The notes under the pieces were generated by a model. The model searched no databases and was not told where the DNA came from. It saw only the letters and a program-made list of their open reading frames with translations. A program made the translations under genes and the position numbers. From the NCBI GenBank assembly GCA_938045295.1, contig CALINO010000073.1, forward strand, positions 1-64,000: 64,000 bases of DNA. Reading direction: 5' to 3'. Below, piece by piece: positions 1-64,000 of the stretch; position 1 is the stretch's first letter; the number at the start of each line of letters is the position of its first letter. Source of the stretch: an uncultured Arenicella sp. GTDB lineage: Bacteria > Pseudomonadota > Gammaproteobacteria > Arenicellales > Arenicellaceae.

Positions 1-5
1 CTTAA

Positions 6-167
6 TGGCGGGTGCCTAAGCTATATCGTTACCCGCCGGGTGAGCTAAACCAGCGACTTGACAAGTTTGTGAGTTATTACAATCATGAGCGATATCATGA
101 ATCGCTGAACTGTCCAGAAGGTTCTGACGACATACAGTACGTTATCTTGTACTCTTGTTTACCGTAA
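6..167 (+). pseudogene. Transposase (integrase-core) C-terminal remnant
   Basis: Read from base 6, after an in-frame stop at 3-5, one open frame runs to a stop at 165-167. It contains the residues DKFVSYYNHERYHESL, the usual end of the DDE integrase core of IS3/IS481-type transposases. In intact enzymes this is followed by a short tail (often NLTPADVYFG); here the tail is replaced by unrelated residues, and the in-frame stop cuts off everything upstream. I read it as a decayed insertion-sequence end. No terminal inverted repeat was recognised, and the rest of the element would lie left of the window. Confidence 0.6.
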
Positions 168-209
168 TAAAACTAAACAGGTGATCTAGGCACAGAGCAA
201 ACAGCCACG

Positions 210-1514
210 ATGAATCAATCTGACCCAAAGCGCGCAACTGTCGCCAGCCTAGTTTTATTTCTTGCCTTCCTTGCTTATTTTTTCAGTGCAGCGCATTGGG
301 TGCCGAGCCAATTTGGTATTGATGGGTACGTGATTAGCGACGCCGTAGATTACTATGCTCAAGAACGCCGCATACCAATTGTTGATGCTAACGATCAAGA
401 AATCCAGTTCACTCAAATTGGAACCACTCGACTTTTACGACCACCACTCACCTATATTTTATCTGCAGCCATAGTCGAAGCCACGGCTTCCACCCCCTTA
501 AAAAAATCGGTTCGCTACCGGATGACATCGGTAATACTAGCGGCGCTCAGTGTTACTGCACTCTTTGCTACCTGTTTTCTACTCACAAAACATCTTGCAT
601 TGTCTTTTATAGGGGCTTTATTACTTGGCTTGTTACCTCGCTTCACCATACTCGCAAGCACCAAAAACGACGATATTGGCGCCATAACGACAGTGGCAGT
701 TTTACTGTTAGCTATAGTCTGGTGGCGTCAATCTTATTCTAAAAACGCCATGCTGTTTCTAGCCGCGGCGTTAGGTATGGTTTTTATTTCAAAATACACG
801 GCTTGGCTTTGTTTCTTTGGCTTCACGGTGATGCTATTGCCGGAATTTCGTCGCTTTTTTGACATTTCACCGCGCTACTTTCTTATCGCGTTTTTTCTAT
901 GTGTGATTTTTGGTTTATGGTGGCCATTATGGAATATGTTCCACTACGGATGGTTTGACCCTAGCGCCTTACAGCATGCCGCTGAGATACAACGCTCAAT
1001 CACTGGAAGTGAAGCAAATCGTAGAGGTTATTGGTCACACGGAGTGAGCCTGATACAGCTGTTACAAAACCACGACGGTTTTTTAAGTAGAACGTTACAG
1101 TCATTGGTCGGTTCGCTGTGGTGGCTTAAAGCCAATGTTGTCGGTGCGCACTTATGGTTTTATTTTAGCCTGATTGTATTGGGCTTTTGCGCTTGTTTGC
1201 TGGGTAGCATTATTAAAAACCGCCAGCGTTGGTTTTACGCTGGCATTTTAATGCTTTCTGTAGTCGTACTAACAAGCTTTGTACATCACAACCTATTGCG
1301 AGATGTACAAGCTGATGGACGCTATTTACTGCCCATTTTAGGGCCACTCATTGCCGGCCTTTTATGCGCCCTCAATCAGAGGTTTCACACCATTTTGCAC
1401 GAAAAAAATAATCGAACAACATTGTTTGGCGTGCGTACCGCATTGGCCACCGTAATTTGCTTAACAGTGATTTTGTACATTTTTAGCATGCAATCGCTGC
1501 TAAATGCGGTGTGA
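210..1514 (+). CDS. GT-C fold membrane protein, possible lipid-linked-sugar glycosyltransferase
   Basis: This 434-residue integral membrane protein has about ten hydrophobic segments. The first spans residues 12-30. A hydrophilic periplasmic-type loop follows, with acidic residues (SDAVDYY, about 44-50) and then RPPLTYIL (about 77-84), which resembles the HPPLYY element of the PMT/ArnT (GT39/GT83) superfamily. KNDD near residue 151 and RDVQADGRYLLPI near the C terminus also suit this superfamily. Known members move a sugar from a polyprenyl-phosphate donor to protein or lipid on the outer face of the inner membrane; donor and acceptor cannot be told here. No clear ribosome-binding site precedes the ATG. 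It lies next to a transposase remnant and has no operon partner, so it may be an accessory gene. Confidence 0.6.
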   Translation: MNQSDPKRATVASLVLFLAFLAYFFSAAHWVPSQFGIDGYVISDAVDYYAQERRIPIVDANDQEIQFTQIGTTRLLRPPLTYILSAAIVEATASTPLKKSVRYRMTSVILAALSVTALFATCFLLTKHLALSFIGALLLGLLPRFTILASTKNDDIGAITTVAVLLLAIVWWRQSYSKNAMLFLAAALGMVFISKYTAWLCFFGFTVMLLPEFRRFFDISPRYFLIAFFLCVIFGLWWPLWNMFHYGWFDPSALQHAAEIQRSITGSEANRRGYWSHGVSLIQLLQNHDGFLSRTLQSLVGSLWWLKANVVGAHLWFYFSLIVLGFCACLLGSIIKNRQRWFYAGILMLSVVVLTSFVHHNLLRDVQADGRYLLPILGPLIAGLLCALNQRFHTILHEKNNRTTLFGVRTALATVICLTVILYIFSMQSLLNAV

Positions 1515-1739
1515 GAGAGTACAAGTCTCGTTTATTAATTGACAATTTTTGTAAATTGTTGGACATTTGTTATCGTTAGGTTCTATGTAGTAAAAAGCTA
1601 ATAACAAGTTTGATGTCAATAGACGTTTCGGGTTGTCCTACCCCACCCAGTCATTCAAACCAAAAACCAACATCTAGGGCAGCTTTCAGATCAACATTGG
1701 CTGCAAAGATAGCGTGCAAATAACCAACGAGAAACTACT

Positions 1740-2837
1740 ATGCGATTGCTAACCCCCCTTCTTTCTCTATCCATCTCAGCGATATCCCTTGTATTTTTAA
1801 TTTCCAGTTTTACAGTACCTCATTCAGTCTACGCCCAAGAAGAAACAGGGCTATGCCCAGATGGTTTTCGTGAGGGCATAGTGACTACTGGCTATGTGGA
1901 TTGTTTCCGAGAGTCCAGGTCAGACAGTGATTTAGAAGAAGTAGAGCTATTACAATTAGAGCGTGAAGCAGTTTGTTTAGCGACACCGAATAGTGAGCTG
2001 ATTAGTTCAGAAATTACAGTCGACAATAATGGCCGCTATACCGCTAGATTGATTTGTCGAATCAACCGTAATGTTAGCCCTGAGACGGTAATATGCCCAG
2101 AGCCTTCGTTAGAAGTATATCGGGCTTTTAGCAATTTAATTTGTCGTTTCCCTGGCAGCGCAGCGCTGACCGAAACTGATGCCAGAGCTGCACAGGCAGA
2201 AGATGAAGCATCCTGCTTAGCTGCATCACCTATGGGTACCATAGTTGATTCAAGTGTGAGAATTTTCCTATCAGCCAGTGACGAGCCTTTTTATACTAGC
2301 AATGTTGCCTGTGGCTTCACCATTCCAGCGACTGACATTTTTGCTTGCCCTGTTGGCTTTGAAGAAGATCGTCGCAGCGAGGATTTGTTAGAATGTACTC
2401 GGCGTGACTTAGGGCTGCCAACCATGGATGAAGCGAATCTAGTCAATTCTAACGTGCGCAGCATCTGCGAAAACAACACCGCTGGCCTTGGGGTAGTAGA
2501 AAATAGCGAAGTTCAATTAAACACCACCACTGGGCTAGATGACTTCTTCAGCATTGTGGAATGTCATATTAGTTTGCCACGCTACAGTGACTTTCAAGAC
2601 GGCGAGATTATTCGCGCTTGTGATGAATCCTGTACGGAGGATATTGAACAAACTCGACGGTGCCTCAACGGTGGCACAGTAGGCGGCCCCGGTTGTAGCG
2701 AAAGTGACGCACAAATAGTGACTCAAAAATGCAACACCGGCACTGTATTAACTTCCGCCTGCCCATTACTGGGCGTGCCATCAGCCAACATTGTGCCCTT
2801 GTTGCTTCTAGATGATGAAGAAGAGGCAGACGAATAG
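1740..2837 (+). CDS. Secreted Cys-rich protein with three internal repeats and a thrombospondin-1-like tail
   Basis: The function is not recognised. The 365-residue product starts with a signal peptide (hydrophobic core about 8-26, cleavage probably after VYA-Q at 32). The mature part shows three tandem units of about 85-90 residues. Each has a first half opening with CP and closing with a Cys about 15 residues later (CPDGFREG, CPEPSLEV, CPVGFEED), and a second half with a Cys pair about 30-40 residues apart. The C-terminal 70 residues have a pattern like a thrombospondin type 1 repeat (CDESC, TRRC, GGPGC, QKCNTG). The protein ends in a hydrophobic stretch and an acidic DDEEEADE tail. Paired cysteines suggest disulfides outside the cytoplasm. 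It stands alone, with over 200 bp on each side. Confidence 0.8.
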   Translation: MRLLTPLLSLSISAISLVFLISSFTVPHSVYAQEETGLCPDGFREGIVTTGYVDCFRESRSDSDLEEVELLQLEREAVCLATPNSELISSEITVDNNGRYTARLICRINRNVSPETVICPEPSLEVYRAFSNLICRFPGSAALTETDARAAQAEDEASCLAASPMGTIVDSSVRIFLSASDEPFYTSNVACGFTIPATDIFACPVGFEEDRRSEDLLECTRRDLGLPTMDEANLVNSNVRSICENNTAGLGVVENSEVQLNTTTGLDDFFSIVECHISLPRYSDFQDGEIIRACDESCTEDIEQTRRCLNGGTVGGPGCSESDAQIVTQKCNTGTVLTSACPLLGVPSANIVPLLLLDDEEEADE

Positions 2838-2918
2838 CTCTGCTCTTAACTCTTATACGCTTGCTCTGTTAATTGGCTACAAGTTAACCCCAAAGTTCGG
2901 CTACGAGCCATAAAGCAG

Positions 2919-2975
2919 ATTCATCGCGTTACAGATCATAATGAATAAAGCTTACAAGGCTTGAAAAGCATCTTT
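2919..2975. repeat. Copy A of an intergenic repeat, possible operator
   Basis: This imperfect repeat matches 6005-6070. Both share attcatc, then cataatgaataaa, acaaggcttga and gcatcttt in the same order; copy B carries about 9 extra bases between the second and third blocks. The core CAAGGCTTG is an inverted repeat (CAAG-N-CTTG). This copy ends about 110 bp before the ATG of the small secreted protein at 3086. The two copies flank the winged-helix regulator at 3663-5558, so a role as its binding site is a reasonable guess, but unproven. Confidence 0.5.
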
Positions 2976-3085
2976 TATTTGTGTCTTACTTCTAACCTAT
3001 AAAAAAACTAAGGTTTTCCATAGAATTTATTGTCATCTTAGCTGCTACGGTTATGAACTCTTAACTAATTGAAAAGGAGTACATA

Positions 3086-3532
3086 ATGCGGTCATTAATT
3101 ATTAGCTTATTTTTTGTGTTTTTATCTTCAGTGGCTCACGCTGATTTTGAAATGTGGCAAGACTACGAACCGAGTAAAGAGGTGTGGGTAGCCACAACGG
3201 TAAAAGTCGACTCAAATATGGGAGAAGTTTACCTTGAGGGTTTGTCAAACACTTGGGCCCCCAGCATGGAAGTATCTAAAAAATTAGGGCACGTAGAGGA
3301 TTATTGGATTTATGCCAGCGACATGCCCCAAAGCGGCGATTTCAACGTATTGTTAGTGATTAAGTTTGCAGACAGCGCCGACTTGGCTCCGAACAAAGCA
3401 CGCTATGATGAATTTATGAAGGAATTCACAAAAAAACGAGCTGACGAAGGAACCGAAAAAGCACGCAAAGAATACCCGAGCATTAGAACTATTACGGGTG
3501 AGTATCAATTAAGAAGAATCACATTAAAGTAA
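3086..3532 (+). CDS. Small secreted protein of unknown function
   Basis: I do not recognise this family. The 148-residue product has a textbook signal peptide (MRSLIISLFFVFLSSVAHA, cleavage after AHA at residue 19), leaving a mature protein of about 129 residues with no Cys. The start is well supported by AAGGAG seven bases before the ATG. The mature part is soluble and mixed alpha/beta in appearance, with Trp residues early on and a Lys/Glu-rich helix (about 105-130). The upstream region carries one copy of the repeat shared with the beta-propeller gene at 6233, suggesting common control, perhaps by the regulator encoded next to it in the opposite direction. Confidence 0.75.
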   Translation: MRSLIISLFFVFLSSVAHADFEMWQDYEPSKEVWVATTVKVDSNMGEVYLEGLSNTWAPSMEVSKKLGHVEDYWIYASDMPQSGDFNVLLVIKFADSADLAPNKARYDEFMKEFTKKRADEGTEKARKEYPSIRTITGEYQLRRITLK

Positions 3533-3662
3533 TCGATACGAATAAATACGCTGGGTATAGGGTAGAAGTTTAAGAGTAGCCTTGATGTTAAAGGCTATTC
3601 TTTTTTTAAGTCCTGTGCTTAAGTTTATAGACTATAACTTATAACCTAGGCCATTACAGTGA

Positions 3663-5558
3663 CTAGGCGATCACCGTGAATAATTCCGCGCTGTTGTCGT
3701 TTTCCTCCGGCGGTACTGATGGATCTGACAGCTCTGACGGCACCAATTGTTTTGGCCAGCCATGCTGTTGCCACGCCTTAACTAACCCCATTCGCTCCGC
3801 AAATTCAGGAAAATCGGCATGGTTTCTAATGTTAAAAGACTCTTGGGTTGGCTCCCATATTCTGGCGATTGTGTAGCCGATGTAGGGGTTTGGTTTCTCT
3901 AATATATTGTGCATAAACTCTTTAGGCCTGTTTAAAAAAAGAAAACCAATCACTGAAGCAGCCGTGGGCTGTGCTTCAGGGTTGCGTAAGCGGCCTTTAA
4001 GGGCAAAAGTCAGTAAAGCTTGCGCTATTTTATTCTTTCTAATGTAAGCGCTGTAAACCAACTGCCGCACCAAAGGCGACTTTAATTCTGCTTTCTCTAT
4101 AGGCCCCAAGCCATCAAAATTTCGTTTCATGAACATCACGGCCTCATCAACCTGCCCCTTAGAGGCCATACGATGAGAAACGCCAAAAGCGGCGGCACCA
4201 AACCCCAGATCAAACGAATGCTTAAACGAAGCTTCTGCTTTTTCAAACTCGCCGTTGTTCAATAATAAACCGCCGTAGGTGGTATGCCACACACCACTTA
4301 GTGGGTCTTGTTCAATCACTCGATCAAAATAAGGCCTTGCTTGGTCATACAAGCCAATTGCCATCAAACCTAACCCCATGCCGGCCAAAGTCTCAATATT
4401 ATTGGGGTCGACATCGAGCGCTCGTTTATGCGCCATTAACGCCAAATCTAAGCGACCATCGCGCGCGTAAATCATGGCTTTAACTAATAAGCCAATACTT
4501 GAGTCGGGATCAATACTTAAGGCTTTTTCAACCGCATTGCGACTGCGCTCTAGGTGCTTAAGCCAATTAGGAGTACGCGAAAATTCTGGCAAAATAAAAT
4601 GCGCCAAAGCCAACCAAGACCAGGCAAGCGCGAAGTCTGGGTCGCTCTTGGTTGATTTTTCAAGAAATTCAATACCGGTTGGAATGGTGGTTTGGCCATT
4701 TAACTGATGCACCAACTGCCGCCCACGTAAAAATAACTCATAAGCTTGAGCGCTTTTAGTAATGATTTTTTGCGCACCTTGCTCACCCGGTAATTTAAGC
4801 AAGGAGCACAACTCATTAACAATCGAATAAGCCGTGCGGTCTTGCAGATCAAATATTTCGGTTAATTCACTCTCATAAGCTTTCGAAAACAAATGGAACC
4901 CGTCACTTGCTTGAATTAATTGCGCGGTAATGCGCAGCTTGTTTCCGCACTTTCGTAACGACCCTTCTAGTATGTGAGTCACATTTAATGTTTGAGCAAT
5001 TTCGCTAATGCCAATATTGCGCTCTTTAAATGCAAACGATGAGGTTCTGCCCGTGACTTTTAGCCCAACCACTTTAGCTAAAACGTTGATGATTTCCTCG
5101 CTTATACCGTCAGACAAATAGCCTTGATCCTGGGCTTCACTCATGTCAACAAACGGTAAAACGGCAATTGATGGCTCACTGGGTTTTAGTGATGTGACGC
5201 GAGCAGGAGTTTGAATGGCATTCACGACAGTGGGCATAGCTTTTAATGGCGCAATTAATCTGTAACCACACTTAGGAATGGTTTCTATGTAATCGCACTT
5301 CCCATCAACGTCGCCGAACGCTTTACGCAACAGTGATATAGCACGCGACAATCGTTGATCACTGCCATAAGGGGTTCCCCACACAAGATCAACCAGAGTG
5401 TCACGTTCGACAACTCTGCCTGCACTGTCAGCTAAGACACGAAGAACCTTCATGACCTTAGGCTCAACTTTACATTGACCACCATCACCGTTAATCGACA
5501 ACGTTGAAAAATCGACGTCGGCTTGGCCAATAATCATACGGCTTAAAGGTTGCGTCAT
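3663..5558 (-). CDS. CadC/OmpR-type winged-helix regulator with TPR repeats
   Basis: This 631-residue protein looks like a transcription factor. Residues about 20-112 form an OmpR/CadC winged-helix DNA-binding domain (VLRVLADSAGRVVERDTL, then RLSRAISLLRKAFGD, ending IPKCGYRLI). Residues about 138-265 match the TolB-N/adenylate-cyclase-associated domain often found next to it (SIAVLPFVDMS, YLSDGISEEI, ILEGSLRK). The rest is a TPR-like helical array. No membrane segment is evident, so unlike CadC it is probably cytoplasmic. The start is supported by GAGGGAAG just before the ATG. Its flanking genes, secreted or membrane-anchored, share an upstream repeat and are candidate targets. The signal it senses is unknown. 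Confidence 0.85.
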   Translation of the reverse strand: MTQPLSRMIIGQADVDFSTLSINGDGGQCKVEPKVMKVLRVLADSAGRVVERDTLVDLVWGTPYGSDQRLSRAISLLRKAFGDVDGKCDYIETIPKCGYRLIAPLKAMPTVVNAIQTPARVTSLKPSEPSIAVLPFVDMSEAQDQGYLSDGISEEIINVLAKVVGLKVTGRTSSFAFKERNIGISEIAQTLNVTHILEGSLRKCGNKLRITAQLIQASDGFHLFSKAYESELTEIFDLQDRTAYSIVNELCSLLKLPGEQGAQKIITKSAQAYELFLRGRQLVHQLNGQTTIPTGIEFLEKSTKSDPDFALAWSWLALAHFILPEFSRTPNWLKHLERSRNAVEKALSIDPDSSIGLLVKAMIYARDGRLDLALMAHKRALDVDPNNIETLAGMGLGLMAIGLYDQARPYFDRVIEQDPLSGVWHTTYGGLLLNNGEFEKAEASFKHSFDLGFGAAAFGVSHRMASKGQVDEAVMFMKRNFDGLGPIEKAELKSPLVRQLVYSAYIRKNKIAQALLTFALKGRLRNPEAQPTAASVIGFLFLNRPKEFMHNILEKPNPYIGYTIARIWEPTQESFNIRNHADFPEFAERMGLVKAWQQHGWPKQLVPSELSDPSVPPEENDNSAELFTVIA

Positions 5559-5663
5559 TCTTCCCTCAAATGCTCGTTATGGACCCGATACTGCACAAAA
5601 AGTGTAGCATAAACTGCAATTCATAGAACAAAGGCCGTATTTGCACAACTTCATACGGTACTT

Positions 5664-5920
5664 TTAAAGACTTAGTACCCCCTCAATATTGTCGGTTGCA
5701 AGCGACATTAGGAAAAACCCTTCTCCATTCTTTGCAAGATACGCAGCAGGCTCGACCAATATAAGCCAAGTCTGACCCAGTTTGACTCGGGCTGTTTTCA
5801 CCCCACGCTGGGCCAAATCGTCATAAATAAACTCATACGCCCCAACAGCGACGAATACCTGTCTACCGCAGTGGCTAAATCACGCACAATAAAGTTGATA
5901 TGGTGTAGGTGCGAAATCAT
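5664..5920 (-). pseudogene. Frameshifted VOC (glyoxalase-like) family remnant
   Basis: On the minus strand an ATG at 5920 opens MISHLHHINFIVRDLATAVDRYSSLLG, the typical N terminus of a vicinal-oxygen-chelate domain with its metal-binding His. After this the reading continues one frame away as AYEFIYDDLAQRGVKTARV, then LGQTWLILVEP, ending at a stop at 5664-5666. The shift lies near 5835-5845. The joined product would be about 85 residues, against about 130 or more for a full domain, so it is both frameshifted and truncated. AGGAG lies about 18 bases before the ATG. The original activity cannot be told, although MISxLHHINFIV starts occur in methylmalonyl-CoA epimerase-like proteins. Confidence 0.7.
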
Positions 5921-6004
5921 TTTGGAATTGGCGTTTTTCTCCTAAGGTTTCCCTCAAAATTTACCCCTCAGTATGAATCTAATTAATTCACAGCTATAAA
6001 ATAA

Positions 6005-6070
6005 ATTCATCACCTTACTGGCCATAATGAATAAAATTAATAAATGCTACAAGGCTTGAGACGCATCTTT
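6005..6070. repeat. Copy B of an intergenic repeat, possible operator
   Basis: This is the second copy of the sequence at 2919-2975, with the shared blocks attcatc, cataatgaataaa, acaaggcttga and gcatcttt. It begins about 230 bp and ends about 160 bp before the ATG of the beta-propeller gene at 6233. The shared order of blocks over about 60 bp, with a small insertion, argues for common descent or a conserved multi-site operator rather than chance. Confidence 0.5.
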
Positions 6071-6232
6071 GCATGGCCTTGTGTTTCGTTGTAGACACAA
6101 ATGAGTCGACTATTAAAGTCAATCTGAGTATCGATACGGCAATAAAAATAAGAACTGCGGCCGTGATACAAGGCAACTAATAATTGTGCTACAAAATCAC
6201 AATGTGTAAATTAAATTAAGGAACACCGCTCA

Positions 6233-7537
6233 ATGCTAACTTTTTTACGCCGAACGTTTTTCTTCTTCCTAGCACTACTTGTGTTGGCCTTAATTGCCGT
6301 ACAAATGCTTTCGATTTCAGCTCTTGATGAGCTTATCGAAAACGCCGAACAAGAAAATCGGCCATCACACCTTTGGCACTCTAACTTTCAGTCGGATTCT
6401 CCATTAGCTGAAAAAAACCCTGTGCCGGTCGTTTTTGTGGGTAACAACTGGCAAGGTACGATTACCGTTATTAGCCTAGAAGGCTATCAAAAACTAGGCA
6501 TTATTGACGGCATACCCGATAAGCTTGAGCGCTTACGTGAGATTCGTAAACAGTTTCTTGGGCGCATGATGTTTTACGGTATTCGTGAATTGCCGGGCGA
6601 GGGTAACGAGCAATATGTGGATGATATGTACAGCTCGCTTGATGGTCGCCGATTGATCGTTTCTCGCCCGAGTTTTGCAGATGTGGTTGCAATAGACACC
6701 TTAAGCGGTGAGATTATTTGGCGATTTCCGGTTAAAGGGTTTCGCTCAGACCACATGGCTTTATCGCCTGATGGCAAACACGTGGCTGTTTCAGCATCAA
6801 CAGGCGATGTGGTTCATATTATCGATATCGAGAGCGGCCAAGAGTATGCCAATTTCCCTAGTGGTGATTCGCCCCATGAAAATGTGTATTCAAAAGACGG
6901 AAAACGACTGTTTCACGCCAGTATTGGTAATGTCTTCTCACCGTTTGACTTGCCCGGCGGCGGATTTTTAAAAGGCAAACGTGTGTTTCAAGTGGTTGAT
7001 ACCAGCACCCATAAAATTATCGAACAGTTTGATATGCGCGATAAGCTTGATGCCGTAAATCTGACCGAAATAAGCCCTGCGGTTAGACCCATGGCGCACA
7101 CCAGCGATGAAGAGTATTTCTACTTTCAACTGTCGTTCTTACACGGCTTTGTCGAATACCATCTACCCAGCGGTAAAATTACCCGCAAAATAGATTTACC
7201 TAAAAAAACCACAGTATCTCGTATCGACTACGTGAATGACTCGGCACATCACGGCATTGCTATGAGCGGTGACGACACAACGCTTTGTGTTGCTGGCACA
7301 ATGGATGACTACGTGGCAATCGTAGACGTTAAATCTGGTAGTTATCAGTTGCTGGAAGGTCTAGGCAAAAAACCCTACTGGGTGGTAACCGATAAAACCG
7401 GCGAACACTGTTTTGTGTCTTGGAGTGAAACCGACCAAGTTTCGGTAATCAACTATAAAAGCGCCGAAGAAATCACGCGAATTGACGTAGGCGACCACCC
7501 ACAACGAGTACGAGAAGGGTATTTAGCTTTACCTTAA
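6233..7537 (+). CDS. Membrane-anchored YVTN/WD40-like beta-propeller protein
   Basis: The 434-residue product has one N-terminal hydrophobic segment (about 9-27) that could be an uncleaved anchor, leaving a periplasmic propeller. The rest has blade-like repeats with an SxDGxxLxVS...VxxIDxxSG pattern: about residues 130-160 (SSLDGRRLIVS, VVAIDTLSGEIIW), 178-205 (LSPDGKHVAVSAS, IIDIESG), 345-370 (SGDDTTLCVAG, AIVDVKSG) and 385-425 (GEHCFVSWS, SVINYKS, ending DVGDHPQRVREG). Such propellers bind ligands or partners; no catalytic residues stand out. AAGGA lies ten bases before the ATG. The upstream repeat shared with the gene at 3086 suggests co-regulation. The real function is unknown. Confidence 0.75.
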   Translation: MLTFLRRTFFFFLALLVLALIAVQMLSISALDELIENAEQENRPSHLWHSNFQSDSPLAEKNPVPVVFVGNNWQGTITVISLEGYQKLGIIDGIPDKLERLREIRKQFLGRMMFYGIRELPGEGNEQYVDDMYSSLDGRRLIVSRPSFADVVAIDTLSGEIIWRFPVKGFRSDHMALSPDGKHVAVSASTGDVVHIIDIESGQEYANFPSGDSPHENVYSKDGKRLFHASIGNVFSPFDLPGGGFLKGKRVFQVVDTSTHKIIEQFDMRDKLDAVNLTEISPAVRPMAHTSDEEYFYFQLSFLHGFVEYHLPSGKITRKIDLPKKTTVSRIDYVNDSAHHGIAMSGDDTTLCVAGTMDDYVAIVDVKSGSYQLLEGLGKKPYWVVTDKTGEHCFVSWSETDQVSVINYKSAEEITRIDVGDHPQRVREGYLALP

Positions 7538-7593
7538 GCGGCCTATCACTATAAATAGTTCCCCTACTGTAAATAATAGATACCCCCCAAATA

Positions 7594-7637
7594 TTAGCCG
7601 GTTAGCCACATAAACGTTTTTGTGGCTAACCGGCTAA
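7594..7637. terminator. Near-perfect 44 bp palindrome, possible terminator
   Basis: The arms TTAGCCGGTTAGCCACA (7594-7610) and their exact complement (7621-7637) enclose TAAACGTTTT, itself almost self-complementary, so only one T/T pair breaks the 44 bp dyad. The arm also contains a direct repeat (TTAGCC-GG-TTAGCC). It begins 57 bases after the propeller gene stop. There is no T-run after the stem on either strand, so intrinsic termination is possible but not certain. A protein-binding or cruciform site is an alternative. Confidence 0.5.
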
Positions 7638-7796
7638 GCTAACTAATACAGCTTAAAACAAACATAAAGACTTGAATGACACTTGTCGATAAGTTGCGGC
7701 ACAGCCACTTACCTATACAATACGTTAAGAATCATGTTTGTATTACTACAATTACGGCACACCAAAATATACATACACTAAAAAAGTAGCCGTTAG

Positions 7797-10348
<2,552 letters not shown>

Positions 10349-10507
10349 ATTAAGACCTTATCCCAATAAATAAACTAAATACTTACAACCTATTTTCGTA
10401 AAATATTTCATTGATAGAGAATAGCCCAAATACAACCTCAAGCACGAATGGAAAGAGGCAGAGTCCATTTTTTATAATGCCAATAAGCCGTCTAACAGTT
10501 GTGCCCA

Positions 10508-11062
10508 CTATTCAAAGCTAGAATCAAACCTAACTGGCAGGTCATCTGCGTTATTGATCAATACGGTTGGCGTTGCCCATACCGCGCGTGTGGCGGCGTA
10601 GCGAATGGGGGTGCGTGCATCAATGTAAATGTCATGCGAGTTCATGCGCGTTAAAAACGCAGGGTTATGTTCGCCTGAAAACTCACCAGAAAAACTGGCG
10701 GCCAACTGCTGCAGGTCACTATTGGTTTTATCTTTGAATTGGTCATTCATAAATTGATCTTGGCGATCAAAAAGGAAGGTTGCAAAGTCAAAGAAACGTT
10801 GCGAATCGCCTTGCGCTTCGGCTAACAGAGCTAGGCTCATGTCCCAGGCTTGGCGATGGTTGCTAATGGTAATAAGGTGAGCGGTTACTCTGAATGGCTG
10901 ATCTTTATAATGCTCAATTAAAGCCAATAATGTTGACCAGAATTTGCGCGAATGCGGGCACTGAATATCAAAGAAAACGTCTAACGTAACCGCAGCTTCA
11001 GCGTTGCTTGTGTTTGACCCAAGAGTAAAACCACTGGGTCGATTCGGTATTGGGATTGCCAT
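10508..11062 (-). CDS. DsbA/thioredoxin-fold protein with CPHS active-site variant
   Basis: The 184-residue protein, from an ATG preceded by AGGTGA at good spacing, has a DsbA-like layout: beta strand VTLDVFFDIQ, then C35-P-H-S38 in place of the CPHC active site, a helical insert, and a cis-proline loop (ATPTVLIN) near the C terminus. No signal peptide is present, so it should be cytoplasmic. Losing the second Cys means it cannot be an ordinary disulfide oxidase; monothiol, isomerase-like or glutathione-linked roles are possible. A longer reading starting 16 codons upstream lacks a ribosome-binding site. It is divergent from the symporter gene at 11175. Confidence 0.75.
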   Translation of the reverse strand: MAIPIPNRPSGFTLGSNTSNAEAAVTLDVFFDIQCPHSRKFWSTLLALIEHYKDQPFRVTAHLITISNHRQAWDMSLALLAEAQGDSQRFFDFATFLFDRQDQFMNDQFKDKTNSDLQQLAASFSGEFSGEHNPAFLTRMNSHDIYIDARTPIRYAATRAVWATPTVLINNADDLPVRFDSSFE

Positions 11063-11174
11063 ATCACTCACCTTAAAAGTATTAAACGAATATTCTAACA
11101 AATAAAACAAGCCGAATATAAAAACAGAGCTGAGTAGGTGGGGCTTAATGACAAATACCGATTAGGCAGGTAGG

Positions 11175-12728
11175 ATGAATGTTTTAAGTGAATTGGAAAC
11201 ACTCATTATGTCTAGCGCTGCGTTGGTTTCTCTGGCCTTTTACGTATTATTGATGCTTGGCATAGGCGTATACGCGTTACGCTATTCAAACCAAAACGTA
11301 TCGGGCTTCATGTTGGGAAACCGGCAACTGGGCCCGGGGGTAACCGCGCTGTCAGCAGGCGCTTCTGACATGAGCGCTTGGCTAATGATGGGGGTGCCCG
11401 GCGCTGCGTATGCCAGCGGTTTATCGCTCACATGGCTGCTCGTGGGCTTGGTGGCGGGCGCGTATATGAATTACTTGCTGGTGGCACCGCGCCTTAGAGT
11501 ATTTACGCACGAATTAAATGATGCGTTAACCATTCCCGATTATCTGGAAAAGCGCTTATTAGATAACAGCCACGCACTGCGCCTGTTCGCCTCGGTCGCT
11601 ATTGTGGTGTTTTTTATTCTATACACATCTTCCGGCATGGTTGCCGGTGGAAAGCTGTTTGAAAACGCGTTTGGCTTGCCTTATCAAACCGGTCTATGGG
11701 CAACCGCCGCCGTAGTATTAGCTTACACTTTTATGGGCGGTTTTATGGCCGTAAGCCTGACCGACTTCGTACAAGGCACCATTATTTGCATAGCGCTGAT
11801 CGTTGTTCCGGTCATGGCTTTTACCAGCTTAAATACAGACATTAGTACCAATATTCATGACGCCTCAACATCATTAACCGCAGTCAAGCCAGACTTGCTG
11901 TTAGCCTTAAGCAGCGCTTCGTTACTTAGCGTGTTATCAAGCCTTGCTTGGGGATTAGGCTATGTAGGGCAACCGCATATTATTGTGCGCTTTATGGCAA
12001 TACGCTCATTAGCCGACATATCCACCGCGCGTCGTATTGGCATGAGCTGGATGATTGTGGCCTTGTTGGGTGCCACCGCAACCGGCTTAGTGGGTTCGCT
12101 ATACGCAGCGCAACACAATCTCAGCATTAGCGACCCAGAAACAATTTTTATTGTGCTCTCGCAGGCACTGTTCCACCCATTTATTGCTGGCTTTTTATTG
12201 GCGGCTATTCTGGCGGCAATAATGAGTACTATTTCATCTCAGCTGTTAGTGTCAGCAAGTTCATTAACTGAAGATACGTATCGAGTATTTTTTCGGCGCA
12301 CCGCCAGTCAAAAAGAACTGATATTGGTAGGCCGAATGTGCGTATTGGTGGTGACAATAGTGGCCGCCGTATTGGCGCTTAACCCCAACAACAGCGTGTT
12401 AGGTCTTGTGAGCCATGCATGGGCGGGCTTCGGTGCCACATTTGGCCCGGTGATTATTTTAAGCCTGCACTGGCGAGACTTAAGCAAACAAGGGGCGCTA
12501 GCCGGCATGCTCACCGGAGCCACGGTGGTATTGCTCTGGAGCTACCTGCCGGTGTTACCGCCGATCGAGGGCGGTGAATTAAAACGACCGTTAAACAGCG
12601 AACTGTACTCTCTGCTACCCGGTTTTGTGCTGGCGTGGGCGTCGGCTTATTTAGTAAGTAAACTAACCCCTGCACCCAAACCCGTTTCAGAAAACTTTGA
12701 ACACGCGCATAAAATGATGAGCTCATGA
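11175..12728 (+). CDS. putP: Sodium/proline symporter, PutP family
   Basis: This is an SSS-family sodium:solute symporter in the inner membrane with about 13 membrane segments. The run GNRQLGPGVTALSAGASDMSAWLMMG (about residues 48-73) matches the PutP signature region including sodium-site residues, and FxGGFMAVSLTDFVQGTI (about 185-205) is also PutP-like. The length (517) is close to E. coli PutP (502). A second ATG at 11208 aligns better with the usual N terminus; AGGCAGG precedes the first. The neighbours include an aminotransferase and the arginine-catabolism operon, so the substrate may be proline or a related amino acid. There is no putA in the window. Confidence 0.88.
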   Translation: MNVLSELETLIMSSAALVSLAFYVLLMLGIGVYALRYSNQNVSGFMLGNRQLGPGVTALSAGASDMSAWLMMGVPGAAYASGLSLTWLLVGLVAGAYMNYLLVAPRLRVFTHELNDALTIPDYLEKRLLDNSHALRLFASVAIVVFFILYTSSGMVAGGKLFENAFGLPYQTGLWATAAVVLAYTFMGGFMAVSLTDFVQGTIICIALIVVPVMAFTSLNTDISTNIHDASTSLTAVKPDLLLALSSASLLSVLSSLAWGLGYVGQPHIIVRFMAIRSLADISTARRIGMSWMIVALLGATATGLVGSLYAAQHNLSISDPETIFIVLSQALFHPFIAGFLLAAILAAIMSTISSQLLVSASSLTEDTYRVFFRRTASQKELILVGRMCVLVVTIVAAVLALNPNNSVLGLVSHAWAGFGATFGPVIILSLHWRDLSKQGALAGMLTGATVVLLWSYLPVLPPIEGGELKRPLNSELYSLLPGFVLAWASAYLVSKLTPAPKPVSENFEHAHKMMSS

Positions 12729-12804
12729 TTTTTTAAAAACACATTCACAGCAGCACTCTATTTAACTCTCAAGAGCTCTCAATAACTCTGACAACCAAGA
12801 ACAC

Positions 12805-13383
12805 ATGACAAACGAATTAGACTTTTCCGCTCGCAGCACCAACACTGGCGTTGATTCACAGTTTATTGAACGTTGGTCGCCGCGTGCCTTTCAAACGCAC
12901 ACCATTAGTGATGATGTCATGAGGCGCATCATGGACGCCGCGCGTTGGTCGCCGTCTTGTTTTAATGCCCAACCGTGGCGTTTTTACACGTCAACCGAAA
13001 GCACCTTTAATGAGTTTTTAGCGTTACTGGTTGAGGCCAATCAAGTTTGGGCTAAAGACACCAGCATAATTGGCTTTCTGGTTGCACAACAACATTTTGA
13101 ACATAACGGCAAAGCGAATGCTTACGCTGAGTTTGACAGTGGCGCAGCGTGGATGGCCATGAGCTTGCAAGCTCGCCTAGAAGGCTTATACACGCACGGC
13201 ATGGGCGGCATTAAGGCCGATGAGGTGGCCAAGTATTTAGCGCTGGATACTCAAAAACACAAGGTATTAATGGGTTTCACCATTGGCAAGCTGGCAGACT
13301 TACACACTCTTGACGACGAACAACGCAGTAAAGAAGTGCCCAACCAACGCAAAGAGTTAAGTGAAGTTTGGCAAACTCGTTAA
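12805..13383 (+). CDS. Nitroreductase family FMN protein
   Basis: The 192-residue protein belongs to the NAD(P)H:FMN nitroreductase fold. RWSPRAF (about 24-30) and AARWSPSCFNAQPWRF (about 47-62) are the usual FMN/phosphate contacts, and residues 115-140 (GAAWMAMSLQARLEGLYTHGMGG) form the central helix and the glycine-rich loop. Such proteins reduce nitro compounds, quinones or enals, and the natural substrate is not predictable. It lies 76 bases after the symporter on the same strand and ends in a hairpin shared with the convergent aminotransferase gene. Confidence 0.88.
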   Translation: MTNELDFSARSTNTGVDSQFIERWSPRAFQTHTISDDVMRRIMDAARWSPSCFNAQPWRFYTSTESTFNEFLALLVEANQVWAKDTSIIGFLVAQQHFEHNGKANAYAEFDSGAAWMAMSLQARLEGLYTHGMGGIKADEVAKYLALDTQKHKVLMGFTIGKLADLHTLDDEQRSKEVPNQRKELSEVWQTR

Positions 13384-13384
13384 C

Positions 13385-13409
13385 AACACCACGCGCTAAA
13401 CGTGGTGTT
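13385..13409. terminator. Bidirectional intrinsic terminator-like hairpin
   Basis: AACACCACG (13385-13393) pairs perfectly with CGTGGTGTT (13401-13409) around a seven-base loop. It begins right after the nitroreductase stop, and its loop and 3' arm overlap the last codons of the aminotransferase gene on the minus strand. The T-run is short (three on the plus strand), so efficiency is uncertain. Confidence 0.6.
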
Positions 13410-14772
13410 TCATCACGGCTCGCACGGAGTCTTCGAAACGGTCAATGATGGTATTTACATCGTCTTTATTGGCAATGAGTGGCGGTGAAAAAGCCACCGA
13501 ATCTACCGAAGGTAACGGCCTGGCAATTAAGCCATTTTTATAACATTGCGCCGTCACTTGAGGCGCAATCTTTATGCTCGAGTCAAAGAAAGTTTTACTG
13601 TCGCTGTCTTGCATCAGTTGAACAGCGGCAAGCATGCCCTGCCCTCTGACCTGCCCCACAAAACCGTCTTGCTTAAATCGTTCGGTTAACTGTTGATGAA
13701 AATACGCACCCACGTCGGCCGACTGCTCTACTAAGCCTTCTTTTTCTATGATGTCTAAGTTTGCCATCGCCACGGCCGCACCTATTGGGTGGCCTGAATA
13801 AGTGTAGCCGTGCGCAAAGCTGCCATACTTGGCTGAACCTTGTTTAATCACATCCCATATTTTTTCGGTGATAAACGACGCTGAAAACGGGAAATAGCCA
13901 CTGGTAAGCGCTTTTGCCGTGGTGATCATATCAGGCTTAATGCCATACACATCGCTGCCAAACCACGCACCTAAGCGCCCATAACCGCACACCACTTCAT
14001 CGGCGATAAACAAAATATCGTACTTTTGAGTGACTTTTTGTATTTCTGTAAAATACCCGTCGGGTGGGGTAATGACACCGCCAGCGCCCATAACTGGCTC
14101 AGCAATAAATGCGCCTATTGTGTCAGCACCGTGCCTCAGTATTAACGCTTCAAGTTCGTTGGCGCGGCGAACAGAGAATGCATGTTCGCTCTCATTGCTT
14201 TTTGCATGGCGGAAATAGTCTGGCGACTCAGTATGAATCACGCCGTCGATGGGCAAATTAAAGTCTTTATGAAACGACGGCAAGCCAGTTAAGCTGGCCG
14301 TGGCAATTGAGGTGCCATGATAGGCCTGCCAACGAGAAATGATTTTACGCTTTTGTGGCTTACCAATCAGATTGTGGTAATACCAAACAATTTTCATTAA
14401 GGTGTCGTTGCCGTCTGAGCCGCCACTGGCAAACAATACTTTTGACATAGCCTTAGGCGCGAGTTCTAACAACCGTTCGGCCAATTCAATTTGCGGCACG
14501 TTCGACATGCCGGTGAACGTATGATAGTAGCCCATGTTACTGGCTGCCGCATGCATGGCATCGGCTAGCTCGCGCCGGCCATACCCCACGTTCACACACC
14601 ATAAACCAGCAACCGCATCAATCAATGAATTGCCGTCAGTGTCTTGCAAGCTAATACCGTGCCCAGACTGCATGATTCTAGACCCCGTTTTGGCAAACTC
14701 ATTGGCATTGGTTGACGGGTGCAAAATGGTATTCGCGTCCAGTTGCTTTAAATCTTTTTGTTGGTTTTCCAT
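13396..14772 (-). CDS. Class III PLP aminotransferase (omega-amino acid:pyruvate type)
   Basis: The 458-residue protein is a fold-type I, class III aminotransferase. It has GLWCVNVGYGRREL near residue 50, the phosphate-site SGGSDGNDT near 115, the YHG stacking motif (AYHGTSIATASLTG) near 150, the cofactor Asp in FIADEVVCGYGRLG near 255, and the PLP lysine in TAKALTSGYFP near 285. It resembles beta-alanine/putrescine:pyruvate transaminases more than the shorter ArgD/AstC enzymes. It is transcribed away from astA across a 311 bp gap, and the AST operon lacks astC, so it could supply the succinylornithine step or handle agmatine/putrescine products. The ATG at 14772 is preferred over an in-frame TTG three codons upstream; neither has a good ribosome-binding site. 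Confidence 0.85.
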   Translation of the reverse strand: MENQQKDLKQLDANTILHPSTNANEFAKTGSRIMQSGHGISLQDTDGNSLIDAVAGLWCVNVGYGRRELADAMHAAASNMGYYHTFTGMSNVPQIELAERLLELAPKAMSKVLFASGGSDGNDTLMKIVWYYHNLIGKPQKRKIISRWQAYHGTSIATASLTGLPSFHKDFNLPIDGVIHTESPDYFRHAKSNESEHAFSVRRANELEALILRHGADTIGAFIAEPVMGAGGVITPPDGYFTEIQKVTQKYDILFIADEVVCGYGRLGAWFGSDVYGIKPDMITTAKALTSGYFPFSASFITEKIWDVIKQGSAKYGSFAHGYTYSGHPIGAAVAMANLDIIEKEGLVEQSADVGAYFHQQLTERFKQDGFVGQVRGQGMLAAVQLMQDSDSKTFFDSSIKIAPQVTAQCYKNGLIARPLPSVDSVAFSPPLIANKDDVNTIIDRFEDSVRAVMKHHV

Positions 14773-15083
14773 GGAGATCAATGAGCACTGTTGTTGTTAA
14801 GGTTTCCCTCAAATTAGCACAACATTGGCCCCGCTCACGCTGGGTGTATTAATTCGATATATGATTCTTTAAAGCTCGAGATATGCAAAAAAATCTGCGG
14901 ACTTAGCCGTTTTCACCGTGATTAATTTAACCGCACTGGAAAACTCTGAGAACGCTAAATAATGGTTCAGCACAAATTTCGGCGAAGCCAATCATTAACC
15001 GCAGAATCTAGATTGAGGCAACACGCTTTCAGCGCCTAATTTTGTAAAGCCTATGAAAAAATGGCTGAAACAGGAGACGTTGA
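14773..15083. promoter_or_regulatory. Divergent promoter region between the aminotransferase and astA
   Basis: These 311 bp hold no gene. They must contain promoters for both directions. AGGAG eight bases before the astA ATG is the only sure signal. The sequence around 14847-14870 (attaattcgatatatgattc) is AT-rich and loosely resembles an ArgR box half-site pair, but it does not fit the consensus well enough to claim one. Confidence 0.4.
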
Positions 15084-16118
15084 ATGATAACCGTTAGAAC
15101 GGTGCGCGAGTCTGATATAGAAGGCGTACTAAACTTAGCCAAACAAGCATTCCCGGGCATGACCACTTTGCCACCGAATCGAGCCGTACTGGCGAGCAAA
15201 CTTAAAAAGTCAGTTGAGAGCATTAACAAACGTGTGCAAACGCCCAATGACGAAGCTTACTTTCTGGTTATGGAAGACTCTGATAGTAACGCCATTATTG
15301 GCACCTCTGCCATTTTGGCTTGTTTAGGCAGTGTGGATGAATTTTATTCCTACAAACTGAATAAGGTTACCCACAGCTGTAAAGAGTTGGATAAAAAAAT
15401 AACGGTTGAAACTTTGAACTTGTCAAACCACTTCGAAGGGTTTGCGGAAGTGGCCACCTTATATTTAAACCCAGCTTACCGTAAAAACGGTAATGGAAAA
15501 TTATTAGCACGCAGCCGTTATCTTTTTATGGCGCAATTTCGCCAGCGTTTTCCTGAACGTGTGATGGCCGATTTACGTGGTTACTTTGATGACAACGGCT
15601 GCTCACCTTTTTGGGAGGCCGTTGGGCAACATTTTTTTGATATGCCATTTTCCGACGCCGATTTGTATGGCGCTATTAACGGCAATCAATTCATTGCCGA
15701 CTTAATGCCCAAGCACCCACTGTATGTGAATATGCTGCCTCGCCCTGCGCAAGCCGTTATTGGCCAACCCAATGTAAAAGGAAAACCGGCCTTAAGCATG
15801 CTTAAGCAAGAAGGTTTTCGATGGAATGGTCACGTTGACATCTTTGACGCCGCACCGAGTGTAGACACAAAAATTGATGACATTATCTCAATCAAAAACA
15901 GCCTCAGTGCCCCCGTGATTGACATCCAGAAGAACAGCATGACCAATATTGGAGGAGCAAACCAACACATCGCGGTTATTGCAAACAGTGACATTCGCAA
16001 CTTTAGCGCCTGCGTGGCAATGGTGTCAGTAGAAGAAGGCGGCATAAGGCTGCCATCGTCAACATTACAAGCACTGAACATAGAAGTTGGTGATTCCGTG
16101 CGCTACTTGCTTAACTAA
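15084..16118 (+). CDS. astA: Arginine N-succinyltransferase
   Basis: AstA transfers succinyl from succinyl-CoA to the alpha-amino group of arginine, the committed first step of the AST pathway of arginine degradation. The 344-residue length and conserved blocks agree with the family: RESDIEGVLNLAKQAFPGMTTLPP near the start, HFEGFAEVATLYLNPAYRKNGNGKLLARSRYLF (about 113-145, acyl-CoA-binding GNAT core), VMADLRGYFDDNGCSPFWEAVGQHFFDM (about 160-187) and MLPRPAQAVIGQPN. The start is set by AGGAG eight bases upstream. It is the first gene of a tight operon astA-astB-astE-argC-argB. This protein is the strongest sign that the operon degrades rather than makes arginine. Confidence 0.95.
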   Translation: MITVRTVRESDIEGVLNLAKQAFPGMTTLPPNRAVLASKLKKSVESINKRVQTPNDEAYFLVMEDSDSNAIIGTSAILACLGSVDEFYSYKLNKVTHSCKELDKKITVETLNLSNHFEGFAEVATLYLNPAYRKNGNGKLLARSRYLFMAQFRQRFPERVMADLRGYFDDNGCSPFWEAVGQHFFDMPFSDADLYGAINGNQFIADLMPKHPLYVNMLPRPAQAVIGQPNVKGKPALSMLKQEGFRWNGHVDIFDAAPSVDTKIDDIISIKNSLSAPVIDIQKNSMTNIGGANQHIAVIANSDIRNFSACVAMVSVEEGGIRLPSSTLQALNIEVGDSVRYLLN

Positions 16119-16150
16119 CCTCAAACGTTGAACCAGACATTATCAATACT

Positions 16151-17491
16151 ATGCTCAGCTACGAAGTGAACTTTGACGGTTTGATTGGCCCCACCCACAA
16201 TTATGGTGGCTTGTCTAATGGCAACATTGCATCAAAGCGCAATGCGCTTACAGTGTCACACCCCAAGCAGGCCGCACTGCAAGGCTTAAAGAAAATGTAT
16301 TTTCTGCGTAGCCTTGGGTTAAAACAAGGTGTGTTATTACCGCAACAAAGGCCGCACTTGCCCAGCTTAAGAGCCTTAGGGTTCAGTGGCTCTGACAAAT
16401 CCATTATTGAACAAGCCTCAAACACCGCACCGGAATTATTGGCCTGTTGTTATTCGGCCTCCTGCATGTGGACGGCTAATTCCGCTACCGTATCGCCCAG
16501 TGCCGATTCGGCCGATGGCAAAGTGCATTTTACGGCGGCCAATCTATCCAATATGTTTCATCGCTCTATTGAACACGGCAGCACCGCTCAATTATTGCGT
16601 GCAATCTTCGCTGACCCAGCCCATTTCAGCCACCACAATCCACTGCCGTCAGGCAGTCACTTTAGTGACGAAGGCGCAGCGAACCATAACCGTCTAAGCC
16701 AAGAATACGGCAAACCCGGCGTTCAATTGTTTGTGTACGGCCGCTATGCATTTCGCCCAAACACACGCATGGCTAGCAAGTTTCCGAGTCGACAAACATA
16801 CGAAGCCTCATTGGCAATCAGCCGCCTGCATCAACTGGATGCTAATGCGGTTGTGTTTGCACAACAAAACCCAAACATTATCGACGCAGGGGCATTTCAT
16901 AATGACGTCGTGAGCGTGTCCAATTTAAATACGTTGTTCATGCACGAAGAGGCGTTTGTCGAGAGCACAACAATGCAGGCGCAGTTAAAAGCAACGTTTG
17001 GCTCACAAGAGTTGCACATTATAGAAGTGCCCACCGCGCAAGTTTCACTTGAAAATGCCGTAACCTCTTATTTGTTTAATTCGCAATTAGTGAAACGCCC
17101 TGACCAAGACGGCATGACCTTGGTACTGCCAGAAGAAAGTCGAGAAAATGAACGTGTTTTTGCCTACCTACAATCCTTGCTATCGCAAGACACACCGATT
17201 AAAGACATACAGTTTGTGGATGTGCGCCAAAGCATGCAAAACGGTGGCGGCCCAGCGTGCTTGCGCTTGCGAGTGGCGTTAAACGAATCTGAGTTACAAG
17301 CACTGAACTCACGCTTTTTAATTGACGATGAGCGCTTACGGACACTAAGCAATTGGGTAGAAAAACACTATCGCGATGAATTACACCCAAACGATTTAGC
17401 CGACCCCTCATTAGCCAATGAGAGCTTCACGGCACTGGATGAATTAACGCAAATTTTTGACTTGGGTTCATTCTATGAGTTTCAAAAATAG
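16151..17491 (+). CDS. astB: N-succinylarginine dihydrolase
   Basis: AstB hydrolyses N2-succinylarginine to N2-succinylornithine, two ammonia and CO2. At 446 residues it has the family length. The N terminus EVNFDGLIGPTHNYGGLSNGN is diagnostic, as are FTAANLSNMFHRSIEH (about 127-142), DEGAANHNRLS, FHNDVVSVSN with a catalytic His (about 251) and GGGPACLRLRV with the nucleophile C370. It belongs to the guanidino-group-modifying (amidinotransferase) superfamily. It starts 32 bases after astA and ends three bases before the astE start, consistent with one transcript. Confidence 0.95.
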   Translation: MLSYEVNFDGLIGPTHNYGGLSNGNIASKRNALTVSHPKQAALQGLKKMYFLRSLGLKQGVLLPQQRPHLPSLRALGFSGSDKSIIEQASNTAPELLACCYSASCMWTANSATVSPSADSADGKVHFTAANLSNMFHRSIEHGSTAQLLRAIFADPAHFSHHNPLPSGSHFSDEGAANHNRLSQEYGKPGVQLFVYGRYAFRPNTRMASKFPSRQTYEASLAISRLHQLDANAVVFAQQNPNIIDAGAFHNDVVSVSNLNTLFMHEEAFVESTTMQAQLKATFGSQELHIIEVPTAQVSLENAVTSYLFNSQLVKRPDQDGMTLVLPEESRENERVFAYLQSLLSQDTPIKDIQFVDVRQSMQNGGGPACLRLRVALNESELQALNSRFLIDDERLRTLSNWVEKHYRDELHPNDLADPSLANESFTALDELTQIFDLGSFYEFQK

Positions 17492-17494
17492 GCC

Positions 17495-18490
17495 ATGCGT
17501 TTTTTAGAACACACTCTCTCACACCCGGTGCATGCCAAACCGCAGTCACTAGTACTGAGCAATGGGGTTAGCGTAACCCTGATTGATACCGGCCTATTGC
17601 GCATTAGCCCGCCCGAGCCAGCAAATCAACGTGTACTTATTTCGTGCGGCATTCACGGTAATGAAACTGCGCCCATGGAAATAGTAGATCACCTATTTCA
17701 AGAAATTCAAAGCGGCAAGTTAGCCGTGGTTAGTGATGTTTTATTTATCATTGGTAACCCACCCGCTGCCAATCGCGCTGAGCGCTTTATTGATGAAAAC
17801 TTAAACCGTTTATTTTCAGGAAAACATGAAACGTCGACTACCGCGGAAGCCAAACGGGCATCGCTAATTGAGCAAGTAACGCGTACTTTTTTTAGCGGCC
17901 AGCCAACACGCCGTTTGCATTACGACTTGCACACCGCCATTCGAGGTTCAAAGCTCGACAAGTTTGCGGTCTACCCCTATCTGCATCAACGCAAGTGGTC
18001 GCTCACGCAATTGGCTTTTTTAGAATCGTGCGGCATTGAAGGCGTTTTATTTTCCAATCAACCGTCGGGCACCTATTCCTACTTCACCAGCAATGAGTTT
18101 GGCGCACATTCATTCACGTTAGAATTGGGTAAGGTTCGTAAATTTGGTGACAACGACTTAAGCAATTTCAGCGCGGTGTTCGATGGCTTAAAACGTCTTA
18201 TTTCGGGCAACGAATCGTTTCAAGAAATGCCGCGAACAATACAAACCTTTAGCGTTGTTGAAGAAGTGATTAAACGCACCGAAGCATTTCAACTGCACAT
18301 TGACGACAACGCTGAAAATTTCACTGAGTTTTGCCAAGGCACCTTATTGGCCAGCGACGTGGGCTATGAATACCGAACACATTGCGATGGAGAACGCTTT
18401 GTATTTCCAATCAGCAATGTGCCCTGTGGCCAGCGCGCCATGTTGGTTGTTGCACCAACGAGCATTCCTTTCACACACACTGAGCGTTAA
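17495..18490 (+). CDS. astE: Succinylglutamate desuccinylase
   Basis: AstE is the zinc-dependent last step of the AST pathway, cutting N-succinylglutamate to glutamate and succinate. The zinc-binding CGIHGNETAPMEI (about 50-62, His and Glu ligands), DENLNRLF (about 94-101), the third ligand His in LHYDLHTAIRGS (about 145-156) and the catalytic Glu in FTLELGKVRKFGDND (about 208-222) fit the AstE/aspartoacylase family, as does the length of 331. The gene is spaced three bases from both astB and argC. Since the same desuccinylase could also act in a succinylated biosynthetic route, its presence alone does not settle the direction of the pathway. Confidence 0.94.
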   Translation: MRFLEHTLSHPVHAKPQSLVLSNGVSVTLIDTGLLRISPPEPANQRVLISCGIHGNETAPMEIVDHLFQEIQSGKLAVVSDVLFIIGNPPAANRAERFIDENLNRLFSGKHETSTTAEAKRASLIEQVTRTFFSGQPTRRLHYDLHTAIRGSKLDKFAVYPYLHQRKWSLTQLAFLESCGIEGVLFSNQPSGTYSYFTSNEFGAHSFTLELGKVRKFGDNDLSNFSAVFDGLKRLISGNESFQEMPRTIQTFSVVEEVIKRTEAFQLHIDDNAENFTEFCQGTLLASDVGYEYRTHCDGERFVFPISNVPCGQRAMLVVAPTSIPFTHTER

Positions 18491-18493
18491 ATC

Positions 18494-19552
18494 ATGAAAA
18501 AAACACAGGTTTCCATTATTGGCGGCTCTGGCTTTTTGTCAGCCGAGCTGTTGCGCAATTTACTAGTGCGAGACGACGTCGACATTCTTCGGGTGTCAAG
18601 CAAAGACCATATCGGGCAGACCATTGGGCAAGTGCACCGCACGTTTTATGGCCTCAGTGACTTGGTGTTCGAAGACATTTCCCCCAGTGAATGTGTGGCT
18701 GGCGCCGACATTGTCTTTTTAGCCATGCCTCACATTATTACCGCCAAAGTGGCCATGGAGTTGTTTGATAAAGAGGTGAAAATCATCGACCTGTCTGGCG
18801 ACTTTAGATTAAACAACTTAGCAGACTACACGCGCGTTTACGCCCCCCAGCACCCTTGCCCTGAAAGACTCGGCACCTTCACTTATGGTATGCCAGAGCT
18901 ATATGCCGATGAAATTACAAAGTCAAAACACGTGGCTAACCCTGGTTGCTTTGCCACCTGCATTGCCGTTTCACTACTGCCGATTGCGAAGCTTGGTCAG
19001 CTTTCAAATAAGAACGTACGTTTAGTGGCACTGACTGGCTCCAGCGGTTCTGGTGTGCACCCTCAAGTTGGCAACCATCACACCGTACGCAGTAATAATA
19101 TTAAAGCGTACAAGGTATTCAACCATCAACATACACCGGAAATTTCACAAACACTGAACGCCGCAGGCGCAGAAGGCGTGTCGCTTGATTTCGTGCCGGT
19201 GTCAGCGCCATTAAGCCGAGGCATGATGTCAATTGCGCAACTCGATGCCCCCAAAGACATGAGCGAAGAGGAGTTACGTTCACACTATGAGGCGGCCTTT
19301 TCCGACTTTCCTCTCATTTGTGTCCTGCCTGCGGGTATGACTCCTGAAGTGGTGGCCGTTAAAAATACTCTGCGAATTGAAATTGGCTTAAACATTAAAA
19401 CCGATGAGGTTACCGGCCAACGAACACTGTGCGTTATTGCCGCGCTGGATAACTTAATTAAAGGCGGGGCTGGGCAAGCCATGCAAAACTTTAATTTAAT
19501 GACGGGTCACGATAACGCGCACCAACTACAACAACCGGCAACGTGGCCATAA
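18494..19552 (+). CDS. argC: N-acyl-gamma-glutamyl-phosphate reductase (ArgC), possibly acting on succinylated substrate
   Basis: ArgC normally reduces N-acetylglutamyl-phosphate to the semialdehyde with NADPH; the reaction is reversible. The 352-residue protein has the NADP site IIGGSGFLSAELLR (about 8-21), the nucleophile C152 in ANPGCFATC, the catalytic His region SGVHPQVGNHH (about 190-200) and FNHQHTPEI (about 214-222). It has GCFAT where most ArgC proteins have GCYPT; from memory, GCFAT is seen in ArgC of Bacteroidetes, which use N-succinylated intermediates. It lies three bases after astE in an operon with no astD, so it could oxidise succinylglutamate semialdehyde with phosphate. A dedicated biosynthetic role remains possible. 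Confidence 0.9.
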   Translation: MKKTQVSIIGGSGFLSAELLRNLLVRDDVDILRVSSKDHIGQTIGQVHRTFYGLSDLVFEDISPSECVAGADIVFLAMPHIITAKVAMELFDKEVKIIDLSGDFRLNNLADYTRVYAPQHPCPERLGTFTYGMPELYADEITKSKHVANPGCFATCIAVSLLPIAKLGQLSNKNVRLVALTGSSGSGVHPQVGNHHTVRSNNIKAYKVFNHQHTPEISQTLNAAGAEGVSLDFVPVSAPLSRGMMSIAQLDAPKDMSEEELRSHYEAAFSDFPLICVLPAGMTPEVVAVKNTLRIEIGLNIKTDEVTGQRTLCVIAALDNLIKGGAGQAMQNFNLMTGHDNAHQLQQPATWP

Positions 19553-19553
19553 T

Positions 19554-19601
19554 ATGTTTGCTTGGTTACCTTTGCTAAGAGTACTACGAGTTCAACCATG
19601 A
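19554..19601 (+). other. Possible 15-codon coupling ORF between argC and argB
   Basis: An ATG two bases after the argC stop opens a 15-codon frame (MFAWLPLLRVLRVQP) whose TGA overlaps the argB start codon as ATGA. The arrangement would let ribosomes finishing the mini-ORF restart at argB, which itself has no clear ribosome-binding site. It holds two Arg codons and no run of them, so an attenuation role is not obvious. It may be chance. Confidence 0.3.
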
Positions 19602-20455
19602 CCACTGCTCACAACAAACCCATTGCCGTGATTAAAGTGGGCGGCGATATGGTGGCGCAAGCAGCGCAACGCAAATCTTTAGCACGCAATGTGGCGGGCT
19701 TATTTAATGCCGGGTGGCAGTGTTTAATACTGCACGGTGGTGGCCCTCAAGTCAGCGCGCTGCAAAAAGCACACGGCCTAAGGCCGCATAAAGTTGAAGG
19801 CCGGCGTGTTACCAATAAGGCCGACTTACAAGTAATAAAACAAGCCCTGTGTGGTGAAGTGAACGTTGATTTAGTCTCTGCGCTGTTAGCAGAGGGCTTG
19901 CCGGCCTTTGGCTGTCATGGCGCTTCAGCAACGTTAATTGAGGCCAATAAACGCCCCCCGATGAAACTCAATACTCATGGCATGGTTGACTTTGGGGAAG
20001 TGGGAGACGTGGCCTCAATCAACCATCAATTGCTTAACGCCATGTTCAGCATCAACGTCATACCGGTTATTGCCTCGCTAGGCGTGAGTAAGAACGGGCG
20101 TATCTTTAACATTAATGCCGACACCACGGTCGCTGCCATTGCCAAATCACTGAAGGCGGATCTATTAATTTTATGCACTCAGGTGGGCGGTGTTTTTCAT
20201 GACATCAGTGATCCGTCCAGTCGAATAGCAACGATTAACCCTCGCCAAGCTGAGCAGTTAATTGAACAAGGCATTATCCGCGACGGAATGATCCCAAAGG
20301 TGCAGGAAGCACTCACACTGCTGTCGCAAGGCGTGAAAGAAATCATCATTACCAACGCATCGAAACCCAACAACTTCATCACGCTTGGCCAGTTTGTCAC
20401 ACATGGTAAGGCAGAAGCCCAACATGGCACACGGCTAGTGCCAGACAATGATTGA
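19598..20455 (+). CDS. argB: N-acylglutamate kinase (ArgB), possibly run in reverse
   Basis: ArgB phosphorylates the gamma-carboxyl of N-acetylglutamate with ATP. The 285-residue protein is an amino-acid-kinase fold with IKVGGDMV (ATP phosphate loop), LHGGGPQVSAL (substrate loop), GRRVTNKADLQVI, NINADTTVAAIA and AEQLIEQGIIRDGMIPKVQEAL near the C terminus. It lacks the long N-terminal helix of arginine-inhibited kinases and resembles the short, arginine-insensitive kind. The ATG at 19598 matches family starts; a TTG twelve codons upstream would add an unmatched tail. In reverse it would make ATP from succinylglutamyl-phosphate, completing a phosphorylating bypass of AstD in this operon. Confidence 0.9.
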   Translation: MTTAHNKPIAVIKVGGDMVAQAAQRKSLARNVAGLFNAGWQCLILHGGGPQVSALQKAHGLRPHKVEGRRVTNKADLQVIKQALCGEVNVDLVSALLAEGLPAFGCHGASATLIEANKRPPMKLNTHGMVDFGEVGDVASINHQLLNAMFSINVIPVIASLGVSKNGRIFNINADTTVAAIAKSLKADLLILCTQVGGVFHDISDPSSRIATINPRQAEQLIEQGIIRDGMIPKVQEALTLLSQGVKEIIITNASKPNNFITLGQFVTHGKAEAQHGTRLVPDND

Positions 20456-20878
20456 CGCTAAGACTAAATTTCCACGGCACGTTTACTACAACAACAAACA
20501 GCGTAAACACAAATTTATAGCCACCAATTTTCATTACTATGAATAACCAATATTGATGATTAATAAACGCTATTCGGTTAAATGCGTTGACCTATTTAAT
20601 AAAGTGTTAATCTTATTTGTGTACAAAAGTTAATGGTCCTGGGGACATAACTAATCAAGATGAATAGGGAAATAGCAATTCGTCTGTGCCCATAATAATG
20701 GCTAATTAGAAACTTAAGTACTTGTAAATACGGGTAATAGAAATAGCTTTAGGAAAATAGCTTGGTCATGACAGCAGGGTGCATCTGACGTTCTAATAGA
20801 TTAAGTAACTTGTCAATAAAGCCGGTAAGCCACGACATTTCCCGCTCAACCTAACCAATAGTTAATGAGGTGAGTCAA
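20456..20878. other. Gene-free region before the haloperoxidase
   Basis: These 423 bp are AT-rich with no convincing gene or terminator. TTGACC at 20587 with TAATCT at 20608 is a weak promoter candidate with short spacing. AGGTGA at 20868-20873 is the ribosome-binding site of the haloperoxidase gene. Confidence 0.35.
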
Positions 20879-22654
20879 ATGAAAGACAACACACAATCGG
20901 AATCAAACACGGACAATATCATCAGTAAACAGTCCGCTGGCGGCTCTTATAAGTCCGCTGACGGCCCTCCTAAAAAAGAGGCACGCAGGACATTTTTAAA
21001 ATCAAGCGTAGGTGTTAGTACGTTGTTAGCAACCGGCGCTAGTTTAACCGCAGCCAGTGGGTTGCATGCGCAAGGCCTAACCCCCTTACAACCAACGGGC
21101 GGTATCGACAACGATTACCGCGCGCTGCAGGCGGCAAATTTAAAACTCACCATGGCTGAAGACCACTTTGGCGAAACAATTTTATTGCAAGACCAAGAAA
21201 GCAATGAAGACGAAGGCCGTTATGAAGACGACCGGTTTTACGCCAGCTACAGCAAGTCTTTGCCATGCAATCAATACGGCGAGGTTCAACCCAGTGCGTT
21301 TAGAAAACTTCGTCGCGCACTTCGCCGTGGCCGAGAAGAAGATTTTAATAACATCGTGCTGCACGCGCTCGACAGCCGCCCATTGGTAAGCCCACAAGCC
21401 TCGTTCAAATTTGAGACTTGCGGTTTAGACAGCCACGGCACACGCATGGCACCGTCGCATACATTCCGCAGCGCGGAAATAGCCGCTGAAACCGCCGAAG
21501 TCTATTGGCAAGCCATTACCAGAGATGTGCCCTACCTTGATTTTCAAACCAATTCTTTGATTGGCGAAGCCGTGGCTGACTTAAATAATTTTTCAGCCAC
21601 ACCTGGCGCAACCAATTTCGGCGCCACCGACGTTGACCTATTATTTCGAGGTGAAACACCGGGTGATTTGGTTGGCCCTTACATCAGTCAGTTTTTATTA
21701 AATGACGTAATATTCGGGCCGGTGGAGTTTGTGCAACGCTACCAACAACCCACCACCGCTCAAGACTTTATGGCCGACACGGCCAATTGGCTCAATGTAC
21801 AACGCGGCGGCACGCCTGCCGAACCCATGACCTTTGATCCAGTGCGGCGCTATATTTACAACGGCCGCACCTTGGGTGAATACGTTCACCGAGACGTGTC
21901 TTTTCAAGCTTATTTAAATGCATGCGCTCAGCTATTAGCACTGGGCAATGATGCCGTTGACCAAGGAAATCCTTACATAAACCAAACTACCACCCAAGAA
22001 GGATTTGTGACCTTTGGCGCGCCGTTTGCGGTTGACCTAGTGACTCGAGTGGCCAATTTAGCCTTCACCGGTGCTTGGTTTCAAAAATGGCGCGTACACC
22101 GTTTTCTTCGCCCAGAAGCGTACGCGGGGCGTGTGCACTTCAACCTTACAGGCTCGCGCAATTATGAATTGCATGGCGACATTTTGAACAGCAATGCGGT
22201 GCAAAAAGTCTTCAGCCAAAATGGCACGTATTTATTGCCTCAAGGTTTTTCTGAAGGCTCGCCAACCCACCCATCGTACCCTGCTGGGCACGCGTGTGTG
22301 GCTGGAGCCTGCGTAACCGCGCTAAAAGCGTACTTCAATGAAGACTATGTCTTAAGCGATACCGTTCAAGCCGACGCCGAAGGCTTGTCGCTCATTCCCT
22401 ACAATGGCCAAGCCCTCACCGTTGGCGGTGAGCTGAACAAGTTAGCCAACAACATTGCACTGGGGCGCGATGCCGCAGGCGTGCATTACCGCCAAGATGG
22501 TATTCAAGGTTTACAAGCCGGCGAGCAACAAGCCATTGCGTACATAAAAGACCAGTCTCGCACTTTAAAAGAAGCCAATAACGACGGTTTTTACCTAACC
22601 AAATTTGATGGCACTCGCATTAATATTAAGAACGGGGTGGTTAGCAACGTGTAA
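20879..22654 (+). CDS. Tat-exported vanadium-dependent haloperoxidase
   Basis: This 591-residue protein is an algal-type vanadium haloperoxidase, which uses peroxide to oxidise halide. The N terminus carries a twin-arginine signal (ARRTFLKSSVG, hydrophobic stretch, LHAQG at about 65), so it should be exported folded. Vanadate-binding motifs are K403 and R411 in KWRVHRFLRPEA, PSYPAGHA at 465-472 with H471 as acid-base His, and ALGRDAAGVHYRQDGIQGL with R530 and the vanadate-linking H536. Ala469 stands where many bromoperoxidases have Ser in PSGH. The ATG is set by AGGTGA at six bases; an in-frame GTG three codons upstream is inside that site. It is a single gene, ending in a strong terminator. 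Halide preference is not predictable. Confidence 0.9.
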   Translation: MKDNTQSESNTDNIISKQSAGGSYKSADGPPKKEARRTFLKSSVGVSTLLATGASLTAASGLHAQGLTPLQPTGGIDNDYRALQAANLKLTMAEDHFGETILLQDQESNEDEGRYEDDRFYASYSKSLPCNQYGEVQPSAFRKLRRALRRGREEDFNNIVLHALDSRPLVSPQASFKFETCGLDSHGTRMAPSHTFRSAEIAAETAEVYWQAITRDVPYLDFQTNSLIGEAVADLNNFSATPGATNFGATDVDLLFRGETPGDLVGPYISQFLLNDVIFGPVEFVQRYQQPTTAQDFMADTANWLNVQRGGTPAEPMTFDPVRRYIYNGRTLGEYVHRDVSFQAYLNACAQLLALGNDAVDQGNPYINQTTTQEGFVTFGAPFAVDLVTRVANLAFTGAWFQKWRVHRFLRPEAYAGRVHFNLTGSRNYELHGDILNSNAVQKVFSQNGTYLLPQGFSEGSPTHPSYPAGHACVAGACVTALKAYFNEDYVLSDTVQADAEGLSLIPYNGQALTVGGELNKLANNIALGRDAAGVHYRQDGIQGLQAGEQQAIAYIKDQSRTLKEANNDGFYLTKFDGTRINIKNGVVSNV

Positions 22655-22680
22655 TACTGAGCTGCATCAGCAATAAAAAA

Positions 22681-22708
22681 GAGGCCAGTGTAATGCTGGC
22701 CTCTTTTT
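22681..22708. terminator. Intrinsic terminator, bidirectional
   Basis: GAGGCCAG (22681-22688) and CTGGCCTC (22696-22703) form an eight-pair GC-rich stem with a seven-base loop, followed by TTTTT and preceded by six A. It can end both the haloperoxidase and the convergent pdxH transcript. Confidence 0.92.
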
Positions 22709-22714
22709 AGTTCA

Positions 22715-23347
22715 TTACGGTTGCAAGCGCTCTATTTGCCAACCACCTTCGTGATATTGATAACGAAACCGATCGTGCAAGCGGTAGTCTCCGCCCTGCC
22801 AAAATTCAAAGCTATGAGGCTCAATTAAATACCCACCCCAACGCTCTGGCAATGGCACTTGATCTTCGAGCTCATCTTGATTGCGCATAAACGCCTGTTC
22901 TAATGTTTGCCTTGAATCAATTACTTGGCTTTGCTCTGAGGTATAAGCGGCCACTTGTGATTGCCGCGGCCTTGAATGAAAATACTCAGCTACTTTTTCT
23001 CTATCAAGGGCTTTGGCCACCCCTTGTACTCGCACTTGGCGTTCGTAAGCATGCCAAGGAAAAAGTAACGACACCTTGGGGTTGGCTGAAATTTCTTGGC
23101 CTTTAGTGCTGTCGGTGTCAGTGAAAAAAACAAACCCATCAGCGGACACACTTTTCAGTAGCACGTAACGCTGGTTAGGCTGACCACTGGCATCACAGGT
23201 ACCGACAATCATCGCGGTTGGGTCTTTAATAGACGTACCCATTATTTGCTGCAACCATTGTTCAAATTGAGAAACCGGGCAGGCATTAAGGTCTGCTCGC
23301 GATAAGCGGCCCATGGAATAATTACGGCGAAACTCTTCTAAATTCAT
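22715..23347 (-). CDS. pdxH: Pyridoxamine 5'-phosphate oxidase
   Basis: PdxH oxidises pyridoxamine- or pyridoxine-5'-phosphate to PLP using FMN and oxygen. The 210-residue length is typical. FMN contacts are visible in QRYVLLKSVSADGFVFFTDTDSTKG (about 59-83) and LLFPWHAYERQVRVQG (about 93-108), and substrate-binding SRPRQSQVAAYTSEQSQV (about 129-146) and EFWQGGDYRLHDRFRY near the C terminus are as in E. coli. It lies about 70 bases after the SDR gene of the operon upstream and may be co-transcribed. PLP supply suits a window with several PLP enzymes, but no direct link is shown. Confidence 0.95.
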   Translation of the reverse strand: MNLEEFRRNYSMGRLSRADLNACPVSQFEQWLQQIMGTSIKDPTAMIVGTCDASGQPNQRYVLLKSVSADGFVFFTDTDSTKGQEISANPKVSLLFPWHAYERQVRVQGVAKALDREKVAEYFHSRPRQSQVAAYTSEQSQVIDSRQTLEQAFMRNQDELEDQVPLPERWGGYLIEPHSFEFWQGGDYRLHDRFRYQYHEGGWQIERLQP

Positions 23348-23420
23348 ATACAGCTGACGATATGGCTAATTAACAACCTCGATTATATACAGAGTACGAT
23401 TGCCTAGCCTAATGGTTGCG

Positions 23421-24170
23421 CTAGCTCATTTTCGTCAGTAACGTAAGAGGCGCTATTTTCATCAACCTGGCCATGATTTCCCAAGGCCAGCTGGGCACAT
23501 AATAATTCCCGCCCTCTTTGTCGATGGCTTTTAAAATCGCTCGGCAACCGGTTTCAGTGTCCACAATAAACGGCACCTTTTTTACCTTTTCATTGATTTC
23601 ACTGCGAATAAAGCCTGGGTGAATCGTGGTGGCTTTAATCGGGGTACCTAATAAATCCACCCGAATGCCTTCGGTTAATGTGGAGACCGCTGATTTAGTG
23701 GCGGCATACACCGTAAGCGCACGACGAAAACCGCGCACCGCACTGACCGATGAAATCATCACAAGGTGGCCTTGGTTACGCTCTCTAAAATGCTCTAATG
23801 CCGCCTCACACTGGGCAATGGCCGACACAAAATTGGTGATGGCGGTTTGTTTATTGGCATTAAAGTAACCGGTACCAAGTGAGGCACCTTTACCCATACC
23901 GGCATTAACAATGACTCGGTCGATGTGACCTAAATCAGCAACGAACTGTTTAAACACCTCGAACACCTGATCATGATCGTTAACGTCTAATTCTCTGACG
24001 GCAATTTTCACGTTCGGGTTAATAACTTTTATTTCGGCTTTCAGTTCTTCTAAGCGTTCTACCCGCCGAGCGCACAGCGCCAAATTCCTACCTTGCTGAG
24101 CGTACATTTTTGCCATGGTGTAACCCAGACCAGAACTGGCTCCGGTGATTAAAATGTTTTGTCTATTCAT
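23421..24170 (-). CDS. Short-chain dehydrogenase/reductase
   Basis: This 249-residue classical SDR has the dinucleotide motif TGASSGLGYTMAK (about 8-20), an NAG motif (VNAGMGKG, about 90-97), Ser in MISSVSAVRG and the catalytic pair YAATK (about 156-160). The arginine after the second strand (CARRVERL) suggests NADP. The C terminus (PSWPWEIMARLMKIAPLTLLTKM) looks membrane-associating, as in several SDR proteins acting on lipids. It is the last gene of a four-gene set with a histidine phosphatase, a phosphotransferase and another SDR. The substrate is unknown; a lipid or acyl compound is a reasonable guess. Confidence 0.88.
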   Translation of the reverse strand: MNRQNILITGASSGLGYTMAKMYAQQGRNLALCARRVERLEELKAEIKVINPNVKIAVRELDVNDHDQVFEVFKQFVADLGHIDRVIVNAGMGKGASLGTGYFNANKQTAITNFVSAIAQCEAALEHFRERNQGHLVMISSVSAVRGFRRALTVYAATKSAVSTLTEGIRVDLLGTPIKATTIHPGFIRSEINEKVKKVPFIVDTETGCRAILKAIDKEGGNYYVPSWPWEIMARLMKIAPLTLLTKMS

Positions 24171-24186
24171 ACTAAACCTCGATTAT

Positions 24187-24924
24187 TTAGGCGTAACTGA
24201 TTAGGTGCTGGTGTTGTGCGCTTTCAAAATGGGTGTGCTCGTTAAGCGATGCCACGAATTGACGCGTCGGGGTAATCACTATTTTGCTAACGCCACAGTT
24301 TATAAGTGTCCAATTCATGCGCATCAAAGCTTGGCTAGGCAAGCCTAATAAAGACTGCGTAATAAGAGAAATTGGCCCACCAGAAGTGAACACCCATATT
24401 GATTTTTTATCACTGTGCTCGCTTAACAGCGACTGATAAGCGCCATGCACACGATGCTTAAATTCGCCCCATGACTCACTGTACGCTTGATCATTGTCTG
24501 CGGTCATCCAGCGTTTCATTGCCGCATTAAACTCACGCTCAAAGAACGCTTTGGGGTCTTGTTGTTGTTTAATAAACTTGAGCATGGATTCAACCGTGAC
24601 GTATTCTGGCCGATACGCTCGCAGTATCTGTTGGTGGTCATACTCATTCCAACCGGCATTTTCTTGCGGTTGCTGTCGGTGAGCCGATGTGGCGCCGTCA
24701 GCACCACTTTCATCAGAGCACTTATGAAAACTATCTAAACAGTGTTTGGCTGTTTGCCTGTGCCGCTGCATACCCCCAGTTATTAATACTTCAGGCGCTG
24801 GCAAACGATGGCCAAGCGCCTGCCCTAAACGCTGCGCTTGTTCGATGCCCAACGAGCTCAGTTGGTCGTAGTTTTCTTGCCCAGACGAAGCTTGCCCGTG
24901 GCGCATTAAATACAGTACCGTCAT
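24187..24924 (-). CDS. Histidine phosphatase (phosphoglycerate mutase-like) family protein
   Basis: The 245-residue protein begins MTVLYLMRHGQAS, the RHG phosphohistidine motif of the branch, and has a later catalytic His in TSGGPISL (replacing the usual SHG, so the second His is not obvious). QRLGQALG and ITGGMQRHRQTA are as in the family. The ATG lies one base after the stop of the phosphotransferase gene, so the two are translationally coupled; an upstream extension of 50 codons would run inside that gene and is rejected. The same pairing occurs in other Proteobacteria in acyl-CoA dehydrogenase clusters. The substrate is unknown. Confidence 0.85.
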   Translation of the reverse strand: MTVLYLMRHGQASSGQENYDQLSSLGIEQAQRLGQALGHRLPAPEVLITGGMQRHRQTAKHCLDSFHKCSDESGADGATSAHRQQPQENAGWNEYDHQQILRAYRPEYVTVESMLKFIKQQQDPKAFFEREFNAAMKRWMTADNDQAYSESWGEFKHRVHGAYQSLLSEHSDKKSIWVFTSGGPISLITQSLLGLPSQALMRMNWTLINCGVSKIVITPTRQFVASLNEHTHFESAQHQHLISYA

Positions 24925-24925
24925 G

Positions 24926-25981
24926 TTATTTAATGACTTTTTTGCAACGGTCAAGAAAGTAATGCACAAACAACCAAAAGTGTTTAAAGGCAGGGTTGGT
25001 CGTTTGCTTATGGTGATAGCGATAGTAAATTTGTTGCAAAATGCCAGCCAAACGAAATAAGCCATAGACTTCATAAAAACGCATATCGGCCGCCCCCCAT
25101 GATGTGCGTTCTTGGTAATAGTCGATCACTTGTTGGCGGGTTAACATGCCGGGCAAATGCGTGGGCTGACGCCGTGCTTTACGAGCAAAAAAATCATCGT
25201 CGGCTTGCACCCAATACGCCAAGGAATTACCTAGGTCCATCATAGGATCACCCAAAGTTGCCAGCTCCCAATCTAAAACCGCGATAATTTGTGTGGGGTC
25301 GTCCTTGCTTAATACTACGTTGTCTAAACGATAGTCGTTGTGCGTTAAGCAAATATTTTCTTTGCTCGGCATGTTGTCTTCAAGCCACGCCATGATTTTA
25401 TGCGCGCTGGGTACATTCCATGTCTTGGCTTTGCTGTAACGCTGACACCAACCTTGTATTTGCCGCTGCATATAACCCTCGCCTTTAGCAAGGTGTGCCA
25501 AGCCGGCCTGCTGGTAATCAACCTTATGCAATTCAATTAAGCTATCTAAAAAATTAGTGCACAACGCTTTGGTTTGCATTGGGTCTAATTTTAGACTGCG
25601 AGGCATATTGGTACGAGGAATGATGCCATTTACTTTTTCCATTACGTAGAACTCTGTACCAATTAATGAATCATCACAATGGGCTAACATTTCAGGCACG
25701 TAGGAGTACACCGGTTTTAACGCGGCTTGCAAACGGTGTTCGCGCCCCATGTCATGCGCACCTTTGGCTTTAGTGCCTGCTGGCGCACGCCGCAGCACCA
25801 CATCACGTTCAGGGTAGGTTAAACAATAAGTCCAATTTGATGCACCGCCGGAATATTGAACCACACTGGGCTCGCCTGAAATACCGCCAATGGCTTGTTT
25901 TAACCATGGGTTTAACACCGCCATATCGAGCTCTTCGCCAGCCCGAACATTATTCTCCACTTTGTTTTTACTGGCACTCAT
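24926..25981 (-). CDS. Aminoglycoside-phosphotransferase-like kinase (ACAD10/11-type)
   Basis: The 351-residue protein has a small-molecule kinase fold: SGGASNWTYCLTYP for the nucleotide loop (about 44-57), VVLRRAPAG with the ATP Lys/Arg region, the catalytic loop LTHNDYRLDNVV (about 211-222) and metal-binding VLDWELATLGDPMMDLG (about 235-251). This version resembles the kinase domain of acyl-CoA dehydrogenase family members 10/11, which phosphorylate 4-hydroxyacyl-CoA, rather than drug-resistance enzymes. Gene neighbours (two SDRs and a phosphatase) support a role in unusual fatty or hydroxy acid breakdown. Antibiotic resistance is unlikely. Confidence 0.87.
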   Translation of the reverse strand: MSASKNKVENNVRAGEELDMAVLNPWLKQAIGGISGEPSVVQYSGGASNWTYCLTYPERDVVLRRAPAGTKAKGAHDMGREHRLQAALKPVYSYVPEMLAHCDDSLIGTEFYVMEKVNGIIPRTNMPRSLKLDPMQTKALCTNFLDSLIELHKVDYQQAGLAHLAKGEGYMQRQIQGWCQRYSKAKTWNVPSAHKIMAWLEDNMPSKENICLTHNDYRLDNVVLSKDDPTQIIAVLDWELATLGDPMMDLGNSLAYWVQADDDFFARKARRQPTHLPGMLTRQQVIDYYQERTSWGAADMRFYEVYGLFRLAGILQQIYYRYHHKQTTNPAFKHFWLFVHYFLDRCKKVIK

Positions 25982-26058
25982 ATTGGTAGGTACTTAATCG
26001 GTGATTATTGATAGGTGGATTCTAAATAGACACTAATAATCGACACAGAGCCGCTGAA

Positions 26059-26868
26059 TTAGTTCGGCACTTTGATGTATTTAGCTGTGCGTTTTTTCAC
26101 CATAGAGAGATAGCGTTCTATTGGCAAAAAGCGTTTGAACCGATGAATTTTTCGCCCATCTTTATGGGTGATAATCATAAATTTTCGAGCGCTGACTCCA
26201 TCCGCTATCTTCTGCGCAATTACGTCAGCCGACACGCCAGAGTTTTTCACCATTTTATCCACCACGGCCACCATGTCTTTATCGCCAGTACGTAGCGATG
26301 CATTAAGATTGGTTTCAAAAAAGGCCGGGCAAACCACACTGACATGTATGTTTTCATGCGCCAATTCCAAATGGTAGGTTTCAGATAAGCTAACCATGGC
26401 CGCCTTAGACACACAATAACTGCCCATACTCGGTGATGCCGTAATGCCGGCTTGTGAGGCAATATTAATAATATCTTTATCGGTGTTGCTTTTGCGCAGC
26501 AATGGCAACATGCCTTTGGTCATTCTGACATGACCGAGCAAATTCACATCAAGCACCCATTGCCATTGCTCCATGCTTTCAGACTCAAGCTGACCTGCGG
26601 TGGCCACTCCAGCATTATTAATCAGCATATCTAACGAGCCCCAACGTTCAGCCAAACCGATGGCTAATTTGTCCACATCCCATTGTTTGGTAATGTCGCA
26701 CTCCATGAAAAACGCAGAACCGCCGGCCTGATTAATCAGATCAACCGTTTCATCGCCGCCGTCCTTATTAACGTCTGCAACGCAAATCTCGCAGCCTATT
26801 TTGGCGTAACTCTCCGCTAAAGCTCGGCCTAAACCTGACCCAGCGCCAGTAATTAAAACTTTCTTCAT
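26059..26868 (-). CDS. Short-chain dehydrogenase/reductase
   Basis: This 269-residue classical SDR has TGAGSGLGRALAESY (about 7-21), D34 in CVADVNKDGG, which suggests NAD rather than NADP, the INNAGVA motif (about 85-91), IINIASQAGI and the catalytic YCVSK (about 152-156). The C-terminal tail is basic (KKRTAKYIKVPN). It is the first gene of the operon running to 23421 and is divergent from the LysR regulator at 27078, the usual layout for a LysR-controlled operon. The substrate is not known. Confidence 0.88.
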   Translation of the reverse strand: MKKVLITGAGSGLGRALAESYAKIGCEICVADVNKDGGDETVDLINQAGGSAFFMECDITKQWDVDKLAIGLAERWGSLDMLINNAGVATAGQLESESMEQWQWVLDVNLLGHVRMTKGMLPLLRKSNTDKDIINIASQAGITASPSMGSYCVSKAAMVSLSETYHLELAHENIHVSVVCPAFFETNLNASLRTGDKDMVAVVDKMVKNSGVSADVIAQKIADGVSARKFMIITHKDGRKIHRFKRFLPIERYLSMVKKRTAKYIKVPN

Positions 26869-27077
26869 AATGATTTAAAGATGATTAATAAAATAATAAG
26901 CGCTGACATTGCAGCGCACAAACATCACTGTCAACAATAACGACTCCAATGACAGCTACCATTGATAGATACCAATAAGCAAGGATCAGTGGTTAGCATA
27001 CCTCAAGCATATATGAACAAAATGAAAAGTGATACACTCAAACTATGACGAACATTCAACACGACACATGAGTGAGC

Positions 27078-27989
27078 ATGGGCGCTAATAATAAGATTCA
27101 TCAATTGGATTTAAATTTGCTTAAAGTTTTCAAGGCATTGTACGCTGAGCAAAACATGACACGAGCCGCTGAGGTACTGCATTTAACGCCCTCGGCGGTG
27201 AGCCATGCTATTAAACGCTTACGCCATACGCTGGACGATGAATTGTTTGTTCGCAGTCAAAACAAAATGCGGCCTACTCCGGCATGCCAGCGCATGGCGC
27301 CAACAATCATTAACAACCTCACGCAGCTGCAGCAAGTACTGCAACAATGGGGGGAATTCAGTGCTAGCGAATCAACCTACCATTTTAAAATTGGCATGCA
27401 CGATGCATTCGAACCAACGGTTCTCACCCAATTAGCCGTGCTGATTGACAAACACGCACCTAATGCCAGCTTTTCAAGCATTAAATTTGATCGTACAAAT
27501 CTTGAACGAGAACTGGCTTCGAGCAAAATTGATCTTGCCATTGATGTGGCAATGACGGTTCGCCAACCCGTCAAACGCCATACGTTCAAGAGCTCAGAAT
27601 TTTTTGTATTGATGAGGCACAACCACCCAAGTAGCAAGCACTTGGAACAAGAGGCGTATCTGGCGGCTCGCCATATTTCGGTGTCGAACCGACCCAATGG
27701 GATGACCACCGAAGATGCGTTTTTTAATAACCTGGGTTTAAAAAGAGAGTCTAAGATACGCTGCCAAAACTACTACGCGGCGCGAGAAATAGTGCGCAAC
27801 TCAGACCACCTATTAACCCTTCCGAAAATGCTGGCCATGCAACTGCTTGACTCGGAGCTCATTCTTCAACCACTGCCATTTGAACTAAAGCCATTTACGG
27901 TAAGCCTTTACTGGCACGAGCACGCCGATAATGACGACGCCTTAAGTTGGCTCAGAGACTTAATTAAAGACAATATAGTGCTGGGTTAA
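27078..27989 (+). CDS. LysR-family transcriptional regulator
   Basis: The 303-residue protein has the N-terminal winged helix (LDLNLLKVFKALYAEQNMTRAAEVLHLTPSAVSHAIKRLRHTLDDELFVR, quoted in pieces here: LLKVFKALY, MTRAAEVL, SAVSHAIKRL, DDELFVR) and a periplasmic-binding-like effector domain from about residue 90. It resembles the NodD/LeuO/YbeF-like branch by the PTPACQRMAP linker. An in-frame GTG lies two codons before the chosen ATG. It diverges from the SDR operon over about 200 bp, so that operon is the likely target. The inducer is unknown. Confidence 0.88.
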   Translation: MGANNKIHQLDLNLLKVFKALYAEQNMTRAAEVLHLTPSAVSHAIKRLRHTLDDELFVRSQNKMRPTPACQRMAPTIINNLTQLQQVLQQWGEFSASESTYHFKIGMHDAFEPTVLTQLAVLIDKHAPNASFSSIKFDRTNLERELASSKIDLAIDVAMTVRQPVKRHTFKSSEFFVLMRHNHPSSKHLEQEAYLAARHISVSNRPNGMTTEDAFFNNLGLKRESKIRCQNYYAAREIVRNSDHLLTLPKMLAMQLLDSELILQPLPFELKPFTVSLYWHEHADNDDALSWLRDLIKDNIVLG

Positions 27990-28038
27990 TGTTTACCGCT
28001 GCTCTAACTCAAGCGCCCACTAAAAAAGTTAAGGCTAA

Positions 28039-30807
28039 CTAATCACGCCATTGAACTGAAGTTTCAAGCCAATCGTCAATCTGTTTAACGGTTAACGCGT
28101 TGGCTTCATCAAAGAAAGACTCCATCGCCTGCGACACATAGTTGGAGTAACGTTTTTTCTTCTCAAGTAATTCGTCCATGCTGTTGCACTGGCTGTGTTT
28201 TAACAGCAGCGAAAAGTATTCGTCTCGCAGGCTGCTAAGTGGTTGCTCAGTTTTGCCCAGTAATCGCTCCCACAACTGTTGAATGCGCCAAAATTGAATA
28301 ATGTCAGGCAGTTCTTCAAGGCCATAATGGGGCAAGCACTCTAACAATAAGTCATCTAAATCGGCACTTGAGGTATTAAACCTTTCTCCATAAGCCAGCA
28401 CTAAGCAAGCCGCTAAATACTCAGCCTGCATTAAACCGCCCACACGCAGCTTACTGTTCATAAGCCTGAGTGGCGTGTCTTTCACTCGATGCTCAGTAAC
28501 ACGCAACCACATTTTTCGAGCGTCGGTTTTTAATTGCAACGGATCTCTGGCCGTAGTAATTAATTGCTGTTTAATCTCGTTGAGTATTGGCTCAGGTTGC
28601 CGACGGCCAGCGACCACGCGAGCCGACATCAGAGCAATGTGCTCCCAAGTGTGCGCACGCTGCTGATGGTGTTGTGCAAAACTTTCAACGCTTACCGTTG
28701 GCGCACCCGATTTGCCTGACGGGCGCAACCGAGTATCGAGTTCATACACAATACCTTCTCGTAGCGGTGTAGCAATGGCCGTTTGCAGCCGCCCCACAAA
28801 GCGTGACGCCAGTTCCATTGACACCGCGGCCGAATCGTAAACAAAAATGAGATCTAAATCTGACATTGGAGACATGCGCCGCAAGGCGACTTTACCCATG
28901 CCGATTACGGTAATGGGAACCTCATCAAGCTGCATGTCTTGAGCCACCAAGGTCAACGCCACCTCAAGGGTGTGCTCGGCCAAATGTGTTAATGCTTCTT
29001 GCAATATTTCTGGGGCTAACTCGCCACGCAAAAACTGCTGATACAACTGATATAAATGCTCATTAACAAAACGGCGCAACCGTTCAAGGCGCTCACCATA
29101 GTCGTCACTTTGCATTATATGTTGAGACTCAAAGTCCTGCGGGTAGCGCCACTCGCCATGCACATAGCAATCGACAATGTGCGGCGACTGGCTAAGCAAA
29201 ACGGTCATGGCTGGCGAATACAATAATGGCGGAATAATACGCGACAGCAAACTTGGGGATTCTGCCAATAAACGAAAATACTGCTCCCCTTGCGGCAATG
29301 ATTTAAAAAAGTGATGCAAGCGCATCACCACGTCATTCACATCGGTGCCGTTTTCATGAGCGCTGTCATTAAGAAAGTCAGCCAATGCATGCGACAGCGG
29401 TTTTAATTTATGCCGTATTGAGCTGGAAACTCCGTAAATGTGGAACCCGTTCTCCCACGCTTCTAACACGTCATCAGTGACTGAGTTAACATTCTCTGGC
29501 CAAACTGGTGCAGCCAGCTGGTTCTGCTCTTGCTCAGAAAATAACTCTAAAAACAATTGGTTCACAAACCGCCGGTGATGATTTAATTCATCGACCAACA
29601 CTGGCCATGAATCATACCCTAAGAGCACCAAAACATCGTGCTTCATGCCCTCGCCGCTTGGCAATAAATGCGTTTGTTGATTGGAGTGCATTTGTACCGC
29701 ATTCTCAAGCTTACGCAAAAACTGATACGCCTGCTCTAAACGTTGCGCATGAGAAGGCTCGATGCGTTCTCGCTCGGTGAGCGCGTGCAATGCGGCCACG
29801 GTGTTTGGATTACGCAGTTGATGGTTGCGCCCACCCCAAAGTAATTGCTTGGCATTAACGATAAACTCGATTTCACGAATGCCACCGCTGCCTAATTTAA
29901 CGTTGAAACCGTCAATATTACAGCCAATGGGGTCGACCCACTTTCGTTGTGCACGTAAGCCTGGGTGCTCTAAATTGATACGTTGCTTTATTTCAGCCAA
30001 CTCATCGAGCGCACGAAAATCTAAGTTTTGTCGCCAGATAAACGCACCAAGGCTGTTTAAAAAAGCCTGCCCAACCTTTAAGTCACCGGCGATCACACGC
30101 GCCTTCATTAAGGCCAGCCTATGCCAAGGCGAGGCATGGTAGTGATAGTAATCTTCAGCGGCCACCGTGGACATGGCCAAGCTGGTGGCTGAGGCATTTG
30201 GCCTTAAGCGCCAATCAACCCGCCAAATAAAGTTGGAGCCACCGTTCTGTTGCAATATACGGGTTAGTTCTTGCAGCACTTGATGACAAACATAGCTCTT
30301 ACCAATGGCGTCTGGCACCGGCAATATGTCTGGGTCAAAGTAGGCGATTAAATCCACATCACTGGAAAAGTTAAGGTCGTTGCCCCCCAATTTACCCATG
30401 CCGATAATAAATAACCCGGGCGCTATGTGAGGGCTTTCTTGCACGTGTTTGAGTAAGCTTTTCTGCTTTTTGGCAATGCGTTGCCAAGCCAAACTTAACG
30501 CATACTGTATTGAGGCTTCGGCAAACTGAGTTTGCCATTGCCCCCGTTCAGGCTGTGTACCAATATTAAGCAATTCAGCCACACACCAAAGAAAAGAAAA
30601 GCGTTTATTGGTTTCAATTAACCTTTCTTCGGCCTCATCAGTGTTATTAAACACTGATGGCGTAAGGCTGAGCGTCAGCTCTTTTAATTGTTCAATCAAT
30701 TGATCAGCCGTTAATTGCTTGTCAACGATTTGAACTGTCGACACGTCTTCATGCAGCCTTAGCAAATAAGGCGACACTGATATTTTTTTGGTAGCGCGTT
30801 CAATCAT
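28039..30807 (-). CDS. glnE: Bifunctional glutamine synthetase adenylyltransferase/deadenylase
   Basis: GlnE adds and removes AMP on glutamine synthetase in response to PII status. The 922-residue protein has two nucleotidyltransferase domains: the first with GMGKLGGNDLNFSSDVDLIAYF (about 137-158, deadenylating half) and the second with GMGKVALRRMSPMSDLDLIFVYD (about 639-661, adenylating half). In the second the usual GG is VA-like (KVALRR), an unusual change in the loop. TWEHIALMSARVVAG and the helical linker are family-like. The length is near that of E. coli (946). It is the last gene of a long minus-strand series and faces the LysR gene. Confidence 0.94.
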   Translation of the reverse strand: MIERATKKISVSPYLLRLHEDVSTVQIVDKQLTADQLIEQLKELTLSLTPSVFNNTDEAEERLIETNKRFSFLWCVAELLNIGTQPERGQWQTQFAEASIQYALSLAWQRIAKKQKSLLKHVQESPHIAPGLFIIGMGKLGGNDLNFSSDVDLIAYFDPDILPVPDAIGKSYVCHQVLQELTRILQQNGGSNFIWRVDWRLRPNASATSLAMSTVAAEDYYHYHASPWHRLALMKARVIAGDLKVGQAFLNSLGAFIWRQNLDFRALDELAEIKQRINLEHPGLRAQRKWVDPIGCNIDGFNVKLGSGGIREIEFIVNAKQLLWGGRNHQLRNPNTVAALHALTERERIEPSHAQRLEQAYQFLRKLENAVQMHSNQQTHLLPSGEGMKHDVLVLLGYDSWPVLVDELNHHRRFVNQLFLELFSEQEQNQLAAPVWPENVNSVTDDVLEAWENGFHIYGVSSSIRHKLKPLSHALADFLNDSAHENGTDVNDVVMRLHHFFKSLPQGEQYFRLLAESPSLLSRIIPPLLYSPAMTVLLSQSPHIVDCYVHGEWRYPQDFESQHIMQSDDYGERLERLRRFVNEHLYQLYQQFLRGELAPEILQEALTHLAEHTLEVALTLVAQDMQLDEVPITVIGMGKVALRRMSPMSDLDLIFVYDSAAVSMELASRFVGRLQTAIATPLREGIVYELDTRLRPSGKSGAPTVSVESFAQHHQQRAHTWEHIALMSARVVAGRRQPEPILNEIKQQLITTARDPLQLKTDARKMWLRVTEHRVKDTPLRLMNSKLRVGGLMQAEYLAACLVLAYGERFNTSSADLDDLLLECLPHYGLEELPDIIQFWRIQQLWERLLGKTEQPLSSLRDEYFSLLLKHSQCNSMDELLEKKKRYSNYVSQAMESFFDEANALTVKQIDDWLETSVQWRD

Positions 30808-30862
30808 TCCTTAATTTAGCTAAGTCGCTACTTAATATAGATAGATCACTGACAAACAACCG

Positions 30863-31141
30863 TTAAGCATGCCTTTTGGCCAACCTTTTTTGTGCATACC
30901 AGCATGATGCTTCAATAATGAGATTATTGCTCTCAGCCCATTCAAAGCCATGATCCACCAATTTGGCCGCCATGCCTTCACCGCGATAGGTTTCTGGCAT
31001 AAACGTACTGTAAAAATTGACCGCAGCTTTAGCCGAACGGTCGCCTAAACGACGATATTTCAAAAATGCTCGCTGACCATCAGGAAAATTAATGAAAAAC
31101 AGCTCTTCTTCAGGCTGATGTTGTATTTGATAACTCGTCAC
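30863..31141 (-). CDS. Small GNAT-like N-acetyltransferase (YjdJ type)
   Basis: The 92-residue protein is a minimal GNAT of the kind with sequence AFLKYRRLGDRSAKAAVNFYSTFMPETYRGEGMAAKLVDHGFEWAESNN, seen here as LKYRR, STFMPETYRGEGMAAKLV and the conserved Cys-Trp in ASCWYA. RGEGMAAKL binds acetyl-CoA. The GTG start at 31141 is chosen because TTGGAGGA lies nine bases upstream; a longer reading adds an unconserved leader. Known relatives are single-domain acetyltransferases of unclear substrate. Confidence 0.82.
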   Translation of the reverse strand: MTSYQIQHQPEEELFFINFPDGQRAFLKYRRLGDRSAKAAVNFYSTFMPETYRGEGMAAKLVDHGFEWAESNNLIIEASCWYAQKRLAKRHA

Positions 31142-31248
31142 GCAGACGATCCTCCAATTATAATTATAATTTTTATACGCTATATGACAGACAAATGCCA
31201 ATTAGTTGAGCGGCCAGTTTATTGCTGCTCGTTCATTATAAAGGCTGA

Positions 31249-31899
31249 CTAGCCAATAATCACCGCATTGTCTTTATCTTCAGACCACGCCTGGTACTTA
31301 GGCATTACATCTTCAAACAACGGTGAGGTCAAACACACATCTAGCCACGCACGCACGTTAGGCAATGCTAACTCATTGAAGCGGGCGGTATCAGAGTGCG
31401 CAAACTGGCGAATGAATGGAAAAATAGCCGCGTCTAACACGCTAAAACTGTCTCGACCTAAAAAGCCATGATGTTGCTCAATTAACGTTTCTAAATGCTG
31501 CAAAAAAGGCCACATTTGTTGCAACGTGTCGTCTTGTGTTACCTCTGGGTGCCGGTCATGATACTTATAACGATCTAACAATGGTTTGAATTCACGGTCA
31601 TTGCGTTGTATCAACGGGTGGCTCAATAAAGTGGGCTCGCAGGTCACGGCCAGCCAATGGTCTGGGTCGTGCTGCGTTAACGCCCATTGCATGATGTCTA
31701 AGCTTTCTTCTAATACTTTGCCATCAACAAGTAACACCGGCACTGTTGCCTTAGGCGATACCGCCAGCAACTGCGGTGGCTTGTCTTTCAGCACCACTTC
31801 TCTGAGTTCATGTTTACGCATGGCATAGCGCAAGGCCATACGCGCGCGCATGGCGTATGGGCATCGCCTAAATGAATACAGTATGGGCAGCTCAAACAT
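31249..31899 (-). CDS. Glutathione S-transferase family protein
   Basis: The 216-residue protein has a thioredoxin-fold N-terminal domain with LYSFRRCPYAMRARMAL (about 6-22, catalytic Cys as in omega-class and glutaredoxin-like GSTs), KATVPVLLVDGKVLEESLDIMQWAL (about 49-73, the cis-Pro and glutathione gamma-Glu-binding ES) and a helical C-terminal domain ending near FLGRDSFSVLDAAIFPFIRQF. Its start lies 13 bases after the stop of the upstream gene; the longer reading would run inside that gene. The substrate is unknown; a Cys-type member probably does reduction or deglutathionylation. Confidence 0.88.
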   Translation of the reverse strand: MFELPILYSFRRCPYAMRARMALRYAMRKHELREVVLKDKPPQLLAVSPKATVPVLLVDGKVLEESLDIMQWALTQHDPDHWLAVTCEPTLLSHPLIQRNDREFKPLLDRYKYHDRHPEVTQDDTLQQMWPFLQHLETLIEQHHGFLGRDSFSVLDAAIFPFIRQFAHSDTARFNELALPNVRAWLDVCLTSPLFEDVMPKYQAWSEDKDNAVIIG

Positions 31900-31912
31900 C
31901 AATACAACTGAG

Positions 31913-33337
31913 TTACTTTTTCGCCTGATAACCAAACAGTTTTCGTTTAATAATCGCTTTTGCCACGCTTTCTGGCACTGAGTTTTCCCAATCACCGCGG
32001 CCATTAGGAATTTGTTTAATAATATCGCGTGCTGAGATTTGCAAATTTGCCACGTCTTTAATTTCAGCACTGACCATGGCACTGTTTTGAATCAAGTGCT
32101 GCAATAAATAACGTAAGTCGTCACCTACGTTGACGTTTTCTAAATTAATCAGCTTTCCTTCACGAATACTCGGGTACACATAAACGTGAGTGTTATCAGA
32201 AAATAATTTTCCAAACGCTTCAAGGATGCCGCCTTCTAAGCCGTCGTAATATTGCTCTGCAAACAAATAATCAAAGTCCAACACACTTAACACAATACCA
32301 ATGCGGTTTTGCGTATAGCGTCGAATCCACGAACGTAAACGGAAGAAACGTAAGTAGTCAGAAATCAGCACTGAGAAGCCAAGCTCGTTTAATAGGTCAA
32401 CCCTGGCAAGAAAATCGGAATCGGCCTCGTCGCCTTGGTCCGATAATTCGTTCATCGTAATTTCAGCCACCGCCAGCACGTTGTTAGAATCAACACCGTC
32501 TTCTTGTGAAAAGTGCTTTATGGCAATTTCTTTCATATCCAAGTGCACTTTCGTGGGTGGCTTAAACGAACCACGAATCACAACGGCGTCTTTTTTTCGA
32601 AACGCTGAGGCTGGCACAATTGAATCGCCGCTGGCATCAAACATAACCGCACGACACGACCAGCTGTGAATTAAATGTAAGTTCATCAGCCGGTTTTCAA
32701 CATTGGCAAAATCGGGGCCTGAGAAGTGAATCAAATCAATTTCAATTCGCTTTTCATGACCCATACCGTCTTGCAAATTATCAATCACGGTCTTTGGGTT
32801 GTCCGAGTGATAATACGCACCGTGCACCAGATTAACGCCTAAAATACCCAGTGCTTCAGACTGTTCTCTATTGGTTTCATCCAGCATTCGCACGTGCAAA
32901 ATAATTTCACTGGGTTCGGCTCCTGGCGTTAATTGACGGCGTACGCCTATCCAGCCATGGCATTCATTTTTTTGTGAGTAACTTCTGGCCGTTACCGTTG
33001 CGGCATAAGAAAAGAAGTGGCTTTCTTCGCCGCGCGATGTATTTAAACGGTTCACCATTAATTCATATTCGTGAGCCAACATTTGTTCGCAACGCTCACG
33101 GCTTACATAACGACCCGCCTTACCATACACATCATCACTGACCTGCATGTCATACGCGGACATGGTTTTAGCAACCGTGCCCGCGGCTGCGCCTGCGGAA
33201 AAGAATTGACGCGCGGTTTCTTGACCTGCACCAATCTCAACAATGGCGCCATAAATCTTACTGTCGAGGTTCACTTGCAGCGCTTTCTCTTGCGTAAGTT
33301 TTACGTTTTTCCGATTCTCTAAATTAATATCACTCAT
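31913..33337 (-). CDS. Conserved cytoplasmic protein of unknown function
   Basis: The 474-residue protein has a distinctive start (VNLDSKIYGAIVEIGAGQETARQFFSAGAAAGTVAKTMSAYDMQVSD) that I recall from a conserved family found in Proteobacteria, Bacteroidetes and Planctomycetes, which databases sometimes label TonB-dependent receptor or nicotinamide-nucleotide adenylyltransferase. Neither label is supported here: there is no signal peptide, no TonB box, no beta-barrel pattern, and no nucleotide motif of the HIGH type. FKPPTKVHLDMKEIAIKHF and FSVLISDYLRFFRLRSWIRRYT are other blocks. The ATG at 33337 is preferred to a TTG further upstream. It sits between ispF and a GST and may share their transcript. 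Confidence 0.8.
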   Translation of the reverse strand: MSDINLENRKNVKLTQEKALQVNLDSKIYGAIVEIGAGQETARQFFSAGAAAGTVAKTMSAYDMQVSDDVYGKAGRYVSRERCEQMLAHEYELMVNRLNTSRGEESHFFSYAATVTARSYSQKNECHGWIGVRRQLTPGAEPSEIILHVRMLDETNREQSEALGILGVNLVHGAYYHSDNPKTVIDNLQDGMGHEKRIEIDLIHFSGPDFANVENRLMNLHLIHSWSCRAVMFDASGDSIVPASAFRKKDAVVIRGSFKPPTKVHLDMKEIAIKHFSQEDGVDSNNVLAVAEITMNELSDQGDEADSDFLARVDLLNELGFSVLISDYLRFFRLRSWIRRYTQNRIGIVLSVLDFDYLFAEQYYDGLEGGILEAFGKLFSDNTHVYVYPSIREGKLINLENVNVGDDLRYLLQHLIQNSAMVSAEIKDVANLQISARDIIKQIPNGRGDWENSVPESVAKAIIKRKLFGYQAKK

Positions 33338-33403
33338 ATTTTTTATAATTGCGAAGTGTGCACAGGGCAAAAATGTATTGTTATTTTAACGACGGGTTCT
33401 TAA

Positions 33404-33898
33404 TCAGGCTTGCTCTTGAACAGGTTTGTAGAGCAGCACCACGGCATGAGCTTCAATGCCTTCTTCACGCCCAACAAAGCCTAACTTTTCAGTAGTGGTG
33501 GCTTTGATATTAATTTGGCTTTCTTGGCACTCTAAGTCTTGTGAAATATTCGTTTTCATTTGCACCAGATGGGGCGCGAGCTTAGGGGACTGCGCCGCAA
33601 TAGTAACGTCCAAATTACTCAATTGATAGCCTTGCATTTTTGATGCCACATGACGTAGCAAAATGCGGCTATCTGCGCCTTTGTAGTGTGGGTCAGTGTC
33701 GGGGAAATGTTTGCCTATATCGCCCAAACCCAGCGCCCCTAAAATTGCATCGCAAATAGCGTGCAACACCACATCGGCATCAGAGTGGCCTAGCAAGCCA
33801 AGGTGGTGTGGTATTTCTACACCCCCTAGAACCAGCTTGCGCCCGTCAACCAATTGATGGACATCATAACCGTGCCCAATTCTCATTGTTTGAAGCAT
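33404..33898 (-). CDS. ispF: 2-C-methyl-D-erythritol 2,4-cyclodiphosphate synthase
   Basis: IspF closes the cyclodiphosphate ring in the MEP pathway of isoprenoid synthesis. The 164-residue protein has the metal-binding D-x-H in GHGYDVHQL, then [40 protein letters not shown] as conserved pieces ([25 protein letters not shown]), and [17 protein letters not shown] near the C terminus. The start may be the ATG at 33898 or the next one at 33886 (MRIGHGYD). It follows ispD, with a small lipoprotein gene between them, which is an unusual insertion. Confidence 0.95.
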
Positions 33899-33920
33899 GA
33901 TTTAATTCGCCCTTTAATTA

Positions 33921-34184
33921 TTAGTACAAACCGCGTGATTCGGCTTCAGACTCTACGCTAGAGTCGCCAGTAATAATGGTGGGGTGGGCACCCGTTGTTG
34001 ATTCGCTTAAATCACTACCAGTGACGATATCCGCTGCCGCACCAACAACCTTGAACGGCACTTTAATAACCTCAATGGTGGTGTCTACGGCGGTGCCCAC
34101 AATGGTGCCAACGCAACCGCTTAGGCCAACGCTTAAACTAAGAGAAAAAACCAAAACTGTCAGTGATTTTCGTGCAGTGCGCAT
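33921..34184 (-). CDS. Small lipoprotein of unknown function
   Basis: The 87-residue product has a lipoprotein signal (basic start, hydrophobic core, lipobox LSGC at residues 21-24). The mature part begins CVGTIVGTAVDTTIEVIKVPFKVVGAAADIVTG and ends in a polar Ser/Glu tail. Gly-Thr-Val-rich short lipoproteins of this sort occur in many Proteobacteria, with unknown role. The residue after the Cys is Val, suggesting outer-membrane sorting. It lies 22 bases before ispF. Confidence 0.78.
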   Translation of the reverse strand: MRTARKSLTVLVFSLSLSVGLSGCVGTIVGTAVDTTIEVIKVPFKVVGAAADIVTGSDLSESTTGAHPTIITGDSSVESEAESRGLY

Positions 34185-34395
34185 AATCTACCCCATTAGA
34201 AATAGTGGTTTCATGTGTATTACGGGTCACTTCAAAAACGCTGTTCATCTACAACGCGTTAGATGCATTAAATTGCAAACGCCAGACCCAAATGCACAAT
34301 ATAAGAGTACAAGCAAAGCGAATAGCCTGACTCTCGGCGGTGACATTGTAGTCGATTCAAGGTGGCTGATGCTACTCAGGAACGGCTAAATCAAA

Positions 34396-35151
34396 TTAAC
34401 AATTTTGAGATAACAAAAACTCGGCCAATTTGAGGTCGTGCTGGGTGGTGATCTTAATATTTTGTGCCGAACCTTCGATTAATTTCACCGCATGGCCATT
34501 AAGCTCTAACGCTGAGGCTTCATCGGTCACCACCCAATTGTTTTGTAAGCAGTGCTCTAATGATTCTCTCAGCACTCCGTAGCGAAACATTTGCGGTGTT
34601 TGAGCTTGCCACACCACACTGCGATCAAGTGTTTTTGCAATATATGGCACTTGATCAGCCTCACACTCATTGAGCTTGCTGGGCTTCAACAGATTGGGCT
34701 TTAACGTGGCTTGTTTTAATGTGTCTTGCGCGGGCAACGCCAGTATGCCACCGGCAACGGATACATCGCAGCCAACTAACTCGGTCACCAAGCGTTGCAA
34801 AACAAGGGGCGGCAAACAAGGGCGCGCCGCATCGTGCACTAATACCCAATCATCGTGTTGCGCCTGATCAAGCGCACGCAGACCGTTTAGGACGCTGTCA
34901 GCGCGGGTTTCACCGCCTTGAGTTGAAAACACTTGAGGGTGATTAGGCAAGGTTTCAAATACCGCATCATGTGGTGATACGCACACCACCATCTTGCTCA
35001 GTTGCGGAAGGTCTAACAGCAACGACATGCTGTGCTCAAGCACTGTCTTGCCAGCAACTTTTAAATACTGCTTTGGCGTCTTGATCTGCATTCGCGAGCC
35101 AATGCCCGCGGCAGGCATGACGCCCCATATTGTTTCATTTAACGATGACAT
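34396..35151 (-). CDS. ispD: 2-C-methyl-D-erythritol 4-phosphate cytidylyltransferase
   Basis: IspD attaches CMP to MEP, upstream of IspF in the same pathway. The 251-residue protein has the CTP-binding PAAGIGSRM followed by KQYL (about 12-28), VCVSPHD, GGETRADSV (about 78-86), VHDAARPCL (about 103-111) and TDEASALE near the C terminus. The ATG at 35151 lies two bases after the shikimate kinase stop; an in-frame GTG two codons upstream would overlap that stop (GTGA). Either start implies coupling to the kinase gene. Confidence 0.95.
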   Translation of the reverse strand: MSSLNETIWGVMPAAGIGSRMQIKTPKQYLKVAGKTVLEHSMSLLLDLPQLSKMVVCVSPHDAVFETLPNHPQVFSTQGGETRADSVLNGLRALDQAQHDDWVLVHDAARPCLPPLVLQRLVTELVGCDVSVAGGILALPAQDTLKQATLKPNLLKPSKLNECEADQVPYIAKTLDRSVVWQAQTPQMFRYGVLRESLEHCLQNNWVVTDEASALELNGHAVKLIEGSAQNIKITTQHDLKLAEFLLSQNC

Positions 35152-35153
35152 GA

Positions 35154-35660
35154 TCACGACTCAAGCAACTGACACAACTGACTAAGGGCGGTGGCGCTGA
35201 AATAGGCGTCGTTATTAAAGGTAATATCACCATGACGCGCATATAACGGTTCGCGCTGTTGATACAAGCGCAACAGATGATGCGATGGGTGCTTCACTAA
35301 GCCACGAGTTCGAGTATTTTTAACTCGGCGCACTAAGGTCATTGGCGAAATTTTCAAATACAGCCGAACACTATTTAATGCCAAATGCGGCATCAGGCCA
35401 GAGCTTAAAACCGCGCTGCCGCCGGTGGATATCACCGCATTGCTGGTATCCAAATCACGCAGCACTCGCGACTCTAATTCGCAATAACCGCGCATGCCCC
35501 AACGTTCGAGCACCTGTTGTACCGGCAGGCCTGCGGCTTGCTCTATTAATGCATCACCGTCAAAAAAATGCATATGGTAATGCTGCGCTAATTTTCTACC
35601 AACGGTGCTTTTGCCCGCACCCGGCATGCCAATAAGCGCAACATTCGGCTTAGCCAACAT
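35154..35660 (-). CDS. aroK: Shikimate kinase-like protein
   Basis: The 168-residue P-loop kinase begins with VALIGMPGAGKSTVGRKLA (about 8-26, Walker A), FFDGDALIEQAAGLPVQQV with the metal/shikimate Asp (about 33-51), R58-type Arg in WGMRGYCELE, and STGGSAVLS (about 77-85, usually GGGxV). These fit AroK, which phosphorylates shikimate in aromatic amino acid synthesis. The ATG lies four bases after the sugar nucleotidyltransferase stop. The GGSAV change and a shortened lid make it somewhat divergent, so another small-molecule kinase role cannot be excluded. Confidence 0.8.
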   Translation of the reverse strand: MLAKPNVALIGMPGAGKSTVGRKLAQHYHMHFFDGDALIEQAAGLPVQQVLERWGMRGYCELESRVLRDLDTSNAVISTGGSAVLSSGLMPHLALNSVRLYLKISPMTLVRRVKNTRTRGLVKHPSHHLLRLYQQREPLYARHGDITFNNDAYFSATALSQLCQLLES

Positions 35661-35664
35661 CGTC

Positions 35665-36792
35665 TTAGCTGGCTAGTTTCTCTAAGTTGTGTGTCGGTAT
35701 TCTGGAATCGGTTACCCAATCCAAATTCATTTCTTTGCTTTCAAAGGTGTTGCCATCTTTATCGACAAAGAAGCGCCCAAACGCCACCGAGTTCTTAACA
35801 ATACTCGCCGACCCTATGCGGGTGTATTCAAAAATAATACTTTTAGAGATGCGCGCATTTTTGCGAATATGGCAACCGTGACCAATCCAAGTAGGCCCCA
35901 CTATCATGGCGCCCGCCTCAACACGAGTGCCGCTGCCAATATAAACCGGGCCTTGAATTTCGCACTCTTCCCAGTCAACACTCACGTTCAAACCCACCCA
36001 AACACCGGGTTGGACTTCTTTACCTGGCATTGGAATAGTGCGTAAGTCGCCGTTCATGATTTTCTGATTCGCTTCCCAATAGTCGGAAATTCTACCGATA
36101 TCGATCCAATTAAACGGAATATTAATGGCGTGGAACGGCAAGCCTTTTTCAACCAATTGAGGAAATAAGTCACTGCCAATATCAAACGTAGTATTTTCAG
36201 GAATCAAATCAATAATTTCAGGCTCGAAAATATAAATGCCGGTATTAACCTGATTTGATAACGCCTCTTGAACGGACGGTTTTTCTTGAAACGACGTGAT
36301 CTGACCTTGCTCGTCAGTCACCACCACACCGTAATCTGACACCGCCTCATCAGCCACTTCGAGTGTGCAAATACTGGCCACCGCACCGCTTTTCCAATGC
36401 TCACGCACCGCTTTGGTTAAATCCAAATCGATCAATGCGTCACCGCAAACAACCAAAAAAGTGTCATCAAAAAAGCCGCCGAAATCTTGAATACGACGTA
36501 TGCCGCCGGCCGACCCTAGGGCTTCTGATTGAATTTCTCCGTCTTCGATATGCCCTTCAAATGAGTAACCAATCTCAACCCCCAAACGCTCACCATTGCC
36601 AAAGTAATTTTCGATTTTCTCTGGCAGGTGGCTAACATTAATCATGATTTCGTCAAAGCCATGGCGTGCCAGCTCTTCAATCAAATACTCCATGACGGGC
36701 TTGCCAATAATCGGGATCATTGGCTTAGGCATTTCATTAGTAAGAGGCCTCACTCGAGTCCCCTTACCGGCCGCTAAAATCATTGCTTTCAT
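35665..36792 (-). CDS. NDP-sugar nucleotidyltransferase with left-handed beta-helix tail
   Basis: The 375-residue protein has the nucleotidyltransferase signature LAAGKGTRVRPLTNEMPKPMIPI (about 6-28), the catalytic Asp in VVCGDALIDLD (about 113-123) and FNWIDIGRISDYWEANQKIM (about 225-244). The C-terminal third (about 265-345) has hexapeptide-type repeats (VGLNVSVDWEECEIQGPVYIGSG, IGHGCHIRKNARI). This layout is found in mannose-1-phosphate guanylyltransferases and glucose-1-phosphate thymidylyltransferases; the nucleotide and sugar are not settled. It probably feeds cell-envelope polysaccharide synthesis. Confidence 0.87.
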   Translation of the reverse strand: MKAMILAAGKGTRVRPLTNEMPKPMIPIIGKPVMEYLIEELARHGFDEIMINVSHLPEKIENYFGNGERLGVEIGYSFEGHIEDGEIQSEALGSAGGIRRIQDFGGFFDDTFLVVCGDALIDLDLTKAVREHWKSGAVASICTLEVADEAVSDYGVVVTDEQGQITSFQEKPSVQEALSNQVNTGIYIFEPEIIDLIPENTTFDIGSDLFPQLVEKGLPFHAINIPFNWIDIGRISDYWEANQKIMNGDLRTIPMPGKEVQPGVWVGLNVSVDWEECEIQGPVYIGSGTRVEAGAMIVGPTWIGHGCHIRKNARISKSIIFEYTRIGSASIVKNSVAFGRFFVDKDGNTFESKEMNLDWVTDSRIPTHNLEKLAS

Positions 36793-36854
36793 AAAAATTT
36801 CGAATATGGGTGGTTACTATGCCGCGAGTTTAACAATAATAGACAATTATCGCT

Positions 36855-39440
36855 TTAATTCAGTGCCGATTTTTGAAAAACCAATTCCCCCTTTTCCACG
36901 ACCACCGTCACCACGTCACCACTGCCGAACTCCGAGCTTAACAATTTTTGCGCCAACGGGTTCTCAAGCAACTCTTGAATACTGCGCTTTAATGGCCGAG
37001 CGCCATAAACAGGGTCGAAACCGGCTTCACCAATTAAGTCCAAAGCTTGGACACTGATGTCCAAGGTAATGTTTTGCTGAGCCAAGCGCTTTTTCAGTAT
37101 GGCAACTTGAATATTGGCAATTGAACGCACATGCTCCTTGCCTAAGGCATGAAATACCACGATGTCATCAACACGGTTAATAAACTCTGGCCGAAAATGC
37201 TGAGTAACACTTTCCATAACCAAGTCTTTCATTGACTGATAGTCACCCTCATGACCGTGAACTCTGGCCGAGCCTAAGTTCGAAGTCATAATGATCACGC
37301 AATTTTTAAAGTCCACGGTTCGCCCTTGTCCGTCAGTCAGACGACCGTCATCTAATACTTGCAAGAGTATGTTGAACACATCGGGGTGGGCTTTCTCCAC
37401 TTCGTCTAGCAAAATCACCGAATACGGCTTTCGACGCACCGCTTCAGTTAAATAGCCGCCTTCTTCATACCCCACATAACCTGGAGGAGCTCCCACCAAC
37501 CTGGCCACAGAATGTTTTTCCATAAACTCAGACATATCAATGCGCACCATGGCGTCATCGGTATCAAACATAAACTCAGCCAAAGCTTTGGTCAGCTCGG
37601 TTTTCCCCACGCCAGTTGGCCCTAAAAAGAGGAACGAGCCCGACGGGCGGTTAGGGTCAGAAAGCCCAGCGCGCGAACGGCGAATTGCATCGGCCACCGC
37701 GCTAATGGCTTGATCTTGGCCAATAACTCGACGATGCAAGCGGTCTTCCATTTTCAATAATTTTTCGCGCTCGCCTTCGAGCATTTTATTCACCGGTATT
37801 CCGGTCCAATGTGCCACCACTTCGGCAATTTCTTCGTCGGTCACATTAGTGCGCAACAGTTTATTTTCGGTGCCATCTAATTCATTGCGCTGGGCTTGCT
37901 GCAACTGAGACTCTAAGTCTGGAATAATCGAGTATTGCAGTTCCGACATTTTGGCTAAATTACCAGCACGCTTGGCCACTTCCATTTCAATGCGAGCGGC
38001 CTCTAATTCTTCTTTAATGTGTTGCGCGCCATGCACCGCTGACTTTTCAGCCATCCAAATTTCATTAAGCTCGGCGTACTCATGCTCCAACGCTTTGATT
38101 TCATCTTCCAAATCGGTTAATCGCTTCTTAGACGCTTGGTCGCTCTCTTTTTGCAGTGCTTCGCGCTCAATTTTTCGGCGAATGATTTGCCGATCGAGCT
38201 TATCCATAGACTCAGGTTTAGAGTCTATTTCCATGCGAATACGACTCGCGGCTTCGTCAATCAAATCAATCGCTTTATCGGGCAAATTACGGTCCGTAAT
38301 GTAACGATGCGATAAGGTCGCGGCAGAAATAATCGCGGGGTCAGTAATATCCACGCCGTGATGCACTTCGTACTTTTCTTTTAAGCCTCGCAAAATGGCT
38401 ATGGTGTCTTCCACACTGGGCTCATCCACGACGATTTTTTGAAAGCGCCGCTCAAGTGCGGCGTCTTTTTCAATAAACTGGCGATACTCATCTAAGGTGG
38501 TGGCGCCCACGCAATGCAATTCGCCTCGAGCCAGTGCGGGTTTCAGCATATTGCCCGCGTCCATTGCTCCTTCGGCCTTGCCCGCGCCAACCATGGTATG
38601 CAATTCATCAATAAACAAAATGATTTGCCCTTCTTGTTTTGACAAATCTTTCAATACCGCTTTTAACCGCTCTTCAAACTCACCCCTAAATTTAGCACCG
38701 GCAATCAAGGCACCCAGATCTAGCGATAATAAGCGCTTGTTCTTGATTCCTTCAGGCACTTCGCCGTTCACAATACGTTGCGCCAAGCCTTCAACGATGG
38801 CGGTTTTACCCACCCCCGGCTCGCCGATTAGCACCGGGTTATTCTTAGTTCGACGTTGCAATACTTGCACCGTGCGTCGAATTTCATCGTCACGCCCAAT
38901 GACTGGATCTAACTTGCCTTGCTCAGCGCGTGCGGTCACGTCAATGGTGTATTTTTCTAACGCTTGCATTTGATCTTCCGCGTTGGCGTCGTTCATGCTT
39001 TCACCGCCGCGCACGTCTTCAACCGCTTTCGTTAATGCTTCTTTAGTGGCACCCGCCTCTCTTAATAATTGGCCAGCGGAGTCTTTATCAACGACTAATG
39101 CCAATAGAAATAAGTCGCTGGAGATAAACGAATCACCACGCTGCTGAGCCAATTTATCGGCCACGTTCACTATGCGCCCAGTTTGCTGCGACAGGTGTAC
39201 TTCACCAGCCTGGCCTTGCACTTGCGCCAATGCCGCTAGCGCATCGTTAAGCTTTTCCAGTAATGCTTTTTCAGCCACGCCCACACGGGCTAATAATGGG
39301 CGCACACTGCCGCCGTCTTGCTGGTGCATGGCGTACAGCACGTGCAGCGGCTCTATAAATTGATGATCTCGGCCAACCGCCAAACTTTGTGCGTCGGCCA
39401 AAGCCAATTGAAATTTAGAAGTTAATTTATCCATTCTCAT
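36855..39440 (-). CDS. clpB: ATP-dependent disaggregase ClpB
   Basis: ClpB is a hexameric AAA+ machine that, with DnaK, pulls apart aggregated proteins after heat stress. The 861-residue protein has an N domain starting [21 protein letters not shown], the first AAA+ module with Walker [14 protein letters not shown] (about 206-218), the coiled-coil M domain (about 405-525, AHEYAEL-like helices), and the second AAA+ module with [12 protein letters not shown] (about 607-618). AGAGGTG precedes the ATG, and a sigma-32-like promoter lies about 40 bases upstream. It is the first gene of the long minus-strand series. Confidence 0.97.
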
Positions 39441-39477
39441 GATGGCACCTCTGATTTGAAACTCTACTATTATTGTA

Positions 39478-39506
39478 TATGTGGGTTCGCCTAAGCAGAA
39501 TACAAG
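39478..39506 (-). promoter_or_regulatory. Sigma-32-like heat-shock promoter for clpB
   Basis: On the minus strand CTTGTAT (39500-39506) is followed after 14 bases by CCCACATA (39478-39485), close to the sigma-32 consensus CTTGAAA and CCCCATNT with usual spacing. It ends about 38 bases before the clpB ATG, and clpB is a well-known sigma-32 gene, which makes the match more believable. Confidence 0.65.
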
Positions 39507-39607
39507 AGAGCCATTTCTTCACGCGGCGCGGCACGCTTCAATGGTGTTGAGGCGCGTCCATTTCTGGTATGCTATTTTTTAATAAGACGTAAATTTTTGA
39601 GGCCATT

Positions 39608-40468
39608 ATGGAGCACACTTTACCCAGTAAAAAAGTCATTAAACGCTTAGTCAAAAACTGCTTACGTGAAGACATAGGCTCTGGCGATGTTACCGCCCGA
39701 CTGACTCCGCGAGACAGCATTATTGACGGCAAAATCATCAGTCGAGAACGCGGCGTGATTTGCGGCGTAGCTTGGGTTGATGAAGTGTTTCGCCAAGTCG
39801 GCAAACGCCACAAAGCTAAGATTGACATTGATTGGCGAGTGAAAGACGGTGACATCGTTAAGGCCGGTGCCACCCTATGCCGCTTCGAAGGCTTAGCGCA
39901 CCCGATTCTGTCAGGCGAAAGGACGGCACTCAATATTATGCAAACGCTGTCTGGAACCGCCACCATTACCCGCCAATACGCCGACGCTATTGCGCACACC
40001 AAGGCTCGATTGCTTGACACTCGAAAGACACTGCCCATGCTACGAGAAGCGCAAAAATACGCGGTACTGTGCGGCGGTGGCGTGAATCACCGCATGGGGC
40101 TTTACGACGGCATTATCATTAAAGAAAACCACCTACGCAGCGGTAAGAGCTTAGAACGTATCGTGGCCGACGCCATCACTTCAATGCCCGAAGGCGCATT
40201 GGTAGAACTGGAAGTGGAAACCATTGAAGAGCTTGAACGCGGCTTATTAGCCGGAGCAAAGCGCATTATGTTGGATGACTTTAGTTTAGAAGACATGCGC
40301 GAAGCGGTGGCCATCACCGGAGAGCAGGCTGACTTAGAAGCATCGGGTGGTATTAACTTAGACACCATTGCCACCATTGCCGAAACCGGCGTGGATTTCA
40401 TTTCTTCCGGCTCGATCACCAAACACGTGACCGCATTGGATTTATCCATGCTGTTTGATTACCGCTAA
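39608..40468 (+). CDS. nadC: Nicotinate-nucleotide pyrophosphorylase (carboxylating)
   Basis: NadC makes nicotinate mononucleotide from quinolinate and PRPP in NAD synthesis. The 286-residue protein has EDIGSGDVTARL (about 17-28), LSGERTALNIMQTLSGTATITRQY as pieces (ERTALNIMQ, LSGTAT, about 99-120), DTRKTLPMLREAQKYAVLCGGGVNHRMGLYDGIIIKENH (DTRKTLP, HRMGLYDG, about 137-175) and EVETIEE with the catalytic acid (about 202). GAGG lies six bases before the ATG. It diverges from clpB. Confidence 0.96.
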   Translation: MEHTLPSKKVIKRLVKNCLREDIGSGDVTARLTPRDSIIDGKIISRERGVICGVAWVDEVFRQVGKRHKAKIDIDWRVKDGDIVKAGATLCRFEGLAHPILSGERTALNIMQTLSGTATITRQYADAIAHTKARLLDTRKTLPMLREAQKYAVLCGGGVNHRMGLYDGIIIKENHLRSGKSLERIVADAITSMPEGALVELEVETIEELERGLLAGAKRIMLDDFSLEDMREAVAITGEQADLEASGGINLDTIATIAETGVDFISSGSITKHVTALDLSMLFDYR

Positions 40469-40491
40469 CAGCCAATCGCAACATTGTTGAC

Positions 40492-40523
40492 AGCCGCAGT
40501 TAGTGTATTTTTTAACTGCGGCT
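40492..40523. terminator. Terminator-like hairpin between nadC and the convergent oxidoreductase gene
   Basis: AGCCGCAGTTA (40492-40502) pairs exactly with TAACTGCGGCT (40513-40523) around a ten-base T-rich loop. It stands between two convergent genes. There is no T-run after the stem, so strength is unclear. Confidence 0.6.
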
Positions 40524-40552
40524 TAACGACCCTTATTTCATCTCAAGATCTC

Positions 40553-41500
40553 TTAATATTCAAAGGCAACCGTCTCCTGCCGGTCTCCAAGCAAGAAAGC
40601 GTCTGCCACCAGCTTTAGTGGCTCAAGGTCAATTTGGCTTTGCCGTGACGTAATCACATTCGCGAAAATATCGTAAATGGCCTCATACTCACCGTGTTCA
40701 GAAGCGTCTGGCACCGCGACAACGTTATCGTCCACCATTAATTGAGCGCCACCGTGAGTTAGGGTCAGGCGCTTATGCTTACCCACCACTTCGATTGCCC
40801 ACTCTTCATCGCCAGTCACACGCCAGTCAAAGACGCCGGTGATAGGTAAACCACTCTCGGTTTTAAATTCTATGTCGGCTGCAATTGGGGCCGCTTTATT
40901 AACCGGAAACAACAGGCTGGCTTTATTAACATAGAACGCTTCAGGCAATATGTGAGTCAAAATTGATAAGCCGTTAATGCCCGGGTCAAATACCCCCAAA
41001 CCGCCCGCTTGCCATATCCACTCTTGACCTGGGTGCCATTTTTTCACGTTCTCTTTCCAACGTATTTCAATACTGGCAATATCGGCCGCCATTTCAGCCA
41101 ATAAAGATTTAGCCTGCTTAACCGCAGCCCCGTGACGTGAGTGCCACGTTGTGTATAAGCAACAACCGTTTTTTTGCGCCAACCGCGCTAATTGCTCCAC
41201 CTCACACACAGTGGCACCCGGTGGCTTTTCTAACAACACGTCCACGCCTTGATTGAGCGCATAACGCGCGGCAGAAAACCGATATTGAGGAGGCATGCAT
41301 AATGACACTGCGTCGATTTGCGGCTCTGATTGCAATAATGTGTCGATACTTTGGTATGATTTAATGCCATCAATCGTATTGTTGCGGCTGGCCGTCGCCA
41401 CAAGCTCATACCGACCCGACTTCGTAATAGACGGAAGGTGCTGATCTTGCACAATTTTGCCAATACCCACGATGGCAATGTTTATTTTTGAGTTAGTCAT
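40553..41500 (-). CDS. Gfo/Idh/MocA oxidoreductase, D-galactose 1-dehydrogenase-like
   Basis: The 315-residue protein has an N-terminal Rossmann fold (IAIVGIGKIVQDQHLPSI, about 8-25), the family's EKPP motif (LLEKPPGATVCEVEQL, about 93-108) and a second domain with KWHPGQEWIWQAGGLGVFDPGINGLSILTHILPE (WIWQAGGLGVFDPGIN, about 164-179). From memory this layout, including KWHPGQxWIW, is that of the Pseudomonas galactose 1-dehydrogenase, which oxidises galactose, L-arabinose or related sugars to lactones. No sugar-catabolic partner genes lie near it, so the true substrate may differ. It diverges from maf. Confidence 0.82.
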   Translation of the reverse strand: MTNSKINIAIVGIGKIVQDQHLPSITKSGRYELVATASRNNTIDGIKSYQSIDTLLQSEPQIDAVSLCMPPQYRFSAARYALNQGVDVLLEKPPGATVCEVEQLARLAQKNGCCLYTTWHSRHGAAVKQAKSLLAEMAADIASIEIRWKENVKKWHPGQEWIWQAGGLGVFDPGINGLSILTHILPEAFYVNKASLLFPVNKAAPIAADIEFKTESGLPITGVFDWRVTGDEEWAIEVVGKHKRLTLTHGGAQLMVDDNVVAVPDASEHGEYEAIYDIFANVITSRQSQIDLEPLKLVADAFLLGDRQETVAFEY

Positions 41501-41684
41501 AATGCGCTAAACCTTGTACATTGTTATGAAAATCATTATACATCAGATTTATCATATAAATAAACATTCCTCTAATTTGCCCCCTCATTTAGGCAAATAT
41601 CACCATAACCGATTACATTAACAGGCTCACTTTTAAACAAGTGCGTTACAATAGGCTTTTGTAATTTTTCACTCATTTATCGTC

Positions 41685-42275
41685 ATGCCTAACCCTAAAT
41701 TAATCTTGGGCTCGTCTTCGCCGTTTCGTAAAGAACTGCTGGCAAGACTAATGGTGCCTTTCGACACGTGCAGCCCTGACATTGATGAAACGCCCTTAGA
41801 GGGCGAAAGCCCGATTGAATTGGTGCAACGCTTAGCGATAGAAAAAGCCAAAGAAGTGGCCAAAACACACCCAAAGGCGCTGATCATTGGCTCAGATCAA
41901 GTGGCTTTGCATGGCGACAAAATTGTCGGCAAGCCCCAAGATCACCAACGAGCGGTTGAGCAGTTAAAGCAAGCGTCTGGCAAAAAGATCGATTTGTTCA
42001 CCGGCTTAGCCTTGTTCAATGCCAATACCGGTAACTTGCATTCAGAAGTGGTGCCGTTTTCAGTACACTTTAAAACGTTGACTGAGCGCACCATTGAACA
42101 CTATTTACGCAAAGAAAAACCGTATAACTGTGCCGGCAGCGTCAAATCTGAAGGCTTAGGCGTGGCCTTGTTTGAGCGCTTTGATGGCGATGACCCCAGC
42201 GCATTAATCGGCCTGCCATTAATTCGCTTGGTATCGATGTTAGAACAAGAAAACTTTGACCTCTTCGACCACTGA
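41685..42275 (+). CDS. Maf-family nucleotide pyrophosphatase (YceF type)
   Basis: The 196-residue Maf protein hydrolyses modified nucleoside triphosphates; YceF-type members prefer 7-methyl-GTP. Signature blocks are LILGSSSPFRKELLARL (about 6-22), DIDETPLEGE (about 33-42), LIIGSDQVA (about 66-74), GKPQDHQRAVEQLKQASGK and KPYNCAGSVKSEGLG (about 145-159), in which CAGS is typical of the YceF branch. The upstream 184 bp is shared with the divergent oxidoreductase gene. In related genomes this gene lies beside sppA/rluC/rne, as it nearly does here. Confidence 0.93.
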   Translation: MPNPKLILGSSSPFRKELLARLMVPFDTCSPDIDETPLEGESPIELVQRLAIEKAKEVAKTHPKALIIGSDQVALHGDKIVGKPQDHQRAVEQLKQASGKKIDLFTGLALFNANTGNLHSEVVPFSVHFKTLTERTIEHYLRKEKPYNCAGSVKSEGLGVALFERFDGDDPSALIGLPLIRLVSMLEQENFDLFDH

Positions 42276-42314
42276 TTTTCATAAACCAAGATTACCTTGC
42301 TTTTATAAACGCGC

Positions 42315-43064
42315 ATGCTTGATCAAATCACCCCCGTCATTCTGACTTACAACGAAGCCCCCAATATTGGCCGCACTTTAAACGCCCTCACGTGGGCAGA
42401 GCGAGTTGTGGTTATGGACAGCTTTAGCGATGACGACACTCAAAAAATCTGCCAACAGTACCCTAATGTTGACTTTGTACAGCGTAAGTTTGACCAGCAT
42501 GCCAAGCAATGGAAAGCGGCCATTTCTCAAAACATCAGCACGCCCTGGATATTGGCGCTGGACGCCGATTACGTGGTCAGTGAGGCACTCACCAGCGAAC
42601 TCAAACAATTAAACCCTCGCCCCGAAATTGCTGGCTACCGAACCTCTTTTATATACAAAATTGACGGCACTGCCCTGCGTGGTGCGCTCTACCCTCCAGT
42701 AACAACACTGTACCGAGCACAAGGCGCTGACTATAAGCAAGACGGGCACACTCAACGCGTGCTTTTAAACGGCGAAATAGGCACATTAACCAGCAAAATT
42801 TTTCACGATGATCGAAAATCAGCCGCACGCTGGCATCAATCACAAAGAAATTACGCAAAAAAAGAAGCCGATAAAATCAAACACACTCGTTTCGTCGACA
42901 TGGGCATGAATGACAAAATACGTTTCTTAGGCTTAGGGCCGGTCATCGTCATCCCTTATACCTTATTGGCTAAAGGTGTGATGTTCGATGGGTGGGCAGG
43001 ATTAAAGTACACGTGGCAGCGATGCGTGGCTGAAGTTTACTTATTACGTGCTCGTTTTCGATGA
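42315..43064 (+). CDS. Glycosyltransferase family 2, WaaE/KdtX-like
   Basis: The 249-residue protein has a GT-A fold: PVILTYNEAPNIGRTLNAL (about 6-24), VVVMDSFSDDDT (about 31-42), QWKAAISQ and the metal-binding DADY in ILALDADYVVSEALTSEL (about 75-92). There are few hydrophobic segments apart from a possible membrane-associating stretch near the C terminus (PVIVIPYTLLAKGVMF). Such proteins add hexoses to lipopolysaccharide core or similar glycans. It follows maf by 39 bases and may be co-transcribed. The acceptor is unknown. Confidence 0.87.
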   Translation: MLDQITPVILTYNEAPNIGRTLNALTWAERVVVMDSFSDDDTQKICQQYPNVDFVQRKFDQHAKQWKAAISQNISTPWILALDADYVVSEALTSELKQLNPRPEIAGYRTSFIYKIDGTALRGALYPPVTTLYRAQGADYKQDGHTQRVLLNGEIGTLTSKIFHDDRKSAARWHQSQRNYAKKEADKIKHTRFVDMGMNDKIRFLGLGPVIVIPYTLLAKGVMFDGWAGLKYTWQRCVAEVYLLRARFR

Positions 43065-43160
43065 AATTTAAAAGTGTGCCAATCATTGCTGCACAAACTT
43101 TTGTAATAGACGCTACAATATAATCAATTGAATAAATAACGGGTACTGAACTCGGTTTCT

Positions 43161-44243
43161 ATGTTAAGCCTACTGATAGTCTTTTTTGTTCTCGCAATAT
43201 TTTTCTCTTTTCTGTGCTCACTCTGGGAAGCTGTATTGCTCAGCATCACCCCAACCTACGCGCGAATTCAACAGCAAGAAGGCTCAACGCTTGGGCAAAC
43301 ACTGCAAGATTTTAAAGAAAACATAGACAAACCGCTGGCCGCCATTCTTACGCTTAACACTATTGCGCACACAGTTGGGGCGATTGGCGTGGGCGAACAA
43401 GCCGCCGCCATTTGGTCTGAAAGTAACCCACTCATCACTCGCTTAGTGATCCCCGCGGCAATGACGCTGGCGGTATTAATACTCTCTGAAATTGTGCCTA
43501 AAACCATAGGCGCTCTTTACTGGAAAAGCTTAGTCAAGTTCACCGTGTCTTCGCTTCGCGTTTTAATGTTCCTGCTAGCGCCACTGGTTTGGATGGGGCA
43601 ACTGGTAACTAAGTCTTTGAAAAAAGACTCTGACGAACCAATTCTCACCCGCAATGACTTTCTAGCCATGACCGAACTGGGGGAAAAAGAAGGCGTATTT
43701 GAACCCAGTGAATCGCAAATGCTAGGCAGTATGCTTAACTTTAAAAGCATTGAAGTTAGCGACGTAATGACGCCTCGCACCGTGGTCAGTGCGACCACTG
43801 AAATACAGACAATCGCCGAATATTATGAAGGTCGGCAATCAAAAAATTTCTCCAGAATACCCACCTTCAAACAAGGCAATAAAGACCTTATTACTGGTTA
43901 TGTATTGAAGGTTGACGTCATCGAAGCTCTGCTCGCTGGCCGTGGCGAAGAACCCTTGAGTAATTTACGCCGAGACATTGTGGCCGTGAGTGAAACCTAC
44001 GCCATCACCGAGTTATTAAAAACACTCATCGAACGTAACGAACACATCGCGGTTGTACTGGACGAATTTGGCGGCATGGACGGCATCATCACCATGGAAG
44101 ACATTATCGAAACACTGCTTGGCATGGAAATCGTGGACGAAACCGACACCGATATAGACATGCGCATACTGGCCCAACGCCACCGAGAAAAACGCGCCAA
44201 AGCTTTAGGCGCGCTGGAAACTCAGGTAGCAGAAGAAGAGTGA
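43161..44243 (+). CDS. CNNM/HlyC-CorC family membrane protein with CBS domains
   Basis: The 360-residue protein has an N-terminal DUF21 membrane domain (about 1-160; segments around 1-25, 60-90, 95-120 and 130-150) with LWEAVLLSITPTY and LTLNTIAHTVGAIGVGE, then a tandem CBS pair: VSDVMTPRTVVSATT (about 199-213) and HIAVVLDEFGGMDGIITMEDIIETLLGMEI (VVLDEFGGMDGI, about 301-312). These proteins are linked to magnesium or cobalt efflux and lack the C-terminal CorC/HlyC domain here, ending soon after the CBS pair. It stands 97 bases after the glycosyltransferase. Confidence 0.9.
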   Translation: MLSLLIVFFVLAIFFSFLCSLWEAVLLSITPTYARIQQQEGSTLGQTLQDFKENIDKPLAAILTLNTIAHTVGAIGVGEQAAAIWSESNPLITRLVIPAAMTLAVLILSEIVPKTIGALYWKSLVKFTVSSLRVLMFLLAPLVWMGQLVTKSLKKDSDEPILTRNDFLAMTELGEKEGVFEPSESQMLGSMLNFKSIEVSDVMTPRTVVSATTEIQTIAEYYEGRQSKNFSRIPTFKQGNKDLITGYVLKVDVIEALLAGRGEEPLSNLRRDIVAVSETYAITELLKTLIERNEHIAVVLDEFGGMDGIITMEDIIETLLGMEIVDETDTDIDMRILAQRHREKRAKALGALETQVAEEE

Positions 44244-44265
44244 GACACTCATTTTTCAAAATTGA

Positions 44266-44598
44266 TTAGCTGTTTTGAAACAAAGATAAAAAATACCACA
44301 CAGCAGACCGAAAAAAAGACAGGGGGCAAAGGATTGCTTTAGCAAAAAAGCTAAACTCAGCTGAATACTTAAAGGCCCGATATACGTCTAGTTTTTCAAT
44401 TAATACGGTAAATGCCAAAATTAATACTGCGACCTTAAACCAAAATAAAGCACTTCGCTTCATAAACAGTTTTTCAGTTTCACAATCCGATCTTTTTACG
44501 CCAAATTCTATTGCTAGAAAACCGAAGTAACGAGGGTACTTATTTGCAAGGGTTAGCCCACCTATTATGATCGCCGTGATCAAAATTGAACTACTCAT
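44266..44598 (-). CDS. Small AT-rich membrane protein, hypothetical
   Basis: The 110-residue product has an N-terminal hydrophobic segment (ILITAIIIGGLTLA, about 5-18) and another around 47-66 (LFWFKVAVLILAFTVLIEKL), with an aromatic C terminus. It is not recognised. Composition is AT-rich compared with neighbours, as is the gene-poor strip around it. The ATG at 44598 is chosen over one 12 codons upstream because the protein there starts with an unlikely leader; neither has a clear ribosome-binding site. It might be a genuine small gene or a chance frame. Confidence 0.45.
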   Translation of the reverse strand: MSSSILITAIIIGGLTLANKYPRYFGFLAIEFGVKRSDCETEKLFMKRSALFWFKVAVLILAFTVLIEKLDVYRAFKYSAEFSFFAKAILCPLSFFRSAVWYFLSLFQNS

Positions 44599-44688
44599 AT
44601 TCGTAAAACCGTATAAACCTAGGACTCTTTTCAAAGCCCTAGATTTTTATTTACTTATTATAAATAGAGGTCTATCACTACTTCTCTA

Positions 44689-45660
44689 TTATTGGAAACT
44701 CACCGAGCCACCGAAAAAGTTAGTCAGTGTATTGCCAATGGAAACCCCTAAGTCTTTTGGAAATTGCTCCCAAAAGGTAGGGCGATAGGAATAGTCAACC
44801 ACGTTTTCTTGGCCGATTACTTCGCGAGCCACGTAATCCAAACCGCCGAACTCATCCACTAGGCCTAGCTCTTTAGCTTGTCGGCCACTCCAAAATAAGC
44901 CACTGAATAGATCCGGGTTATCTGCAAGCCGATCTCCGCGGCCGCGCTTAACCACATCGATAAACTCTTTATGCACAATGCCTAACATTTCGCGCGCATG
45001 CGCTTGTTGCTCGGCTTTGATCGGCAAGAATGGGTCTAAGATTGACTTGTTCTCGCCGGCAGTTAAAGAGCGGCGTTCTACACCCAATTTATCCATGGCA
45101 TCAACAAAGCCAAAGCTGTCCATGCGCACCCCGATTGAACCAACAATGGATGACGGGTTGGCGTAAATTTTGTTCGCGGCGGCGGCAATGTAATAACCGC
45201 CCGATGCGCACACATCAGCAACTACAACGTATAACTTCTTATCGTCGTACTCTTCTTGCAAGCGTGTGATCTCACGATTAATTTCATCCGACTGCACCGG
45301 CGACCCGCCCGGGCTGTTGATTCGTAGCACCACACCTTTCGAATTACTGGCTTCGAAGGCTCTGCGTAAACTTTGATTGATCTGCCCTGCCGACACCTGA
45401 TTTAACGCGATAACCCCATTAAGCTCTACCAATGCGGTATGAGCCTGGCCGGCACCGGCAAACCCTTTTTGGTTCGAGCTGATGCTCATCACACCAATCA
45501 CATACACAACAAATAAGGCCAATAGCGCAAAACGAAAAATGCGACGCCATTTGCGGTCTTTCATGTAGTCAACGGCAAGCCGCTCCAACACCTCATTAGA
45601 CGTTACTGGTGCTTTATTGCTGCCAGGAAGGGCGCCGTTACTTTTTTTCTTACCAAACAT
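44689..45660 (-). CDS. sppA: Signal peptide peptidase SppA (S49 family)
   Basis: The 323-residue protein is the short, single-domain form of SppA. One membrane anchor lies at about 41-59 (FRFALLALFVVYVIGVMSI); the catalytic domain then faces the periplasm. RINSPGGSPVQSDEI (about 113-127), the nucleophile Ser in CASGGYYIAAAA (about 150-161) and the general-base Lys in LTAGENKSILDPF (about 199-211) are visible. It degrades cleaved signal peptides in the membrane. It is the last of a minus-strand group (rluC, HAD, Rieske, sppA), as in many gammaproteobacteria. Confidence 0.92.
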   Translation of the reverse strand: MFGKKKSNGALPGSNKAPVTSNEVLERLAVDYMKDRKWRRIFRFALLALFVVYVIGVMSISSNQKGFAGAGQAHTALVELNGVIALNQVSAGQINQSLRRAFEASNSKGVVLRINSPGGSPVQSDEINREITRLQEEYDDKKLYVVVADVCASGGYYIAAAANKIYANPSSIVGSIGVRMDSFGFVDAMDKLGVERRSLTAGENKSILDPFLPIKAEQQAHAREMLGIVHKEFIDVVKRGRGDRLADNPDLFSGLFWSGRQAKELGLVDEFGGLDYVAREVIGQENVVDYSYRPTFWEQFPKDLGVSIGNTLTNFFGGSVSFQ

Positions 45661-45696
45661 AAAATTCCCCTAAAAAATAAATAAATCGTTTGCGGA

Positions 45697-46071
45697 CTAC
45701 TTTTTAACAAACAATTGATAGCCGTCGGCGGCTAGCTCAATCTGGTTATTGTTCACAATAATATCTATGGGTTCAAGCCCCACACCGTAACACGGCCCGC
45801 CCAAACAAGCGCCGGTGTCTGGTGCATATTCCGCTCCGTGGGTGGCACAGATTAACGTCTGGCCATCATCAGCAAAAAATTCGCCCGGCATGTAGTCGAG
45901 CTGCACGGCAATATGACCACAGCGATTCATATAAGCGAAATACTGGCCATCAAAACACACCGCAAAGGCAGGAATGGTTTCACCCTTGCTATTAATAACA
46001 TCAAACCGTAAGCCTTTGCCGCCTTCGTCCAGTTCGCTGGTGAGGCCGATAATGCGATCCGAATTAGCCAT
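45697..46071 (-). CDS. Rieske 2Fe-2S protein
   Basis: The 124-residue protein has both halves of the Rieske cluster site: C-x-H in MNRCGHIAVQLDYMP (about 45-59) and C-x2-H in LICATHGAEYAPDTGACLGGPC (about 72-93). The length suits a stand-alone ferredoxin-type Rieske protein. The ATG is preceded by AAGG at four bases, and the first codons overlap the end of the HAD gene (8 bases), so translation is coupled. In Pseudomonas a similar small Rieske gene sits in the rluC/HAD/sppA neighbourhood. The electron acceptor is unknown. Confidence 0.9.
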   Translation of the reverse strand: MANSDRIIGLTSELDEGGKGLRFDVINSKGETIPAFAVCFDGQYFAYMNRCGHIAVQLDYMPGEFFADDGQTLICATHGAEYAPDTGACLGGPCYGVGLEPIDIIVNNNQIELAADGYQLFVKK

Positions 46072-46732
46072 GCGCCTTCTCCACGCGACCATCTAGCAAC
46101 CAAGCGAACATATCATTCGCACTGTGTTGTACCGTGATGGCCTTACTGTTGTACAAGGTTTCTTCAGTATGCGCGCCGTAGCTCACGCCCAATGCATCCA
46201 TGCTTGCGTTCGCCGCCATGTCCATGTCGTACGATGTGTCCCCCACCATAATGGCTTTAGACACATCAATGGCGGTGAAGTCGAGAATTTCATGCAACAT
46301 TTGTGGGTTTGGCTTGTTATGAGTCTCATCCGCACAACGAGTCACGGTAAAGTGAGAAGCAATGCTCAAGTTAGCAAACACTCGATCCAAACCAACTCGT
46401 GACTTTCCAGTGGCGACCGCCAACATAACGCCAGCGTCATCTAATTTCTTTAAACCTTGCTCAATGCCGCCAAACAAGCCTTGCTCGGTGTTGTCAGCCG
46501 TAACAAAATGATAACGATAACGCTCTAAAACGGCGTCATGTTCGGCTTCTTTGGCGTGCGGAAATAAAATTTGCATGCAATCACGCAAGCCTAAGCCAAT
46601 AATATTTTTAGCCTGTTCAATGGTGGGCTCTTGCAAGCCCACATCGCGTGCCGAAGCGCGCATGCAGTTGGCTATTTTAAGGGTGGAATCCATCACGGTT
46701 CCATCCCAATCGAAAATCACGAGTTGATACAT
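46064..46732 (-). CDS. HAD-superfamily phosphatase, phosphoglycolate-phosphatase-like
   Basis: The 222-residue protein has motif I FDWDGTVMDST (about 7-17), motif II Thr/Ser region AVATGKSRVGLDRV (about 104-117), the Lys in TRCADETHNKPNPQML (about 133-148) and motif III MVGDTSYDMDMAANA (about 165-179). The cap domain is the alpha-helical type of the Gph/YjjG group. Its start lies within the rluC stop region, with a 16-base overlap, and its stop lies within the Rieske gene start. The substrate is not known. Confidence 0.92.
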   Translation of the reverse strand: MYQLVIFDWDGTVMDSTLKIANCMRASARDVGLQEPTIEQAKNIIGLGLRDCMQILFPHAKEAEHDAVLERYRYHFVTADNTEQGLFGGIEQGLKKLDDAGVMLAVATGKSRVGLDRVFANLSIASHFTVTRCADETHNKPNPQMLHEILDFTAIDVSKAIMVGDTSYDMDMAANASMDALGVSYGAHTEETLYNSKAITVQHSANDMFAWLLDGRVEKAHG

Positions 46733-48069
46733 AATTTGAACGAATGCAAAACCTGCTCAAGGTCTTTGGGCAGGGGCGCTTCGACGGTTGTCGAATCACC
46801 AGAAATAGGGTGGGTGAAGGTTAGCTTAGATGCGTGTAAAAACAAACGTTTCAAATTAAAATTTTTGGCTTGTTTGTTAAAGTCTGGATCTCCGTACTTA
46901 CTGTCGCCAGCAATCGGGTGACCTTCTGACTGGGTATGAACCCGCACTTGATGGGTACGGCCAGTTAACAACTTGACCTCCACCAACGAGGCCAATGACG
47001 ACACATCAACAGGCACAACAATGGAACTGGCATATCGCCCTTGTTCATCCACCACCACAAAGCGCTCTCCATGCTTGCGTGCATCGGTATTCAGGGCTTT
47101 GGTCACCTGACGTTGCCCATATTTCCAATGACCTTTCACCAAAGCCATATAGCGCTTGTCCAGCCGCTTATTTTTCAATGAGTTCGTTTTAAAATCTTCG
47201 TGCAAGATTTTAAGCGCGCTCGACTTTTTAGCCAACACTAAGCAGCCAGAGGTTTCACGATCAAGCCGATGCACTAGCTCTAAATATTTTATATCGGTTC
47301 TTAACGCCCGCAATGCCTCAATAACACCAACATTAATGCCACTGCCCGCGTGAACCGCCATGCCTGAAGGCTTATTAATAATAAGCAGCGCATCGTCTTC
47401 TAAGAGAATCGTTTTTTGCAAAAAGGCATAACGCGAAGCGTCCACATCCGCCGCATGCACTTCGGGTAAACGAATAGGTGGAATGCGAATTAAATCGCCC
47501 TCGCTCAAACGGCTAGTTTGTTTAACGCGTCCTTTATTTACCCGCACTTCGCCTTTACGAATAATTCGGTATATGTGCGCTTTAGGCACCTTTTTTAAAT
47601 GCGTTACCAAGAAGTTATCCACGCGCTGGCCAGCATGCTCGGCATCCACTTCAACGAAATAGGCCTTCGGGTTATGCACATTACCCTCAGAGCGGCTAGG
47701 TGATTTTAGCTCACCCTCCTTCCCTTTTGAGTTTGCTGCCGATCCCGAACTCCGGCCTTTACCTGGCTTAGAGTCTTGTCTCAAGCCTTGCTTTACACCA
47801 ACAGGCGCATCGGTTTTACGGGCGGTACGGCGTTTTGAACTGCCGTTTGTGGCACTGCTTTTAGAGGCACTATTCTTAGAAATATTGCTTTTAGAAGCAC
47901 CAGTTTTAGAAGCACTGGCTTTACTATCGCCCTTAAAGCCACTCTTAGAAGTATTGCCTTTAGAACGTTTAAGTTTGGTATTAGAGCGCTTAGCAGAGCG
48001 ATCTGAACGGCGTTTTTTACTGGATGGGTGTTTTTGCGGCAAAATGAGGTCTCTCTTATTAGGCCGCAA
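46717..48069 (-). CDS. rluC: 23S rRNA pseudouridine synthase RluC with long basic N-terminal extension
   Basis: RluC makes pseudouridine at positions 955, 2504 and 2580 of 23S rRNA in E. coli. Here residues about 135-450 hold the S4 domain (AGQRVDNFLVTHLKKVPKAHIYRIIRKGEVRVNKGR) and catalytic domain with the Asp in LVHRLDRETSGCLVLAKK (HRLDRETSG, about 266-274) and LTGRTHQVRVH (about 375-385). Residues 1-130 are an extra, mostly Ser/Lys/Ala low-complexity region with SKS/ASK repeats, absent from E. coli RluC. It could bind rRNA nonspecifically. It runs divergent from rne, as in E. coli, but across 1.5 kb instead of a few hundred bases. Confidence 0.93.
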   Translation of the reverse strand: MRPNKRDLILPQKHPSSKKRRSDRSAKRSNTKLKRSKGNTSKSGFKGDSKASASKTGASKSNISKNSASKSSATNGSSKRRTARKTDAPVGVKQGLRQDSKPGKGRSSGSAANSKGKEGELKSPSRSEGNVHNPKAYFVEVDAEHAGQRVDNFLVTHLKKVPKAHIYRIIRKGEVRVNKGRVKQTSRLSEGDLIRIPPIRLPEVHAADVDASRYAFLQKTILLEDDALLIINKPSGMAVHAGSGINVGVIEALRALRTDIKYLELVHRLDRETSGCLVLAKKSSALKILHEDFKTNSLKNKRLDKRYMALVKGHWKYGQRQVTKALNTDARKHGERFVVVDEQGRYASSIVVPVDVSSLASLVEVKLLTGRTHQVRVHTQSEGHPIAGDSKYGDPDFNKQAKNFNLKRLFLHASKLTFTHPISGDSTTVEAPLPKDLEQVLHSFKLCINS

Positions 48070-48952
48070 TTATAGGCCAGTTAATGCTAACAATCAGCCT
48101 ATTTCAACAATCCGCAACCCGGCCAACAAAATGATTGATTGCGCTAAAACACGCCCACTGTTATCATCAGTCAGTCTAGAAAGGCTTGCTGTTTGGTAAC
48201 CTTTTGAAGATGTCGGTTTTTTGCGAGAAAATGCGCGTGAAAGATCTTTATAAAAGAACGTTCTTATAAAGGCACTTTTCACCAACCATTCTCTAAATAA
48301 ACAAACTGACCATTTGAAACGCGCAGCCAACGTTTGATTACGATCAAACACTGATTTTCGTCTTTCAAAATGAGTAAAAATTCATGAATTACCCAGGCAG
48401 GCGCCCCATTTTTGGTGACTCATATTTACCATAAGTGTTTCAACAAATACTTATTTTAATGTGATAAACAGCGTACCACCTGGTTATTTAGAACTACTGT
48501 ACTGAGTTAGAACCGCTGATTGTCTATACACCTGCAACAAAAGGCAGCGACAAAAAGCTTGGCAACAAATGGCCACTGCTGACAACGTTTAATCAACACG
48601 TCAACAACAATCAATCAGTACAAAACGGGGTATGCCCTCCACCCTGAACTTTGGAGGCAATGGGCTTATACGTATAAACCCAAATGGCAAAACAAGTTAG
48701 CGCTTTACGCGGCAATAGCGGTGTATTACTAACTTAAACCAAATGAATGCACGCTTTTTAGCTGGCAATCAAGAAGACAAGATTTGCAGTTTGTGATTTA
48801 TAATCGCGTATTTTTACCGACCAAATCACACGCAGCGTAACAATAAAGTTGTAGAACGCTTTACTGGTTTACGCAAAAAAATGGAACAGATTCACACTTA
48901 CATACCTCTTGTGAATAGGTGTTTACAGTACTAGCCCTATTTTAACAAGCAG
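48070..48952. other. Gene-free stretch between rluC and the rne leader
   Basis: No intact gene is seen. Around 48608-48710 and 48836-48933 short frames give protein-like text (for example HPELWRQWAYTYKPKWQNKLALY, and NNKVVERFTGLRKKMEQIHTY, faintly like a transposase), each broken by stops, so decayed coding sequence is possible. Two dyads stand out: AAGAACGTTCTT at 48254-48265 flanked by CTTTAT and ATAAAG, and GTTTGAT-TACG-ATCAAAC at 48332-48349. A promoter for rluC must lie here. Confidence 0.4.
48246..48271. promoter_or_regulatory. Dyad-symmetric operator-like site upstream of rluC
   Basis: CTTTAT (48246-48251), AA, then the perfect 12 bp palindrome AAGAACGTTCTT (48254-48265) and ATAAAG (48266-48271). 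The outer arms match each other with a two-base offset. It lies about 180-200 bases upstream of the rluC start on its strand. It is a candidate protein-binding site; the factor is unknown. Confidence 0.35.
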
Positions 48953-49215
48953 GCTTCCCGACATACGGTTGCAGTGTCAATTCATTGCAACAACTAAGTA
49001 AGGGAAGCACGTTAAGTCATTTTTCTGTGCCTTTTTTACGAGAGTATTTTAACTGTTGTGCTTACGCTATCCATTGGTGGCAGCCGCTCAACAGAGCAAA
49101 GTCACGTTGCTTTATCAGCAACAATGTGACTTTGTAATTGGCTTAAAAAACACAGCCACACATAAAAACGTAGTTGTGTTTTTATTTATTCACTCATAGT
49201 TGAGTGAGTAAATAA
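48953..49215 (+). promoter_or_regulatory. Structured RNA segment in the presumed rne leader
   Basis: Four stem-loops follow in order: GCTTCCC (48953-48959)/GGGAAGC (49002-49008) enclosing GTTGCA/TGCAAC; a 9+6 pair stem at 49097-49134 (CAAAGTCAC, GTTGCT against AGCAAC, GTGACTTTG) with a three-base bulge; AAAAACACA/TGTGTTTTT at 49146-49183; and a 15-pair stem at 49182-49215 with one G-T pair and loop TAGT. They end about 380 bases before the rne ATG. E. coli rne has a structured, self-cleaved leader, so an analogous control element is likely; a separate small RNA is also possible. Confidence 0.5.
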
Positions 49216-49596
49216 CCACTAATTCGCTTGCCAAGCTTGGTCAAATACCAAGTCTAGCGCAAACGCATTATTAGGCTTTACAACAGACTTACTGTGAACT
49301 TACTTGCAAAAGTAATCTCAAAAAAGTAAGACTGAGCTATTTTTACAATGCGCAAGCCTCGATAAGGTTGCTCATAAACTCATCAGAGTTAAGAGGTGAA
49401 AATAGCGAATGCAGCAGCACAATGTAACTGCAATGCCGTTTAAGCCAGCCAAACTCTCCAAATCGCAACTTTCTTCTTTTTCCAGATTCCTAAAAGCCTT
49501 TCGAGCAAACCGCTCATTTGGGGCTGCTTTATATAGCCCGTGCTCACATCAATGGTTTTTTGCCTGCGCAGTGCCATGTGGCATAAGAGAATTAAA

Positions 49597-51768
49597 ATGA
49601 AAAGAATGTTGTTTAACGCGACGCACCCTGAAGAACTTCGTGTCGCCATTGTTGACGGTCAAAAATTAGTTGATCTTGATATTGAAACCGCGAATAGCGC
49701 GCTGAAAAAAGGCAATATCTACAAAGGTAAAATCACTCGCATTGAGCCCAGCCTAGAAGCGGCTTTCGTTGAGTACGGCGGTAACCGCCAAGGCTTTTTG
49801 CCAATGAAAGAAGTGTCACGCACGTATTTCAAAGATCCAAACCCTGACACGCCAATTTCTAAAGTTAAAATTGCCGACGCCTTAAAAACCGGGCAAGAGC
49901 TGTTGGTTCAAGTGGAAAAAGATGAGCGCGGCAATAAAGGCGCGGCTCTTACTACGTTTATCAGCCTAGCTGGGCGCTATTTAGTGTTCATGCCAAACAA
50001 CCCAAAAGGCGGTGGCATTTCACGCCGCATTGAAGGCAAAGAGCGTCAAGAGTTACGTGAAGCCATGTCTGAATTGGAAATCCCTCGTGAGCACGCCTTA
50101 ATTGCGCGCACTGCGGGCATTGGCAAATCAGCCGAAGAGCTTCAGTGGGACTTAGACTACTTGCAACGCTTGTCTGATGCCATTGAACAAGCCTCAGAAA
50201 GCCAAGAAGCACCGTTTTTGGTGTACCAAGAAACCAACTTGGTAGTTCGCTCTATTCGAGACTACTTTCGCAGCGACATCAATGAAATCATCATTGATGA
50301 TAAAGACGTTTTTGAACGTGCATCGCGCTTCATGAATCAAGTAATGCCGCACAACGTGATTAAGCTAAAGCTGTATGACGACACTGTGCCGTTGTTTTCA
50401 CGCTATCAAATTGAGCATCAAATTGAATCGGCTTACGCACGCGAAGTAAACCTTCAGTCTGGGGGTGCGCTGGTTATCGACCCAACCGAAGCACTGACCT
50501 CGATTGACGTGAACTCAGCTCGCGCTACCAAAGGCGGCGACATTGAAGAAACCGCACTGCAAACCAACTTAGAAGCCGCTGAAGAAATTGCGCGCCAACT
50601 GCGAATCCGCGATTTAGGCGGGCTAGTGGTGATCGACTTCATCGACATGCTGGCAAACAAAAACCAACGTGCTGTTGAGCAACGCTTACAAGAAGCACTC
50701 AAAGCAGACCGGGCTCGAGTGCAAGTTGGCAAAATTTCTCGTTTTGGCTTGCTGGAGATGTCGCGTCAGCGCTTGCGTTCATCAATTTCAGATTCAAACT
50801 ACCACGTGTGCCCTCGTTGTGAAGGCAACGGTCATATCCGCAGTGTTGGCTCGTCTTCGTTGAGCGTGCTTCGTATTATTGAAGAAGAAGCACTCAAAGA
50901 AAACACCGAAGCGATTATCGCTCACTTGCCAATCAAAACGGCAACGTACCTACTGAATGAAAAACGTCATGAAGTCAGTTTATTAGAAAACCGACTGGGT
51001 ACTAATATCACCATTGTGCCCACCATTGACTTGGAAACTCCGCACTTTAAGATTCAGCGTTTACGCAGCGAAGATTTGGATGAAATGCCAGACCTTCCAA
51101 GCTACAAAACTGAAATTCAAGAGCCTAAAGAAAACCCTCGTAAAGCGCGTTACCAAAAGAAAAATCAACCGCAAAACGTGGTTATTGCCCCTAATACTGC
51201 ACCGGCAGTTGGTATTGAGTCGGTAGCCATGGGTGATAAGCCGCCTGCACCAGCGCCTAAACCTGAACCTGCAGCTCCCATTAAGCCAGGCATTTTTGTT
51301 CGCTTATGGCGTGCTCTTTTTGGCACTGGGGAAGAAGAGCAACCTAAAAAAGACAACAAGGATAAAGGCAAGCACACCGGTAATCGTAATAGCCGCGGTG
51401 GCCGCAACCACAAAGGCAATCGCAATAACCGCGGTGGCCGAGGCAACAACAACAGAGGCGCGCAAAACAATAACCGCAACAAGCCTCAAAACAAGCAAGG
51501 CCAAGAGCAAAATAAAAAGCCAAACCAAAGCGATCAAGGTTCTAATCAAAATTCGAACCAAAATCAAGGCGCGGCCAAAGCTGACAACAAGCCTAGCGGC
51601 AACAGTAATCGTGGTCGAAACCGCAATAATAATCGCGGGCGAAATCGCCACAACAACCGTAATCGCAATAATAACCAAGGCAATAACCAAAATAACAGCC
51701 AAGGTGGTCAGCAAGAAGCAAAAGCGCCACAGGCCAAGAAAGAAGCAGCAAACAGCTCATCTGAATAA
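49597..51768 (+). CDS. rne: Ribonuclease E
   Basis: RNase E starts mRNA decay and processes rRNA and tRNA at the inner membrane. The 723-residue protein begins [22 protein letters not shown], as in E. coli; a longer reading from 49540 adds 19 unmatched residues. The S1 domain ([22 protein letters not shown]), the DNase I-like domain with metal-binding Asp in [16 protein letters not shown] (about 301-316) and [10 protein letters not shown] (about 345-354), and the zinc link CPRCEGNG (about 407-414) are intact. After about 570 there is an amphipathic helix ([11 protein letters not shown]), like the membrane-targeting segment A, then an Asn/Arg/Gly-rich tail (RGG and NNN repeats), much shorter than E. 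coli's and without recognisable degradosome motifs. Confidence 0.96.
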
Positions 51769-51790
51769 TATTGGTTTAGAAAATGGTATA

Positions 51791-51818
51791 GTTGGTCTCT
51801 GAATTATCAGAGACCAAC
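51791..51818 (+). terminator. 12-pair perfect hairpin between rne and asnB
   Basis: GTTGGTCTCTGA (51791-51802) pairs exactly with TCAGAGACCAAC (51807-51818) around ATTA. There is no T-run after it, and the asnB ATG follows 10 bases later without a visible ribosome-binding site. It could mark the rne mRNA end, act as a processing site, or control asnB translation. Confidence 0.55.
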
Positions 51819-51828
51819 GGCTTAAATT

Positions 51829-53754
51829 ATGTGTGGAATCGCGGGGCTACTTTCTACTCACAAATTTAATGAGGAGCAATCTCGCATCAGCCTGAACGCC
51901 ATGCAGTCTGCATTGGCGCATCGCGGCCCTGATGGCAGTGGCCAGTATTTCTGCCCAACAGGAATGGCGGCGCTGTCGCACACCCGATTATCAATCATCG
52001 ATTTAACTGAGTCTGGGCATCAACCCATGCACAGCAACGATGGGCGTTTGAGTATTACGTTTAACGGCGAAATATATAATTACCAAGCACTCAAAGCCGA
52101 ACTCGAAGAGACTGGCGAACGGTTTGTCAGTGAATCGGATACCGAGGTATTACTCAGGCTCTATCAACGCGAAGGAGAGCATTGCGTCAAACGCTTGCGA
52201 GGCATGTTTGCGTTCTTGATATGGGACGCAAAAACTCAGACCGCGTTTGCAGCACGCGACCCACTGGGCATCAAGCCTTTTTATTACAGCGTTGATCAAC
52301 AGCCGGTCAATGAAACGACTGCTTCAAGCCTGGCTTTTTCTTCAGAAATACGCAGCCTATTAAACGCCAGCTGCCTTGACACTCAGCCGCCCACATTAAG
52401 CCGCCAAGGCTTATCTAGCTATTTACTAAGGGGCACGGTATCAGAACCACACACTCTTATTGATGGCATACATATGCTGCCCGCAGGCCACATTTTGAGC
52501 TGGCAAGCAGGAAACACTCAACTCAAAGAGTACTGGCGACTTAACTTTAGCAACCACAATAACAACAATAGTAATAACAGCAGCAGTAATCATAAAAGTA
52601 CCGCACCAATAAGCAATACCGAGGCCATTACGCTGACCCGAAAAGCTTTAGAGAGCACCATTACAGCGCACTTTGTCAGTGACGTGCCTGTTGGCATTTT
52701 CTTAAGTGGCGGCATTGACTCTACCGCACTGGTGGCACTGGCCAGCAAGGTTGTAAAAAACACAACACTTAACACCTATTCCATTGCCTTCGAAGACCCA
52801 GCTTGGAACGAAGGCGACATTGCCGCTCGGGTAGCCAAGCATTTTGGCACCAACCACACCGAATTTTTGGTTACCCCAGAAATAGCCAAACCATTATTTG
52901 CCGAATTTTTAAACGTCGTAGACCAACCCACGATTGACGGTTTTAACACCTTTTGCGTATCAAAAATGGCACAGCAAGCTGGCGAAAAAGTGGTGCTTTC
53001 AGGCGTGGGTGGTGACGAATTATTTGCCGGCTACAAATCGTTTACCGCACTGCCCAAAATGCATTTATTGGCGCAAAAAATACGCTTATTACGCCCCTTG
53101 ACGAACTTCTTTCAAGCGGCTTTTCATAAATACTTGCCCAGCAAACTGCAACGCAGCCTTAACTTTTTAAGTCAGCCGGACTCACTAGATAAAGCACATC
53201 AAAGCTTGCGAGGCATTTTTTCGCAGCAAGAAACCAAGGCACTTTGTAAAAATTATGCGTTTAATGATGCTTTAAATGAGCCTCTAAATACTCCTGCGAG
53301 TAAACCCAACTCACCAACAACCGACAACGCAGCCAAAGCGTCACCCACTAATTTATTAGACCGCATCAGTGAGCTGGAACTGAGCGTTTACATGCGCAAC
53401 CAATTGTTACGCGACAGCGATGTCATGAGCATGGCTTGCAGCTTAGAACTTCGGGTGCCCTTTGTTGATAAAGAGTTTGTCGAAACCATTAGCCAGATTC
53501 CGGCTGAAATTCGACTTCAAACAGGCAAAAAATTGCTCGTTTATGCGGTACCGGAACTGCCTGAGTGGGTGGTTAACAGACCGAAACAAGGCTTTCGCTT
53601 TCCATTTGACTTATGGTTTGCAGATCAATGGTCATCAATGCCTCAACCGCAAAACACCCCAGATTGGATAAAATTGCGCCCTTGGTATCGGCGCTGGAGC
53701 TTATTGGTGCTTAACCAGTGGCTCGACAGGCACATCAAGCAGCGCATATCATGA
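51829..53754 (+). CDS. asnB: Asparagine synthetase (glutamine-hydrolysing) family protein
   Basis: The 641-residue protein begins MCGIAGLLS, with Cys2 as the glutaminase nucleophile. Residues 2-215 form the class II amidotransferase domain (HRGPDGSGQYF, ISFNGEIYNYQAL-like text, SDTEVLLRLYQ), and 265-640 the synthetase domain with the ATP pyrophosphatase loop FLSGGIDSTALVAL (about 288-301) and GVGGDELFAGY (about 391-401). Two low-complexity inserts are unusual: an Asn/Ser run (about 243-262) and an Ala/Pro/Thr stretch (about 485-508). The stop overlaps the next start (ATGA), and that gene is a glycosyltransferase, so this may be an amidotransferase of glycan synthesis instead of a housekeeping AsnB. 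Confidence 0.88.
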   Translation: MCGIAGLLSTHKFNEEQSRISLNAMQSALAHRGPDGSGQYFCPTGMAALSHTRLSIIDLTESGHQPMHSNDGRLSITFNGEIYNYQALKAELEETGERFVSESDTEVLLRLYQREGEHCVKRLRGMFAFLIWDAKTQTAFAARDPLGIKPFYYSVDQQPVNETTASSLAFSSEIRSLLNASCLDTQPPTLSRQGLSSYLLRGTVSEPHTLIDGIHMLPAGHILSWQAGNTQLKEYWRLNFSNHNNNNSNNSSSNHKSTAPISNTEAITLTRKALESTITAHFVSDVPVGIFLSGGIDSTALVALASKVVKNTTLNTYSIAFEDPAWNEGDIAARVAKHFGTNHTEFLVTPEIAKPLFAEFLNVVDQPTIDGFNTFCVSKMAQQAGEKVVLSGVGGDELFAGYKSFTALPKMHLLAQKIRLLRPLTNFFQAAFHKYLPSKLQRSLNFLSQPDSLDKAHQSLRGIFSQQETKALCKNYAFNDALNEPLNTPASKPNSPTTDNAAKASPTNLLDRISELELSVYMRNQLLRDSDVMSMACSLELRVPFVDKEFVETISQIPAEIRLQTGKKLLVYAVPELPEWVVNRPKQGFRFPFDLWFADQWSSMPQPQNTPDWIKLRPWYRRWSLLVLNQWLDRHIKQRIS

Positions 53755-54932
53755 AAATCTTGCACGTTATACCGTCGGTTTCGCCCTTGCGTGGCGGCCC
53801 CAGCAAAGCGGTTATAGAAATGGTGGCGGCACTGCGTGAACAAGGCATAGACGCAGAAATAGCTACCACAAACGACGACGGACCCAACACACTCAACCAT
53901 GTACCTCTGCAAGCACTAACTCAATTTAACGGCGTGCCAGTGCGGTTTTTTAAACGCTTTTCACCCGCATTATCACCAGTCAGAGAATACGCCTTTTCCT
54001 CAAGCTTTAAAAATTGGCTCAGGCGCCACATTCATCACTACGACTTAGTGCATGTTCATGCCATTTTTTCATTTACCTCAACCTACGCCATGTATTTGGC
54101 ACGTAAGCGCAGCATACCTTACATAGTACGCACCATTGGACAACTCGAACGCTGGTCTATTGAGCAATCGCCAATACGCAAAAAAGGCTATTTACACGGC
54201 ATTGAAAAGCGCAATCTTTTACACGCCAACCGAGTGCACTTCACCGCGCCATCGGAGCAACAGCAGGCCACGGAGCTATTGCCAGAACTCACTTCGATGA
54301 TGGTGCCATTGGGCATTAATGTTCCCGAAGAACTGGATGACCCTAGAGCCGAATTAGGTCACAAATACGCCATTGCCTCAGGCACAAAAATCATTGCGTA
54401 CCTGTCTAGAATTCACCGTAAAAAAGGCTTAGATCTATTACTCAAAGCATTAGCACAAAGCCCGGATACTGACTGGCGCTTATTAATTGGGGGTGAAGGA
54501 GAAGGCACTTACATTGACGAACTAACCTCGTTAATTAACACCCTAAAATTGAATGATCGTTGCCAATTTATTGGTTTTTGCCAAGGTGACGACAAAAATC
54601 AGCTGCTACAAGGCGCTGACTTGTATGCCCTGACTTCTCACTCAGAAAATTTTGGCATTGCCGTGCTCGAAGCGTTGGCCGCTGGAACGCCAACCTTAGT
54701 GAGCCGAGGTGTCGCCTTGTCTACGCTGGTCGAAAAAGAAAAGCTGGGCTACGTTTGCGAACTCAATATTGATTCCATTCAACATACCTTAGAACACGCC
54801 TTTAGTGACCAACAAGAGCGAGGAACGCTCGCTCGCCGTTACGTTATTGAACACCACCAATGGCCAAGTATTGCCAAGCACATCGCGCAAAGCTATCAAC
54901 AATGCATCGATGAGCAAAAGACTATTAAATAA
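53751..54932 (+). CDS. Glycosyltransferase family 4
   Basis: The 393-residue protein begins MKILHVIPSVSPLRGGPSKAVIEMVAALREQG, in which the GGP loop is typical of GT4 acceptor-domain starts. YDLVHVHAIFSFTS (about 97-110), the donor-domain VAYLSRIHRKKGLDLLLKAL-like text (YLSRIHRKKGLD, about 216-227), GGEGEGTY and the EX7E motif SENFGIAVLEALAAGTPTLVS (about 299-319) define it. The start overlaps the asnB stop as ATGA. The donor is probably a nucleotide sugar and the acceptor is unknown. With asnB it looks like a small two-gene glycan-modification unit. Confidence 0.9.
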   Translation: MKILHVIPSVSPLRGGPSKAVIEMVAALREQGIDAEIATTNDDGPNTLNHVPLQALTQFNGVPVRFFKRFSPALSPVREYAFSSSFKNWLRRHIHHYDLVHVHAIFSFTSTYAMYLARKRSIPYIVRTIGQLERWSIEQSPIRKKGYLHGIEKRNLLHANRVHFTAPSEQQQATELLPELTSMMVPLGINVPEELDDPRAELGHKYAIASGTKIIAYLSRIHRKKGLDLLLKALAQSPDTDWRLLIGGEGEGTYIDELTSLINTLKLNDRCQFIGFCQGDDKNQLLQGADLYALTSHSENFGIAVLEALAAGTPTLVSRGVALSTLVEKEKLGYVCELNIDSIQHTLEHAFSDQQERGTLARRYVIEHHQWPSIAKHIAQSYQQCIDEQKTIK

Positions 54933-54966
54933 AAGTCTTACGTGAGTAAATGCAAGCGCCTTGAAT

Positions 54967-55668
54967 CTAAACTTGTGAATCTAACGACGATTGCAACGGC
55001 TCGTCGATGGCCAAGGCATCAGACAGTGCCACTAGATACGCCTGCTCCTGCTCTGAAGAGTGTTCCCCGATAATCAGTCGCGTGGCCAAATACACTTCGG
55101 AAGCGGCCTGAGAACTGTCAGCCAAAGCCGCCAAGTTCTGTGCGGTCATCGGTGATTCCAGAATATCCTCAACCTGAATTGCCAATTCTTGCGGCAAATG
55201 CATTTCAATCAATTCTCGGCGAATCGCCTGAATTTCTTGATCGTCAACATGACCGTCGGCGTGAGCCGCAGCCACCAACGCCTTAATAATTAACAAGCTG
55301 CGCTGGTTGGCCTCATCGTCTTCGAGTTTATGCAACGGCTGACTGGCAGACGCACTTAAGGGGTCGCCGGTGGCCTTCCAGTTTTGGTAGCCTTTATACG
55401 CCGCCGTACCCAACGCCGCAATGCTGCCAATTTTTATGGCTTTACCGGTCAACTTGCGCCCAGTTTTAGTGCCCAGCAGCCCCAATAACACCGCAGATGC
55501 CAGTGCGCCTTTCTTTAAGCCATCAACCATGGCATCACGCTCGGCTCCGGTTTCCGGGATATTCAATTTCTCTTCGGTAAAATCCTGACCTTTTTCTACG
55601 CCTTTAGATGCGTATTCTTTTGCCGTTGCTAGCAATTTATCAAGCACGACACTGAGCTGGTTTTCCAT
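54967..55668 (-). CDS. DUF533/TerB-like protein (YebE type)
   Basis: The 233-residue protein matches the YebE group: an N-terminal segment (about 1-45), a hydrophobic Gly/Ala stretch (GALASAVLLGLLGTKTGRKLTGKAIKIGSIAALGTAAYKGYQNW, seen in pieces: ALASAVLLGLLG, KIGSIAALGTAAYKGY), and a C-terminal TerB-like helical domain with acidic metal-type motif AAAHADGHVDDQEIQAIRREL (about 133-153). It is probably membrane-associated. E. coli yebE is an envelope-stress gene of unknown function. A good ribosome-binding site (AAAGGGGATC before the ATG) supports the start. Confidence 0.85.
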   Translation of the reverse strand: MENQLSVVLDKLLATAKEYASKGVEKGQDFTEEKLNIPETGAERDAMVDGLKKGALASAVLLGLLGTKTGRKLTGKAIKIGSIAALGTAAYKGYQNWKATGDPLSASASQPLHKLEDDEANQRSLLIIKALVAAAHADGHVDDQEIQAIRRELIEMHLPQELAIQVEDILESPMTAQNLAALADSSQAASEVYLATRLIIGEHSSEQEQAYLVALSDALAIDEPLQSSLDSQV

Positions 55669-55770
55669 AAGTGATCCCCTTTAATTTGTTTAACTTAAGC
55701 TGTTCATCAGCACATCTAAAGGTTAAATCACAAACAGGTTTTACACAAATCTCATTGTTCAGTTAGTACC

Positions 55771-56616
55771 TTACTCCGTTAGCACCTCAGCATCATCCGC
55801 GCTAGCCCACTCCGCCCATGCGCCATCATAAAGACTGTGTAAACCAAGGCCAGCCTCACTTAATGCCAACGTAATGATCGCCGCAGTAACGCCAGAACCA
55901 CACGAGGTAATGATTTTGGTATTACCATCAACCTTAAGTGAGGAAAACAAATCACGTAATTCTGCTGACGACTTCAAATGCCCATCGTGCAGCAATTCAT
56001 TAAAGGGCAATGACACAGAATGAGGCATGTGACCAGAAGGCAAACCTGCTCTTGGTTCAGGGGCTTGCCCTAAAAAGCGCGCTAACGGGCGCGCATCCAG
56101 CACCAAACACTCGCCTGATTTCGCGTTGGCCAGCATATCGGGTTTAGTTTTAAGCCGCTGGGCATCAAACGTTGCCTTATAAGCGGATGCCTGAATATCA
56201 TTACTCACGTCTGATGTGGCATGACCAGCCGCTTTCCATGCAGGCAAACCACCATTCAACACGCGCACAGACTCATGCCCAAACACTTTGAACATCCACC
56301 AAACACGGGCAGCTGAAAACAAGCCAGCACTGTCATACACCACTATGTCCGCTTGATTGCTAATGCCCATCTCCGACAGCGCCGATGAAAACACATCGGC
56401 ACTGGGCAACATATGAGGCAAATCACTACTGTGATCACTCACCGCGTCGATATCAAAAAACGTGGCTCCCGGTATGTGCCCGCACTGGTATTCTGCCAAG
56501 CAGTTACGAGCTTGGTTTGGCAAATACCATGAAGCATCAATCACCCGAATATTAGCGCTATTTAAGCTGGCACTTAATTCATCGACTGTGACTAAATTTG
56601 TATTCTTTTTATTCAT
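55771..56616 (-). CDS. sseA: 3-mercaptopyruvate sulfurtransferase
   Basis: The 281-residue protein has two rhodanese domains. The active-site Cys is C239 in TSCGSGVTAA, the loop sequence CG[S/T]GV[T/A] of mercaptopyruvate sulfurtransferases rather than thiosulfate-type CRKGV. RVIDASWYLPNQ, EYQCGHIPGATFFDIDAVSDHSSDLPHMLP (HIPGATFFDID, about 48-58) and RAGLPSGHMPHSVSLPF (about 186-202) fit SseA. It transfers sulfur from 3-mercaptopyruvate to thiophilic acceptors. It is a single gene, about 100 bases from the DUF533 gene. Confidence 0.92.
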   Translation of the reverse strand: MNKKNTNLVTVDELSASLNSANIRVIDASWYLPNQARNCLAEYQCGHIPGATFFDIDAVSDHSSDLPHMLPSADVFSSALSEMGISNQADIVVYDSAGLFSAARVWWMFKVFGHESVRVLNGGLPAWKAAGHATSDVSNDIQASAYKATFDAQRLKTKPDMLANAKSGECLVLDARPLARFLGQAPEPRAGLPSGHMPHSVSLPFNELLHDGHLKSSAELRDLFSSLKVDGNTKIITSCGSGVTAAIITLALSEAGLGLHSLYDGAWAEWASADDAEVLTE

Positions 56617-57079
56617 ATAAGCACTACCGTTGCATTACCTTAAACCGTCTAACTAATTGTCATTTGTAACATTAATCATCAGAAAAACAAAGATATCTCT
56701 TTGAGAAATGAAAATTCAGTAAGATATAACTCTTTTTCATGATCATTATGATTGCGAATCATAACTTTGAGTGTTAACTTACGCCCACTGATTCAATTTA
56801 TGAACTTTTTGTAAGCAATCCCCCACCCAAAAGATTTACAACACTTTCAGCAAAATAAAATAATAATAAGCTAAAAGATTAAAGTAAGGTGTACAAGAAC
56901 AATAAGCTTATTAAAAGTTGATAAATATATCAGTCACGCTTTGTTTGGTTTACCGAGAGGTGATGTGCCATACACTGAATAAAAACAATAAATACAGTGT
57001 GCAAAGACATAAAACAATGAGATCTTTTTAAAAGACTTTAAAGAGCATAATAATAATAATAATTGAGCTCACAAATTAG
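56617..57079 (+). ncRNA. Gene-free, AT-rich region, candidate small RNA gene
   Basis: This region has no recognised gene but ends in a plus-strand intrinsic terminator at 57080-57115, which implies a transcript from inside it. It holds AATAATAAT repeats (about 56868-56877 and 57050-57063), an imperfect AGATCTTTTTAAAAGACTTT dyad near 57020 and the small ORF above. No sigma-70 promoter is clear. The 5' end cannot be fixed from sequence, so the coordinates give the search space. Confidence 0.25.
56963..57031 (+). other. Possible 22-codon small ORF before a strong terminator
   Basis: An ATG at 56963 follows CCGAGAGGTG closely and opens MCHTLNKNNKYSVQRHKTMRSF to a stop at 57029-57031. About 50 bases later there is a strong intrinsic terminator with no known gene before it on this strand. 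Either a tiny peptide gene or a small RNA may sit here. The ribosome-binding site spacing is short, so coding is doubtful. Confidence 0.25.
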
Positions 57080-57115
57080 ACGGCAACTGTTTTTACTAGC
57101 AGTTGCCGTTTTTAT
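57080..57115. terminator. Intrinsic terminator
   Basis: ACGGCAACTG (57080-57089) pairs with CAGTTGCCGT (57100-57109) around a ten-base loop, followed by TTTTTATTT. On the plus strand it ends an unknown transcript; on the minus strand, where it is less T-rich downstream, it can terminate rlmD, whose stop lies about 40 bases away. Confidence 0.85.
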
Positions 57116-57151
57116 TTGTATTTCACATTAGCAACCATCTTAATACTCTCG

Positions 57152-58501
57152 CTACTTTTCAAATACCGCGATTGATTCTACGTGCGCCGTGTGAGGAAAC
57201 ATGTCTATCACTCCGGCGTGAGTCATGGTGTAACCGTGCTCATTAACCAGTACGCCGGCATCACGCGCTAACGTCGCTGGGCCACAAGAAACGTACACAA
57301 TTTTGCTTGGGTTTAAATCAGGCATGCGCCGAGCCATTTCAGCCGCACCAGAGCGAGGCGGGTCGAGTAACACTTTATCAAAACGTTGCTGCAACCATTC
57401 TCCGTGCGACTCAGCCGTCATGTCTTCTTTAAACAAGTCACCAAAATAAAAATCAACCGTATCAAGTTGGTTAAGCTCTTTGTTATGAATCGCTCGATTA
57501 ACCAGAGCTTGATCGCCTTCCACCCCCACAACACGGTTGGCTTTTCTCGCCAGCGGCAAGGTGAAGTTGCCAACACCACAAAACAAATCCAATACCGTAT
57601 CGGTACTTTTTATATCCAACAAGTCTATGGCTTTGCTCACCAAGGCATCGTTGATGCCAGCATTAACCTGAATAAAGTCGGTGGGCAAGAACTCAACGCG
57701 AATATCAAACTCACTGAACTGGTAAAACAACGGTTCCGGTTTTTCCGGGTACAGCGGATGTACGCTCTTTAAGTTACCTGGTTGCAAAAATAATTGCACA
57801 TTGTTGCGTTTAGCAAAATCAGTCAGCAAGTCTAAATCGTTCTGAAAAAACATTTCTAAATGCCGTACGATCATCACCGTGGCATTGTCGGCAACGGATA
57901 TTTCCACTTGCGGAATTTTATCATTGCACGAAGTCTTCTCTAAGGTTTCTCTTAAATCTGGCAATAGCGCTGACACTTCAGGCAACAGTACTTCGCACTT
58001 TGAAATGGGCTGAATAAAGCTGCTATTACGCTCACGAAACCCAACAATCATGCCGCCTTTTTTGGGCACAAACTTAGCACCTAAACGCGCACGCCGACGG
58101 TAACCCCAATGCTGACTGGTCATTGGCTCAAACCAATTAAGCGGCGACACATTGCCAATTTTTTTGAAGTTCTCAGCCAATTGCTGCTGCTTATATTCTA
58201 TTTGCTTGTCGGCATCCAAATGCTGCAGCACACACCCACCACACTCACCAAACACCTCGCATTTTGGCTCAATACGATATTCTGACGGCTCAATCACTTT
58301 TGTTGTAGAACCAAACAGCTGACCTTTACGACGCATAACGGGCACGTATTCAACTCTTTCACCAGGTAATGCAAAGTCAACAAACACCACCTTACCCTCT
58401 TCATCTCGGCCAACACCGCGCCCATCATGAGCCATAGAGTCAACGTGTATTTCTTGCGGAGTAGTATCGAGCTGTTTGCGTTGGCGACGACGTCTAGCCA
58501 T
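57152..58501 (-). CDS. rlmD: 23S rRNA (uracil-1939-C5)-methyltransferase
   Basis: RlmD (RumA) methylates U1939 of 23S rRNA. The 449-residue protein starts with a basic stretch and TRAM domain (HVDSMAHDGRGVG...FVDFALPGERVEYV, about 19-55). A 4Fe-4S cluster is bound by Cys residues in PKCEVFGECGGCVLQH (about 77-92) and one later Cys. The SAM site is DTVLDLFCGVGNFTLPLA (about 304-321), then LLDPPRSGA (about 377-385) and the nucleophile C406 in YVSCGPATLARD. It stands alone and there is no obvious regulation. Confidence 0.95.
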   Translation of the reverse strand: MARRRRQRKQLDTTPQEIHVDSMAHDGRGVGRDEEGKVVFVDFALPGERVEYVPVMRRKGQLFGSTTKVIEPSEYRIEPKCEVFGECGGCVLQHLDADKQIEYKQQQLAENFKKIGNVSPLNWFEPMTSQHWGYRRRARLGAKFVPKKGGMIVGFRERNSSFIQPISKCEVLLPEVSALLPDLRETLEKTSCNDKIPQVEISVADNATVMIVRHLEMFFQNDLDLLTDFAKRNNVQLFLQPGNLKSVHPLYPEKPEPLFYQFSEFDIRVEFLPTDFIQVNAGINDALVSKAIDLLDIKSTDTVLDLFCGVGNFTLPLARKANRVVGVEGDQALVNRAIHNKELNQLDTVDFYFGDLFKEDMTAESHGEWLQQRFDKVLLDPPRSGAAEMARRMPDLNPSKIVYVSCGPATLARDAGVLVNEHGYTMTHAGVIDMFPHTAHVESIAVFEK

Positions 58502-58736
58502 AAAGCACCTAATTTAACGGGTGGTAGTCAGAGTGTGAGCCAAATTAATTCACTCACAAGAACGGTATAACGAAGTGCCGCATTTTAGTGCAAGCCTCTG
58601 CCAATGGGTATATGATTTATCAACATATCGTCGTATTTTTCAGATACAGCATGTGTTTAAAAACCAAACGCTTAGCGAAAATACAATTTGGAACTCGCCT
58701 AACAGTTAGCAATACTCAGATAAACGGAGAAATATC

Positions 58737-59123
58737 ATGTTACTCACAGTTGCTTTAGTCACCCTTCTAATTCTTATTCAGTACACCTACTTCTTCATGC
58801 GCACCGGCATGGCGCGCGGCAAAGACACGGTAAAAGCACCGGCCACTTCAGGCGATGAGGCCTATGAACGCAAGCTGCGTGTACAAATGAATACGTTAGA
58901 GCAAATGGCTATCACACTGCCGAGCATGTGGTTGTGCGCTCACTTTTTTCGCGCCGACGTGGCGGCCATTTTAGGAACGGTTTTCATTGTTGGCCGTGCT
59001 ATTTATTCGTCTTCGTACATTAAAGACCCAAGCAAACGTGGCCCAGGGTTTGGCATTGGCTTTTTAGCCAACACCGCTTTAATATTGGCGTCGTTATACG
59101 GCGTTATATCGCAACTTATTTAA
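58737..59123 (+). CDS. MAPEG-family membrane protein
   Basis: The 128-residue protein has four likely membrane helices (about 1-20, 55-75, 76-95, 108-126) and the MAPEG pattern around ERKLRVQMNTLEQMAITLPSMWLCAHF (RVQMNTLEQM, about 48-57) and VFIVGRAIYSSSYIKDPSKRGPGFGIGF (about 87-114). Eukaryotic relatives are glutathione-linked (microsomal GST, LTC4 synthase); the role in bacteria is unknown. Good AACGGAGAAA precedes the ATG. It overlaps in transcript direction with the GFA gene six bases later. Confidence 0.87.
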   Translation: MLLTVALVTLLILIQYTYFFMRTGMARGKDTVKAPATSGDEAYERKLRVQMNTLEQMAITLPSMWLCAHFFRADVAAILGTVFIVGRAIYSSSYIKDPSKRGPGFGIGFLANTALILASLYGVISQLI

Positions 59124-59128
59124 TCACC

Positions 59129-59551
59129 ATGAGCTCGCCTTACCAAGGGTCTTGCCTGTGCGGGGCCGTGCATTTTGAGGTTGATGAAATTCAACCTCAA
59201 ATGGGGCATTGCCATTGCTCCATGTGCCGCAAGTTTCACGGCGCCGCATTTTCCACTTTCGGTGAGGCGTTGACGCAACACTTTCGCTGGACAAAGGGCG
59301 AAGAACACCTGAAAACTTACCTAGCAAACAACAACACACAACGACAATTTTGCACTCATTGCGGCTCAAGCTTGCGTTTCATTCCATCGAACGACAGTGG
59401 CCGCGTGGTCGAGTTTTCAATGGGGGCATTAGACAGCTCATGCCCACACCAACCCGATGCACATATTTACACGCAAGACCGTGCCAATTGGTATTCAATA
59501 AAAGACGGCTTGCCTGAATTTAAAGGCAAGCGTTTAAAAGACCAAGATTAA
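59129..59551 (+). CDS. GFA (glutathione-dependent formaldehyde-activating) family protein
   Basis: The 140-residue protein has a zinc-binding GFA domain: GSCLCGAVHFEVDEI (about 6-20), GHCHCSMCRKFHGAAFST (about 27-44) and FCTHCGSSL (about 72-80), giving four paired cysteine sites. Proteins of this family bind glutathione or formaldehyde adducts or are simple zinc-binding proteins of unknown function. The ATG lies six bases after the MAPEG stop, so both are probably one transcript, pairing two families tied to glutathione. Confidence 0.9.
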   Translation: MSSPYQGSCLCGAVHFEVDEIQPQMGHCHCSMCRKFHGAAFSTFGEALTQHFRWTKGEEHLKTYLANNNTQRQFCTHCGSSLRFIPSNDSGRVVEFSMGALDSSCPHQPDAHIYTQDRANWYSIKDGLPEFKGKRLKDQD

Positions 59552-59553
59552 GC

Positions 59554-60330
59554 CTACGGCGCCCACTGCCGCAAAAACTCTTGTAAATGCGGCTCACCTT
59601 TCTCGAGCGCATCGCGCACCACCGTGTGTTCTTGTTCAAGTGCTGAGTCGGTTAAGTGGCCTCGCATGTGCAGCCATTGTAGGTAAACCAGATAGGTGTT
59701 TAGGGCGTCAGTTTCACAATAATCACGAATCGCTTTAATGTCACCGGCCTTGAATTGATCCCACACTTTAGAGCCGCTCATGCCCATTTTTCCGGGCAAA
59801 CCGAGCAACACAGCCATTTCATCCAAGGGCGCAAAGGCACGATTATTGTAGCCTGCCACTACGTCCATTAAGTCCGTATGGCGTTGATGAAAGCGGCCAA
59901 TGTAATTGTTCCATTTAAAATTACTGTCGTCTTCGCCTAAATCCCAATAGCGCGGCGCTTGCACTTTGTTGATCAACGCTCGGTAGTGCAATACTGGCAA
60001 ATCAAAACCACTGCCATTCCAAGTTACTAAAGTCGGTGTGTGCTTATCAATGCCATCAAAAAAGTTTTGCACGATTTCTTTTTCACTGCTGTCTTCCTGA
60101 CCAATGGTCCAAACCGAAAACTTGTCGTTCAGTGTATTACGGTAGACTGCTGAAATGGCCACCACTTTTTGCAAATGCGTGGCAATAAAATCGTTGCCTG
60201 TTTTTTCTCGGCGCTTGGCAAACATAGCCTCGGCTACGTCGGCATCGCTTAGGCTGTCGTCTAAGTCATACAACTTACGGCCGCCATCCACATCGGGTAT
60301 GGTTTCAATATCAAAAGCCAGTATATTCAT
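59554..60330 (-). CDS. PolB-like 3'-5' exonuclease
   Basis: The 258-residue DEDD exonuclease has motif I FDIETIPD (about 6-13), motif II with Asp in LVTWNGSGFDLPVLHYRALI (about 96-115), an internal TDLMDVVAGY and motif III YCETDALNTYLVYL (about 208-221). It matches the family described as related to the proofreading domain of DNA polymerase B, widespread in Proteobacteria, of unknown physiological role. It starts 16 bases after the cysM stop, so they may share a transcript. Confidence 0.88.
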   Translation of the reverse strand: MNILAFDIETIPDVDGGRKLYDLDDSLSDADVAEAMFAKRREKTGNDFIATHLQKVVAISAVYRNTLNDKFSVWTIGQEDSSEKEIVQNFFDGIDKHTPTLVTWNGSGFDLPVLHYRALINKVQAPRYWDLGEDDSNFKWNNYIGRFHQRHTDLMDVVAGYNNRAFAPLDEMAVLLGLPGKMGMSGSKVWDQFKAGDIKAIRDYCETDALNTYLVYLQWLHMRGHLTDSALEQEHTVVRDALEKGEPHLQEFLRQWAP

Positions 60331-60345
60331 TGCAACACACCTCGT

Positions 60346-61245
60346 TTAGTAAACACCGGTAGAAAGATAACGATCGCCTCGGTCGCACACAATCGACACA
60401 ATAGTCGCCGCCTGCTTTTGTGCTTCAAGCTCAGCCGCAATTTGTAATGCAATGGCCATAGCACCGCCCGAAGACACTCCGGCAAAAATGCCCTCTTGCG
60501 TGGCCATAGCACGCATGGTGTCTTCAGCCAGAGTTTGCTCTACGTCAAGGGTACGATCCACGCGCTTAGCATCAAAAATTTTAGGTAAGTACTCAACCGG
60601 CCAACGACGAATACCGGGTATTTGCGAAGTGCCCGCGGGTTGAACGCCAATGATTTCAATATCGGGGTTTTGCTCTTTCAAGTACCTCGATACGCCCATA
60701 ATGGTGCCTGTGGTGCCCATTGAGCTAACAAAGTGGGTCACTTGCCGGTCAGTGTCGCGCCATATTTCAGGGCCAGTGCTCTGGTAATGGGCATCCCAGT
60801 TATCACTATTTGAAAATTGATCCAGCACCACGCCTTCACCTTTGGCTTGCATGTCTAAGGCCATATCACGCGCCAATTCCATGCCACCGTCGGCGTGTGA
60901 AACCGACACAATGGTTGCGCCAAACGCGCGCATAGAGGCACGACGTTCTTCGCTCATATTGTCTGGCATCAGTAACCTGATTTTATAGCCTTTCATTGCC
61001 GCCGCCATGGCCAATGCAATGCCCGTGTTGCCGCTGGTCGCTTCAATGATAGTGTCGCCGGGTTTTATATCGCCGCGCTGCTCCGCTTTTTGAATCATGT
61101 TCAATGCCGGGCGATCTTTGACTGAACCTGCAGGGTTATTACCTTCAAGCTTACCCAGCACCGTGACGTGTTCGCCTTGCCACAAACGCTTCAGCTTTAC
61201 CAACGGCGTGTTACCCACCAAATCTTCTAAATAAGAATAAGCCAC
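60346..61245 (-). CDS. cysM: Cysteine synthase B (O-acetylserine/thiosulfate type)
   Basis: CysM makes cysteine, or S-sulfocysteine from thiosulfate, from O-acetylserine with PLP. The 299-residue protein begins with the family text LEDLVGNTPLVKLKRL, the PLP lysine in NPAGSVKDRPALNMI (about 36-50), the phosphate loop EATSGNTGIALA (about 68-79) and SSMGTTGTIMGVSRYL (about 172-187). The C-terminal VSIVCDRGDRYLSTGVY is CysM-like. AAGGAAA precedes the ATG. A strong hairpin stands upstream, between it and the Bax-inhibitor gene. Confidence 0.94.
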   Translation of the reverse strand: MAYSYLEDLVGNTPLVKLKRLWQGEHVTVLGKLEGNNPAGSVKDRPALNMIQKAEQRGDIKPGDTIIEATSGNTGIALAMAAAMKGYKIRLLMPDNMSEERRASMRAFGATIVSVSHADGGMELARDMALDMQAKGEGVVLDQFSNSDNWDAHYQSTGPEIWRDTDRQVTHFVSSMGTTGTIMGVSRYLKEQNPDIEIIGVQPAGTSQIPGIRRWPVEYLPKIFDAKRVDRTLDVEQTLAEDTMRAMATQEGIFAGVSSGGAMAIALQIAAELEAQKQAATIVSIVCDRGDRYLSTGVY

Positions 61246-61270
61246 ATTTTTTTCCTTATGTATGAAAATG

Positions 61271-61298
61271 AAACGAGCGGCTAAAAAGCCGCTCGTTT
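61271..61298. terminator. Intrinsic terminator-like hairpin downstream of the Bax-inhibitor gene
   Basis: AAACGAGCGGCT (61271-61282) and AGCCGCTCGTTT (61287-61298) form a perfect 12-pair stem with loop AAAA. It stands between the yccA-like stop and the cysM start, so on the minus strand it would end the former. Confidence 0.8.
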
Positions 61299-61377
61299 GT
61301 ATTGAATGTTTTGCTGACCTTAGCCTGTTAATGAAGCTAATAACATCATTAATATGACCGCCTAGGTCGAGAGAACG

Positions 61378-62085
61378 TTAGTCTTCTCCAAACGACATAA
61401 CAAACTGCAACACAAAACGGAACAACAAGGCAATAGACGCAAACAAGCTTAATGCGCCAGCCACGTGTTGATGCTCTTTATAGTGATGAATAATGTTGGA
61501 TGTGTTGTACAAAACACAACCCGCTGCCAACAAAATAATGGCACCAGTACCAAACAAGCCAATATTAAAGCCAAAGATCACACCCGCAATAATCACGCCG
61601 AAAGCAATGATCATGCCCATGCCTAAAAATGGCCCCATGAATGAGAAATCTTTTTTAGTAGTAAAGGCAATCCAGCTCAGGCCAGCCACCATGGCTGAAG
61701 TGATTAACAAGGCATCCCAGATGGCAGCAGGCTTATACGCCGCTGCAATAAAAATGGCTGGTGTTACCACCACCGCTTCAACAAACGCGTAACCAAACAA
61801 AGCAAAGTAATGCATGGTTGTGGATGTTTCAGAGCGCGCCCACCGGTCAGCCAGAATGCCGGCACCAATGAATAACCCCATAAAAATAAGTATGTTGACC
61901 ATACCACCGCCAATAAATGACAACAGTACTGGGCCAGCGCCAACCGCAATCAATAAGGCAACAAACGCCGCGGTTGCGGCAACAGCCATGGCCACGTGCG
62001 CATAAGTACGGCGAATAAAGCCCGCTCGTTGATCAACCGAAAGGTGGCTAACTACTGCACCACTTGCAGCGTCTAAGTAACTCAT
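61378..62085 (-). CDS. Bax inhibitor-1/YccA family membrane protein
   Basis: The 235-residue protein has seven hydrophobic segments and the family features: RKTYAHVA-like text in FIRRTYAHVAMAVAATAAFVALLI (about 23-47), a charge-free series of helices, and YNTSNIIHHYKEHQHVAGALSLFASIALLFRFVLQFV (YNTSNIIHHY, about 187-196, with conserved Asp replaced by Asn/His). YccA inhibits FtsH proteolysis in E. coli. The protein ends SFGED. It is a single gene between two terminator-like regions. Confidence 0.92.
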   Translation of the reverse strand: MSYLDAASGAVVSHLSVDQRAGFIRRTYAHVAMAVAATAAFVALLIAVGAGPVLLSFIGGGMVNILIFMGLFIGAGILADRWARSETSTTMHYFALFGYAFVEAVVVTPAIFIAAAYKPAAIWDALLITSAMVAGLSWIAFTTKKDFSFMGPFLGMGMIIAFGVIIAGVIFGFNIGLFGTGAIILLAAGCVLYNTSNIIHHYKEHQHVAGALSLFASIALLFRFVLQFVMSFGED

Positions 62086-62152
62086 TTGAAAGTCTCCATA
62101 ATTAACTAAATCGAGTAATACTATTCAATAATAGCATGGTGATTGTAAAAAT

Positions 62153-63880
62153 TTATTCAATATGTTGAATCATTAATTGCAGGCTAACGTTACCGCGGTA
62201 TTCATTAATATCCAACTTATACGCGGCGCGAATACGCCCAGACGGCAAATCGTCGTGCTGATCTAAATAACCGAAACAAATGCCATCAATCACTTGATTG
62301 CCATTTGCTGGCCGCAGCTGTAACTTGGCGTGCGTGGCGCCCACAGTTCGCGCCTCCACCACGTCAAATTCGCCATCAAACAAGGGCTCGGGAAAACCCT
62401 GCCCCCAAGGCGTTGATTGGCGTAACTCATCGGCCAGCTGTAATGAAAAGTCATTGGCATTCAGTGTGCCGTCAGTCCAAATGACTTGGCTCCAATCTTT
62501 ATCTTTAGTGAACTCATCAGCCACCTGCGCAACGGCTTGCATAAACTTAGGTAAGTTGTCACTGGTAATGGATAAGCCTGCCGCCATTGCGTGGCCACCA
62601 AACTTACCCATTAAATTAGGGTGTAATGCGTCTACGCGCGCGAGCAAATCTCGAATGTGAATGCCTTCCACACTGCGTGCCGAACCTTTCCATTCATTGT
62701 CAGCGTCGCCGGGCGCCAGTGCAATGACGGGTCGATTGGTGCGCTCTTTTACTCTCGAAGCCACCAAACCCACCACACCTTGGTGCCATGTCTGATCGTG
62801 CAATGCATATATAGAAGGCACAACGTCGTTTTCCACTGACAGGCCATCCACAATTGCCAACGCGTCTTGCTGCATCGACTGCTCGACTTGCTTTCGCTCT
62901 TTGTTCAAATTATCAAGCTCCACCGCTAACGCCATGGCTTGATCTGGGTCATCACTTAACAAGCATTCAATGCCAACCGACATGTCATCCAAACGACCGG
63001 CTGCATTCAAACGCGGCCCTGCCGCAAAACCAAGATCGGACGAAGCCAGTTTTAAGGGGTTGCGATTACCCACCGTCAACAAAGCATTAATACCGGCACA
63101 CCCCAGCCCTTGGCGAATACGTTGCATACCCTGCTGCACTAAAATGCGGTTATTATGATCCAGCGGCACCACATCAGCCACCGTACCCAATGCCACCAAG
63201 TCTAAGAATTGCGACATATTGGGTTCTTGCACACCATTTTGGGCAAACCAGCCCATCTCACGCAGTTTAGCCCTGACCGCCAACATAACGTAAAAAATCA
63301 CTCCAACTCCGGCCAAGTTTTTACTCGCAAAACGATCGCCCGGCAAATTAGGGTTCACGATTGCTTCTGCCGTGGGAATCTCATCACCGGGTAAATGGTG
63401 ATCGGTAATTAACACTGACATGCCTAAAGCTTGAGCCGCGTGCACCCCATCAACACTGCTAATGCCATTATCTACGGTGATAATTACGTCTGGCTGGCGC
63501 ATGGCCGCTACGCCCACAATCTCAGGCGTTAGCCCGTAACCGTATTCGAAACGATTTGGCACTAAATAGCTCACATTTTGCAAACCAAACGCCTTCAAGC
63601 AACGAACGGCTAGTGCACTGCTGGTAGCGCCATCGGCATCAAAATCACCAACAATCACCACCGTGGCATCGGCCGTGATGGCGTCGCAAAGCAGCATGGC
63701 GGCATCATCAATATGACTCAAGCCTTGCGGGGGCAATAAGCGCTTAAGACTTAAATCAACGCCACCCGCATTTACAATACCTCGAGAAGCCAGCACTGAG
63801 GCCAAAACAGGACTCACGCCCGGTATATTTAAAGAGGGCTGAGTTGACTCAGATCGAGCCTTGATTTGCACACTGGTCAC
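62153..63880 (-). CDS. recJ: Single-stranded-DNA exonuclease RecJ
   Basis: RecJ degrades single-stranded DNA 5' to 3' in recombination and mismatch repair. The 575-residue protein has DHH-domain motifs VIVGDFDADGATSSALAVR (about 74-92), IITVDNGISS (about 134-143), the DHH motif LITDHHLPGDEIP (about 156-168) and NAAGRLDDMSVGIECL (about 292-307), then DHHA1 with KFGGHAMAAGL (about 424-434). AlphaFold-like detail is not claimed. The start at 63880 has no strong ribosome-binding site. It is divergent from the partial gene at 63916. Confidence 0.95.
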   Translation of the reverse strand: MTSVQIKARSESTQPSLNIPGVSPVLASVLASRGIVNAGGVDLSLKRLLPPQGLSHIDDAAMLLCDAITADATVVIVGDFDADGATSSALAVRCLKAFGLQNVSYLVPNRFEYGYGLTPEIVGVAAMRQPDVIITVDNGISSVDGVHAAQALGMSVLITDHHLPGDEIPTAEAIVNPNLPGDRFASKNLAGVGVIFYVMLAVRAKLREMGWFAQNGVQEPNMSQFLDLVALGTVADVVPLDHNNRILVQQGMQRIRQGLGCAGINALLTVGNRNPLKLASSDLGFAAGPRLNAAGRLDDMSVGIECLLSDDPDQAMALAVELDNLNKERKQVEQSMQQDALAIVDGLSVENDVVPSIYALHDQTWHQGVVGLVASRVKERTNRPVIALAPGDADNEWKGSARSVEGIHIRDLLARVDALHPNLMGKFGGHAMAAGLSITSDNLPKFMQAVAQVADEFTKDKDWSQVIWTDGTLNANDFSLQLADELRQSTPWGQGFPEPLFDGEFDVVEARTVGATHAKLQLRPANGNQVIDGICFGYLDQHDDLPSGRIRAAYKLDINEYRGNVSLQLMIQHIE

Positions 63881-63915
63881 GTTATAGTTGGGTTTGAGTT
63901 TTGCATGTGAGAATT

Positions 63916-64000
63916 ATGGATCAATCAACCGCAGATATGAAATGGTTTTATCGAGTCTTGCTCATTCTGTTGGCAGGCGGCTTAAGTTATGTGGTCATTC
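63916..64000 (+). CDS. Start of a membrane protein gene, cut by the window end
   Basis: An ATG at 63916 with GAGA nearby opens MDQSTADMKWFYRVLLILLA, followed by a hydrophobic stretch to the window edge. It is probably an inner-membrane or secreted protein on the plus strand, divergent from recJ. Only 28 codons are visible, so no family can be named. Confidence 0.5.
   Translation, partial: MDQSTADMKWFYRVLLILLAGGLSYVVI

Follow-up and report, generated by a model that had tools for sequence, protein, structure and literature searches.

The genome of the marine, Arenicella-like bacterium analyzed here (G000; 3.0 Mb) encodes a five-gene operon, astA-astB-astE-argC-argB, at 15084-20455 (+) of the window (the whole stretch of 64,000 nucleotides that was analyzed), in which ArgC and ArgB probably run backwards on N-succinylglutamate semialdehyde, yielding NADPH and ATP in place of the AstD reaction (Table 1). 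In the pathway we infer, arginine would be succinylated by AstA and N-succinylornithine released by AstB, after which an aminotransferase (probably the one encoded beside the operon, otherwise the single ArgD) would form N-succinylglutamate semialdehyde. Using NADP+ and phosphate, ArgC would oxidize the semialdehyde to N-succinylglutamyl phosphate. Transfer of its phosphoryl group to ADP by ArgB would produce ATP along with N-succinylglutamate, which AstE would cleave to glutamate and succinate. The ATP formed by ArgB would amount to about one ATP equivalent, offsetting the succinyl-CoA spent by AstA.

Table 1. Genes of the operon and the adjoining aminotransferase gene, with positions in the window.
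Gene	Product or proposed function	Position	Strand	Remarks
aminotransferase	Class III aminotransferase (PRK07482/PRK06105 group); candidate N-succinylornithine transaminase in AstC's stead	13396-14781	-	Divergent from operon
astA	Arginine N-succinyltransferase	15084-16118	+	Above AOST subfamily cut-off, below AstA equivalog cut-off
astB	N-succinylarginine dihydrolase	16151-17491	+	Above equivalog cut-off
astE	Succinylglutamate desuccinylase	17495-18490	+	Above equivalog cut-off
argC	Separate AST-linked clade; proposed N-succinylglutamate-semialdehyde dehydrogenase (phosphorylating)	18494-19552	+	
argB	Matching clade; proposed N-succinylglutamate kinase, ATP-ward	19562-20455	+	

All five genes are present in the order given by the first-pass annotation, including the spacing of three bases between astE and argC, and the same gene order is found again within the genus; thus, the arrangement is not attributable to chance. 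Against NCBIfam models, AstB (669 bits vs. a cut-off of 538), AstE (355 vs. 306), ArgC (TIGR01850; 314 vs. 234), and ArgB (TIGR00761; 207 vs. 151) all exceed their cut-offs. AstA scores 372 bits against the AOST subfamily (cut-off 284) and 353 against the AstA equivalog (cut-off 391), and its exact acyl acceptor is thus left unsettled by the model. The argB gene may start at an in-frame ATG (19598) instead of the TTG at 19562.

The neighboring aminotransferase gene was left out of the operon in the first-pass annotation. NCBIfam places its product in a subfamily other than AstC. Of the 12 other loci fetched from the genus, 10 have a 75-83% identical copy next to the operon, and in five SAR92/Cellvibrionales-type loci (L138, L140-L143) the gene heads the operon in the same orientation. 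Genome-wide, one ArgD-type aminotransferase exceeds the cut-off of the ArgD/AstC model (TIGR00707).

The idea that argC and argB bypass AstD, already put forward in the first-pass annotation, survived a preset refutation test and is supported by the gene content of G000. No aldehyde dehydrogenase above the AstD cut-off was detected in this 99.4% complete genome (TIGR03240; best 249.9 bits vs. 579.3), which encodes a second, divergent argC (G000:C12) and a second argB (G000:C8), with products 34 and 36% identical to the operon ArgC and ArgB, respectively.

In a first sample of 41 genomes (G000 and relatives), AstB is encoded in 19, of which 13 have operon-type argC and argB and no AstD, and six the reverse; all 19 carry exactly one of the two solutions. 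Within Arenicella, AstB is 49-52% identical between AstD-type and argCB-type operons, and the AstD-type operon includes an M20 peptidase gene and no astE; the whole operon thus differs between the types, and a single event may account for most of the exclusivity seen in the genus. A class-wide sample of 370 genomes gave 24 AstB matches; the 19 AstB genomes outside the genus all encode AstD, and none encodes operon-type ArgC. A second sample of 23 further genomes was chosen by ArgC alone: AstB is present in all 23 (19 above the cut-off, two just under it, and two as fragments), and 20 have no AstD above the cut-off. The pooled AstB genomes (n = 61, 23 of them selected by ArgC) bear out the predicted alternation, with operon-type argCB only in 33, AstD only in 25, both in three, and neither in none. 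Mapped onto the AstB tree, the AstD state changes seven times and the argCB state six; among six independent pairs, 4-5 are opposite and none the same, although the sign test reaches only p = 0.0625 (range 0.0625-0.125).

The three genomes with both solutions are those of Colwellia sp. RSH04, in which AstD and argCB are neighbors within a single gene row, and two Kangiellaceae MAGs; thus, argCB is not strictly a replacement for AstD. These genomes would fit a role of argCB in addition to AstD, as an optional ATP-conserving branch or as a valve returning succinylglutamate in some growth states, but we consider such a role highly improbable given that 33 of the 36 genomes carrying the operon-type pair have no AstD above the cut-off.

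Operon-type ArgC sequences form one clade, and operon-type ArgB sequences one matching clade (in a tree built by a quick method). The pair co-occurs with AstB in all 36 genomes, which represent several families, even when argCB and astB lie apart, as they do in Aliikangiella; argC and argB are themselves adjacent in all 33 distinct loci beyond the window in which both are readable. The recurrence of the same pair, from single clades, with AstB even at a distance leaves a near-negligible probability that argCB is present by chance or hitch-hiking and takes no part in arginine breakdown, a general possibility for which nothing further was found in favor.

The residues expected of functional enzymes are retained in both proteins: the catalytic Cys and His of ArgC (Cys152 and His213, window numbering) are invariant, and operon-type ArgB keeps K8, N158, D162, and K217 (E. 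coli numbering), which we take to be the kinase residues. Position 37 of ArgC is Lys in 35/35 operon-type sequences and Arg in 16/17 canonical gammaproteobacterial rows, and we read this Lys as pointing to NADP use. Motifs of the N-terminal helix and the C-terminal arginine site, presumably marks of arginine-inhibited acetylglutamate kinase, were found in none of 34 operon-type ArgB rows; the N-helix motif is present in 13-14 of 16 canonical gammaproteobacterial ArgB, including the canonical copy of G000 itself. Bacteroidetes and bacillar ArgB likewise lack the arginine-sensing motifs. At ArgB position 65 (E. coli numbering), Arg occurs in 34/34 operon-type and 6/6 myxobacterial-type rows, whereas 12 Bacteroidetes rows show His, Gln, or Leu and 24/27 others show Leu; as a succinyl-related residue, this position is suggestive only.

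A second ArgC is encoded in 21 of the 23 ArgC-chosen genomes. Of these second copies, 17 exceed the cut-off, and the four below it comprise two with an in-frame stop, one contig-end fragment, and one short match; none was seen in the other two genomes (G050 and G053). The operon pair is thus not the usual biosynthetic one. These data bear on the alternative that a general aldehyde dehydrogenase encoded elsewhere replaces AstD, with the operon argC and argB serving biosynthesis of ornithine or arginine precursors from acetyl or succinyl substrates. Each of the 13 argCB-bearing genus members does encode aldehyde dehydrogenases scoring 220-283 bits against the AstD model, and a further argCB genome (G060) encodes one of 372 bits, above ordinary aldehyde dehydrogenases but short of the AstD cut-off. 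A biosynthetic role would also accord with the operon ArgC and ArgB scoring above biosynthetic family cut-offs, with G050 and G053, and with the synthesis of arginine via succinylated intermediates in Bacteroidetes (PMC7311316). Nevertheless, we regard this alternative as unlikely: G000 has separate argC, argB, and argD genes and most ArgC-chosen genomes a second ArgC, forward flux next to astA and astB would create a futile cycle, and both the alternation of argCB with AstD and the missing arginine-sensing motifs would go unexplained.

The motif GCFAT occurs in 35/35 operon-type ArgC. The first-pass annotation had linked it to Bacteroidetes ArgC acting on succinylated substrates, but it is found in 0/13 Bacteroidetes rows (genus Bacteroides not among them), which have GCYPT (9/13) or GCFPT (4/13); as a Bacteroidetes signature, it is rejected for the rows at hand. 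The ArgC tree with Bacteroidetes members, also suggested there, places these in another part, with operon-type and Bacteroidetes ArgC in single, separate clades (100/100 each), and the trees (that of ArgB by the quick method) give no support to ArgC or ArgB having come from Bacteroidetes. Convergent succinyl-specific columns were likewise rejected: one column in ArgC (Val or Ile in place of the Arg of the GAGR motif) and one in ArgB are shared with Bacteroidetes, and control comparisons for ArgC gave two and one; thus, the shared columns are not above chance.

On balance, we favor the view that the ArgC-ArgB lineage is a dedicated catabolic, transferable module for substrate-level phosphorylation that swaps with AstD in Arenicella, SAR92/Porticoccaceae, Kangiella/Pleionea/Aliikangiella, Colwellia, and a Desulfobacterales MAG, and that would render arginine breakdown by the AST pathway energy-neutral; the sister pair in myxobacteria may function in a different pathway that does without AstB. 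SAR92 are common marine bacteria. If ArgC and ArgB do operate in reverse, biosynthetic enzymes have been recruited backwards, conserving energy during amino-acid breakdown, and AstD and ArgC-ArgB would constitute a clean alternative pair for studying the trade-off of irreversibility for ATP. NCBIfam labels the operon argC and argB as arginine biosynthesis enzymes; metabolic models would therefore register a missing AstD step in such genomes and, if no argC other than the operon-type one is found, might rate them as arginine prototrophs.

No proposal of ArgC and ArgB acting within the AST pathway was found in the titles and abstract openings of a literature that was open-access, with subscription journals mostly outside it, and the main text of the catabolic GapMind paper contains no mention of astD, argC, or succinylglutam- (PMC9007349). 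ArgB and ArgC chemistry on N-succinyl substrates, as proposed here, has a counterpart in the succinylated arginine biosynthesis of Bacteroidetes, with ArgB of Bacteroides fragilis reported to act on N-succinylglutamate, although that system runs in the biosynthetic direction, and its ArgC differs in motif and tree position as above (PMC7311316). Compared with ArgC and ArgB of the N-acetyl route, the operon pair shares scores above the family cut-offs and the catalytic residues, but falls in separate clades and is without the arginine-sensing motifs in ArgB. As in the E. coli AST pathway (astCADBE), homologs of AstA, AstB, and AstE are encoded in one operon; unlike E. coli, argC and argB are present with no AstD above the cut-off, and the adjoining aminotransferase is outside the AstC subfamily. 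In logic only, and not by descent, the proposed ArgC-ArgB couple resembles glyceraldehyde-3-phosphate dehydrogenase and phosphoglycerate kinase, by which glycolysis proceeds from an aldehyde through an acyl phosphate to ATP.

In the window, the standard AST enzyme AstD, which converts N-succinylglutamate semialdehyde to N-succinylglutamate, is proposed to be replaced by ArgC and ArgB working in reverse; their direction, substrate, and cofactor in the AST row are proposed from sequence. The intermediate of this step would be expected to carry an N-succinyl group, because AstA and AstB act before it and AstE after it. The transaminase step would probably fall to the aminotransferase adjoining the operon, since an enzyme of this kind opens the row in five other loci (L138, L140–L143); its closest PDB chains carry the name 4-aminobutyrate transaminase. 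Other genomes with the operon-type ArgC/ArgB (the clade of the window's pair; argCB) have an AstC-like enzyme within the row or adjoining astA (one tested against AstC models). A PutP-type sodium/proline symporter upstream possibly belongs to the same region of amino acid use. Beyond the operon lies a protein of 594 aa whose start is twin-arginine-like; it matches neither Pfam nor NCBIfam models and by reading resembles vanadium haloperoxidase/PAP2-type proteins.

Genes of the operon region, and second copies elsewhere in the genome (G000)
Feature	Position	Strand	Basis
PutP-type sodium/proline symporter	11175-12728		
Class III aminotransferase, PRK07482/PRK06105 group	13396-14781	divergent from operon	
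astA	15084-16118	+	NCBIfam, subfamily level only
astB	16151-17491	+	NCBIfam
astE	17495-18490	+	NCBIfam
argC	18494-19552	+	NCBIfam
argB	19562-20455	+	NCBIfam
594-aa protein	20870-22654		
Second argC	C12:16873-17901		
Second argB	C8:30014-30721		

The genome of the window (G000; 2,994,915 bases, 92 contigs, 99.4% complete) encodes no aldehyde dehydrogenase at the AstD cut-off (top score 249.9 bits vs. 579.3), and contains a second argC (34% identical) and a second argB, as well as one ArgD-type aminotransferase over cut-off (contig C38). Thus, for the AstD bypass put forward in the first-pass annotation, against which a functional astD and no other argC/argB copy would have counted, the opposite was found.

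AstB is encoded by 19 of 41 genomes (G000 and 40 relatives), in 18 of these over cut-off. Operon-type ArgC with a matching ArgB occurs in 13 of the 19, all within the genus (the G008 ArgC being split across two contigs), none with AstD over cut-off (top aldehyde dehydrogenases 220–283 bits); six (G001, G004, G009, G024, G027, and G034) encode AstD at 659–776 bits and lack operon-type ArgC. No genome of the 19 has both systems or neither. Two operon types are present in the fetched loci: an aminotransferase with astA-astB-astE-argC-argB, often adjoined by an Lrp/AsnC-type regulator (one tested); and, in the three genus members with AstD, an ArgD/AstC-like aminotransferase, an M20 peptidase, and astA-astD-astB, with astE absent from the fetched stretch. 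Because these types differ throughout, the exclusivity within Arenicella may be largely one historical event. AstD-type rows with an M20-type peptidase adjoining astA and no astE in the fetched stretch were seen in L111, L112, L113, L123, L127, and L344–L352 (the L112 peptidase, the sole one tested, scores over cut-off for the PRK07338 group; L111, L113, and L127 by reading); this peptidase is likely an alternative N-succinylglutamate desuccinylase. In five genus loci (L117, L118, L120, L122, and L129), the operon is followed by acyl-CoA dehydrogenase-, 3-hydroxyacyl-CoA dehydrogenase-, and thiolase-like genes (named by reading), none of which occurs at the corresponding place in the window.

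A public-genome scan with ArgC sequence as the sole criterion (best 80 of 173 matches kept, to which all counts from the scan apply) returned genus members, with Arenicella MAGs as the closest named relatives (82–86% identity), and 23 further genomes (58–76%), among them Cellvibrionales and Porticoccaceae/SAR92 MAGs, Exilibacterium, Kangiella, Kangiellaceae, Pleionea, Aliikangiella, Colwellia sp. RSH04, IMCC1989, and a Desulfobacterales MAG. All 23 have AstB (19 over cut-off, G060 and G061 just under, G051 and G056 as fragments), compared with 24 of 370 genomes in an even sample of the class (one a 19-bit match). AstD over cut-off is absent from 20 of the 23, including G060, which has an aldehyde dehydrogenase of 372 bits. 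Of the 23, 21 carry a second ArgC, 17 over cut-off and four under (G047 and G062, each interrupted by a single in-frame stop; G057; and G056, a contig-end fragment); in G050 and G053 the search leaves only 35- and 64-bit matches, read as aspartate-semialdehyde dehydrogenases. In the class sample, all 19 AstB genomes outside the genus encode AstD, and none has an ArgC with >37% identity to that of the window.

Among the combined 61 AstB genomes, 33 have argCB only, 25 AstD only, three both, and none neither, a total that is not an unbiased frequency because 23 of the 61 were picked by ArgC. The three with both (AstD 799–811 bits; G048 Colwellia, and G053 and G056 Kangiellaceae) count against replacement, in that argCB is not a strict stand-in for AstD; in Colwellia sp. 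RSH04 the two share one row (astC-astA-astD-astE-argC-argB, with astB elsewhere). On an AstB tree whose 61 rows include E. coli but not the G056 fragment, seven changes are required for the AstD state and six for the argCB state, and across six independent pairs on well-supported branches argCB changes opposite to AstD in four to five, the same way in none, and without difference in one to two (sign test, median p = 0.0625, range 0.0625–0.125). Therefore, the two solutions seem to have been exchanged repeatedly, with some branches long and the sign test short of 0.05.

ArgC is directly followed by ArgB in all 39 rows in which both are readable, representing 33 different loci in addition to the window; L142 is truncated where its contig ends. 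Operon-type ArgC forms a single clade (35 rows, support 100/100) that is closest to the ArgC of L161–L166 and separate from the canonical gammaproteobacterial, clostridial, bacillar, and Bacteroidetes proteins; operon-type ArgB also forms a single clade (34 rows, SH-aLRT 99, quick method). Cys152 and His213 of ArgC are kept in 37 of 37 aligned rows, and the operon ArgB keeps all the residues checked, which we take to be the acetylglutamate kinase active site. The N-terminal helix and C-terminal motifs, presumably the arginine feedback site, are absent from all 34 operon-type ArgB rows; canonical gammaproteobacterial ArgB, including the second ArgB of G000, has them (N-terminal in 13–14 of 16, C-terminal in 12 of 16). 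This absence is compatible with, and does not prove, a catabolic role, because a catabolic enzyme should escape arginine inhibition; Bacteroidetes, bacillar, and L161–L166 ArgB rows also lack the motifs. The loci L161–L166, from six genomes titled myxobacterial or deltaproteobacterial (ArgC 44–47%, among the best 80 of 173 matches), hold a sister argC-argB pair sharing the GCFAT and ArgB Arg65 features, with an M20 peptidase nearby in three; AstB is absent from all six genomes searched. Order-mates G022, G026, G030, G031, G033, G036, and G040 have second ArgC/ArgB pairs similar to L354 (G038:C57), in which a small LysW-like protein and ligase-, ArgC-, ArgB-, ArgD-, and glutamine-amidotransferase-like genes (named by reading, contents seen in L354 only) look like an amino-group-carrier system.

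Loss of arginine biosynthesis is reported for Kangiella profundi FT102 (PMC6000758), and in the Kangiella genome G050 the operon-type argC is the only argC found. If G050 is also an arginine auxotroph, its argCB cannot be biosynthetic. B. fragilis ArgB is described as an N-succinylglutamate kinase (PMC7311316), and the ArgB family can therefore take this substrate. An open-access full-text search, with subscription journals mostly outside its scope, returned no description of ArgC/ArgB in the AST pathway, and we regard astA-astB-astE-argC-argB as a variant new to the literature searched. ArgC and ArgB would couple aldehyde oxidation to formation of an acyl phosphate and then of ATP, and ArgB would return one ATP against the approximately one that AstA spends as succinyl-CoA. 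Such reverse operation is feasible, because in glycolysis the equivalent sequence of GAPDH and phosphoglycerate kinase, which oxidises an aldehyde and makes ATP via an acyl phosphate, runs downhill by roughly 12 kJ/mol.
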